From assembly GCA_014377845.1 (NCBI GenBank), contig JACMOV010000010.1, forward strand, positions 1-40,026: a DNA stretch of 40,026 nucleotides. The letters are read 5' to 3'. The DNA is from Herminiimonas sp. Its GTDB lineage: Bacteria; Pseudomonadota; Gammaproteobacteria; Burkholderiales; Burkholderiaceae_D. The notes below the pieces were generated by a model that was not told where the DNA came from, did no database searches, and saw only the letters and a list, made by a program, of their open reading frames with translations. The stretch's first letter is position 1. The number at the start of each line of letters is the position of its first letter. The position numbers and the translations under genes were made by a program. Shown piece by piece: positions 1 to 40,026 of this stretch.

Positions 1-321
1 GCGCCGGATGAACTGGTCAACGCAATCCGGCTGGTCGCACAGGGTCACAAGTACATCAGTCCGGCGCTGGCACAGCAACTGGCCAACCAGATCGGCGATG
101 ATCGTGCGGTGCCGCCGCACGAAACCCTGTCCGACCGCGAATACCAGACGCTCACCATGATCGCCTCCGGCAAGACCGTCAGTGAAATCGCCGCCGAGCT
201 GGTGCTGTCGGTAAAGACCATCAGCATGTACCGCACCCGTCTCTTGCAAAAAATGAAACTGCGGCACAACGCCGACCTGACGCATTACGCGATCAAGAAC
301 AACCTGGTGGAAGAAGAATGA
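1..321 (+). CDS. NarL/FixJ-family response regulator, 3' end (partial)
   Basis: The reading frame is open from the first base, so only the last 106 residues are visible and the phosphoacceptor receiver domain lies outside the window. The visible part starts in the linker after a receiver domain (APDELVNAIR, then KYISPALAQQLA). It continues into a LuxR-type helix-turn-helix at about residues 40-100, with the hallmark pattern LSDREYQTLTMIASGKT, then SEIAAELVLSVKTIS (recognition helix) and RLLQKMKL. Such proteins bind DNA as dimers once phosphorylated by a partner sensor kinase, and several in Burkholderiales control motility or virulence. No kinase is visible here. The next gene, a diguanylate cyclase, starts 190 bases downstream on the same strand. 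The target genes cannot be inferred from the sequence. Confidence 0.9.
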   Translation, partial: APDELVNAIRLVAQGHKYISPALAQQLANQIGDDRAVPPHETLSDREYQTLTMIASGKTVSEIAAELVLSVKTISMYRTRLLQKMKLRHNADLTHYAIKNNLVEEE

Positions 322-510
322 CTGCGAGACGCGGCTTCTGACAGGTGTACCCAACCCGGCTTTCTTCACAAAAGCCAGAACACCGTGGTGATTCGGGCAC
401 AGTTCTCCGACGCAACTTCAGCACCGGCATATTATGATCGTGCAGCATCCCGGACAGTTGTCTCGGCACCGGCGTTGCCATCCTTGTATTGAACACCACC
501 GAAGCCACCG

Positions 511-2088
511 ATGCGCGACAAATCAGCACCGCCCAAGAACCCCGCCGAAGTCGCGCGAGAAACCTTCAGCCGGCTCGCACGCGAGCGGATCGCGCCGACT
601 CCGGATAATTACCGCGACATCTATAACGAGATCGTCGGCATCGTCTCCGAATCGAATGCGGAAAGCGTTCTGGCTGGCTTCGCGCAGCACCTCGTGGCCA
701 TGCCGGGCGAAGCAGCGACCGTCGGCGAACAGCTGCGCACGGCGCTGAAGGCGCGCGACTGGACCGACTACAGCGCCTGCCTGATCGCGCTGGGCAATCG
801 CCACCTGCTGCCAAAACCGGTGATCGCAACACCGGCCCCGGTGGTGACGTCGCGTCCGATCGAAGCGCCACCGGCCGACGTCGATATCCAGGTCAAGCAA
901 TTGCGCGAGATGCTGAGCCGCACCCTCGGTTACGCCTTGCCGCCGCTGCTGATCAACGCCCCGGAGCTGATCGCGGAAGCCGAGGCGGTCAGCGCCATGG
1001 CAAAGGACGCGCGATCCGACATTGCGCTGACTGACCTCGCTGCACGCCTCAAGAAATTCTGCTTCAAGCTCGACACCAAGGGTGGCGACCTGGCCGAGCA
1101 GCAGGAGTTGCTGCTGCAGCTGTTCCGGCTGCTGCTGGAGAACGTCGCCGAACTGCTGGAAGACGACAGCTGGCTGCGCGGCCAGATCGGCGCGGTGCAC
1201 AAGCTGCTGTCCGGCCCGATCACGCACCTGGCGTTGAAAGACGCCACCGCCAGCCTGAAGGAAGTGATCTACCAGCAGGGCCTGTTGAAGCATAGCCTGT
1301 CGGAAGCCAAGATCACGGTCAAGAGCATGATGCTGACCTTCGTCGAGCGGCTCGGCGCAGTCGCCGACAGCACCGGCGACTATCACCACAAGATCGACCA
1401 GTACGCCAAGAAGATCAGCGTGGCGCAGGACGTCAAGGACCTGAACCAGATTCTCGACGGCGTCATGCGCGAGACCCGGGCTGCTCAGGAAGAGGCACTG
1501 CGCTCGCGCGACCAGATGGAGAGCGCGCGACAGGAGATGACGGCAGCAGAAGACCGCATCCACAAGCTCGAATCGCAGCTCGAACACCTGAGCGAACTGG
1601 TGCGCGAAGACGAGCTGACCGGCAGCCTGAACCGGCGCGGCCTCGACGAAGTGTTGGAGCGCGAGTTCGCGCGGGTCGACCGCAAGGGCACCAATCTGTG
1701 CGTGGCGATGCTCGACGTCGATGATTTCAAACGCCTCAACGACACGCACGGCCACCTGGCGGGCGACGGTGCGCTGGTGCACCTGGTCGGCATCGTCAAG
1801 GACACCCTGCGCACGATGGACGTGGTCGGCCGCTTCGGCGGCGAGGAATTCCTGGTGATCCTGCCTGACACCACGCTGGCTCTCGCGACCCAGACGATCA
1901 CCCGGCTGCAGCGCGAGCTGACCAAGCGGATTTTCATGTTCAACAACGAGCAGCTGCTGATGACCTTCAGCGCCGGCGTGGCCGCACGCCAGCCCAACGA
2001 AGGCGTGCCGTCGCTGATCAGCCGGGCCGATGGCGCCTTGTACGATGCCAAGAAGACCGGCAAGAACCGGGTGGTGGCGGCGCAATGA
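511..2088 (+). CDS. Soluble diguanylate cyclase (GGDEF domain)
   Basis: A 525-residue protein with no signal peptide or membrane segment, so probably cytoplasmic. The C-terminal 160 residues form a GGDEF domain that condenses two GTP into c-di-GMP. The active-site signature reads GGEEF (residues 443-447), and an RxxD product-inhibition site (RTMD, 434-437) sits exactly five residues before it, so an active, feedback-inhibited enzyme is expected. DELTGSLNRRG near residue 366 marks the domain start. A charged coiled-coil-like helix (about 318-370, rich in E, Q and R) precedes it and probably mediates dimerisation. The N-terminal 300 residues (containing APTPDNYRDIYNEI) are helical and resemble the front part of other betaproteobacterial GGDEF proteins, but I know no defined function for them. 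With ycgR at 21189 it could form a local c-di-GMP motility circuit; that link is inference. Confidence 0.93.
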   Translation: MRDKSAPPKNPAEVARETFSRLARERIAPTPDNYRDIYNEIVGIVSESNAESVLAGFAQHLVAMPGEAATVGEQLRTALKARDWTDYSACLIALGNRHLLPKPVIATPAPVVTSRPIEAPPADVDIQVKQLREMLSRTLGYALPPLLINAPELIAEAEAVSAMAKDARSDIALTDLAARLKKFCFKLDTKGGDLAEQQELLLQLFRLLLENVAELLEDDSWLRGQIGAVHKLLSGPITHLALKDATASLKEVIYQQGLLKHSLSEAKITVKSMMLTFVERLGAVADSTGDYHHKIDQYAKKISVAQDVKDLNQILDGVMRETRAAQEEALRSRDQMESARQEMTAAEDRIHKLESQLEHLSELVREDELTGSLNRRGLDEVLEREFARVDRKGTNLCVAMLDVDDFKRLNDTHGHLAGDGALVHLVGIVKDTLRTMDVVGRFGGEEFLVILPDTTLALATQTITRLQRELTKRIFMFNNEQLLMTFSAGVAARQPNEGVPSLISRADGALYDAKKTGKNRVVAAQ

Positions 2089-2166
2089 GGCAAACCGACC
2101 CACTTGGAACACGGTGCAGGGCGCGCGCCGCGTGACATCGCCCTGACGCAGACGTCGACCCCCAAG

Positions 2167-3651
2167 ATGACGACACAGATCCCACCAGCCAGCCTCGATC
2201 CGGAAGACTGGCCCGCCTTCCGCGAACAAAGTCACCGCATGCTCGATGACATGCTGAACTACGTGCAGAACATCCGCCAGCGTCCGGTCTGGCAACCGAT
2301 CCCCGACCCGGTTCGCGCCCGCTTCCAGGAGCCCCTGCCGCATCAGGCCGGCAGCCTGAAAGATGCGCACGAAACCTTCATGCAGCAGGTCCTCCCCTAC
2401 GCGGTGGGCAACGTCCATCCCGGCTTCATGGGCTGGGTGCATGGCGGCGGCACACCGGTCGGCATGGTGGCGGAAATGCTGTCTGCCGGCCTGAATGCGA
2501 ATCTTGGCGGCCGTAACCAGATGCCGGTCGAAGTCGAGCGCCAGGTCGTGCGCTGGATGCGCGAACTGTTCGAATTTCCGGAGACGGCCAGCGGCGTGTT
2601 CGTCACTGGCACGTCGATGGCCAACCTGATGGCCGTGCTGGTGGCCAGGACGGCAGCGATCGGCAAGTCGGTCCGGCACGACGGCCTGGGTGAGCATGGC
2701 GCGCAACTGGTCGCCTACACCTCGGCGGCGGCGCATGGTTGCGTGGCCCAGGCGATGGACTTGTCGGGACTGGGAACGGCGGCGTTGCGGCGCATTCCGG
2801 TCGATGCCAGCCAGCGGATCGATATCGGCCAACTCAAGGCGGCGATCGCAGCGGATCGCGGCGCGGGACTGCAGCCGTTCTTCATTGCGGGTACCGCAGG
2901 CTCGGTAGACACCGGCGCGATCGACGATCTGACGGCATTGGCCGATCTGGCGGCGCGCGAGGCACTCTGGTTTCATGTCGACGGCGCGTTCGGCGCACTC
3001 GGCATGCTGGCGCCGGATGTCGCACCGCTCCTGGCAGGCATCGAACGGGCGGATTCGATCGCACTGGATTTTCATAAATGGGGGCAGGTTCCCTACGATG
3101 CCGGTTTCCTGCTGGTGCGGGACGCAACCAGGCACATGGATGCGTTTGCCGCTCCAGTGGCATATCTGCGGCGGGAAGCGCGCGGCCTGGCAGCGGGCTC
3201 GCCGTGGCCTTGCGATTTCGGGCCCGACCTGTCGCGCAGTTTTCGGGCATTGAAGACCTGGTTCACGTTCAAGGTCCATGGCGCCGACAAAATGGGCGCG
3301 GCGATTTCGCAAACCTGCGCCCTGGCCCGGTATCTCGCAGGACGGGTCGAGGCCGATCCGGCGCTTGAACTGCTGGCGCCGGTCGCACTCAACATCGTCT
3401 GCTTCCGCTATCGCGCCGCTGCTGCCGATGTCGACGACCTGAACCGCGAACTCGTCGCCGACCTGCACGAGTCTGGCATCGCCGTTCCCTCCACCACGAT
3501 GATCGACGGTCACCTCGCGATCCGGGCGGCGATCGTCAATCACCGCACCTGCAGCGACGACATCGATCGCCTGCTCGATGCCGTCGTGTCGTTCGGCACA
3601 CGCCGTTGCAATGGCAGCAGCACCTCACTGGAACCACCATGTCCGACTTGA
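2167..3651 (+). CDS. Group II pyridoxal-phosphate-dependent decarboxylase family protein
   Basis: A 494-residue fold-type I PLP enzyme of the glutamate/aromatic-amino-acid decarboxylase group. The family pattern is clear: a stacking histidine in SAAAHGCV (H190), the aspartate that holds the pyridine nitrogen in FHVDGAFG (D272), and the Schiff-base lysine in DFHKWGQV (K304). Such enzymes normally remove the alpha-carboxylate of an amino acid to give an amine; the substrate is not predictable here, and some relatives act as aldehyde synthases. The ATG at 2167 is chosen because the upstream in-frame extension (from a TTG at 2104) looks non-coding and homology begins after it; no strong ribosome site is visible for either. 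It is the first of three consecutive genes, and its 3' end overlaps the start of the ATP-grasp gene by 13 bases. Confidence 0.88.
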   Translation: MTTQIPPASLDPEDWPAFREQSHRMLDDMLNYVQNIRQRPVWQPIPDPVRARFQEPLPHQAGSLKDAHETFMQQVLPYAVGNVHPGFMGWVHGGGTPVGMVAEMLSAGLNANLGGRNQMPVEVERQVVRWMRELFEFPETASGVFVTGTSMANLMAVLVARTAAIGKSVRHDGLGEHGAQLVAYTSAAAHGCVAQAMDLSGLGTAALRRIPVDASQRIDIGQLKAAIAADRGAGLQPFFIAGTAGSVDTGAIDDLTALADLAAREALWFHVDGAFGALGMLAPDVAPLLAGIERADSIALDFHKWGQVPYDAGFLLVRDATRHMDAFAAPVAYLRREARGLAAGSPWPCDFGPDLSRSFRALKTWFTFKVHGADKMGAAISQTCALARYLAGRVEADPALELLAPVALNIVCFRYRAAAADVDDLNRELVADLHESGIAVPSTTMIDGHLAIRAAIVNHRTCSDDIDRLLDAVVSFGTRRCNGSSTSLEPPCPT

Positions 3652-4874
3652 TCGAAGCCGCAGCCATACCGTATGCACCGCTGATCGGCGTCGCCCCCCT
3701 GATGCGGCGCGCATTTCTCAAGGAAGACCTTGCGCCGCTGGCGGCAGCCCTGGTCAAGCGCGCGCAGGCGCATCCGGATGACGCCAATGCCTACCTGGAT
3801 TGTTCGACCGTGCTGCAGTTGAGCGGGGACCGCGATATCGCGCTTGCAGTGCAGGCCCAGGCGATCCAGATCCAGCCGCTCTACAACCGGCCGGCCAGTA
3901 CCGCGACGCCGGGCCTGCGCCTGCTGGTCCTGATGGGACCGGGCGACCTGATGTCGAACACGCCGATCGAATTCCTGGTGGAAGACTCCGACGTGGCGCT
4001 GGAACTGCTCTACCTGACCGTCGACACGCCCTTCCCCGACAACGTGCCCGACCATGACGTGATGCTGGTCGCCGTGGCCGAATCGGATAGCAACCAGCCA
4101 CTGCTGCAGAGCCTCTACGGCATCGCCGATGTCTGGCCGCGTCCGGTCGTCAACCTGCCGGAGCGCATCGCGGTGCTGTCGCGTGATGGCGTCTGTGCCG
4201 CCTTGGCTGGGATCGCGGGCGTGGACATGCCGGTCACTGCCCGCATCGACCGCGCTGCATTGGCGGCGCTTGGCGCCGGCGCCGGCAGGCTCGACGACTT
4301 CCTGCCGGGCGATGCCTTTCCGTTGATCGTGCGTCCGACCGGCTCGCATGCCGGTACCAACCTCGACCGGATGGCCACCGCCGGCGACCTCGCAGACTAC
4401 GTGGCGCGCGTCGACGCCGAACGATTTTATATCTCGCGCTTCGTCGACTATCGCAGCGCCGACGGCCTGTTTCGCAAGTACCGGATCGCGCTGATCGAAG
4501 GCCGGGCCTTCGTCTGCCACTACGCCGTGTCGGCCCACTGGATGATCCACTACCTCAACGCCGGCATGAGCGAAAGCGCCGAGAAGCGCGCCGAGGAAGC
4601 CGCCTGCATGGCCAGTTTCGACCAGACCTTCGCGGTGCGCCACGCCGACGCCTTGCGCGCGATCGACCAGCGCATGGGCTTGCCCTATGTCGGCATCGAC
4701 TGCGCCGAGACGCTGGCCGGCGACCTGCTGATCTTCGAAGTCGACAACGCCATGATCGTGCATGCGATGGATGACGAGGCAATGTACCCCTACAAGAAAC
4801 CGGCGATGCAGAAAGTGTTCACCGCATTCCGCCAGATGCTGGAGCACGCACGCGTCGCGACACCCGCGAACTGA
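3639..4874 (+). CDS. TPR-like / ATP-grasp domain protein
   Basis: A 411-residue protein. Residues about 26-75 look like one or two tetratricopeptide-type helical repeats (AHPDDANAYLDCSTVLQLSGD, then a second helix pair). The C-terminal half has the pattern of an ATP-grasp ligase of the RimK/glutathione-synthetase-like group: a glycine-rich loop FPLIVRPTGSHAGTNLD, a strand YRIALIEGRAFVCHYAVS, and a terminal metal-binding segment GIDCAE...LLIFEVDNAMIVH with acidic and Asn ligands. ATP-grasp enzymes join a carboxylate to an amine or thiol through an acyl-phosphate. The ATG at 3639 is preceded by GGAA at a suitable distance, and a TTG 33 bases upstream is less likely. It lies between two PLP enzymes, overlapping the previous gene by 13 bases and the next by one (TGATG), which suggests translational coupling and a shared pathway. 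The substrate is unknown. Confidence 0.75.
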   Translation: MSDLIEAAAIPYAPLIGVAPLMRRAFLKEDLAPLAAALVKRAQAHPDDANAYLDCSTVLQLSGDRDIALAVQAQAIQIQPLYNRPASTATPGLRLLVLMGPGDLMSNTPIEFLVEDSDVALELLYLTVDTPFPDNVPDHDVMLVAVAESDSNQPLLQSLYGIADVWPRPVVNLPERIAVLSRDGVCAALAGIAGVDMPVTARIDRAALAALGAGAGRLDDFLPGDAFPLIVRPTGSHAGTNLDRMATAGDLADYVARVDAERFYISRFVDYRSADGLFRKYRIALIEGRAFVCHYAVSAHWMIHYLNAGMSESAEKRAEEAACMASFDQTFAVRHADALRAIDQRMGLPYVGIDCAETLAGDLLIFEVDNAMIVHAMDDEAMYPYKKPAMQKVFTAFRQMLEHARVATPAN

Positions 4875-6457
4875 TGCCATCCTGCCCGCCAAGCGAACCG
4901 GTGCTGGCGGACACGCGCGCCCTGCTGGTGTCGGGCGGCGATGCCCGCATCCGGCGCGACCCGGCCACCGGCCTATCGAAATACGGCTGCGGCGCGCAAC
5001 CCGACCCGGACCTGATCGCGCTCGGCTCGTGCACTGCATCGACCATCTCGACAGCCGGCATGGCGGCAGCCAATGCCTTGCGGACCGCATGTCTTCAGGC
5101 CCTGAAAGACCAACCCGCTACAACCGTCTACGCCACCCGTGCCCAGCGTCTGCGAACGACCCTGATCGATCTGTGCGGCTTCACCGAAAGCGATCGGGTC
5201 GACGCGGTGCTGGCGGCCTCCGGCACCGATGTACTGCTGCTGGCTGCGCAATGGCTCAAGCCGGATTGCACCGTGATGGTCGAGCCCGGCGAAACCGGCA
5301 GCGGCGCGGTTGCCGCGTTGCGCGGCCAGCATTTCAACCCGCGCACGGCGCATCGCGCCTCGGTCACCATCGGTGACCCGATCGGCGACTGGCGCGGCAC
5401 GCTCGTGACGCTGCCGGTGCGCGAGGCAGATGGCAGCCTGAGGCAAGCGGCCGAGATCGATGCCGAATGGATGGCACGCGTGAACGCAGCGGCGCAGGCT
5501 GGCCAACGCGTGCTGCTGATCCTGACCGACGTCACCAAGACCGGATTGATCGTGCCCGGTATCGACACGGTGCTGGCACTCAAGCGACGCTGGCCGGCGC
5601 AGGTCGAGGTGCTGGTCGATGCCTGTCAGTTCAGGATGTCGATGGCGACCGTGCGCGCCTATGTCGCCGAAGGTTGGATGGTGGCGCTGACCGGCTCCAA
5701 GTTCGTCGCCGGTCCGACCTTCAGCGGCGTGCTGCTGGTGCCGCCGGCAACTGCCCACCGGTACCGGGACGTCGCGCTTGGTTCCGGCGCAGGTGCGTAT
5801 TCCGGAATCGCGGACTGGCCGCGGGGCTGGGCGGCCGGGGCGTCTCTGCCCGCGACCACCAACTTCGGCCTGTTGCTGCGATGGGAAGCGGCGCTGCCGA
5901 ACCTGCGCGCGTTTGCCGCCCTCTCCGATCAGGCCGTCGCGGCATTCCTGCGCCGGTTCGGCGAGACCATCACCACGGCGCTCGCCGCCAACCCATGCTT
6001 CGAAGCCTTGCCGGTTGCGGCGCTTGCGCGCGGATCGCTCGCAGGGAGGAAGAACCGGGATGCAGACTGGGGGGCAGAATGGGCGGCTGAATGGGACACA
6101 ACCCAGACGATCTTTCCGTTCCTGCTACGCGCACCGGGCAGCCTCCGGCCGCTGCAACGCGACGAAACCGAAAAGGTGCACCGCGCCTTGCAGCTGGCCG
6201 GTGACCTGCACGGCGGGAGGCGTTTTCAACTGGGTCAGCCGGTCGCATGCGGACTCCGCGACGCGGTCGAGGTCAGTGCGCTGCGCTTGTGTGTGAGTGC
6301 GCCGATGATGGTTGCGGCGTGCACGGGGGGCGAGGCCGCGGTTGAGGCCGCACTGGGCGCCGCGCTCGCGGCCTTCGACCGGATCGGCGAACTGCTGGCA
6401 GCGCGTCACGCCGCCGGGCGCCGTCCCGATGCCACACACAACCTGCACATCGGCTGA
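4874..6457 (+). CDS. Class V aminotransferase-like PLP enzyme of unknown specificity
   Basis: A 527-residue protein not recognised as a named enzyme. The centre has the layout of a fold-type I PLP enzyme of the class V (cysteine desulfurase/kynureninase-like) type: AASGTDVLLLA for the phosphate-binding turn, VLVDACQF with the pyridine-nitrogen aspartate (D249) and a nearby Gln (Q252), and TGSKFVAGP with the probable Schiff-base lysine (K276). The protein is longer than usual class V enzymes (about 380-420), with an extra C-terminal part and an Ala/Arg-rich tail. Its start codon overlaps the stop of the ATP-grasp gene (TGATG). Possible activities include C-S or C-C lyase, aminotransferase or desulfurase; the sequence does not decide between them. 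Confidence 0.7.
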   Translation: MPSCPPSEPVLADTRALLVSGGDARIRRDPATGLSKYGCGAQPDPDLIALGSCTASTISTAGMAAANALRTACLQALKDQPATTVYATRAQRLRTTLIDLCGFTESDRVDAVLAASGTDVLLLAAQWLKPDCTVMVEPGETGSGAVAALRGQHFNPRTAHRASVTIGDPIGDWRGTLVTLPVREADGSLRQAAEIDAEWMARVNAAAQAGQRVLLILTDVTKTGLIVPGIDTVLALKRRWPAQVEVLVDACQFRMSMATVRAYVAEGWMVALTGSKFVAGPTFSGVLLVPPATAHRYRDVALGSGAGAYSGIADWPRGWAAGASLPATTNFGLLLRWEAALPNLRAFAALSDQAVAAFLRRFGETITTALAANPCFEALPVAALARGSLAGRKNRDADWGAEWAAEWDTTQTIFPFLLRAPGSLRPLQRDETEKVHRALQLAGDLHGGRRFQLGQPVACGLRDAVEVSALRLCVSAPMMVAACTGGEAAVEAALGAALAAFDRIGELLAARHAAGRRPDATHNLHIG

Positions 6458-6587
6458 AAGCTCAGTCCGCCCTTCGCCCGGATCAGGAGACAAGCCTGCC
6501 TGTTTCAAATCCGGATCTGTTGAAGAAATCCCTGCCTGTTCGACCGACTGCGACGCAACCGAAAGTATTATTATGGAGCAATAAAAA

Positions 6588-6639
6588 GACGCCATCACCA
6601 CGGCCGTCATTGTCGTTTTTGCCATCACGGGATGGCGTC
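6588..6639 (+). promoter_or_regulatory. Leader with alternative hairpins upstream of the VioA-like gene
   Basis: GACGCCATC at 6588-6596 is the exact reverse complement of GATGGCGTC at 6631-6639, a 9-bp stem. The same right arm can instead pair with GCCATC at 6621-6626, giving a 6-bp stem with an ACGG loop. The two foldings are mutually exclusive because GCCATCAC occurs twice. The segment follows an AT-rich stretch (6566-6587) and ends 27 bases before the chosen start codon. A regulatory role is inference; no riboswitch class is recognised. Confidence 0.35.
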
Positions 6640-6666
6640 AACACGAACACCGCAGGGATGGGCCAC

Positions 6667-7779
6667 ATGCGCGACACCAAGCCGATTTACGTTACCCAGC
6701 CTCACCTGCCGCCGCTGGCGGAGTTCCTGCCGTATCTCGAAAAAATCTGGGACAGCCGGGTACTCACCAATGGCGGTCCATTCCATGCCCAGCTGGAAGC
6801 GGCGCTGTGCGACTACCTCGGTGTCGAACACCTGGCGCTATTCACCAACGGCACGATCGGTCTGATCACGGCATTGCAGGCATTGCGGATCACCGGTGAA
6901 GTCATCACCACACCCTACTCCTTCGTCGCCACCGCACACTCGCTGGTCTGGAACGGGATCAAGCCGGTCTTCGTCGATGTCCATCCCGACACGCTCAATT
7001 TGGACCCCGCCAGGATCGAAGCCGCGATCACGCCGCAGACGACGGCCATCATGCCGGTGCATTGCTACGGACATCCGTGCGACGTCGATGCCATCGAGAA
7101 GATCGCCGACAACTACAATCTGAAAGTGATCTACGACGCCGCGCATGCCTTTGGCGTGAAGTGCCATTGCGGCAGCGTGCTCACGCATGGCGACCTGTCG
7201 GTGCTGAGCTTTCATGCGACCAAAGTGTTCAATACCTTCGAGGGCGGCGCCATCATCTGCCCCGACGCAAAGACCAAGGTCCGCATCGATCACCTGAAGA
7301 ATTTCGGCTTCGTCGACGAGACCATCGTCGTCGCGCCCGGCATCAATGGCAAGATGAGCGAGTTCAATGCAGCGCTGGGTCTCCTGCAGTTGAAGGGAAT
7401 CGATGCGGCACTGGCGCGGCGCAGGGAGGTCGATGCGCTGTATCGCCGGTTGCTGCCGGAGATTAAAGGTATTCGTATTCTGAGCGACAGCGGCGAGCAC
7501 ACGTCGAACTACGCATACTTTCCGGTCATGGTCGAGGATGACTATCCACTGAGCCGCGACGGCCTTTATACCCGCCTGCGAGAGCAGAATATTTTCTCGC
7601 GACGGTATTTTTATCCGCTGATCACGGATTTTCCGATGTATCGCGGTCTTCCCTCGGCCCAGGCGGAAAATCTGCCGGTGGCGACTGCGGCGGCGCGCAA
7701 GGCGCTGTGCTTGCCGATTTATCCGGGGTTGACGGATGAGGATGTTTATCGGGTGGTGGACTGTTTGCGAAGCGCATAA
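6667..7779 (+). CDS. DegT/DnrJ/EryC1/StrS-family sugar aminotransferase (VioA-like)
   Basis: A 370-residue PLP-dependent aminotransferase that adds an amino group to a nucleotide-activated keto-deoxysugar. Family marks: YVTQPHLPPL at the N-terminus, LTNGGPFHAQLE, FTNGTIGLITALQAL, ITTPYSFVATAHS, the aspartate in VIYDAAHAFG and the Schiff-base lysine in LSFHATKVFN (K186). From memory the pattern is closest to VioA (dTDP-4-amino-4,6-dideoxyglucose synthesis), but QdtB/FdtB-type 3-aminotransferases are related, so the sugar position is uncertain. Start: an in-frame TTG at 6520 and an ATG at 6658 exist, but AGGGA at 6654-6658 is well spaced for the ATG at 6667, where family homology begins. It is convergent with the glycan operon downstream. 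A VioA-type enzyme beside flagellin genes recalls the viosamine island of Pseudomonas syringae. No dehydratase or thymidylyltransferase is in the window. Confidence 0.9.
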   Translation: MRDTKPIYVTQPHLPPLAEFLPYLEKIWDSRVLTNGGPFHAQLEAALCDYLGVEHLALFTNGTIGLITALQALRITGEVITTPYSFVATAHSLVWNGIKPVFVDVHPDTLNLDPARIEAAITPQTTAIMPVHCYGHPCDVDAIEKIADNYNLKVIYDAAHAFGVKCHCGSVLTHGDLSVLSFHATKVFNTFEGGAIICPDAKTKVRIDHLKNFGFVDETIVVAPGINGKMSEFNAALGLLQLKGIDAALARRREVDALYRRLLPEIKGIRILSDSGEHTSNYAYFPVMVEDDYPLSRDGLYTRLREQNIFSRRYFYPLITDFPMYRGLPSAQAENLPVATAAARKALCLPIYPGLTDEDVYRVVDCLRSA

Positions 7780-7928
7780 AGCATCAAGAAATTCAGTTGG
7801 CGATGTTATGCAGCTGCCACGATAAGGACGACTAGGAAGAATCGTTCTAAAAAAATCTGCAGGAAAAAGTTGGTGGTGTGGCGGCGTGTGAAATCGAAAG
7901 TACTCTCATGGCACTTCGGTAATTGCTC

Positions 7929-8684
7929 TTAGTTTTCGGAGGATTCACAGACCAAAAAAATGCTTGAGCAGAGGTCTGGATACTGCTGTCCGAGCATGTA
8001 GCACCCTTCCAAATACTGCATTGAAATAATGTCTGTCGAAAGCAGCATGTCCCATTGAAAATTCGCAAGTGCCTTGAAGAAAATTCCTCCACGGTGCACT
8101 ATTTTCAAGCCTGCTTTGGTAGCATCGCGCTCGAGCGTATCGAGGCGATAGGTAGATCGGTGGCCATGGGCGGCCTCGGATGAAGTGACTGCATCGTTAT
8201 GCGTGATTAGTCCCATCTTGACTGCGATTTGACGCGATGCTGCATTTGCATTAGGGCAAGCCAAGAAAAGCCGGCCGCCTTCGGCCAGCCATTCAAGGTT
8301 AATCCGCTCAAGCACGCCCACAGGATTATCCAGATGCTCCAATACATGCGTCATGACAATATTGTTGTAGCGGCGTGGCAGGTCAACCGTCTCGAATGCG
8401 CCATGAATATAGGAAATCCCCACGCACGGCCTCGTTTTCGCTTCAGCAATGAAAATATCCGAGCCTTCTACACAGGTAACGTCGTCGAACAGCGCTGCAA
8501 GGCGCTGAGTAAATCGCCCGGTATAACTACCAAGCTCAAGCACGCTGCCTTCATTGAAAAATGGCTGGAACGACCTCACCATATAGCCGTGCATTACATC
8601 GTAGTCAAAGCTATAGGCGTATCGCTCTTCAGGTGGGTCACCCGCGTCCCCTCCCTCATTATTAAAAGTGCGCGCAAGTGTCAT
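7929..8684 (-). CDS. Class I SAM-dependent methyltransferase
   Basis: A 251-residue methyltransferase. Motif I is ELGSYTGRF (residues 50-58), the acidic end of strand 2 is VEGSD (72-76), and MTHVLEHLDNP (111-121) is the typical motif of small-molecule and sugar methyltransferases. The start at 8684 is preferred over a far upstream codon (8864) because it lies one base after the stop of the acetyltransferase gene and removes 60 residues that merely overlay that gene. It is the last gene of the minus-strand glycan operon and probably methylates a sugar or its acyl decoration; the exact acceptor is unknown. Base composition looks lower in GC than the flagellar genes. Confidence 0.85.
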   Translation of the reverse strand: MTLARTFNNEGGDAGDPPEERYAYSFDYDVMHGYMVRSFQPFFNEGSVLELGSYTGRFTQRLAALFDDVTCVEGSDIFIAEAKTRPCVGISYIHGAFETVDLPRRYNNIVMTHVLEHLDNPVGVLERINLEWLAEGGRLFLACPNANAASRQIAVKMGLITHNDAVTSSEAAHGHRSTYRLDTLERDATKAGLKIVHRGGIFFKALANFQWDMLLSTDIISMQYLEGCYMLGQQYPDLCSSIFLVCESSEN

Positions 8685-8685
8685 T

Positions 8686-9249
8686 TCAAGTGTTCCAGTA
8701 ACCGCTCTTTTCCACCAACTCAACGTAATCCGTTTTAGTAATACCCACCACGACCTGATCCCAAAAACGGCCCTTTCTGAAAAAATAATTCCGCTTCCGC
8801 CCCTCTTCCTTCCATCCCAGATGTCGGCCACAGTAAGTTGCGATCGAATGCTCGTTGTACTCAATCATCGAGCCATCAAGCCGTTCAAGATTCAGTTCGT
8901 CAAACGCAAACCGCATGGTTGCCATGATGGCGTCGATCCCGTAACCCTTGCCACGATGGCTGGCGTCGCCGAGAACCAGGCCATGCCACGCATGGCTGTT
9001 GCGCCAGTCGATGTTCACAATACTTGAAATTCCGATGATTCCGACATCGGGCACGTCGACCACGAATCGATGATTGAGACGATCATTCTTGAGCCCATCG
9101 AACCACGCTTGATGAAAATCCATCGAACTCGGAAAATGTAACTCTCCTATGCCGTCCTGCGTAACAGGATCATTTGCCCACTGGTGTAACAAGGGAAGAT
9201 CCCGTAACTCAATTGCTCGCAGAGTAAGTTTTTTACCGACGATATTCAT
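8686..9249 (-). CDS. GNAT-family N-acetyltransferase (RimJ/RimL type)
   Basis: A 187-residue GNAT acetyltransferase. The acetyl-CoA pyrophosphate loop is RGKGYG (residues 99-104), preceded by the strand HGLVLGD and followed by a helix (IDAIMATMRFAF). The ERLDG...NEHSIATYCGRHLGW segment is the usual end of RimJ/RimL-like members. A GGAG site lies about eight bases before its ATG. The start directly abuts the stop codon of the upstream propeller gene, and the methyltransferase begins one base after its own stop, so these genes are translated from one message. By context it may N-acetylate an amino sugar made by the neighbouring aminotransferase; a protein N-terminal target cannot be excluded. 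Confidence 0.87.
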   Translation of the reverse strand: MNIVGKKLTLRAIELRDLPLLHQWANDPVTQDGIGELHFPSSMDFHQAWFDGLKNDRLNHRFVVDVPDVGIIGISSIVNIDWRNSHAWHGLVLGDASHRGKGYGIDAIMATMRFAFDELNLERLDGSMIEYNEHSIATYCGRHLGWKEEGRKRNYFFRKGRFWDQVVVGITKTDYVELVEKSGYWNT

Positions 9250-10203
9250 TTATGGCTCCAATTTTGCAAGGCCAAACCCAAAACGGCCGAACTCATTGCC
9301 GTTGTACAACAAATACACGTCACCATCCATCTCGAACAGATGCGGGTAACACAGCATGTCGGCGTCCCACGCTCCAGGTGTCGGATCGATACCAACTTCG
9401 GTATCCTGCCGCGTCCAGTTCACGAGATCATCCGAGTAAGCGTAGCCCAGACGATAGCCGCGTCCAGAATTGTTCCGGAAATCGGACGATTGCCTGTAGC
9501 AGAAAAGCATGTGGAATCGGTCGCCAATCCGGATCACGGTAGGCAGCGCCTGGCTCTCGTCGAAATTCAAGCGATCACTGATGATCGGATGGCCATCCCG
9601 CCGCACCCAGTCGATTCCGTCCTGAGAAACGGCATGACCAATTTTGTAGATTCTGTCGGGCGGGACGTCCTCGGAAAAAACTTTCCATTCGGTCCCGAAG
9701 ATGTACCACATGTGGAACTGGCCATTGAACTCACGCACGAACGGATCGCCGATAAGGAATGGCTCGTTCAATGATGCTGCGAGTACCGGCCCGTTGCCGG
9801 TACGCTGAAATGTAACACCGTTGTCGTTGCTGATCGCCAATCCGATTGCACCGTCGACCGAGACCGAAACGCGACGATTCCACCCACCGATGTAGCCCAG
9901 AATCCCCTGATCCGTTTTAAGGATGTTGAGAGGGAAAATGCCGTGTTCGTCATAACAACCGAGCTCACCAAGCGCGAGCACGGTACCTGTGGAGACGCTA
10001 CGCACGGCAAACGCCTTGTCGAAGTCAACATAGGCGATATGACTGAGATACTTGCCTGAAGCATCCCGTTCGCGCGTAGAGAAATAAACGCGCACGAAGT
10101 CATCAAACACCAGCGCTTGCGGCGACTGCGCAAATTCCTTGCACCGGTTAGGTAACGTAGTTTCAGTGGGATCAAAAATCTTCCCAAGCTTTTTCCACTT
10201 CAT
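9250..10203 (-). CDS. Beta-propeller glycosidase-like protein (GH43/GH32/GH130-like fold), copy B
   Basis: A 317-residue protein without signal peptide, so probably cytoplasmic. It has the repeating blade pattern of five-bladed glycosidase propellers: QALVFDDFVRVYFSTRE, LGELGCYDEHGIFP, IGLAISNDNGVTF, FNGQFHMWYIFGTEWKV, IGHAVSQDGIDWVR, DRFHMLFCYRQ, LGYAYSDDLVNWTR and a closing CYPHLFEMDGDVYLLYNGNE. The SxDGxxW-type blades are typical of GH43/GH32 relatives. Whether it hydrolyses, transfers or phosphorolyses a sugar is unknown; a cytoplasmic glycan-operon member is unlikely to be a scavenging hydrolase. It is closely related to the gene immediately upstream (10218-11186), 14 bases away, so the two arose by tandem duplication. 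Its stop codon abuts the acetyltransferase start. Confidence 0.8.
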   Translation of the reverse strand: MKWKKLGKIFDPTETTLPNRCKEFAQSPQALVFDDFVRVYFSTRERDASGKYLSHIAYVDFDKAFAVRSVSTGTVLALGELGCYDEHGIFPLNILKTDQGILGYIGGWNRRVSVSVDGAIGLAISNDNGVTFQRTGNGPVLAASLNEPFLIGDPFVREFNGQFHMWYIFGTEWKVFSEDVPPDRIYKIGHAVSQDGIDWVRRDGHPIISDRLNFDESQALPTVIRIGDRFHMLFCYRQSSDFRNNSGRGYRLGYAYSDDLVNWTRQDTEVGIDPTPGAWDADMLCYPHLFEMDGDVYLLYNGNEFGRFGFGLAKLEP

Positions 10204-10217
10204 GGCAGCATTCCAGG

Positions 10218-11186
10218 TCAGAAAAACAAAGGCGCATCGAGGACGGCGAGCCCGAACCCATATCGTCCGACTTCATTTCCTAGATACATCATATAGAGCT
10301 TACCGTCGAGCTCGAACACATGCGGATACGCGACCGACTGGTTGTCCCAACCGTCGCCATCATCGATATCAATCCCGGCCTTTGCGTCATCGCGGTGCCA
10401 CTGAAGCATATCGTCCGACCACGCGTACCCGATCCGATAGCCGCGATCCGAATTTCTGAAATTCGAACTGTATTTATAGCAAAAAAACATGTGGTATCGA
10501 TTTTGGTAGAACAAGACATCGGGGCTCGCCTGACATTCGTCCTCCTCCAGAATACTTTCGATGAGGTCGAGATTGTGGCGGGTCCAGTTCACGCCATCCT
10601 GGGACGACGCCATTCGAATTTTAAAAATCGATTCGGGCCGGCCTTCCGACACTTTCCACTTGGTGCCGGCGACGTACCAGAGGTACCAGAGGCCATTGAA
10701 CCGGCGGATTTTCGGCCCGCTCACGGTCATTGGTTCGTGCTGACTGTAAGATAGAATTGGCCCTGGTCCCACACGTTCGAAGCTCACCCCATCATCCTTA
10801 CTCAGTGCCATCCCGATGGCAACGTTGTAGGGAACGGACTCGCATCGCGTCCAGCCCGCGTAGTACGCCTTGACCAGGTCACCATCGCGAATGACCGAAG
10901 TCGGATAGATGCCAAATTCGTCGAACATTCCAAGCTTGCCCAAACCAAGAATGGGCTGATCGGCAATCCGTATAACCTCGGTCAGGTCACAACGGTTCAA
11001 ATCGACATAGGCTGTATGGCTGACATACTGGCCTTGCAAATCGCGCGCTGGCCGGCACGCAAAATAGACCCTTACGAAATCATCGAAGACAAGCGTTGCC
11101 GGCGCCTGGGCGAATTCCTTGAGCCACGGCCTGTCCTGCACATCCTGGGGTGTGAACACCTTCCCCAGCTTTTTCCATTTAAACAT
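10218..11186 (-). CDS. Beta-propeller glycosidase-like protein (GH43/GH32/GH130-like fold), copy A
   Basis: A 322-residue paralogue of the next gene in the operon. Shared blocks in the same order include EFAQxPxxLVFDDFVRVYF, a second LGxLGxxDExGIxP block, WKKLGK at the N-terminus, GxxWKV in the middle, SxDGxxWxR, HMxFCY, FRNxxRGYRxGYA and GNExGRxGFGLA at the end. The spread of conserved acidic residues (Asp in FDDF, DE in FDEFGIYP, and E in DEDECQAS) suits an active site in the propeller channel, but catalysis is not demonstrable by eye. Its ATG overlaps the end of the WbqC-family gene (ATGTTTAA), indicating translational coupling. A role in building or remodelling the surface glycan is inferred from neighbours. 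Confidence 0.8.
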   Translation of the reverse strand: MFKWKKLGKVFTPQDVQDRPWLKEFAQAPATLVFDDFVRVYFACRPARDLQGQYVSHTAYVDLNRCDLTEVIRIADQPILGLGKLGMFDEFGIYPTSVIRDGDLVKAYYAGWTRCESVPYNVAIGMALSKDDGVSFERVGPGPILSYSQHEPMTVSGPKIRRFNGLWYLWYVAGTKWKVSEGRPESIFKIRMASSQDGVNWTRHNLDLIESILEEDECQASPDVLFYQNRYHMFFCYKYSSNFRNSDRGYRIGYAWSDDMLQWHRDDAKAGIDIDDGDGWDNQSVAYPHVFELDGKLYMMYLGNEVGRYGFGLAVLDAPLFF

Positions 11187-11886
11187 GGCAGTCCAATTCG
11201 TAGTTTTCGAGTAGTCCGGTCTTGACCGCTTCCAGCGCGTTGAACATCAGAACATCAATGATCGACAGCCACGGCTGGAAAGGTTGTCCGAATTGCGGAT
11301 ATTCGAAGGGTTTCGCACGCATGAACTGCAGTTCGATACCGCATTCACGGAAGTCGCCATGTGAATAAAGCCCGGCACCCCCGCTGGAATTCACGTACAC
11401 CTCGGCGCCGACAGACGGGCATAGCGCGAGGACCTTGTCCTGGCCTTTCAGATCATGGTCGATCGCGACGTCCGATGATATCTTGATTGTTGTCGAGATC
11501 TCAAGATGCTTGCACATGGTCACGATCGAGGCATGTATGTACCGAAACAGGTTCTGCTCTTCATTGCCGATGATCACCTCCACGATCGGGAAGACCTGAT
11601 TGAAGAACGGTGCGCGGCGATAGGCCTCGCGAAGCTGGTTGAGGAGCTTCTTACGATCAAAATCGGTGGCCAGCTCACGCTGCACGACATCGCCTTCACT
11701 TGCGTCTTTTTTCAACGGCAATGTAAATACAGCAGCCCCGCCGTTCTTGAGAAATCGATTCCGATTGATCCAGCCTTTTTTTGTATATTGAATATTGTCG
11801 TACACCAGAAACATGTCCACCGCGTGGATCAGCTGGTAGTAGCCAATGTAGGGCAGGAAATACGGTTGCATGATGGCCAGCTTCAT
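11179..11886 (-). CDS. WbqC-family protein
   Basis: A 235-residue protein with the signature of the WbqC family: MQPYFLPYIGYYQLI at the N-terminus, then VYDNIQYTKKGWINRNR and FTLPLKKD. Members occur in O-antigen and flagellar glycan loci, often beside sugar aminotransferases, and their biochemical role is not settled; an acyl or amino-group modifying function has been suggested by context only. The ATG at 11886 is chosen because family homology begins there; an upstream in-frame start at 11982 would overlap the preceding gene and add unrelated residues. It lies 41 bases after the stop of the glycosyltransferase and overlaps the following propeller gene by eight bases. Confidence 0.88.
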   Translation of the reverse strand: MKLAIMQPYFLPYIGYYQLIHAVDMFLVYDNIQYTKKGWINRNRFLKNGGAAVFTLPLKKDASEGDVVQRELATDFDRKKLLNQLREAYRRAPFFNQVFPIVEVIIGNEEQNLFRYIHASIVTMCKHLEISTTIKISSDVAIDHDLKGQDKVLALCPSVGAEVYVNSSGGAGLYSHGDFRECGIELQFMRAKPFEYPQFGQPFQPWLSIIDVLMFNALEAVKTGLLENYELDCHV

Positions 11887-11927
11887 CGATGTAGCTTTCT
11901 CACACCGTGGATAAGGTCGATCACCGA

Positions 11928-14063
11928 TCAGCGCGTGGCGTCGAAAGACTCTGGTGGCAAGTTCGCACACCAGCGACGCCACATCACGCGAAAGGCTGCC
12001 TCGAGGCCTGCCACCACCATCGCAGGTTGAACGAGTGGAGAATGGATCATCCGCTCACGCATCGTGGGTCGAAGCGCTGCCAGCGCTGGCAAGTCGTTTG
12101 CGAGGGCGATTCCCTTTTCAACGAAGTCGTCGCCATCCGCGGCCGTGAATCTGTCGAGCCCGAGATGGCCGTTCAAGACGCAGCCCTGGCGACCTGCGGC
12201 AGTTCGACCTGCGAACGTCAGCGTCGGCACGCCCATCCAGGCGGCATGCAGGTTCGTCGTGCCACCTGAATAAGGCGCCGTATCGAGACAGATGTCGACC
12301 TGGTGATGCAGTGCGAGGTACGCGTCCATGTTGCACCGGTCATGAAACTGCAGCCGGGTTCTGGCGACCCCGCCAGCCTCGAAAAAACTGGTCAGTTCGT
12401 CCCGGATTTCGCTCCCTTGCAGAGCGGCAAACAACAGGCTTGAATCGGGTACGGCCTGTAGTAATCGCCGCCAATACTCCAGAGTGGGCTGGTTGAACTT
12501 ATGCGGCTGATTGAAACTTCCAAAAGTCAGTTTCCCTGCCGTTGCGGCTGGTAAGGGTTCAATACCGGGCGCGCTTTCAGAGGGCAAAAAGACGCACGAT
12601 GCGGGAAGGCGCACGATTTTTTCCCTAAACTGATCGTCGCAAACACCGGAAGGGAGATAAAAACGGTCCGCGAGATAGTAATCCATCGCCTGCAAGCCGC
12701 TCGTTCCCGGATAGCCGATCCACGAGCACTGCACCGGCGCTGGCTTGCGCGCAAACGTCATCAAGCGGTTGCCGGCAGTATGTCCGCTCAGATCAATCAG
12801 GATATCGATGTGATCCGCGCGAATCCGGGCAGCGAGATGGTCGTCAGACAGCGTGGCGCATGGCACCCAGTGATCGCACAATGACTGCAGCCGAATCGAG
12901 ACCGCATCATTCTTGATGTCGTTGTAGTAGCAAAATACTTCGAACGCCTTGGAATCATGCCCCGCAAGAGCCGGCTCGATGAACGTCGCGACGGCGTGAT
13001 TGTACAAATCAGCAGAAACATAACCAATCCTGAGGCGCCGCTCGGGATCGCTGTCATTTGGGTGCGGCAACCATCGCGCCACCAGCGGGCCTTCGAAGTG
13101 GCGGCCGAAGTGACAATGCTGTGCGAATAATTCTGCTGGCGAGCTACTGCTGGAATACTGCATCGCCATGAGCAAATTGTCATGCGCCTGAGCGTGATCC
13201 GGATTGAGTTCGACAGCGCGGCGATTGCACGCTACCGGGAAATCGGGATCATCGGAAAATTGCTTCGTGACCAGCAGACTTCCAAGATTGAAAAACGCCT
13301 TGGCATTGTTACCGTCAATTTCGATGGCGCGCGCAAGCCAGGCCGCTGCCTGCTCGCTATCGCCAAGCTTGCGCGTCGCAAGACCAATGTTGGCGAGTGT
13401 ATTCGAATCCGTCGGGTTCAGATCGCGCGCCCGGTCGAGGCAGATCTTCGCCTCCTCTCCCTGCCCGTCTTCCATCAGCGCCGCGCTGAGCATCGCCCAG
13501 GCATTGGCATCATTTGGCGCGATTGCGAGCGCCGCCTGAAAACTCGCTATGGCGGGACCGAGTTGCCTTGTTTCAGCCAGTACGGCTGCCAGGTTTGCAT
13601 GCGCAAGCGCATCGGCAGGATTCATCTCGACAGCAATCCGGAACTGAATCGCTGCGTCGTGCGGCCGACCCGAAGCCGAGAGCACGGTGCCGAGGTTATA
13701 GAAATAGCGCGGATCGGCACGGCTTTGAAGGATGGCTGCTTCGATTCTGGCGATGGCGGCGATCTTGTCACCGTTGTGGAAATCGATCAGACCGAGCAAA
13801 TGCAGTGCGTCCGCATGGTTTGGGACGATTTCCAATATATCCCGGTAGAGTTGTGCAGCTGTGTCCACATCGCCAGCCTGATGTGCCGCAACCGCACGTA
13901 TGAGTAGCGCCGTGGGTGTCACTGCCGGCAAACCATCACTGCTGGTCTTATTGAAGCAGCAATGCTTGAATTTATTGCCACTACCGCAGAAACACGGATC
14001 GTTACGACGCGGTTTTGATTGTGTCAATGTAGTCATTGGCATTTTCGGTTTGATGGGCAGCAT
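11928..14063 (-). CDS. SEC-C/TPR/O-GlcNAc-transferase-like (SPINDLY, GT41) protein
   Basis: A 711-residue protein with three parts. Residues 22-36 form a SEC-C zinc-binding motif (NDPCFCGSG...KHCC; Cys 24, 26, 35, 36). Residues about 50-330 are tandem tetratricopeptide repeats (recurring NLG/NLA and AxxxNPxxAxAHxN patterns). Residues about 335-705 are a GT41 catalytic region: RLRIGYVSADLYNHAVATF with the conserved histidine, APVQCSWIGYPGTSG, FGSFNQPHKFNQP with the conserved lysine, and LDTAPYSGGTTNLHAAWMG. GT41 enzymes transfer a sugar from a nucleotide donor to Ser/Thr of proteins in the cytoplasm, and TPRs present the acceptor. Its position divergent from fliC, 462 bases away, makes flagellin the leading candidate acceptor. 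It heads a six-gene minus-strand series. No clear ribosome site was found at the ATG; in-frame alternatives lie at 14042 and 14036. Confidence 0.9.
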   Translation of the reverse strand: MLPIKPKMPMTTLTQSKPRRNDPCFCGSGNKFKHCCFNKTSSDGLPAVTPTALLIRAVAAHQAGDVDTAAQLYRDILEIVPNHADALHLLGLIDFHNGDKIAAIARIEAAILQSRADPRYFYNLGTVLSASGRPHDAAIQFRIAVEMNPADALAHANLAAVLAETRQLGPAIASFQAALAIAPNDANAWAMLSAALMEDGQGEEAKICLDRARDLNPTDSNTLANIGLATRKLGDSEQAAAWLARAIEIDGNNAKAFFNLGSLLVTKQFSDDPDFPVACNRRAVELNPDHAQAHDNLLMAMQYSSSSSPAELFAQHCHFGRHFEGPLVARWLPHPNDSDPERRLRIGYVSADLYNHAVATFIEPALAGHDSKAFEVFCYYNDIKNDAVSIRLQSLCDHWVPCATLSDDHLAARIRADHIDILIDLSGHTAGNRLMTFARKPAPVQCSWIGYPGTSGLQAMDYYLADRFYLPSGVCDDQFREKIVRLPASCVFLPSESAPGIEPLPAATAGKLTFGSFNQPHKFNQPTLEYWRRLLQAVPDSSLLFAALQGSEIRDELTSFFEAGGVARTRLQFHDRCNMDAYLALHHQVDICLDTAPYSGGTTNLHAAWMGVPTLTFAGRTAAGRQGCVLNGHLGLDRFTAADGDDFVEKGIALANDLPALAALRPTMRERMIHSPLVQPAMVVAGLEAAFRVMWRRWCANLPPESFDATR

Positions 14064-14312
14064 ATGACATTTCGATAACAGGCAGGTCAGTGCAAGTTGC
14101 TGCCATGCTCGTGGTAATCATAATCGCAAGCCTGCGACATTCAAAGCCTGAAGAAGACGCCGGTATCCAGGCTTATATCGGGCATGGCCGCAGCGGTAGG
14201 GATCTTATTATCCTGTTCAACATGGCACGTTGCCGATGCGATTGTGGCGAAATTCACCTTTTTAATGGATTCAGGTGCCCGAATCGCACCCGTAATTTAT
14301 ATTTTTATCCAC

Positions 14313-14339
14313 TAAAGTTTCAGAGAATGGAGCCGAGTA
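14313..14339 (+). promoter_or_regulatory. Sigma-28 (FliA) promoter of fliC, distal
   Basis: TAAAGTTT (14313-14320), an 11-base spacer, then GCCGAGTA (14332-14339). The -35 element and spacer equal the enterobacterial FliA consensus (TAAAGTTT-N11-GCCGATAA), and the -10 matches 6 of 8 positions. Transcription would begin near 14346, giving a leader of about 180 bases before fliC. Confidence 0.8.
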
Positions 14340-14397
14340 GAGGAATACTGGGACGCTGGAAAGAGAGGCTGAGATGCCTGAATCAGGATTTCGTCGC

Positions 14398-14424
14398 TAA
14401 ACTTTCAGCCAGTCCGTCCGTTAA
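14398..14424 (+). promoter_or_regulatory. Second sigma-28-like promoter of fliC, proximal
   Basis: TAAACTTT (14398-14405), an 11-base spacer, then TCCGTTAA (14417-14424): 7 of 8 and 6 of 8 matches to the FliA consensus with exact spacing. It lies 85 bases downstream of the first and would give a leader of about 95 bases. It is weaker than the distal copy but has the right architecture and orientation. Confidence 0.5.
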
Positions 14425-14525
14425 AGATTCACAACCGCGGTTTGCAACGCGAATGAGCGAAACAGCCCAAGGTTGACAGTTTTACGACAAACGTCATCGG
14501 ACCCCAGTATTCAAGGAGATTTACC

Positions 14526-16019
14526 ATGGCCTCATTCATCAATACAAACCTGGCATCACTGAACGCACAACGTAACCTGTCGACGTCGCAATCGTCGTTG
14601 GCAACGTCGCTTCAGCGGCTGTCGTCCGGTTTGCGGATCAACAGCGCGAAGGACGACGCTGCGGGCCTTGCAATCGCCGATCGCTTGACATCACAGATCA
14701 ACGGCTCAACCCAGGCTGCCCGTAACGCCAACGACGGTATCTCCCTGGCGCAAACGGCCGAGGGCGATCTGGCCCAGATCGGTACCAACCTGCAACGTAT
14801 CCGCGAACTGGCCGTGCAGGCATCGAACGGCAGCAACAGCGCCAGCGACCGTGCATCCCTGAACAACGAAGCCCAGCAGCTGTCTTCGGAGATCGACCGC
14901 GTTGCCTCCAACTCATCGTTCAACGGTGTCAAGTTACTTGACGGCTCGTTCAACGCCCAGTCGTTCCAGGTCGGCGCCAACAACACTGCCAACGACAGCA
15001 TCTCGATTGCAGCGATCTCCAGCGCCCGTACCTCAGCACTTGGCGGCAGCGGTACCTCGACGCAGACGACCGTCACGGGCACGCTCGCAACTTCGTCGGC
15101 ACTGTCCGCAGGTGACCTGACATTGAACGGCTTCCAGATCGGCGCGTCTACCGTCGGTTCGTCAGCAGGTCAAGGTGCAGATAGCGCCTTCTCGGTTGCT
15201 GCTGCGATCAATGCAGTGTCATCCCAGTCTGGTGTCACCGCAACCGCAGTCGCTGCTACCGTCACCGGTGCGACGCCATCATCGTCGGGTAGTGCTGTTT
15301 CCGCGGGTTCCTTTTCCATCAATGGCGTCAACGTAGGGGCGATTGCCGCTGGCGGCGATGCAATTGGCGCCGGTGCCAACACCGCAGCTGCCATCAATCT
15401 GATTGCTGGCCAGACGGGCGTTACGGCAAAGGCAGATAACGCCGGCTTGGTCACGCTGACTGCTGCTGACGGGCGCGACATCACCCTGACGGCAAATGCA
15501 AAGGATTCGGCAGGTACCACCGTCGTCGCGGCTACCGTCAACAGCAATACGGGGCTGACAACGTCGACAGGTACTGGAACCACGACCAGGGGCAAAGTGA
15601 ACCTGAGCTCCAACGCAGCCGGTGGCATCACGATTTCCGGTGGTAATCCAGCCTATGCAGGACAGGCAGCAGGTACTACGGCGCCTTCCACCACGCTGAC
15701 GGTCAACAGCATCTCGACCATCGACCTGTCGACGACGGCTGGCGCCAAGAACGCGCTGGCAGCAATCGACGGCGCGCTTACCGGCGTCAACAGCTCCCGC
15801 GCTTCACTGGGTGCGTATCAAAACCGTTTCGCGTCGGCGGTCACCAGCCTGCAAACCACGTCGGAGAACTTGTCTGCATCGCGCAGCCGGATTCAAGACA
15901 CGGACTTTGCATCTGAGACCGCCAGCCTGACCCGGGGCCAGATCCTGCAACAAGCCGGTACCGCGATCCTGGCGCAAGCCAACTCGCTGCCGAACGGTGT
16001 CCTCGCACTGCTGCGTTAA
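14526..16019 (+). CDS. fliC: Flagellin
   Basis: A 497-residue filament subunit. The N-terminal D0/D1 region (SFINTNLASLNAQRNL, LSSGLRINSAKDDAAGLAIADRL) and the C-terminal D0/D1 region (NRFASAVTSLQTTSENLSASRSRIQDTDFA, ending LPNGVLALLR) are fully conserved. The surface-exposed middle (about 175-400) is Ser/Thr/Ala/Gly-rich and contains two flagellin-hook IN-type repeats, at about 190-235 (SAGDLTLNGFQIG) and 255-310 (SAGSFSINGVNVG). These exposed Ser/Thr residues are plausible O-glycosylation sites for the neighbouring transferase. An AAGGAG site (14513-14518) lies seven bases before the ATG, and two sigma-28-like promoters lie upstream. Only one flagellin gene is visible in the window. Confidence 0.98.
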   Translation: MASFINTNLASLNAQRNLSTSQSSLATSLQRLSSGLRINSAKDDAAGLAIADRLTSQINGSTQAARNANDGISLAQTAEGDLAQIGTNLQRIRELAVQASNGSNSASDRASLNNEAQQLSSEIDRVASNSSFNGVKLLDGSFNAQSFQVGANNTANDSISIAAISSARTSALGGSGTSTQTTVTGTLATSSALSAGDLTLNGFQIGASTVGSSAGQGADSAFSVAAAINAVSSQSGVTATAVAATVTGATPSSSGSAVSAGSFSINGVNVGAIAAGGDAIGAGANTAAAINLIAGQTGVTAKADNAGLVTLTAADGRDITLTANAKDSAGTTVVAATVNSNTGLTTSTGTGTTTRGKVNLSSNAAGGITISGGNPAYAGQAAGTTAPSTTLTVNSISTIDLSTTAGAKNALAAIDGALTGVNSSRASLGAYQNRFASAVTSLQTTSENLSASRSRIQDTDFASETASLTRGQILQQAGTAILAQANSLPNGVLALLR

Positions 16020-16063
16020 TCAACGGCAGTACGTCACCGGTAGCACGGTAACAATGTAGTGAA

Positions 16064-16122
16064 GGAACGGTCCTCTTCCGGATCGTTTCAACGGGACGGG
16101 AAGCAGGCAACTGCTTTCCGTC
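16064..16122 (+). terminator. Double hairpin between fliC and flaG
   Basis: Two consecutive stem-loops fill the fliC-flaG gap. The first pairs GGAACGGTCC (16064-16073) with GGATCGTTTC (16080-16089), including G-T wobbles, around a six-base loop. The second pairs 16095-16106 with 16111-16122, a 12-bp stem with one G-T pair and a GCAA (GNRA) tetraloop. No long T-run follows, so it may be a partial terminator or an mRNA stabiliser that raises fliC over flaG-fliD expression. Confidence 0.55.
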
Positions 16123-16144
16123 TTCCCACTGAAGGAGTTGCATC

Positions 16145-16546
16145 ATGAGCCTCAGTCCGATTTCAGGTTACGCACAGTCGCTGCCTGCCGCCAGTCCGCC
16201 GGCCGATACCGCGCGCGGTACGCCCGCAGTTGCGCTGCGTTCCAATCCACCGGCTGCCGCCGTCGCGCCGCAGGCCAAGGTTGACCCCACGACGTCGATC
16301 AGCCCAAATACCCAGTCCGTCAAGGATGCCGCCCTGAACAAGGCGGTCGATGCGATCAACCGGTTCATCAATCCGGTCGCCAGCAGCATTCAATTCAGCG
16401 TCGACGAAGATAGCGGCCGCACCCTGGTGAAGGTGGTCGATACCGACACCAACACTGTGCTGCGCCAGTTCCCGTCGAAAGAAGCACTCGCGATTTCGCA
16501 TGAGCTCGACAAGCTTCAGGGTCTGCTCGTCAAGGACAAAGCGTAA
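16145..16546 (+). CDS. flaG: Flagellar protein FlaG
   Basis: A 133-residue FlaG-family protein. The variable N-terminus is rich in Ala and Pro; the conserved C-terminal domain (about 60-133) contains INRFINPVASSIQFSVDEDSGRTLVKVVDTDTN, with the family pattern of a short beta hairpin, followed by VLRQFPSKEALAISHELD. FlaG affects filament length in several bacteria, but its mechanism is not established. An AAGGAG site (16132-16137) precedes the ATG. It lies between fliC and fliD, as is usual in Gram-negative flagellar loci, and fliD follows after 18 bases. Confidence 0.92.
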   Translation: MSLSPISGYAQSLPAASPPADTARGTPAVALRSNPPAAAVAPQAKVDPTTSISPNTQSVKDAALNKAVDAINRFINPVASSIQFSVDEDSGRTLVKVVDTDTNTVLRQFPSKEALAISHELDKLQGLLVKDKA

Positions 16547-16564
16547 GCTTTTCAAGGAACAATC

Positions 16565-18580
16565 ATGGGTATCTCGTCTCCAGGCATCGGCTCCAATCTC
16601 GACGTCAACGGCATCGTCACCAAGCTGATGTCGGTCGAGCAGCAGCCGATTGCCTTGCTTGACAAAAAGACGACTAGCTTCAAGGCGACGGTGTCAGGTT
16701 TCGGCACCCTGCAAAGCGTGATTTCCCAGTTCCAGAGCGCCGTGAGTGGCCTGGCAAACGTCAGCAAATTCCAGGGTGTAAAGACTGCGGTCGGCGATTC
16801 CACAGTCGCGACCGCCGGCGGATCGTCGGTAGCCCTTCCCGGCAGTTACTCGCTCGAAGTCAGCCAGCTGGCACAGGCGCAGAAGCTCAACGCCGTCGGA
16901 CAAGCAAGCACGACTGCCGCCATCGGCGCCGGTGGATCGACGACGCTGAGTTTCGACTTTGGCACGATCGCCGGCGGCAGCGTTAACGCTGCGACCGGAA
17001 AGTACATCGGCGCGACTTTTACGAGCGGCGGATCGGGTGTCAAGACAGTCACGATCGATGGCACCAACAATTCGCTGGCCGGCATCCGGGATGCGGTCAA
17101 TGCGGCAAACATCGGTGTGACGGCGACCATCGTCAACGATGGAAGCAACACGCCGTATCGCCTTTCACTGAGTGTCAACAATACTGGCGCCGCGAACAGT
17201 CTGAAGCTATCGGTCGCAGGCGACGCAGCCATCTCGTCATTGCTCAGCCAGGATCCGGCGGCCAACAGTGGCCAAGCCCTGTCTGAAACCGTCGCCGCAA
17301 AAGATGCGCACTTCAAGCTCGACGGCATCGACGTTACCAAATCCTCCAATACGGTCGGCGATGCGTTGGCGGGCGTGACGCTGAATCTGACGAAGACCAA
17401 CGTCGGCGCGCCGACCACGGTGAGCGTGACACGTGACACGGCAAACGTGGTCAGTTCTGTCAATGCTTTCGTGGTGGCCTACAACGGCGTGACCCAGGCC
17501 TTGAAGGATGCCCAGGCCTATGACCCGGCCACCAAGACCGGCGCGATTCTGAACGGTGAGTCAAGCGTGCGGACGATTCAGAATCAGATCCGCTCGATCC
17601 TGACAGCGCCGATTTCCGGCTCGACCAGTACCTTTACCTTGCTGTCGCAGGTTGGCGTCACGATACAGTCCACCGGCTTGCTCGGCGTCGACAGCACCAA
17701 GCTGCAGGCTGCGGTCGACAACAACTTCACGCAGATTGCCGGTCTGTTCAGTAATGTCGGCAGTTCCAGTGACGCGCTCGTGACCTATAACGCGGCAAAC
17801 GGCAAGACTGCTGCGGGCAATTATGCTGTCAATGTCAGCCAGCTTGCTACCAAAGCACAAACGACTGCCGGAGCGGCTGCGAACCTGACGATCACCGCTG
17901 GTGTCAACGACACGCTGGGTGTGACGCTCGATGGCGTCACCAGCAACATCACGCTGACCCCGGGTGCATACGCGAATGCCGGTGCGCTGGCGGCCGAACT
18001 CCAATCGAGAATCAACGGCAACACCGCTTTCGCTGGCCTCGCGGCCGCCGTAACCGAGTCAAGCGGCATCCTGTCGATCGCCTCGAAGACCTACGGATCG
18101 ACCTCTGTTGCAAAAATCAACGACGGCAACGGCCAGACCGGTCTGGGATTTGCGAGCGGCGTCACCACGAATCCAGGCGTCAACGTCGCGGGCACCATCA
18201 ACGGCGTGACGGCAGTGGGTGCAGGACAGTCGCTGGTGGGCGCTGCGGGTGACGCTTCCGAAGGTCTCAGCATCGAGATCACGGGCGGCGTGACCGGCAG
18301 CAGGGGTGCGATCAACTATTCGAAAGGGTATGCATACCAGTTCAACCAGTTGACAACGTCGATCCTCGCCACCGACGGACCGATCGCAGCGCGCACCAAC
18401 GGCATCAACGCGTCTTTGAAAGACATCGCCGATAACAAGGCAAAGCTGAGCGCTCGCCTCGTGGGCATCGAAGCCCGCTACCGCGCCCAGTTCACCGCAC
18501 TCGACAGTCTCATCGGCAGCATGAGTTCCACCAGTTCGTTCCTGAGCCAGCAATTGGCCAACCTGCCCAAGATCTCATAA
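16565..18580 (+). CDS. fliD: Flagellar filament cap protein FliD (HAP2)
   Basis: A 671-residue filament cap protein that promotes flagellin folding at the growing tip. The N-terminal domain has SSPGIGSNLDVNGIVTKLMSVEQQP and the YSLEVSQLAQAQKL segment. The C-terminal coiled-coil end reads GINASLKDIADNKAKLSARL...RYRAQFTALDSLIGSMSSTSSFLSQQL. At 671 residues it is much longer than the enterobacterial protein (about 470). The extra length sits in the middle (about 400-590), where a second VNVSQLATKAQTT segment resembles the N-terminal one, suggesting an internally duplicated domain. AAGGA precedes the ATG. fliS follows after 12 bases. Confidence 0.96.
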   Translation: MGISSPGIGSNLDVNGIVTKLMSVEQQPIALLDKKTTSFKATVSGFGTLQSVISQFQSAVSGLANVSKFQGVKTAVGDSTVATAGGSSVALPGSYSLEVSQLAQAQKLNAVGQASTTAAIGAGGSTTLSFDFGTIAGGSVNAATGKYIGATFTSGGSGVKTVTIDGTNNSLAGIRDAVNAANIGVTATIVNDGSNTPYRLSLSVNNTGAANSLKLSVAGDAAISSLLSQDPAANSGQALSETVAAKDAHFKLDGIDVTKSSNTVGDALAGVTLNLTKTNVGAPTTVSVTRDTANVVSSVNAFVVAYNGVTQALKDAQAYDPATKTGAILNGESSVRTIQNQIRSILTAPISGSTSTFTLLSQVGVTIQSTGLLGVDSTKLQAAVDNNFTQIAGLFSNVGSSSDALVTYNAANGKTAAGNYAVNVSQLATKAQTTAGAAANLTITAGVNDTLGVTLDGVTSNITLTPGAYANAGALAAELQSRINGNTAFAGLAAAVTESSGILSIASKTYGSTSVAKINDGNGQTGLGFASGVTTNPGVNVAGTINGVTAVGAGQSLVGAAGDASEGLSIEITGGVTGSRGAINYSKGYAYQFNQLTTSILATDGPIAARTNGINASLKDIADNKAKLSARLVGIEARYRAQFTALDSLIGSMSSTSSFLSQQLANLPKIS

Positions 18581-18592
18581 GGGAGACATGTA

Positions 18593-19081
18593 ATGTTCGG
18601 ATCACCTGCAAGAGGCGCCAACGCCTACGCCAATGTCGGCATCGAGACCGGTGTCGCCGCCGCCACGCCGCACAAGCTGATCGTCATGCTGTTCGACGGT
18701 GCGCTGGTTGCCGTGACGACTGCGCTGGCGCACATGAAGGCAAAAAACATCGCCGCCAAGGGTCAGGCGATTTCGAAGGCGATCATGATCATCGACAGTG
18801 GCCTGCGCGCCAGCCTCGACAAGAAGGTCGGCGGCGAGATCGCCGCCAGCCTCGACGCCCTTTATGAATACATGAGCAACCGGCTCCTGATCGCGAATCT
18901 GAAGAACCAGCCCGAGATCCTGGAAGAAGTGCACCGCCTTCTGTCCGACCTGAAAAGCGCCTGGGTCGAAATCGGCGCACGCGGCGAGACTGCCGCAGCT
19001 GCCGCATCTGCCCTCTCCGCCGCACCGCAAGTCGCCCTGCAAAATGCAGATACCTACAGCGCCCGTTTAGTGAAAGCCTGA
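18593..19081 (+). CDS. fliS: Flagellin export chaperone FliS
   Basis: A 162-residue cytoplasmic chaperone that binds the C-terminal helix of flagellin and prevents premature polymerisation. Conserved features: AYANVGIETGVAAATPHKLIVMLFDGAL at the N-terminus and the LDALYEYMSNRLLIANLKNQPEILEEV helix. The last 25 residues form an Ala-rich tail, making it longer than the usual 125-140 residues. A GGGAGA ribosome site (18581-18586) precedes the ATG. It is co-directional with fliD (12 bases) and fliT (6 bases). Confidence 0.96.
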   Translation: MFGSPARGANAYANVGIETGVAAATPHKLIVMLFDGALVAVTTALAHMKAKNIAAKGQAISKAIMIIDSGLRASLDKKVGGEIAASLDALYEYMSNRLLIANLKNQPEILEEVHRLLSDLKSAWVEIGARGETAAAAASALSAAPQVALQNADTYSARLVKA

Positions 19082-19087
19082 TCGAAC

Positions 19088-19411
19088 ATGAATAGTCACG
19101 AAGTCATTGCGCTGTACGAAACCGTCGCCACCATCACCGACCAGATGCTGGCAGCCGCCCGTCAAGGCGATTGGGAGAAGGTCACGCTGTTGGAAGCAAA
19201 GTGCGCCAGCCACGTCGCGATCTTGAAGCGCGACGAACCGCCGGCGCCGCTGACCGGCGAGATCCGCGTGCGCAAGGTGCAGATCATCAAGCAGATCCTG
19301 GCGCACGACCGCGAGATCCGCACCATCGCCGAGCCGTGGATGACCAAGCTCTCGCAGCTCATCAACAGCACCAGCGCCGAACGCAAATTGTCGCAGGCGT
19401 ATGGTAACTGA
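19088..19411 (+). CDS. fliT: Flagellar export chaperone FliT
   Basis: A 107-residue, all-helical protein in the position expected for FliT, the export chaperone of the FliD cap protein (in enterobacteria also an inhibitor of FlhDC). It opens with a helix (EVIALYETVATITDQMLAAARQGDWEKVTLLEAKC), typical of betaproteobacterial FliT proteins, and has charged C-terminal helices. Sequence conservation in this family is low, so the assignment rests on length, helix pattern and position between fliS and a flagellar hook-length-type gene. The next gene starts two bases after its stop. Confidence 0.85.
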   Translation: MNSHEVIALYETVATITDQMLAAARQGDWEKVTLLEAKCASHVAILKRDEPPAPLTGEIRVRKVQIIKQILAHDREIRTIAEPWMTKLSQLINSTSAERKLSQAYGN

Positions 19412-19413
19412 GC

Positions 19414-20694
19414 ATGGTGATCGCGCGGACCGATAACACTGGTCCCCGCCCTCTGGCGGCGGTTGAATCTGCCCGCGCCATCACGCCGCTGGGCGACACC
19501 CGGCAGGAAAGCATCGACCGCCTGGTGCGGCTCGAAGTCGGCAAGCAGTTCCAGGCGCAGATCCTGTCGCGCTTCAATGACGGCACCTTCCTGGTCCGCA
19601 TCGCCGACACCACCGCGCGGGTCGCCCTGCCGGCCGGCGGCAAGGCCGGTGACGGTCTGTCGCTGACCTTGCTGAGCACGCAGCCGCGTCCTACCTTCAG
19701 TCTCGATTCCCAAACCGCTGCCAGTACCACGCCGGCCGCCAGCAACGCTGCCAGCAGCAGCCTGGCCGCCAGCGCCCGTATCGCGCAGGCGCTGTATCTT
19801 TCATCCGGCGAAACGACAGCTGCGGCCACCTCCGGCAGTGAAACGGGCGCCGCACCCGCGGTGCTGTCCGATACCGCACGACTCGTCACCGATCTCCTGA
19901 ACACCGCCCGGCGCGACGACAATGCGACATCGCTGGTCGGCAAGGTGCCGCTCTCGCTCGCCCCCGGCGCGGCGGCGCCGCAGCTGGCGTCGGCGCTGCA
20001 GGACACCCTGACCTTCAGCGGCCTGTTCTATGAATCGCATGTCTATCAGTGGGCCAACGGCGAGCGGCCGCTGGCCGACCTGCTGCGCGAACCGCAGGCA
20101 AGCAACAGCCCGGCCGGGAATGGTACTGGGAATGGCGCCGGCAATGCAGCGGCGGCGAACGGCGCAGGCAATGTACCGCAACCCCCGGCGCAGGCAAGCG
20201 TGCCGGCGGCAGTGCTCGAGGCCCGGCGCAACCTGCTCGACTACTTCAGCGCCGCACCGCTGCCCGGTGATGGCGCAGGCAGTCTCAATCCGGCCTCTCT
20301 CGATCCGATTGCCAGTCAGATGATCAACCTCCAGCTCAACACGCTGGAACAGCAGCGCGTGGTCTGGCATGGCGAGCTATGGCCGGGCCAGCAGATGGAA
20401 TGGGAAGTCAGCCGCGACGATGGAGGCAAACAATCGGCGGGGACAGGCGCCGCGCCCGAGCAGGAAAACTGGCAAAGCGTGGTGCGCTTCTCGTTGCCGA
20501 GTCTGGGTGTGGTGTCGGCCACGATCCACCTGGCGGGCGACCGTGTACAGATCCAGGTCCGCACGCCGAGTGATGCGACGGCAGCGGCCCTGCGCCAGTA
20601 CGGGCCGCGCCTTGCCAGCGCGTGGCAGGCGGCTGGCTCCCAACTCGACAACCTGACGGTTCAGCGCGAGGTGCCCGGCGATGGCGCCGCCTGA
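19414..20694 (+). CDS. FliK-like flagellar hook-length control domain protein (second copy)
   Basis: A 426-residue protein whose C-terminus (about 310-420) has the hook-length-control pattern: LEQQRVVWHGELWPGQQMEW, then SVVRFSLPSLGVVSATIHLAGDRVQIQVRTPS and a helical end. The long N-terminal part is Ala/Ser/Thr/Pro-rich and low in complexity, like FliK rulers. A separate, canonical fliK lies at 27860 between fliJ and fliL, so this is a paralogue with a possibly different role. It starts two bases after fliT and overlaps the FhlB-like gene by 14 bases, forming a fixed pair. Whether it is exported and sets a length, or partners the FhlB-like protein at the export gate, is not known from sequence. 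Confidence 0.8.
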   Translation: MVIARTDNTGPRPLAAVESARAITPLGDTRQESIDRLVRLEVGKQFQAQILSRFNDGTFLVRIADTTARVALPAGGKAGDGLSLTLLSTQPRPTFSLDSQTAASTTPAASNAASSSLAASARIAQALYLSSGETTAAATSGSETGAAPAVLSDTARLVTDLLNTARRDDNATSLVGKVPLSLAPGAAAPQLASALQDTLTFSGLFYESHVYQWANGERPLADLLREPQASNSPAGNGTGNGAGNAAAANGAGNVPQPPAQASVPAAVLEARRNLLDYFSAAPLPGDGAGSLNPASLDPIASQMINLQLNTLEQQRVVWHGELWPGQQMEWEVSRDDGGKQSAGTGAAPEQENWQSVVRFSLPSLGVVSATIHLAGDRVQIQVRTPSDATAAALRQYGPRLASAWQAAGSQLDNLTVQREVPGDGAA

Positions 20695-21136
20695 ACGCAA
20701 GCCGCCGGCGCCGGTCTTCGAGCCGCTGGAGCCGCCCAAGCTGACCCTGCCGCCGCGCACCCGGGTACCCGGGGCGGCTGCCGTCGTGCCGAGCCAAACG
20801 GGGAAAGCACCCGCAGCACCTGCCGGCGAAGCGACTTCATCACCGACGCCGACGCTGCCCAAGCCGTTGCAGAATGCGGTCGCCATCACCTACCGCGGCG
20901 GCGGCAGCCTGCCCCAGGTGGTGGCGAAAGGACGCGGCCTGATCGCCGAGCAGATCATCGCCAGGGCGCGCGAACACGGCGTCGCGGTGCATGAATCGAA
21001 GGCGCTGGTGGCGCTGCTGATGCAGGTCGAACTCGATGACCACATTCCGCCAGCGCTATATCGCGCCGTGGCAGAATTATTGGCATGGCTGTACCAGATT
21101 GAAAAGGTCACGTTGGGCGGCAGCAAGGTATCATGA
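20681..21136 (+). CDS. FhlB-like protein (FlhB C-terminal cytoplasmic domain homologue)
   Basis: A 151-residue protein. After a Pro-rich N-terminal 65 residues, the rest matches the C-terminal half of the FlhB export-switch domain: AVAITYRGGGSLPQVVAKGRGLIAEQIIARAREHGV, then HESKALVALLMQVELDDHIPPALYRAVAELLAWLY. The membrane part and the NPTH autocleavage motif of true FlhB are absent, so it corresponds to the fragment after the cleavage site. Such stand-alone proteins (FhlB, also called FlhX or FlhB2) can partly substitute for the FlhB C-terminus in some bacteria. Its coupling to a FliK paralogue is notable because FliK acts on FlhB during substrate switching. Confidence 0.85.
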   Translation: MAPPERKPPAPVFEPLEPPKLTLPPRTRVPGAAAVVPSQTGKAPAAPAGEATSSPTPTLPKPLQNAVAITYRGGGSLPQVVAKGRGLIAEQIIARAREHGVAVHESKALVALLMQVELDDHIPPALYRAVAELLAWLYQIEKVTLGGSKVS

Positions 21137-21188
21137 CGCTCACTTCACCGGCAGTCGCCACGCCGACCACGAACGAGCCAGAACCCAG

Positions 21189-21956
21189 ATGGATGCCACC
21201 CCAGAAAACCTGTCCGACGATCTGAGTCCCTACCAGGTTCACTCACGCCGGGAGATCGTCACGCTGCTGCACAACATCGGCGAACAGAAACAGCTCATCA
21301 ACATGCTGGGCAATCGCGGCGGCGCAGCGATCGTCACCTCGATCCTGCAAGTCGACGACGATGCTGGCGTGATCGTCCTGGATTGCGCACAGCGCGAGCA
21401 GATCAACGAGCAGCTGCTCGCCAGCGACAACATCTCCTTCGAGACGGCACTGGAGCAGATCCGCATCCTGTTCTTTGCCACGCAGGTTGAACCGTGCGAC
21501 TTCGACGGCGCGCCGGCGCTGCGGATCGCGCTGCCGGCGACGCTGATCCGGCTGCAGCGGCGCGAATTCTATCGGGTACCGACGCCGCAGGTGAACCCCG
21601 TATCCTGCTCGATCACGATTCCGCAGGAAACCAGCGGCGAGCTGCGCGCCATCAGCGTGGTGCTGCAAAACGTCAGCGGGGGCGGCATCGCCTTGATCGA
21701 CGAGCACGGCCTGCTCGACAAGACCGTCGGCAAGACCTACAAGAATTGCAGGATCGACCTGCCGGGCGGCACGTTGGTGGTCGCCTCGCTCCAGGTGCGC
21801 AACGTGCAGGAAATCCGGCTGCCGAACGGCAAGCACGTGCGGCGGCTAGGCTGCCTGTTCGTCGACCTGCCGCACGCAATGATGGCGGCGATCCAGCGCT
21901 ACATCACCAAGCTCGAACGCGAGCAGAATGCCCGGACGGCGGGCCGGCTGTCCTGA
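21189..21956 (+). CDS. ycgR: Flagellar brake protein YcgR (PilZ domain)
   Basis: A 255-residue c-di-GMP receptor. The N-terminal YcgR domain (about 10-115) is followed by a PilZ domain with both binding motifs: RRxxxR as RREFYR (residues 124-129) and (D/N)xSxxG as NVSGGG (161-166). When loaded with c-di-GMP, YcgR binds the switch complex or stator and slows motility. The ATG at 21189 is used because conserved sequence begins there (MDATPENLSDDLSPY); an upstream in-frame start at 21036 overlaps the FhlB-like gene. It ends nine bases before the convergent stop of fliE. Confidence 0.92.
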   Translation: MDATPENLSDDLSPYQVHSRREIVTLLHNIGEQKQLINMLGNRGGAAIVTSILQVDDDAGVIVLDCAQREQINEQLLASDNISFETALEQIRILFFATQVEPCDFDGAPALRIALPATLIRLQRREFYRVPTPQVNPVSCSITIPQETSGELRAISVVLQNVSGGGIALIDEHGLLDKTVGKTYKNCRIDLPGGTLVVASLQVRNVQEIRLPNGKHVRRLGCLFVDLPHAMMAAIQRYITKLEREQNARTAGRLS

Positions 21957-21964
21957 GTTAGCCG

Positions 21965-22315
21965 CTACACCTGCATCGCCATGATGTCGTGGTAGGCCGA
22001 CACCAGTTTGTTCCGTACCTGGATCGTCGCCTGGAATCCGATGTTGGCTTTTTGCGACGCGATCATCACGTCCGACAGGTTGACGCTGTCGTCGCCCATC
22101 GTGAAGCGCTGGCCGAGCTGTTCGGCCCTGTTCTGGGCGCCGCTGACCTGGTCGAGCTGGGCCTTGAGCGCTTCTGCGAAATCGGGCTTGGCGACTGCGC
22201 CGGTCGCAGCGGGTGCCGCCGCCAGCGGATTGGCGACGCCCTGCGCCCGGCTGGCTGCACCTTTCAGTTGCGCCACCATCGCTTCGATGCGGCTGGTATC
22301 GATTGCCATCGCCAT
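21965..22315 (-). CDS. fliE: Flagellar hook-basal body protein FliE
   Basis: A 116-residue protein linking the MS ring to the proximal rod. The C-terminus is highly conserved: DSVNLSDVMIASQKANIGFQATIQVRNKLVSAYHDIMAMQV, with the FQAxxQVRNKLVxAYxxIM signature. The N-terminus has IDTSRIEAMVAQLK. GGGAG lies seven to eight bases before the ATG at 22315, which favours this start over one at 22402. It is transcribed away from fliF, and its stop faces that of ycgR nine bases apart. Confidence 0.95.
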   Translation of the reverse strand: MAMAIDTSRIEAMVAQLKGAASRAQGVANPLAAAPAATGAVAKPDFAEALKAQLDQVSGAQNRAEQLGQRFTMGDDSVNLSDVMIASQKANIGFQATIQVRNKLVSAYHDIMAMQV

Positions 22316-22597
22316 GATTGTTCTCCCGATCTCCGATATCCGATGTGCCGTTGCGGGAAATGCCCGGCAACGACGGTACTGGAACGGGTTACAAGGTATC
22401 AACTCGCCAGCACCGGCGTCACTCTGATAAGCTGGACAAAGATTGCTCTATTCCAACGATTGAAATTTCCGTACAGGTTGACAATCCGTGCTGAGGCAAC
22501 AGGTTCGACTTGGCGAGGACATCATGGAACACGCGGTGAATGAAACGATCATGTGCATTTGGCAACAGCAGCGCCGGCTCCGGCAGGGGGGCGCATC
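22316..22597. promoter_or_regulatory. Divergent fliE/fliF promoter region
   Basis: A 282-base gap that must drive fliE leftward and the fliF operon rightward. I found no convincing sigma-54 or sigma-28 consensus, and only weak sigma-70-like hexamers, consistent with activator-dependent class II promoters (for example FlhDC). An imperfect inverted repeat, CGTTGCGGG (22349-22357) with CCC-G-GCAACG (22363-22372), lies in the expected fliE leader. Confidence 0.5.
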
Positions 22598-24247
22598 ATG
22601 GCTGTAGCCGCCGAAAGCACCGGCATGGGTGGCCTGTCCGGCTTCACCGAGTCCAACGCCGCCCGCAACCTGGCGCTGGCGATCGGTGCCGCGCTGGTCG
22701 TCGCCTTGATGGTCGGCGCCTGGCTGTGGAGCCAGCAGCCGGATTACCGGGTCCTGTTCTCCAATTACTCCGATCGTGACGGCGGCGCCATCGTCACTGC
22801 CCTCCAGCAGATGAACGTGCCCTACAAGTTTGCCGAAGGCGGCGGTGCGATCCTGGTGCCGGCGGCGCAAGTCTACGATGCGCGCCTGAAGCTGGCGTCG
22901 CAAGGCCTGCCCAAGGGCGGCAGTGTCGGTTTCGAGCTGATGGAAAACCAGAAACTGGGCGTCTCGCAATTCCTTGAACAAGTCAATTTCCAGCGCGCCC
23001 TCGAAGGCGAACTGGCGCGGTCGATCCAGGCCATCGGCGCGGTGCAGACCGCCCGCGTCCACCTGGCTCTGCCGAAAGCGTCGGTCTTCGTGCGCGACCA
23101 GCAGAAGCCGACCGCCTCGGTGGTGCTGAATCTGAACCAGGGCCGCACGCTCGACGCCGGCCAGGTCAGCGCGATCGTGCACCTGGTTGCCAGCAGCGTG
23201 CCGGAACTCTCTTCCAAGAGCGTCACCGTGGTCGACCAGAGCGGCAATCTGCTCTCGGAATCCGACAAGCCAGGCGCCAACAACGGTCTCGATCCGGCGC
23301 AACTGAAGTATGTGCAGGATCTGCAGCAGAGCATCGTCAAGCGCATCGAGTCGATCATCTCGCCGCTGGTCGGACCTGACAACGTCCGTGCAGAAGCCAC
23401 GGCCGATGTGGATTTCTCCCACAGCGAGCAGGCCGCCGAAGTCTACAAGCCGAACCAGACACCCAACAGCGGCACCATCCGCAGCCAGCAGACCAACGAG
23501 ACCGGCACCGGTGCCGCCGCAGCCGGCGCCTCGGGTGTGCCGGGCGCGCTGTCGAACCAGCCGCCCTCGCCCGCCACCGCGCCGATCACCGCAGCCGCCG
23601 CACCGGGCGCCGCCACTGCCACCGGTGCAGCCGCACCGGTGGGCGCCAACGGCCATCGTGAGTCGACCGTCAACTACGAAGTCGACAAGACCATCCGCTA
23701 CGTGCAGCAGCCAATGGGCGGCGTCAAGCGCCTGTCGGTGGCGGTGGTGGTCAACTACAAGCGCGATGTCGACAAGGCCGGGAAGGTCACCAACCGCGCC
23801 CTGACGGAAGCCGAAAAAACCCAGATCAGCGACCTCGTCAAGGAAGCCATGGGCTTCAACAAGGATCGTGGCGACACGCTCAACATCGCCAACAGCCAGT
23901 TTGCCGGTGTCGAGGCGCCGGCCCCGGTCGATGTCCCGATCTGGAAAAATCCGGACAACATCCAGACGGCGAAAGATGTCGGCAAATACCTGCTCGGCGC
24001 GGCCGTCATCCTGTATCTATTCTTCGCCTTCCTGAAACCGATGCTGAAAAAACTGATGGCAAATGCGCCCAAGCCGCGCGTCGTCGTCGAAGAACGGGAC
24101 ACCATCGTCGACCTGCACACCAGCGAGCCGATGGGACAGAAACCACGCGGCTACGAAGAAAATCTCGACGCCGCCAAGACGCTGGCGCGCAACGATCCGA
24201 AGGTCGTGGCCAACGTCGTCAAGGCCTGGGTAGACGGCAATGAGTGA
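22598..24247 (+). CDS. fliF: Flagellar MS-ring protein FliF
   Basis: A 549-residue inner-membrane ring protein. Transmembrane helix 1 lies at about 25-46 (LALAIGAALVVALMVGAWLW) and helix 2 at about 463-483 (YLLGAAVILYLFFAFLKP). Between them are ring-building motifs (DYRVLFSNYSDRDGGAIVTAL; LPKGGSVGFELMENQKLGVSQF; NFQRALEGELARSI; VHLALPK). An Ala/Pro/Thr-rich linker occupies about 300-350. The C-terminal cytoplasmic tail binds FliG. The ATG at 22598, with a G-rich ribosome site at 22585-22591, is preferred to a GTG at 22553. The stop overlaps the fliG start by eight bases. Confidence 0.97.
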   Translation: MAVAAESTGMGGLSGFTESNAARNLALAIGAALVVALMVGAWLWSQQPDYRVLFSNYSDRDGGAIVTALQQMNVPYKFAEGGGAILVPAAQVYDARLKLASQGLPKGGSVGFELMENQKLGVSQFLEQVNFQRALEGELARSIQAIGAVQTARVHLALPKASVFVRDQQKPTASVVLNLNQGRTLDAGQVSAIVHLVASSVPELSSKSVTVVDQSGNLLSESDKPGANNGLDPAQLKYVQDLQQSIVKRIESIISPLVGPDNVRAEATADVDFSHSEQAAEVYKPNQTPNSGTIRSQQTNETGTGAAAAGASGVPGALSNQPPSPATAPITAAAAPGAATATGAAAPVGANGHRESTVNYEVDKTIRYVQQPMGGVKRLSVAVVVNYKRDVDKAGKVTNRALTEAEKTQISDLVKEAMGFNKDRGDTLNIANSQFAGVEAPAPVDVPIWKNPDNIQTAKDVGKYLLGAAVILYLFFAFLKPMLKKLMANAPKPRVVVEERDTIVDLHTSEPMGQKPRGYEENLDAAKTLARNDPKVVANVVKAWVDGNE

Positions 24248-25235
24248 TGGCGGTATCCAGAAAGCAGCGATCCTGCTGCTCGCATTGGGCGAAGACGAAG
24301 CCGCCGAGGTCATGAAATTTCTCGGCCCGCGCGAAGTGCAAAAACTCGGCGCGGCGATGTCGGCGATGAAGGCGGTGCAGAGCGAAGAGCTGGAAGCGGT
24401 GCTGGAGAACTTCCGTACCGAAACCGAACAGAACACCTCCATCGGCCTCGATTCGGACGAATACATCCGTTCGGTGATGACCAAGGCGCTGGGCGACGAC
24501 AAGGCATCGTCGCTGCTCAATCGCATCCTCGGCGCGCGCGACGCCAGCGGCATCGAAAGCCTGAAGTGGATGGATGCGCAATCGGTGGCGGACCTGATCC
24601 GCAACGAGCATCCGCAGATCATTGCCACCATCCTGGTCCACCTGGAGCGCTATCACGCGTGCGAAGTCATCGGCCATTTCATCGAGCGCCTGCGCAACGA
24701 CGTCGTGCTGCGCATCGCCACGCTCGACGGTGTGCAGCCGGCGGCGCTGCGCGAACTGAACGAAGTGCTGACCAAGCTCCTGACCGGCAATGAAAGCCTG
24801 AAGAAAAAGCCGATGGGCGGCGTGCGTGCCGCCGCCGAGATCCTCAACTTCCTGTCCGGCGAAAACGAAGCCTCGGTCATGACCAACCTGAAGAATTACG
24901 ACGGCGACATGGCGCAGAAGATCATGGACGAGATGTTCGTCTTCGATAACATCATGGACATCGACGACCGCGGCATCCAGGTCATGCTGCGCGAGGTGCA
25001 GTCGGAGTCGCTGATCGTGGCGCTGAAAGGCGCCAACCAGGATCTGCGCGAAAAGATTTTCAAGAACATGTCGCAGCGGGCGGCCGAGATGATGCGCGAA
25101 GACCTGGAATCGAAAGGACCGGTGCGCCTGTCCGAGGTCGAGGCGCAGCAGAAGGAAATCCTGCAGGTGGTGCGCCGCCTGGCCGACGAAGGCCAGATCA
25201 TGCTTGGCGCGAAAGGCGACGACGCCTATGTCTGA
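24240..25235 (+). CDS. fliG: Flagellar motor switch protein FliG
   Basis: A 331-residue C-ring component that couples torque from the stator to the MS ring. Conserved blocks: GIQKAAILLLALGEDEAAEVMKFL (N-terminal FliF-binding domain), the central EHPQ motif in RNEHPQIIATIL, and the C-terminal charged torque helix region (IDDRGIQVMLREV...LIVALKGANQDLREKIFKNMSQRAAEMMREDLE). Length is normal for the family. It overlaps fliF by eight bases and fliH by eight (ATGTCTGA), typical of translational coupling. Confidence 0.98.
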   Translation: MSDGGIQKAAILLLALGEDEAAEVMKFLGPREVQKLGAAMSAMKAVQSEELEAVLENFRTETEQNTSIGLDSDEYIRSVMTKALGDDKASSLLNRILGARDASGIESLKWMDAQSVADLIRNEHPQIIATILVHLERYHACEVIGHFIERLRNDVVLRIATLDGVQPAALRELNEVLTKLLTGNESLKKKPMGGVRAAAEILNFLSGENEASVMTNLKNYDGDMAQKIMDEMFVFDNIMDIDDRGIQVMLREVQSESLIVALKGANQDLREKIFKNMSQRAAEMMREDLESKGPVRLSEVEAQQKEILQVVRRLADEGQIMLGAKGDDAYV

Positions 25236-25863
25236 GCCGCTGCCGAAAGAACAGCAGTCCGCCTACCAGCGCTGGGAGATGGCATCCTTCGGCGACGAGC
25301 GTGCCAGCACCCGCGCAGCGGTCGCCACCGTCAGCGAAGAAGAACTGGAGGCGATCCGCGAAGCGGCGCGCCAGCAGGGATTTGCGCAGGGGATGGCACA
25401 GGGCCACGCCGCCGGACTCGACATCGGCCGCGTCGATTCGGCGCAGGAGATGCTGCATTTGCAGCAGATCGCCGAAGCCTTCGGCGGCGAGATCGCCCGC
25501 GCCAATGAAGTGATCGCCGACGAAATGCTCGACCTCGGTCTGGATCTGGCCAAGGCGATGCTGAAAACCGCGCTGGAAGTGCGGCCTGAACTGGTGCTGC
25601 CGGTGGTCGCCGAAGCGATCCGCTACCTGCCCTCGCTGCAGCAACCGGCGCTGCTGTTCCTGCACCCGGAAGATGCGCGTCTGGCGCGCGACTTCATCGG
25701 CGACGAACTGGCCAAGGCCGGCTGGCGCGTCTCCGAGGATATCAATCTGGAACGCGGCGGCTGCCGGGTCGAGACGCCGACCAACCAGATCGACGGTTCC
25801 ATCCAGACCCGCTGGCAGCGCATTGCCGCCGCGCTCGGCAAGAATACCGACTGGCTGGCCTGA
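25228..25863 (+). CDS. fliH: Flagellar export ATPase regulator FliH
   Basis: A 211-residue cytoplasmic protein that binds the FliI ATPase and delivers it to the export gate. The N-terminus has a Trp/aromatic segment ([12 protein letters not shown]), the central helix carries GxxxG-type repeats ([19 protein letters not shown]), and the C-terminal domain resembles the V/F-ATPase peripheral stalk ([14 protein letters not shown]..., ending in [10 protein letters not shown]). The ATG at 25228 inside the end of fliG is chosen over a TTG at 25204. Its stop overlaps the fliI start (TGATG). Confidence 0.94.
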
Positions 25864-27296
25864 TGAGCGCCGTCGCCGACGCCCCGTCCGCGGCCGCGCC
25901 GCTGTCACCCAACCACAGCCGCTGGAAAGCCTACCTGCGCGATTGCCGCGAACTGCTGGCGATCGCCGAACCGCTGCAGGTCTCGGGCCGGGTCACGCGC
26001 GTGGCCGGCCTGGTGATGGAAGCGGTCGGCTTGAAACTCGCCGTCGGCAGCGCCTGTACCGTGCCGCTGCCGAACGGCGCCCGCATTGAGGCCGAGGTGG
26101 TCGGCTTCCAGGATGAACGGATTTTTCTGATGCCGCAAAGCGATGTCGAAGGCATCGTACCGGGCACCCGGGTATTCCCGGTGGAGGTGGTGCATTCGCT
26201 GCCGCGCCTGGGTTCGGTCGCGCATCCGCGCCGCCGGCCGAGCGACCGCGGCCGCCACCTGCCGGTCGGCGACGAACTGCTCGGCCGGGTGCTGGACGGC
26301 GCCGGCCGCCCGCTCGACAGTCTCGGCCCCTTGAATGCAGCACATGCAGCGCCGCTCAACGTGCGCGCCGCCAATCCGCTGGGACGAGCACCGATCACCG
26401 ATGTTCTGGATGTCGGCGTGCGGGCCATTAACAGCATGCTGACCGTCGGGCGCGGACAGCGCATGGGCCTGTTCGCCGGTTCGGGCGTGGGCAAGAGTGT
26501 GCTGCTGGGGATGATGGCGCGCTACACCACCGCCGACGTGATCGTGGTCGGCCTGATCGGCGAACGCGGCCGCGAGGTCAAGGAATTCATCGAACAGATT
26601 CTCGGGCCGGAAGGCCTGGCGCGCTCGGTGGTGGTGGCAGCGCCTGCCGACACCCCGCCGCTGATGCGCCTGCAGGGCGCGGCCTATACCACCGCGATCG
26701 CCGAGCATTTCCGCGACCAGGGCAAGCACGTGCTGATGATCATGGACTCGCTCACCCGCTATGCGATGGCGCAGCGCGAGATTGCGCTCGCCATCGGCGA
26801 GCCGCCGGCCACCAAGGGTTATCCGCCATCGGTCTTCGCCAAGCTGCCGGCGCTGGTGGAGCGGGCCGGCAATGGGCGCGAAGGCGGCGGCAGCATCACC
26901 GCGTTCTACACGGTGCTGACCGAGGGCGACGACCAGCAGGACCCGATCGCCGATGCCGCGCGGGCGATCCTGGACGGCCATATCGTGCTCGACCGAAAGC
27001 TGGCCGAAGCCGGTCACTATCCGGCCATCGACGTCGAACAATCGATCAGCCGCGCCATGCACAGCATCACCTCGCCGCAGCACCAGGCGCTGACGCGCCG
27101 CGTCAAGCAGCTGACCTCGCGCTACCAGCGCAATCGCGACCTGATCAGCGTCGGCGCCTACAGTGCCGGCACCGATCCGGTACTGGACGAAGCGATCGTG
27201 CTCAATCCGCGCATCGAGCATTTTCTGCAGCAGGGTATCCAGGAAAAAGCCGGCATGGCCGAGAGCTTGGGGCAACTTGCAGCGCTGTTCTCGTGA
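25863..27296 (+). CDS. fliI: Flagellum-specific export ATP synthase FliI
   Basis: A 477-residue hexameric ATPase of the flagellar type III export system. Walker A reads GSGVGKSV (K211), and Walker B ends in the aspartate of [17 protein letters not shown] (D295). The [15 protein letters not shown] catalytic-glutamate segment and [17 protein letters not shown] are also present. The N-terminal extension of about 35 residues before the beta barrel is longer than in enterobacteria. It overlaps fliH by one base (TGATG). fliJ follows after 35 bases. Confidence 0.98.
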
Positions 27297-27331
27297 TTGC
27301 GGCAGTTGTCCGCAACCTATAATTTCTAAAA

Positions 27332-27772
27332 ATGGCCAACCTTTCTGCACTCGAGACGCTGATCGAACTGGCAACCAAAGAGACCGAAGAGGCGGCCAAG
27401 CGGCTTGGCCTGGCGGTCAAGGCGGCAGCCGATACCGAGAGCAAGCTGATGCTGCTGCAGGATTACCGGGCCGAATACGCGGCCCGCTTCCAGGCCAGCA
27501 TGGCGACCGGACTGTCGGCGATGGGTTGCCGGAATTTTCAGCTGTTCATGGACAAGCTCGACACCGCGGTCGCCAGCCAGCAGAACGTGGTCAATGAAGC
27601 ACGGAAGCGGGTCGAGGAACGCCGGACGGCGTGGCAAGCCGGCGAGCGCAAGCGCATGTCCTACGGCACGCTGGTCACCCGCGCGCAGCAGGATGAACGC
27701 CGGCGCGACGACAAGCGCGACCAGAAGGCCATGGACGAACACGCGGCACGGCAGCACCTGTTTAAAAGATAA
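27332..27772 (+). CDS. fliJ: Flagellar export protein FliJ
   Basis: A 146-residue coiled-coil protein that inserts into the FliI ring like the gamma stalk of F-ATPase and handles chaperone escort. The whole length is helical and charged, with ALETLIELATKETEEAAKRLG at the start and VVNEARKRVEERRTAW further on. No Shine-Dalgarno sequence precedes the ATG. Instead a perfect TATAAT lies at 27318-27323, only eight bases before the start codon. Position after fliI fits the canonical order. Confidence 0.92.
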   Translation: MANLSALETLIELATKETEEAAKRLGLAVKAAADTESKLMLLQDYRAEYAARFQASMATGLSAMGCRNFQLFMDKLDTAVASQQNVVNEARKRVEERRTAWQAGERKRMSYGTLVTRAQQDERRRDDKRDQKAMDEHAARQHLFKR

Positions 27773-27859
27773 CTTCGGCGCGAATTTCGACATCACCTTC
27801 GACGACAACAGCGACATTCACTTCGACGCCATCATCGAAGAACAACGGGACGACACATC

Positions 27860-29392
27860 ATGCTTGCATCGAACATCAACAACCTGACCGGCGCGCAGCC
27901 AAGCCCCGCCTCCGTAAAAACCGGGCAGTCCAATCCCGCCGGCGCACAGGCCTTCGGTGCGCTGCTCTCGCGCGAAATCGATGGCCGCCAGAACGGCGCG
28001 AACGCAGACACACCCCCTGCCCGTCCGGACAACCCGTCAAGCCGCTCGTCGTCCGCTGCGCCCTCGCAATCGTCACAGCAGGCCGATGCCACCAGGGCCT
28101 CTGCGCGCAACGACGCCCAGGTCCGGCAGGACCGGCAGAGCGCGCAGAAGAACCAGGACGCGCAGGATGTGCAGGACCGCCAGGCTGAGGCGGCCCAGTC
28201 CGCCGATGCAGCGGCGAATGCAGCCGCCGCTGCCGCGACCGGCGCGAAGGCACTCGCAGGGACCGCCAGGAAACCGGATGCTGACGAAGGCGCCCGCAAA
28301 ACTGCTGCCGCCGCCGATACCGATGAAGCGCAACGAGCAGGCGCCGCCGCTGCGGATGCCACGCAGGCAGCCGGGCTGACAACCGCCTCGGTCGCGCTGC
28401 AGGCGCTGGTCAACAGCCTCGTGCCAAGGCCTGCTACTGCGGCCGCGACGCCCGCGGAAGCCGCGACAACGACTGCTTTGGCGTCCGATCCGAAAACGGC
28501 GGGCGCGAAAGGTGCCGCCGTGCTCGCCGCCAGGGATGGAAAAATCGATGCCGATGCCGGTCCTGCCGCGGCCAGCGACCCGGCATTCGACGCCCTCCTG
28601 GCGCAGGCGGCACAACTGACGCAGCAGGCCCGCGACAGCAGCAAGGCAGGCGCCGGCAAGGCCACGATCGCACTCCGCAACGACGCTACGGCCGCGACCG
28701 CACCCGATATTGATACGACCCGAATACGCGAACCCGCAGGCGCGCTCAAGGCAACGCCGGACGTGGCGCTGCAGGTAAAAACCGATCAGGCCGCCAGCAG
28801 CATCGCACGCGACATCGCCAGCGCCGGATCGGCCAAGGCGGCAATCGAGGCATCGCCGGTCGCAGGATTGCCGATGACGGCCGCTGCCCTTTCCGCCGGC
28901 CTGGTGCAGGATGCTGGTACCACGCACGTCGACACCTTGACACCGCACGTCGGCACACCCGCCTGGGACCACGCGCTCGGACAGAAGGTGGTCTGGATGG
29001 CGGCCGGCGCGCAACAAAGCGCATCCCTGACACTGAATCCGCCCGATCTGGGGCCGGTGCAGATCGTCATCAACGTCAGCAACGCACAGGCCGATGCCGC
29101 ATTCACGGCAGCGCAGCCCGAGGTGCGACAGGCACTGGAAGCGGCCATGCCGAAGCTGAAGGAAATGCTGCAGGACGCCGGCATCTCGCTGGGCCAGACC
29201 AGCGTCAATGCCGGCTCGCCGAACCAGCAGGGCGCGCCCGGCCAGCAGCAGGCGCGCGCCGATGCACGCCGCGCCAATGGCGGTCCGGGCAGCGGCAATG
29301 GCGCCGCCGAGGGCGCGGACCGCGATCTTGCGGTGCGTACCGGCAGCCGTCAAATCACGCGCGGCAACGGGCTGGTCGACACCTTCGTCTGA
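27860..29392 (+). CDS. fliK: Flagellar hook-length control protein FliK
   Basis: A 510-residue secreted ruler that terminates hook growth by triggering the FlhB specificity switch. The first 380 residues are Ala/Thr/Asp/Gln-rich and of low complexity, as in other FliK rulers. The conserved C-terminal domain (about 375-460) has LGQKVVWMAAGAQQSASLTLNPPDLGPVQIVINVSN and VRQALEAAMPKLKEMLQDAGISLGQTSV. The tail is rich in Gln, Gly and Asn. It sits between fliJ and fliL in the standard order, so this copy, rather than the one at 19414, is the expected main hook-length protein. Only a weak GGGA ribosome site precedes it. Confidence 0.95.
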   Translation: MLASNINNLTGAQPSPASVKTGQSNPAGAQAFGALLSREIDGRQNGANADTPPARPDNPSSRSSSAAPSQSSQQADATRASARNDAQVRQDRQSAQKNQDAQDVQDRQAEAAQSADAAANAAAAAATGAKALAGTARKPDADEGARKTAAAADTDEAQRAGAAAADATQAAGLTTASVALQALVNSLVPRPATAAATPAEAATTTALASDPKTAGAKGAAVLAARDGKIDADAGPAAASDPAFDALLAQAAQLTQQARDSSKAGAGKATIALRNDATAATAPDIDTTRIREPAGALKATPDVALQVKTDQAASSIARDIASAGSAKAAIEASPVAGLPMTAAALSAGLVQDAGTTHVDTLTPHVGTPAWDHALGQKVVWMAAGAQQSASLTLNPPDLGPVQIVINVSNAQADAAFTAAQPEVRQALEAAMPKLKEMLQDAGISLGQTSVNAGSPNQQGAPGQQQARADARRANGGPGSGNGAAEGADRDLAVRTGSRQITRGNGLVDTFV

Positions 29393-29668
29393 CCCGCCGC
29401 GCCGACCAAAGCCCGCGCCACCTGTGTCCTCCGGGCTGATTTTTTCAGCGCCGGATGTGTTGCGTATCATTAAAAATGTTTAAATGTCGGACATGCCGCA
29501 ATGCATCATCTGCGCGTACTGGCGGCGACGAAAACCAGGAAGGTTGCGTCTAACGCGCGATCTGTCACACGTTCCGGCCTCTTTTCCGCGCATCGCAACG
29601 GTGGTTTTCTTTCGATAATCTGAACATGATGTGCCACTGCGGCGCAGGCAGCGACAACAAGGAACACG
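29393..29668. other. fliK-fliL intergenic region
   Basis: A 276-base gap, the longest inside the fliF-fliR series, with an AT-rich stretch near 29455-29485. I see no convincing gene, terminator or consensus promoter. Its size suggests that fliLMNOPQR may have its own promoter. Confidence 0.4.
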
Positions 29669-30223
29669 ATGGCGACTTCAGCCCCCAAAGCAGTACCGAA
29701 GGCAGTACCGAAGGCAGTACCGAAAGCCGGTGCCGAGGCAGCGGCCGAGGAAGAAGTCGTCCCGGTCAAGAAATCGCGCAAGAAGCTCGTCATCATGCTG
29801 GCGGCAGTGCTCCTGCTGGCCGGCGGTGGTGGTGGCGCGGCCTGGTACTTCCTGGGTCACAAGGCCAGTGCCGCTGGCGAAAAACATGCGAAGGTCGAAG
29901 CACCGAAGCCGCCGGTGTTCGTCATGATGGAGCCCTTTACCGTCAACCTGCAGACCGAGGGCAGCGAACAGTTTCTGCAGACCGCGTTCACCCTGCAGGT
30001 CGCCAACAACGAGGAAGTGGAACTGCTCAAGGTCTACATGCCGCAGGTGCGCAGCCGCCTGCTGCTGCTGCTTTCAGCGAAACACGCCTCCGAAATCAAC
30101 ACGCCCGAAGGCAAGAAAAAGCTCGGCACGGAAATCGCCGCGTCGATCAACCAGCCGTTTTCGGCCGGTGGCAAGAAACAGGAAGTCTCCGATGTCTTTT
30201 TTACCTCTTTCGTGATCCAGTAA
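29669..30223 (+). CDS. fliL: Flagellar basal body-associated protein FliL
   Basis: A 184-residue single-pass inner-membrane protein that surrounds the stator and supports torque. Its transmembrane helix lies at about 39-62 (LVIMLAAVLLLAGGGGGAAWYF), after a basic stop KKSRKK. The periplasmic stomatin-like domain carries EPFTVNLQ, FLQTAFTLQVANNEEVELLKVYMPQVRSRLLLLLS and a final VSDVFFTSFVIQ. The cytoplasmic tail has three AVPK repeats encoded by a 12-base tandem repeat. AAGGA (29659-29663) precedes the ATG. fliM starts four bases after the stop. Confidence 0.95.
   Translation: MATSAPKAVPKAVPKAVPKAGAEAAAEEEVVPVKKSRKKLVIMLAAVLLLAGGGGGAAWYFLGHKASAAGEKHAKVEAPKPPVFVMMEPFTVNLQTEGSEQFLQTAFTLQVANNEEVELLKVYMPQVRSRLLLLLSAKHASEINTPEGKKKLGTEIAASINQPFSAGGKKQEVSDVFFTSFVIQ
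29690..29725 (+). repeat. 12-base tandem repeat in the 5' end of fliL
   Basis: Three consecutive copies of GCAGTACCGAAG (last base A in the third) encode AVPK three times. Changes in copy number would keep the frame. Confidence 0.9.
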
Positions 30224-30227
30224 GACC

Positions 30228-31226
30228 ATGGCCGAAAATTTTCTGTCCCAGGAAGAAGTCGATGCGCTGCTAAAAGGCGTCAACGGCGACCAGGACGATG
30301 TTGGCGCCACGGTAGACACGTCCGGCGTCAGGCCGTACAACCTGGCGACCCAGGAACGGATCGTCCGTGGCCGCATGCCGACGCTGGAAATCAACAACGA
30401 GCGCTTCGCGCGCCTGTTGCGCATCGGCCTGTTCAATTTCCTGCATCGCACGGCAGAGGTATCGATCGGCCCGGTACGGGTCTCGAAGTACAGCGAGTTC
30501 ATCCGCAACCTGGTGGTGCCCACCAACCTGAACCTGATCCACATGAAGCCGTTGCGTGGCACCGCGCTGATGGTGTTCGATCCGAACCTGGTGTTCCTGC
30601 TGGTCGACAACCTGTTCGGCGGCGATGGCCGGTTTCATACACGCGTCGAAGGCCGCGACTTCACGCAGACCGAGCAGCGCATCATCCAGCGCATCCTCGC
30701 CATCGTGTTCGAGAACTATGCAAAATCCTGGGAGCCGGTCTATCCGATCGAGTTCGAATACATCCGCTCGGAGATGAATACCCAGTTCGCCAACATCGCC
30801 ACACCGAACGAGGTGGTGGTGGCGACCACGTTCACCATCGAGCTCGGTCCGGTCAGCGGCGAGATGCACTTCTGCACGCCGTACTCGATGATCGAGCCGA
30901 TCCGCGACATCCTGACCTCCAGCCTGCAGGGCGAAACCCTCGAGATGGACAAGCGCTGGATCCGGCTCATGACGCAGCAGATCCAGACCGCCGAAGTGGA
31001 AATCATCGCTGACCTCGGCGTCGGCAAGAGCACGCTCGGCGGCTTGCTGAACCTGAAGGTGGGCGACGTGATTCCGATCACGGTGCCGGAGTACGTCTCC
31101 GGCAAGGTCGACGGCGTGCCGGTCATGGAATGCAGTTACGGAAAATTCAACGGACAGTACGCGCTGCGCGTCGAGAAGCTGATCCAGAGCGCAAACGACT
31201 TCACGCAAGGAGATGATCATGGCTGA
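30228..31226 (+). CDS. fliM: Flagellar motor switch protein FliM
   Basis: A 332-residue C-ring protein. The N-terminal CheY-P-binding peptide is present (LSQEEVDALLKGV), followed by the CheC-like middle domain (PTLEINNERFARLLRIGLFNFLHR; LLVDNLFGGDGRF) and a C-terminal SpoA domain (LGVGKSTLGGLLNLKVGDVIPI). Length is normal. Its stop overlaps the fliN start by eight bases (ATGGCTGA). Confidence 0.98.
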   Translation: MAENFLSQEEVDALLKGVNGDQDDVGATVDTSGVRPYNLATQERIVRGRMPTLEINNERFARLLRIGLFNFLHRTAEVSIGPVRVSKYSEFIRNLVVPTNLNLIHMKPLRGTALMVFDPNLVFLLVDNLFGGDGRFHTRVEGRDFTQTEQRIIQRILAIVFENYAKSWEPVYPIEFEYIRSEMNTQFANIATPNEVVVATTFTIELGPVSGEMHFCTPYSMIEPIRDILTSSLQGETLEMDKRWIRLMTQQIQTAEVEIIADLGVGKSTLGGLLNLKVGDVIPITVPEYVSGKVDGVPVMECSYGKFNGQYALRVEKLIQSANDFTQGDDHG

Positions 31227-31638
31227 CGAAAACGACAACCAGGCGGCTGCCGAGGACGACTGGGGCGCAGCGATCGCCGAGCAGGCGCAGGCCGAAGCGG
31301 CCGCACTCAAAGCGCAGCAGGCTAGCGCCACCGTATTCAAGGATTTCGCCGGCGCATCGACCGGCGGCACCACCCACAACGACATCGACTTCATTCTCGA
31401 CATCCCGGTACAGCTGACGGTCGAACTGGGCCGCACCAAGATCGCCATCAAGAACCTGCTGCAACTGGCGCAGGGCTCGGTGGTCGAGCTCGACGGCCTG
31501 GCCGGCGAACCGATGGACGTGCTGGTCAACGGCTGCCTGATCGCCCAGGGCGAGGTGGTGGTGGTCAATGACAAGTTCGGCATCCGCCTGACCGACATCA
31601 TCACGCCATCCGAACGCATCCGAAAACTGAACAAATGA
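31219..31638 (+). CDS. fliN: Flagellar motor switch protein FliN
   Basis: A 139-residue C-ring protein. After an acidic, Ala-rich N-terminus, the SpoA domain is typical: FILDIPVQLTVELGRTKIAIKNLLQLAQGSVVELDGLAGEPMDVLVNGCLIAQGEVVVVNDKFGIRLTDI. AAGGAG (31207-31212) is ideally spaced for the ATG at 31219, not for the one at 31213. The stop overlaps the fliO ATG (ATGA). Confidence 0.98.
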   Translation: MADENDNQAAAEDDWGAAIAEQAQAEAAALKAQQASATVFKDFAGASTGGTTHNDIDFILDIPVQLTVELGRTKIAIKNLLQLAQGSVVELDGLAGEPMDVLVNGCLIAQGEVVVVNDKFGIRLTDIITPSERIRKLNK

Positions 31639-32354
31639 CATCAGCGTTTTCCACCGCGCTGCGCGCCACCTGCCTTGGTCTGACCGTAACCGTCCTGCTG
31701 CAAAGTGCTCTGGCGGAGCCCGCCGGCGAACCGCGCCAGACCGGCCCGGTGGTTGCCGCGCCGGTGGCAACGGTTGCGGCTGCGGCTGCGCCTGCGACCG
31801 CACCGACATCGGCGGCGACCGCCGCAGCGATCGATACACCCCCGGCTACCGCCGTGCCGCCCGGACCGTACGCTGCGGCGCGCGCCGCGCAGGCTGGACC
31901 CGCAACCGCCGTCAGCACGTCGTCCGCCGCCGGCAGCGCCGTTGCCTCGGCTGGCAGCATGACCCAGGTCGCACTGGTGCTGCTGCTGATCGTCGGTCTC
32001 ATCGGTGGCGTCGCGTGGCTGCTGCGCCGTCTCGGCATGGTCCGCAACGACAGTGGCACCGCGGTGCGGATCGTCAGCGGCCTCAGCCTCAGCAATCGCG
32101 AGCGCATCCTGGTGGTGGAAGTGGCAGATCAGTGGATCGTGGTCGGCGTCGCGCCCGGCGGCATCAACACGCTGGCGACCATGCCGCGCCAGGAATCGCC
32201 GGCGCCAGGCGGTGCCGGCATCGTACCGCCCGCAGGCAAGAACTTCGCACTCTGGCTGAAGCAGACGATTGAAAAACGGAACAACAGCAGCAACAGCAGC
32301 AACAGCAGCAACGGCGGCAACAGTGGCAAGGGCGGCGAAAGCAATGGCAACTGA
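31635..32354 (+). CDS. fliO: Flagellar biosynthetic protein FliO
   Basis: A 239-residue membrane protein that assists FliP assembly. A weak signal-like stretch begins it ([17 protein letters not shown]), then comes a periplasmic Ala/Thr/Pro-rich region and one membrane helix at about 111-132 ([20 protein letters not shown]). The conserved cytoplasmic domain follows ([34 protein letters not shown]). The extreme C-terminus is Asn/Ser/Gly-rich, encoded by an AACAGCAGC tandem repeat. It overlaps fliN by four bases and fliP by 11. Confidence 0.93.
32283..32309 (+). repeat. 9-base tandem repeat at the 3' end of fliO
   Basis: Three exact copies of AACAGCAGC, encoding NSS repeats, followed by degenerate AACGGCGGC and AACAGTGGC units. 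They lie just before the fliP start at 32344. Confidence 0.9.
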
Positions 32355-33147
32355 GCATCGCCCGCAATCCCGGGCCCGCGCCCTGCTCCGCCTGATCATT
32401 CATCCTGCACCGCGTGCGCTGCTGGGGTTGCTGCCCTTGCTGGCCTTGCCATTGGCGGCCATGGCACAGCAGAACGGCCTGCCGGCGATCACCAGCATGC
32501 CCTCGGCCGGCGGCGGCCAGACCTATTCCCTGTCCCTGCAGACGCTGCTGCTGCTGACCTCGCTGTCGTTCCTGCCGGCGGCGCTGATGATGATGACCAG
32601 CTTCACCCGCATCATCATCGTGCTGTCGCTGCTGCGCCAGGCGATCGGCACCCAGTCCGCGCCACCGAACCAGGTGATCGTCGGATTGGCGCTGTTTCTC
32701 ACGCTCTTCGTCATGGGGCCGGTGTTCGACAAGATCTACGTCGATGCCTACCAGCCGCTGTCGGACAACAAGATCACCATGGGCCAGGCGCTCGAGCGCG
32801 GCGTCGCACCGCTGAAGACCTTCATGATGAAGCAGACCCGGCAAGGCGACCTGGCGCTCTACGTCAAGATGTCCAACACCCCGGCATTGCAGACACCGGA
32901 AGACACGCCGCTGCGCATCCTGATCCCGGCCTTCATCACCAGCGAACTCAAGACTGCGTTCCAGATCAGCTTCGCGATCTTCATTCCATTCCTGATCATC
33001 GACATGGTGGTGGCCAGCGTGCTGATGTCGATGGGTATGGTGATGGTGTCGCCATCAACCATCTCGCTGCCCTTCAAGCTGATGCTGTTCGTGCTGGTCG
33101 ATGGCTGGCAACTGCTGATCGGCTCGCTGGCGCAGAGCTTCTACTAG
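32344..33147 (+). CDS. fliP: Flagellar biosynthetic protein FliP
   Basis: A 267-residue export-gate membrane protein. A cleavable signal peptide-like segment ([17 protein letters not shown]) is followed by transmembrane helices: [38 protein letters not shown], and two C-terminal helices ([39 protein letters not shown]). The [16 protein letters not shown] and [13 protein letters not shown] signatures are intact. The ATG at 32344, inside the end of fliO, fits family length; a start at 32269 would read the fliO repeat in another frame as an Ala/Thr tract. Confidence 0.97.
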
Positions 33148-33159
33148 AAAGAAAAAGTC

Positions 33160-33429
33160 ATGAGTCCAGAAAGCGTCATGAGCCTGTCGCGCCATGCAAT
33201 GGAAATCACGGTGATGGTCGCAGCACCGATGCTGCTGGTGGCGCTGGTGATCGGCCTGGTCGTCAGCATCTTCCAGGCGGCCACCCAGATCAACGAAACC
33301 ACGCTGTCGTTCATCCCGAAGCTGATCGGCATCTTCGTCGCCCTGGTCGTGGCCGGGCCGTGGATGCTGGGCGTCATGCTGGACTACATGCGCGAAGTCT
33401 TCACCGGCATTCCGGCCATGGTCAGCTGA
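33160..33429 (+). CDS. fliQ: Flagellar biosynthetic protein FliQ
   Basis: An 89-residue export-gate protein with two membrane helices (MVAAPMLLVALVIGLVVSIFQ and LIGIFVALVVAGPWMLGVML) separated by the conserved ATQINETTLSFIPK loop. Length is normal. It lies 12 bases after fliP and 105 bases before fliR. Confidence 0.98.
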   Translation: MSPESVMSLSRHAMEITVMVAAPMLLVALVIGLVVSIFQAATQINETTLSFIPKLIGIFVALVVAGPWMLGVMLDYMREVFTGIPAMVS

Positions 33430-33431
33430 CG

Positions 33432-33524
33432 GTGCGTGCAGCCTTCGGCAACGCGCTGAAACACGGGCTGAAAAACCGGCTGAACCCCGGCCCGCGCGCC
33501 ACGCTGCCGATGCATCGAGGCTGA
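33432..33524 (+). CDS. Possible 30-residue peptide in the fliQ-fliR gap
   Basis: A GTG two bases after the fliQ stop opens a 30-codon frame that ends ten bases before the fliR ATG, almost filling the gap. By my count 24 of 30 third positions are G or C, like real genes here. The peptide is basic, with a repeated pattern ALKHGLKNRLN. No ribosome site is visible and no family is recognised. It may equally be chance. Confidence 0.2.
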   Translation: MRAAFGNALKHGLKNRLNPGPRATLPMHRG

Positions 33525-33534
33525 TCCTGCAACC

Positions 33535-34329
33535 ATGATTTCCTTCACCAGCACCGAGCTCTACACGCTGATCGCCAGCTTCCTGTGGCCGCTCACCCGC
33601 ATCATGGGTCTGCTGGCGGTCGCACCGCTCTACGGCAATGTCAGCGTGCCGGCGACCGTCAAGATCGGCCTCGGCGTCATGCTCTCGCTGATCATCGCCC
33701 CGACCATTCCCGCCGTACCGGCACTGGACCCGATGTCGCTGGGCGGCGTGCTGATCCTGGTGCAGCAGATGCTGATCGGCCTGGCGATGGGATTTGCGAT
33801 GCGGATCGTCTTCGCCTGCATGGAACTGGCCGGCGAACTGGCAGGCCTCACCATGGGGCTGGGATTCGCCACGTTCTTCGATCCGCAGACGCAGGGCCGC
33901 TCGATTGCGATCAGCCAGTTCCTGTCGCTGGTGACGATCATGCTGTACCTGGCGCTGAACGTGCACTTGTCGCTGTTGTCGGCGCTGGCCGACAGCTTCA
34001 CGACCATGCCGATCACCGACCTGCCGATGCACATCAAGCTGTTCGAGCAGATCACGGCCTGGGGCGGCAAGGTGTTTTCGACCGGAGTGCAACTGGCCAT
34101 GCCGATCGTCGCCGCGCTGCTGATCACCAACGTCGGCCTGAGCATCCTGGCGCGCTCGGCGCCGCAGCTCAACCTGTTCGGCATCGGCTTCCCGATCACG
34201 CTGATGGTGGGTTTCGTGATGCTCGCGGTGGTGGTGCCCTACATGGGCGCGCCGCTGGCGCGGCTGTTCCAGGACGGCCTGGAGATGATGCAGATGATGA
34301 CCAGGGCGGCGCCGCTACCGCCGGGTTAG
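33535..34329 (+). CDS. fliR: Flagellar biosynthetic protein FliR
   Basis: A 264-residue multi-spanning protein completing the FliPQR export gate. Recognisable parts: FLWPLTRIMGLLAVAPLYG near the N-terminus, VKIGLGVMLSLIIAPTIP, MELAGELAGLTMGLGFATFFDPQTQGRSIAISQFL (the conserved central block) and C-terminal SAPQLNLFGIGFPITLMVGFVML. It is the last gene of the plus-strand series. Its stop faces the flgL stop with eight bases between, and no terminator is visible there. Confidence 0.97.
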   Translation: MISFTSTELYTLIASFLWPLTRIMGLLAVAPLYGNVSVPATVKIGLGVMLSLIIAPTIPAVPALDPMSLGGVLILVQQMLIGLAMGFAMRIVFACMELAGELAGLTMGLGFATFFDPQTQGRSIAISQFLSLVTIMLYLALNVHLSLLSALADSFTTMPITDLPMHIKLFEQITAWGGKVFSTGVQLAMPIVAALLITNVGLSILARSAPQLNLFGIGFPITLMVGFVMLAVVVPYMGAPLARLFQDGLEMMQMMTRAAPLPPG

Positions 34330-34337
34330 AGCGTATT

Positions 34338-35531
34338 TCAGAGCAGGCTGAACAGAGACAGACTGGAGACCTTGACGAAGGTTTTCTGGGCCGCTTCGAG
34401 ATTGGTGTTCTGCTGCGTGAAGTCGCTGATCGCCTTGTTGTAATCGACGTCCTGGATCTGCGACAGCGACGTTGCGAACTGGATGTTGCGGTCGTCACCG
34501 GAGGTGTTCAGCGAATCCAGTTCCTTGAGCCGCGAACCGATCGAGGCCCGCACCGTCAGCACGTTGTTCAACGCATTGTCGAGGTTGGCGCCGGCGACCT
34601 GCAGCGAATGGGTCAGGTCGACGTGTTGGGCAGCCGTGCTGACCGGGGTCTGCAGCGCCGTGATGAGGTCTGCGATCGTCTTGAACACGCTCTGGTTCGG
34701 TACTGCGCCGACCTTGAAGCTGTCGCCGGTGGCGGGCGCGCCGCTGAGGGTCAGCTGCTGGCCGTCGATACTGATCTGCTGGCCGGCCGTGTAGGTCTGT
34801 GCGGAACCGGTGGTACCGAGGGTGGAATCGGTGACCGTGTATGACGTCGCGCTGGTAAAACTGATCTTGTAATCGTGGCCGGTCAGGGGCACGCTGCCGT
34901 CGACGCTCACGGCCGACGCGGCGCCGCTGCCGGTGTTGCCGGTGGCCGGCGTGACGCTGAGCGCGCCGGTATTGGGGATGTTCTGGAACACGGCATCGCC
35001 CCGATCGCTGAGGGCGATCTGGCGCGAAGTTGCGACCTGCACCAGCCGCTGCCCCTGGTCGCCAGTGTATTGCGCCCCGGTGGCCGCCGATGAAAACGGC
35101 GGATTGGTGACCTGGAAACCTGCGAAGATGTAGTTTCCCGTGCCGTCAGTCGCATTGGCCTGGCTGATCAACGCATCGAGCCGGCCGCGCAGGTCGATGG
35201 CGATCGCCGCCCGGTCCGAGTCGTTGAGTGTGCCGTTGCCGGCGCTGATGGCCAGCGTCTTGGAATCCTGCAGCAGCGAGGTGGTCCCCTGCAAAACGCT
35301 TTCTTCCGTCGACAGGGCGTTGCCGACTGCCTGCCGGTTCGCGGCGAACTGGGTGTTGATCGACTGGCTCTGGGTCAGGTCCAGTGCCCGCGCCGCGCCC
35401 ACCGGATCGTCCGATGGCGACAATATCCGATGGCCGGTCGAGATCTGTTGCTGCGTCTTGACGATGCCGGACTGTATTTCCGAGAGCCGCGAGATGCCTG
35501 CCGCGTAGAGGGTGTTGGTGCTGATGCGCAT
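34338..35531 (-). CDS. flgL: Flagellar hook-filament junction protein FlgL (HAP3)
   Basis: A 397-residue junction protein. The N-terminus (MRISTNTLYAAGISRLSEIQSG, then QQQISTGHRILSPSDDPVGAARAL) and C-terminus (LNTSGDDRNIQFATSLSQIQDVDYNKAISDFTQQN...) carry the flagellin-like D0/D1 helices that pack in the filament. The middle is Thr/Ser/Gly-rich. It follows flgK by 12 bases and is probably transcribed from the sigma-28-like promoter upstream of flgK. Confidence 0.97.
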   Translation of the reverse strand: MRISTNTLYAAGISRLSEIQSGIVKTQQQISTGHRILSPSDDPVGAARALDLTQSQSINTQFAANRQAVGNALSTEESVLQGTTSLLQDSKTLAISAGNGTLNDSDRAAIAIDLRGRLDALISQANATDGTGNYIFAGFQVTNPPFSSAATGAQYTGDQGQRLVQVATSRQIALSDRGDAVFQNIPNTGALSVTPATGNTGSGAASAVSVDGSVPLTGHDYKISFTSATSYTVTDSTLGTTGSAQTYTAGQQISIDGQQLTLSGAPATGDSFKVGAVPNQSVFKTIADLITALQTPVSTAAQHVDLTHSLQVAGANLDNALNNVLTVRASIGSRLKELDSLNTSGDDRNIQFATSLSQIQDVDYNKAISDFTQQNTNLEAAQKTFVKVSSLSLFSLL

Positions 35532-35543
35532 GAATTTTTACTC

Positions 35544-37763
35544 CTAGTTTCCGCCCAGCGAGAGCAGCACGCCGAACAGGGTGCTGGCCGTCTGAATCAG
35601 CTTGCCGGCCGCCTGGTAGGCCTGCTGGTAGCGCAAAAGATTGGCGGCCTCTTCATCGAGGTTCACGCCGGATTCCGACTGCTGGGACGCCACCGACTGC
35701 GCCAGCAAGCTATCGGCAGCAGCGCTGGTAGCCTGGATTTCATGCGCCTTGCTGCCCACGTTGCTGACGAGCTGGGAATAGGCGCCCTGGAAGTTGGTCG
35801 TACCGCCATCGAGCGTATTTGCAGACTGCAGTTTTCCGAGCAGCAGGGCATTGCGGTTGTCGCCGAAGCCGGTCGCATTGCCCGTGATCTTGAACGTATC
35901 GCCGTCCGATGGCGCGCCGCTGATGGCGACGCTGACACCGCCGAATGCGAACGTCGCGCCTGGCGTGAACGGCACCGCAGTACCCGGTGGATAAACCGTC
36001 GAGGTGCCATTGGCCGTGACAGTGATCGACAGCGGGATCGGAAAACCGCTGAAGGTCTTGCTGGCCGCGTTGTAGGTCAATGTTGAATTCGGACCCGGAA
36101 TCGTAATCGTGCCCGGCACAGTCGGCGTTGGTGCAGCAACCACCGCGGTGACCCCGCCAAACGAGAGGGTCGCAGCAGACGCCGGGTCATACTTGACCGG
36201 AGTGCCGGCCGGATAAGTGACTGTCGTGGCCGGCGAGCCGTTGGTAATGGTCACCGGCAGGTTGCCTGGAAAGCCGGTGAGCGTGCTGGTAGTTGGACCG
36301 GTATTGGCGTTGTAAGTCAGGTTGAAACCCGATGGCAGCAATGTTGTCGCGTTGACCGTCGGGGCAGTAACGGTCCCGGTGCCCAGGTTGGTAGACGTTG
36401 CTGAACTTGCGACCGGCGCGGCAAGCGCGATGTCGGACTTGTTGGTGATGGCCACCGAGAATCCGCTGGCGCCGTTGGCGACCGGCCGCACCAGGAATTC
36501 ATCCCCGACCGTCGAGGTGCCGTTGACGGTTAGATCCACGCCATCGACCGTGAAGGTGGCGCTTGCCGGAGACGTTGGACCATCGAAATTACTGACGGTG
36601 CCATCGGACAGCCGGGTCACCCGGTACTGTACAGGTGCGGTCGAGGGCGACACCGTCGCCACGGCTTGCACCCGATAATCGCTGACGGTGAGCTGCGACG
36701 CGTCCGAAATCGTCGCCGTCAACTTGGCCGTGCTGGCGCCATTGTTGATGCTGCTGGCCTGGACCGTCGGGACGCCGACATTGAAAAAATTCCCGCCGAG
36801 TGCGCCGGTCTGCGTCTGTCCCAGCGCATGCTGTGCATTGAAGATGCTGGCAAGGTTGGTGGCGACCCGGCCCAGCGTGTTTTGCGCGACGTCGAGGGTG
36901 CCCGAACGGAAGTCGAACAGTCCACCCAACGCGCCGCCCGGCAGACTGCTTTCATCGAGCAGCGTCGACAGTCCGCTGGAGGTGCGCACCCCGACTTCAG
37001 TGCGGGTCGGATCGGTCGGCGAACTGGCGGCGTAGAGGGTGGAGGTCTTGACACCGACCACCAGTGCCTGGCCGCTGCCGATGAAGACGTTGTAGCTGTC
37101 GCCCTGATGCACCACCGAGACCTTGACCTCCTTGGACAGCTGGAACACCGCCTGGTCGCGCTGGTCGAGCAGGTCGTTGGCGGTCTTGCTGCCGCCAGCC
37201 TGGGCCTTTTCGATGGCATCGTTGAGCTTGGCGATCTGGCTTGCGTAGACATTGATGTTGCTGATGCTGGCGCCGATCTGGCCATTGAGGCTCTGGCGTA
37301 CATCGCTGATCTGGCCCGACAGGGTCTGAAAGCGCGAAGACAATGATTCGCCCGACGACAACAGGGCCTGGCGCGAGGCCGATGAATTCGGGTCCGAGCT
37401 GACGCCCTGGATGCTGGAAAAGAAATCTTGCAGTGCCGGTGACAGGCCGGCATTCGGGTCGGCCAGCAGATTGTCGACCTGGGTGATCTGGGTGTTGAAG
37501 GCGGAAAGCTGGCTGCTCGATGTCTGCGCCGACAACACCTGGCTAGTCAGGAACTGGTTATAGACGCGGGACACGCTGATGACCTCGGTACCCTTGCCGA
37601 CGAACGCAAAACCCGCATCCTGCGGCGCCACGGCGCCCTGCTCCACTACCTGCCGCGTATAACCGGCGGTAGAGGCATTGGCAATGTTATGGCCGGTCGT
37701 GGCGACGCCGATCTGCGCCGCGTTGAGTGCACTCTGGCCGATCGAGAGGATGCTTGAGCCCAT
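35544..37763 (-). CDS. flgK: Flagellar hook-filament junction protein FlgK (HAP1)
   Basis: A 739-residue protein, about 190 residues longer than the enterobacterial one (547). The N-terminus (SSILSIGQSALNAAQIGVATTGHNIANASTAGYTRQ) and C-terminus (SGVNLDEEAANLLRYQQAYQAAGKLIQTASTLFGVLLSL) are canonical. The extra length is in the exposed middle. There, two related units at about 478-545 and 558-625 each contain LTYNA, a GFP turn, (I/V)T...TV and YP.GT.V, then a Phe-Gly-Gly-Val strand, as in Ig-like repeats. It heads the flgK-flgL pair, behind a sigma-28-like promoter at 37796-37822. Confidence 0.96.
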   Translation of the reverse strand: MGSSILSIGQSALNAAQIGVATTGHNIANASTAGYTRQVVEQGAVAPQDAGFAFVGKGTEVISVSRVYNQFLTSQVLSAQTSSSQLSAFNTQITQVDNLLADPNAGLSPALQDFFSSIQGVSSDPNSSASRQALLSSGESLSSRFQTLSGQISDVRQSLNGQIGASISNINVYASQIAKLNDAIEKAQAGGSKTANDLLDQRDQAVFQLSKEVKVSVVHQGDSYNVFIGSGQALVVGVKTSTLYAASSPTDPTRTEVGVRTSSGLSTLLDESSLPGGALGGLFDFRSGTLDVAQNTLGRVATNLASIFNAQHALGQTQTGALGGNFFNVGVPTVQASSINNGASTAKLTATISDASQLTVSDYRVQAVATVSPSTAPVQYRVTRLSDGTVSNFDGPTSPASATFTVDGVDLTVNGTSTVGDEFLVRPVANGASGFSVAITNKSDIALAAPVASSATSTNLGTGTVTAPTVNATTLLPSGFNLTYNANTGPTTSTLTGFPGNLPVTITNGSPATTVTYPAGTPVKYDPASAATLSFGGVTAVVAAPTPTVPGTITIPGPNSTLTYNAASKTFSGFPIPLSITVTANGTSTVYPPGTAVPFTPGATFAFGGVSVAISGAPSDGDTFKITGNATGFGDNRNALLLGKLQSANTLDGGTTNFQGAYSQLVSNVGSKAHEIQATSAAADSLLAQSVASQQSESGVNLDEEAANLLRYQQAYQAAGKLIQTASTLFGVLLSLGGN

Positions 37764-37795
37764 GATGATTTGCCTGCTTTAACGCGATACACCTG

Positions 37796-37822
37796 TCAAC
37801 GGCACATCCGGTCGAAACTTGA
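37796..37822 (-). promoter_or_regulatory. Sigma-28 (FliA) promoter of flgKL
   Basis: Read on the minus strand: TCAAGTTT (37822-37815), 11 bases, GCCGTTGA (37803-37796). This matches the FliA consensus at 7 of 8 in the -35 and 6 of 8 in the -10, with exact spacing. Transcription would begin near 37789, about 26 bases before the flgK ATG. Confidence 0.75.
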
Positions 37823-37952
37823 GCGCGCAGGCGGCAGCGCGCCATCCGGCTACGACGGGATGTTCTTTTTGTTGCCAATCCCACAAGCGCCCGGCAATTG
37901 CCAGCGCGCGTGGTGCTTACCGATGCTGGTTATCGGTGTTGTTGTCGATTCG

Positions 37953-39014
37953 TCATGCCGAAAGCGTGTGGTTGATGATGCGCGCCAGCTTGTCCGCATA
38001 GTGCGGGTCGGTCGCATAACCGGCGCGCTGCAGTCCCTGCGCGAAGCCGAGCACGTCCTTCGCATTGGACAGCACGGCCTGGTAGCGCGGATTTTTCTGT
38101 AGTGTCGATGCGTAATCGCGGAAGGCGTCGGCATAGGAATCGTAGGCCCGGAAGCGCTCGACCTTGCGTTCCGGTACGCCGTGCACGTATTCCGTGGTCG
38201 CGGTTTCCACGACCTTGCCTTTCCAGCCGGCGCCGGCCTTGATGCCGAAAACGTTGTGACTGCTGCTGCCGTCGGCGGTCAGGATCTCGCGCTTGCCCCA
38301 GCCTGATTCGAGGGCCGCCTGGCCCAGCATGAATTTTGCAGGGATACCGGTGGTGCGGGCGGCTTCTTCGGCATGCGCCGAGAGCTTGTCTTCGAAGGCG
38401 CGCACATGTGCCGATTGCGCGCCGCGCGGACGATCGGCCGGCGCCGCCGGCAGGCCGCTCGCGCCTGCCAGGGCGGTATTGCGCACGCCCGACAGCACAG
38501 CTTTCAGGACACCCGGGATACCGGATTCGAGCGCGGTCTGCAGGTTTTCCTTGAATCCCGATTCGAACGAAGCGGCTTGCGACAATGACGCCGCGCGCGG
38601 CTTGCCCGGCAATGCGGGATCGACGGTTGCGCCGCCGGTTGCGCCGGTTGCAGTATTGGCACCCGCTGCACCTGCTGCGCCGGCCGCATCCGGTGCCGGC
38701 AGGCCCTGCTTCGGCGACAACTGGCGAATCAGGACATCGGCCAGGCCGACGCCGCGCTTGGCGAAATTCTGCGACATCTGCTGGTCCAGCATCGATGTGA
38801 ACATCTTGCCCTGCTCGTTGTCGAGCAGCCCGTCCTTGGGCGTGGCTTCGCGCATGCTCTTCATCATCATGTTCATGAAGAGCCCCTCGAACTGCTGCGC
38901 CACTGCCTTCAGCGCCTCCGGCGAATTCTGCTTCGCCGACTGGCGCAGCGCCTCGATCTGCTTCGGATCGATCGAAATGCCGGCGTTGTCGTTGATGGCG
39001 GGCTGGCTGATCAT
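37953..39014 (-). CDS. flgJ: Flagellar rod-binding peptidoglycan hydrolase FlgJ
   Basis: A 353-residue dual-domain protein. The N-terminal rod-cap domain (about 1-110) has FEGLFMNMMMKSMREATPKDGLLDNEQGKMFTSMLDQQMSQN. After an Ala/Gly/Thr-rich linker, the C-terminal GH73 glucosaminidase domain (about 205-353) has IPAKFMLGQAALESGWGKREI with the catalytic glutamate in ALES, then HNVFGIKAG, FRAYDSYADAFRDYASTL and YATDPHYADKL. It opens the peptidoglycan so the rod can pass. It lies 22 bases after flgI and 189 bases before flgK, whose own promoter lies in that gap. Confidence 0.97.
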   Translation of the reverse strand: MISQPAINDNAGISIDPKQIEALRQSAKQNSPEALKAVAQQFEGLFMNMMMKSMREATPKDGLLDNEQGKMFTSMLDQQMSQNFAKRGVGLADVLIRQLSPKQGLPAPDAAGAAGAAGANTATGATGGATVDPALPGKPRAASLSQAASFESGFKENLQTALESGIPGVLKAVLSGVRNTALAGASGLPAAPADRPRGAQSAHVRAFEDKLSAHAEEAARTTGIPAKFMLGQAALESGWGKREILTADGSSSHNVFGIKAGAGWKGKVVETATTEYVHGVPERKVERFRAYDSYADAFRDYASTLQKNPRYQAVLSNAKDVLGFAQGLQRAGYATDPHYADKLARIINHTLSA

Positions 39015-39036
39015 GATGTCTACCTCGAACCGGATA

Positions 39037-40026
39037 TCAGATGATTTCGAGCTCGGCGCGCAAGGCGCCCGAGGCCTTCATCGCCTGCAGGATGGCGAGC
39101 AGGTCCTGCGGCGATGCGCCGATGGCGTTCAATGCCTTGACCACCTCGGCCAGCGATGCGCCGGCCTTGAGCAACAGCACCTGGCCCGGATCCTTCTTGA
39201 TGTCGATCGTGGCGTTCTGCACCACCACGGTTTGCCCCGCTGCCAGCGGCGCCGGCTGGCTGGCCTGGTTGTCGGCGTTGATGGTCACCGACAGGTTGCC
39301 GTGCGAAACCGCGCAGCTCTCGAGCGTGACTGACTGATTCATCACGACCGAACCGGTACGCGCATTCAGGATCACCTTGGCGCTCATGAGCGCCGGCGTC
39401 ACGCTGATGCTTTCCAGCGCGCCGAGGAAGCTGACGCGCTCGTCGCTGCCCAGCGGCGCATTGACGCGGATGACGCGGGCGTCCACTGCCGAGGCGGTCT
39501 GCGCGCCGAAGCGCTGGTTGATCGCATCGACCACCTTGGCCGCGGTCGAAAAATCACTCTCCTTCAGTTCCAGGTTGATGGTGTTGCCCTGCCCGAGCGA
39601 GGATGCAACCGCACGCTCGACCGTCGCGCCGCCGGAAATGCGGCCGACGCTCAGGTGATTGACGACCTTGGAGCTGCCAGCAGCCGCCGCGCCAACGCCG
39701 CCGACCAGCACGTTACCCTGCGCCATGCCGTAGATCTGGCCATCGGCGCCTTTCAACGGCGTCATCAGCAGCGTGCCGCCGCGAATGCTCTTGGCGTTGC
39801 CCATCGACGACACCGTCACGTCCAGCGTCTGGCCGGGCTGCGCGAAGGCCGGCAGCGAGGTGGTGACCATGACCGCTGCCACGTTCTTCAATTGCAGCGT
39901 GGTGCCGGCCGGCAGATTCACGCCCAGTTGCTGCAGCATGCTGACCACGCTCTGCACCGTGAACGGCGTCTGCGTCGTCTGGTCGCCGCTGCCATCCAGA
40001 CCGACCACGAGACCGTAACCGATCAA
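39037..40026 (-). CDS. flgI: Flagellar P-ring protein FlgI (5' end outside window)
   Basis: The C-terminal 329 residues of the periplasmic P-ring protein; the signal peptide and first 40 or so residues lie beyond the window edge. The first visible codon (TTG) is an internal leucine in LIGYGLVVGLDGSGDQTTQTPFT. Further marks: LKNVAAVMVTTSLPAFA, GGTLLMTPLKGADGQIYGMAQG, ARVIRVNAP, GSVVMNQSVTL and the final LLAILQAMKASGALRAELEII. The ring anchors the rod in the peptidoglycan layer. flgJ follows after 22 bases. Confidence 0.97.
   Translation of the reverse strand: MIGYGLVVGLDGSGDQTTQTPFTVQSVVSMLQQLGVNLPAGTTLQLKNVAAVMVTTSLPAFAQPGQTLDVTVSSMGNAKSIRGGTLLMTPLKGADGQIYGMAQGNVLVGGVGAAAAGSSKVVNHLSVGRISGGATVERAVASSLGQGNTINLELKESDFSTAAKVVDAINQRFGAQTASAVDARVIRVNAPLGSDERVSFLGALESISVTPALMSAKVILNARTGSVVMNQSVTLESCAVSHGNLSVTINADNQASQPAPLAAGQTVVVQNATIDIKKDPGQVLLLKAGASLAEVVKALNAIGASPQDLLAILQAMKASGALRAELEII

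Follow-up and report, generated by a model that had tools for sequence, protein, structure and literature searches.

Among the closest described systems are two loci in which an ATP-grasp protein has been connected to flagellin. According to the accessible parts of the two reports (PMC5207245, PMC5207246), the C. difficile type B locus (CDR20291_0242-0247) is associated with a flagellin glycan whose taurine-Ala-Gly cap is amide-linked to an amino sugar, and a mutant in its ATP-grasp gene makes flagellin without the terminal taurine-containing peptidyl-amido sugar. One of these papers, from 2016, called peptidyl substituents on glycans unreported in Gram-negative organisms (PMC5207245). The partners of the ATP-grasp protein in this locus are glycosyltransferases and FemAB-like, ornithine-cyclodeaminase-like and FdtB proteins, and the word 'decarboxylase' is absent from the available text of PMC5207246. 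In Shewanella oneidensis, the 412-aa product of the last gene of sfmABCDE (SO_3261-3265) is an ATP-grasp protein, and deletion of this gene, sfmE, led to flagellin mass shifts, slightly smaller than those in other sfm mutants, and to reduced spreading (PMC3765264, accessible portion). The locus further encodes PseI-like, TPP-dependent, reductase and methyltransferase proteins, with 'pyridoxal' and 'aminotransferase' both absent from the available text of PMC3765264.

The three-gene locus analyzed here (g1, g2 and g3, the trio) resembles the C. difficile type B locus, as described in the accessible text, in having a putative ATP-grasp protein in a flagellin or flagellar setting. It differs from both the C. 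difficile and the Shewanella loci by its two predicted PLP enzymes, and the likeness of the ATP-grasp proteins is one of description, taken from those same portions. For the RimK/LysX ligases, the likeness lies in 3vpd, which the g2 profile matches best among solved structures (E 0.0033); in contrast to them, g2 has R232 opposite the aligned Lys of 3vpd and begins with a TPR-like part, and the window protein has no ATP-grasp match in Pfam. In the methanofuran pathway, the tyrosine decarboxylase MfnA acts together with the tyramine-glutamate ATP-grasp ligase MfnD. Here the likeness is one of logic, as the amine from a PLP decarboxylase is joined to a carboxylate by an ATP-grasp ligase, whereas the pathway serves a C1 cofactor and g1 scored far below the MfnA cut-off (87.4 vs 299.4 bits). 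No earlier paper on this gene set, nor any experiment with the genes, was found among the open-licence papers searched, including the accessible parts of PMC12826043 and of the review PMC3958885.

Locus layout and genomic context

The window is the whole stretch of DNA that was analyzed, 40,026 nucleotides of a Herminiimonas sp. contig (JACMOV010000010.1, assembly GCA_014377845.1). The first-pass annotation, made from the letters of this stretch, had described three open reading frames overlapping by 13 bases and by one base, and both the coordinates and the overlaps proved correct (Table 1). The ATG of g2 lies at 3639, ahead of the g1 TGA at 3649-3651, and the TGA of g2 (4872-4874) shares its last base with the ATG of g3, which starts at 4874. 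The genes found 3' of the trio encode, in this order, DegT, a methyltransferase, a GNAT protein, two GH130-like proteins, WbqC and a TPR protein, which we take to be a GT41-like transferase, followed by the flagellin. Relatives of the diguanylate cyclase (53-64% identity) also adjoin the module in loci L048, L050, L052, L054, L119 and L123. A scan of the window found no sigma-70-like site, and in 72 regions upstream of g1 (71 loci and the window) matches to the sigma-28, sigma-54 and sigma-70 consensus sequences were not clearly more frequent than in shuffled sequences or on the reverse strand.

Table 1. Coordinates of the trio and of neighboring features in the window.
Feature	Position	Strand	Description
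diguanylate cyclase	511-2088	+	directly upstream of g1; PF00990
g1	2167-3651	+	494 aa; predicted AADC-type (group II) PLP-dependent amino acid decarboxylase; Lys304 codon 3076-3078
g2	3639-4874	+	411 aa; N-terminal TPR-like stretch, C-terminal putative RimK/LysX-like ATP-grasp
g3	4874-6457	+	527 aa; probable, very divergent class V-like PLP enzyme; Lys276 codon 5699-5701
DegT	6520-7779		first gene after the trio
flagellin gene	14526-16019	+	PF00669, PF00700; belongs to the flagellar locus after the trio
FlaG	16145-16546	+	PF03646

Predicted activities of the three proteins

The g1 protein scored above the curated cut-off of PF00282 (210.8 bits, cut-off 27; E 3.4e-62), and among named proteins of solved structure its best relatives are decarboxylases of aromatic amino acids and of diaminobutyrate. 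H190, D272 and K304 were invariant in 73/73 aligned rows (window included, after a filter on length and undetermined residues had removed 4 of 76 matches) as well as in 13 distant loci from a phylum sample, and R453 was conserved alongside them. We take the three invariant residues to be the conserved H, D and K of the PLP site, K304 being the Schiff-base Lys. With respect to the named NCBIfam substrate classes (DABA, Asp, Tyr, His, Glu), g1 remained far below every cut-off matched, for example 193.8 vs 900 bits, and its substrate was not assignable from active-site residues. Most likely, as its family suggests, g1 decarboxylates an amino acid to an amine.

At E<=0.01 the g2 protein of the window fell into no family of Pfam or NCBIfam, and it reached no curated ATP-grasp cut-off. 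A profile of 45 g2 sequences aligned, weakly in both cases, over residues 168-312 with 3vpd, a RimK/LysX-type ATP-grasp structure, and over residues 35-85 with the TPR protein YrrB (E 0.099). When the 45 proteins were scanned singly at E<=1, TPR_10 was found in 15, GSH-S_ATP in 10 (best E 0.01) and RimK in 3 (best E 0.00052). The label 'TPR-like/ATP-grasp' given by the first-pass annotation needs qualifying, as the profile similarity behind it is weak in both parts of the protein. R232, K280, D354 and E367 were invariant in 80/80 rows and in 20/20 distant loci, and D369 in the same 80/80 rows but in only 17/20 distant loci. Judged from its family, g2 is most likely a RimK/LysX-like ATP-grasp enzyme that forms an amide bond with ATP. 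Our reading is that g2 would be the core of the module, with the PLP enzymes tailoring its substrate.

The g3 protein is very divergent. In the window it, too, fell into no family of Pfam or NCBIfam at E<=0.01, and it did not reach the cut-off of PF00266, a family matched by 2/42 g3 proteins scanned (best E 0.0049) and by 0/10 further distant members. Comparison of g3 with one SerC-like sequence found nothing, and among viral contigs three pattern matches were obtained, none of them a g3 relative. The protein carries the motifs DACQ (D249/Q252) and TGSKF (K276), and in an hhalign comparison D249, Q252 and K276 lined up with the Asp, the Gln and the Schiff-base Lys in the class V pattern D..Q...TGHK (P=0.012, probability 3.7%; class V set of 13 rows, four of them truncated members of at most 148 aa). 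The same comparison of g3 with g1, g2 and DegT gave P values of 0.23-0.54. Since g1 and DegT, which are PLP enzymes too, were not matched, the class V match is suggestive and not proof. Among 48 rows, including the window and left after the same kind of filter had removed 4 of 51 matches, S116-G117-T118, D249, Q252 and K276 were invariant (48/48) and R471 was found in 47/48. The conservation of K304 and K276 on which the earlier annotation depended was also seen in distant phylum-sample loci (13/13 and 9/9, respectively). The motifs together with the weak profile match indicate that g3 is probably a fold-type I (class V-like) PLP enzyme. R471 may, we presume, correspond to the Arg with which class V enzymes bind the alpha-carboxylate, and for this reason g3 would act on an amino acid.

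Conservation of the module

A scan of named genomes with the g2 alignment returned at least 582 stretches encoding relatives, of which the best 80 were kept; these are the best-scoring loci and not a random draw. The presence of g1 and g3 was scored by tblastn (E<=1e-8) within the stretch around g2. The first-pass annotation had supposed that the three genes work together, and a neighborhood search agreed with it: among the best 80 g2 loci, g1 was present in 76, g3 in 51 and all three in 50. In 71 of the 76 loci g1 lay directly 5' of g2 on the same strand, no more than 20 bases separating the two genes in 62 of the 71, and in 45 of the 51 loci g3 lay 3' of g2 on the same strand, 27 of them within 20 bases. 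The three genes are one conserved unit, an operon. The remaining 29/80 loci had no g3 match at E<=1e-8; two of them, L102 and L132, have partial g3 matches at contig ends, and a g3 profile search recovered only L132. g3 is not essential to the unit.

In 196 genomes of the window's family, 40 matched g2 at E<=0.001 and 28 matched g3, 26 of the latter being also g2 genomes (P=4e-20). Furthermore, the distance matrices of g1, g2 and g3, built on the 44 rows that all three share (the window among them, the other 43 being loci), correlated with rho 0.65-0.74, compared with at most 0.22 in 500 permutations, a correlation that shared descent alone could give. The loci belong to Oxalobacteraceae, Gallionellaceae, Sulfuricella/Sulfuriferula, Methylobacter and Variovorax, and to MAGs labelled Acidobacteriota and Riflebacteria. 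Other arrangements were also observed: on a Rhizobium tumorigenes plasmid the trio has the order g2-g3-g1, and several genomes have g2 paired with a SerC-like gene, with neither g1 nor g3. In addition, rhizobial plasmids have g3 homologues placed after NRPS genes, and secretion genes adjoin a distant relative of g2, so the g2 and g3 families are not restricted to the flagellum.

The module is linked to flagellar genes

Flagellar neighbors were searched for within about 10 kb of g2 (E<=1e-5) with 21 proteins of the window's flagellar locus, nine of which were confirmed as flagellar by Pfam, the others being open reading frames of that locus. The control set comprised 40 stretches of 20 kb, drawn at random from six genomes of a single family, all of them g2-bearing. 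A flagellar-locus match was present at 32/80 best g2 loci vs 0/40 random stretches (Fisher P=1.6e-7, uncorrected for relatedness); this P value is too low, since the loci share ancestry with one another and all of the controls were drawn from a single family. With the nine Pfam-confirmed queries alone, 31/80 loci were still positive, L143 being the locus that rests on two unconfirmed queries. No flagellar match was found in the surrounding stretch of the other 48 loci. When the loci were grouped by their titles, 18/41 Oxalobacteraceae-like loci and 14/39 other loci were positive.

The linkage takes several different arrangements. Outside the window, FlaG adjoins the module more often than any other flagellar gene, and it is the sole flagellar match in 19 of the best 80 loci, on either side of the module. 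In methanotroph and sulfur-oxidizer loci (Methylobacter, Sulfuriferula, Sulfuricella) the module is adjoined by varying sets from among FliC, FlaG, FliD and FliS, in three Gallionellaceae by FliF/FliG, and in one Riflebacteria MAG by FlgK/FlgL/FliC. In a phylum sample, g2 was matched in 35/397 genomes, of which 27 were used, leaving out G000 and seven matches weaker than 1e-50. All 27 have a flagellin-domain gene, compared with 330/397 genomes overall (P=0.006), and in 10/27 g2 lies at most 7 kb from a flagellin-domain match. Eight of these ten belong to one genus outside the window's class, in which g2 sits among flagellin genes in 8/8 g2 genomes, with nearby flagellin-domain matches that are below the Pfam cut-off in one of them (G306). 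Within the window's family, FliD was present in 31/31 complete g2 genomes vs 154/175 (P=0.013), and in 33 of the 35 g2 genomes used, five of the 40 having been left out as weak or partial matches; this family-level test is weak because most of the genomes are flagellate. The module is genetically linked to flagellar genes, and their role as its recurrent partner is a new result of this work.

Other neighboring genes showed a different picture. Seven genes of the window's glycan region, used as queries, were found beside 4/80 best modules vs 2/40 random stretches, so these genes do not recur as partners of the module, and a glycan island as one of its recurrent features was rejected. A Methylobacter locus (L120) does have a gene set similar to that of the window's glycan region. 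The first-pass annotation had raised flagellin decoration on account of the adjacent glycan genes; the flagellar part of this idea gained from the recurrence of flagellar genes, while glycan-gene adjacency was lost as a reason for it. DegT as a fourth member was also rejected, being beside the module in 1/80 best loci (tblastn E<=1e-10). Among the neighbor families of 41 loci, none was a transporter or a regulator conserved as a partner of the module, and the commonest family outside the trio, an ABC ATPase by sequence, was found in 7/41 loci.

Proposed function and alternatives

Tentatively, and at a little below an even chance, we propose that the trio is a dedicated module that would modify the flagellar filament through an ATP-grasp amide ligase, g2, to which g1 supplies an amine. 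In this scheme, g1 would decarboxylate an amino acid to a primary amine, and g2 would activate a carboxylate as an acyl phosphate and then join it to the g1-derived amine. Where present, g3 could make or trim the amino-acid partner. The product would be placed on the filament, where flagellin or its glycan would most likely carry it as an amide-linked group. The proposal draws on the conserved operon, the invariant catalytic residues and the varied flagellar linkage described above, on the co-occurrence and correlated distances of the genes, and on the C. difficile and Shewanella loci as precedents. Decarboxylation and ATP-dependent ligation are what the protein families suggest; the order of the steps, the substrates and flagellin or its glycan as the acceptor are what we infer from the scheme as a whole.

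Several observations point away from filament modification: flagellar matches are missing from 48/80 loci, the glycan genes are not recurrent and there is no clear excess of promoter consensus sequences. Additionally, the module has no transferase, many loci have no g3, and relatives of g2 and g3 also occur in other settings, beside secretion and NRPS genes.

Among the alternatives, the most probable is that the trio makes a diffusible amine-amide, such as a signal, a metallophore or an antibiotic-like dipeptide amide, and that its proximity to flagellar genes reflects co-regulation with motility and not a modification of the filament. Small-molecule pathways of this type commonly contain ATP-grasp ligases and PLP enzymes, which is in agreement with this explanation, as are the position of g3 homologues after NRPS genes on rhizobial plasmids, the lack of a glycosyltransferase in the module and the same 48 loci with no flagellar neighbor. 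A conserved transporter or regulator was not found, though, with the top non-trio family reaching only 7/41 loci, and linkage to the flagellum is found repeatedly, with structural genes that differ. We regard a diffusible product as rather unlikely.

A second alternative is direct protein modification, in which the TPR-like part of g2 would bind flagellin or FlaG and the ATP-grasp part would attach the amine to the filament protein, either at a carboxylate of a side chain or at the C-terminal one. Proteins are the substrates of RimK and of tubulin ligases, and the combination of a TPR-like N terminus with a RimK/LysX-type ATP-grasp in g2 would fit such an activity, as would the identity of the recurrent neighbors, which are FlaG, FliC, FliD and FliS and not glycan genes. 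On the other hand, the TPR-like part comprises only about 50 residues and is weakly scored, and no special acceptor motif was noticed by eye in the FlaG alignment. We consider this explanation quite improbable. Of lower probability still is the related proposal of a novel type of post-translational modification of the flagellum, in which a TPR-guided ATP-grasp ligase would join a decarboxylated amino acid (a biogenic amine) directly to flagellin/FlaG carboxylates, independently of glycans, in many Proteobacteria. Lastly, an unlinked catabolic or biosynthetic operon whose flagellar neighborhood is an accident of genome order kept by descent is the least probable. The 80 loci are indeed not independent, 41 of them being Oxalobacteraceae-like, but the linkage extends to 14 of the 39 others with different flagellar genes and to the genus outside the window's class with g2 among flagellin genes in every g2 genome (one with sub-cut-off matches).

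Our preferred reading remains modification of the filament by the trio. The analysis places two proteins that lie outside Pfam and NCBIfam models in one conserved operon, with the flagellum as a recurrent genomic partner. If flagellin is modified by the trio, an amine-ligation route would be added to the known chemistry of flagellin.

Genes adjoining the g1-g2-g3 module

The module, formed by the PLP decarboxylase g1, the putative ATP-grasp protein g2 and the probable class V-like PLP enzyme g3, was repeatedly found next to a diguanylate cyclase gene in other genomes (L048, L050, L052, L054, L115, L146, L119 and L123, a list of stretches that counts some species twice), as it is in the window. 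These cyclases were 53-64% identical to the window's protein and lay either upstream or downstream of the module. Among the best 80 g2 loci (L079-L158) of at least 582, there were 19 in which the module adjoined FlaG and this was the only match to proteins of the window's flagellar locus in the stretch examined (L080, L087, L088, L093-L097, L099, L100, L103, L104, L106, L107, L140-L142, L145 and L155). In these loci FlaG is an orphan, outside the usual fliC-fliD setting.

A protein family carrying a HEFGH or HEFAH motif was also encoded near g1-g2 in L049, in L051 and in 21 of the same 80 loci, and g3 was absent from 17 of these 21. The family had no match in Pfam and is a putative zinc peptidase. 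Additionally, the window's flagellar glycan region holds two tandem GH130/GH43-like proteins that score under the Pfam GH130 cut-off; a relative occurs in Methylobacter (L120), within a region resembling the window's glycan region.

Features in the window and in other genomes
Stretch	Coordinates	Strand	Feature
Window	511-2088		diguanylate cyclase
Window	9250-10203	-	GH130/GH43-like
Window	10218-11186	-	GH130/GH43-like
Window	11928-14063		TPR protein
L049	6511-7467		HEFGH/HEFAH family
L051	4350-5336		HEFGH/HEFAH family
L033	9968-11503		g3 homologue
L035	9968-11503		g3 homologue
G151:C1	3086010-3086930		g3 match
G483:C40	46296-47765		g3 match
L034	9968-11217		g2 as two overlapping ORFs
L073	426-7641		distant g2 locus

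g3 and g2 in other settings

On Rhizobium and Sinorhizobium plasmids (L033, L035), NRPS genes lie directly 5' of g3 homologues that are ~39% identical and retain Lys276, the putative Schiff-base lysine. Two further g3 matches, which lie apart from g2 in the sampled genomes G151 and G483, have a FliD match ~5 kb and a flagellin match ~10 kb away.

A SerC-like class V aminotransferase adjoins g2 in place of g1 and g3 in L032, L066, L069, L072, L239, L244 and L246, and in L069 this pair is also near FliC, FliD, FliS, FlgK and FlgL. On a Cupriavidus conjugative plasmid (L034), g2 appears to be represented by two overlapping ORFs downstream of glycosyltransferase genes; searches for g1 and g3 in the surrounding stretch gave no match. 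Lastly, the genes that precede a distant g2 relative (30%) in L073 encode a protein related to the TPR protein of the window, a C39-peptidase ABC exporter and an HlyD protein, and this is possibly a locus for modification of an exported protein.
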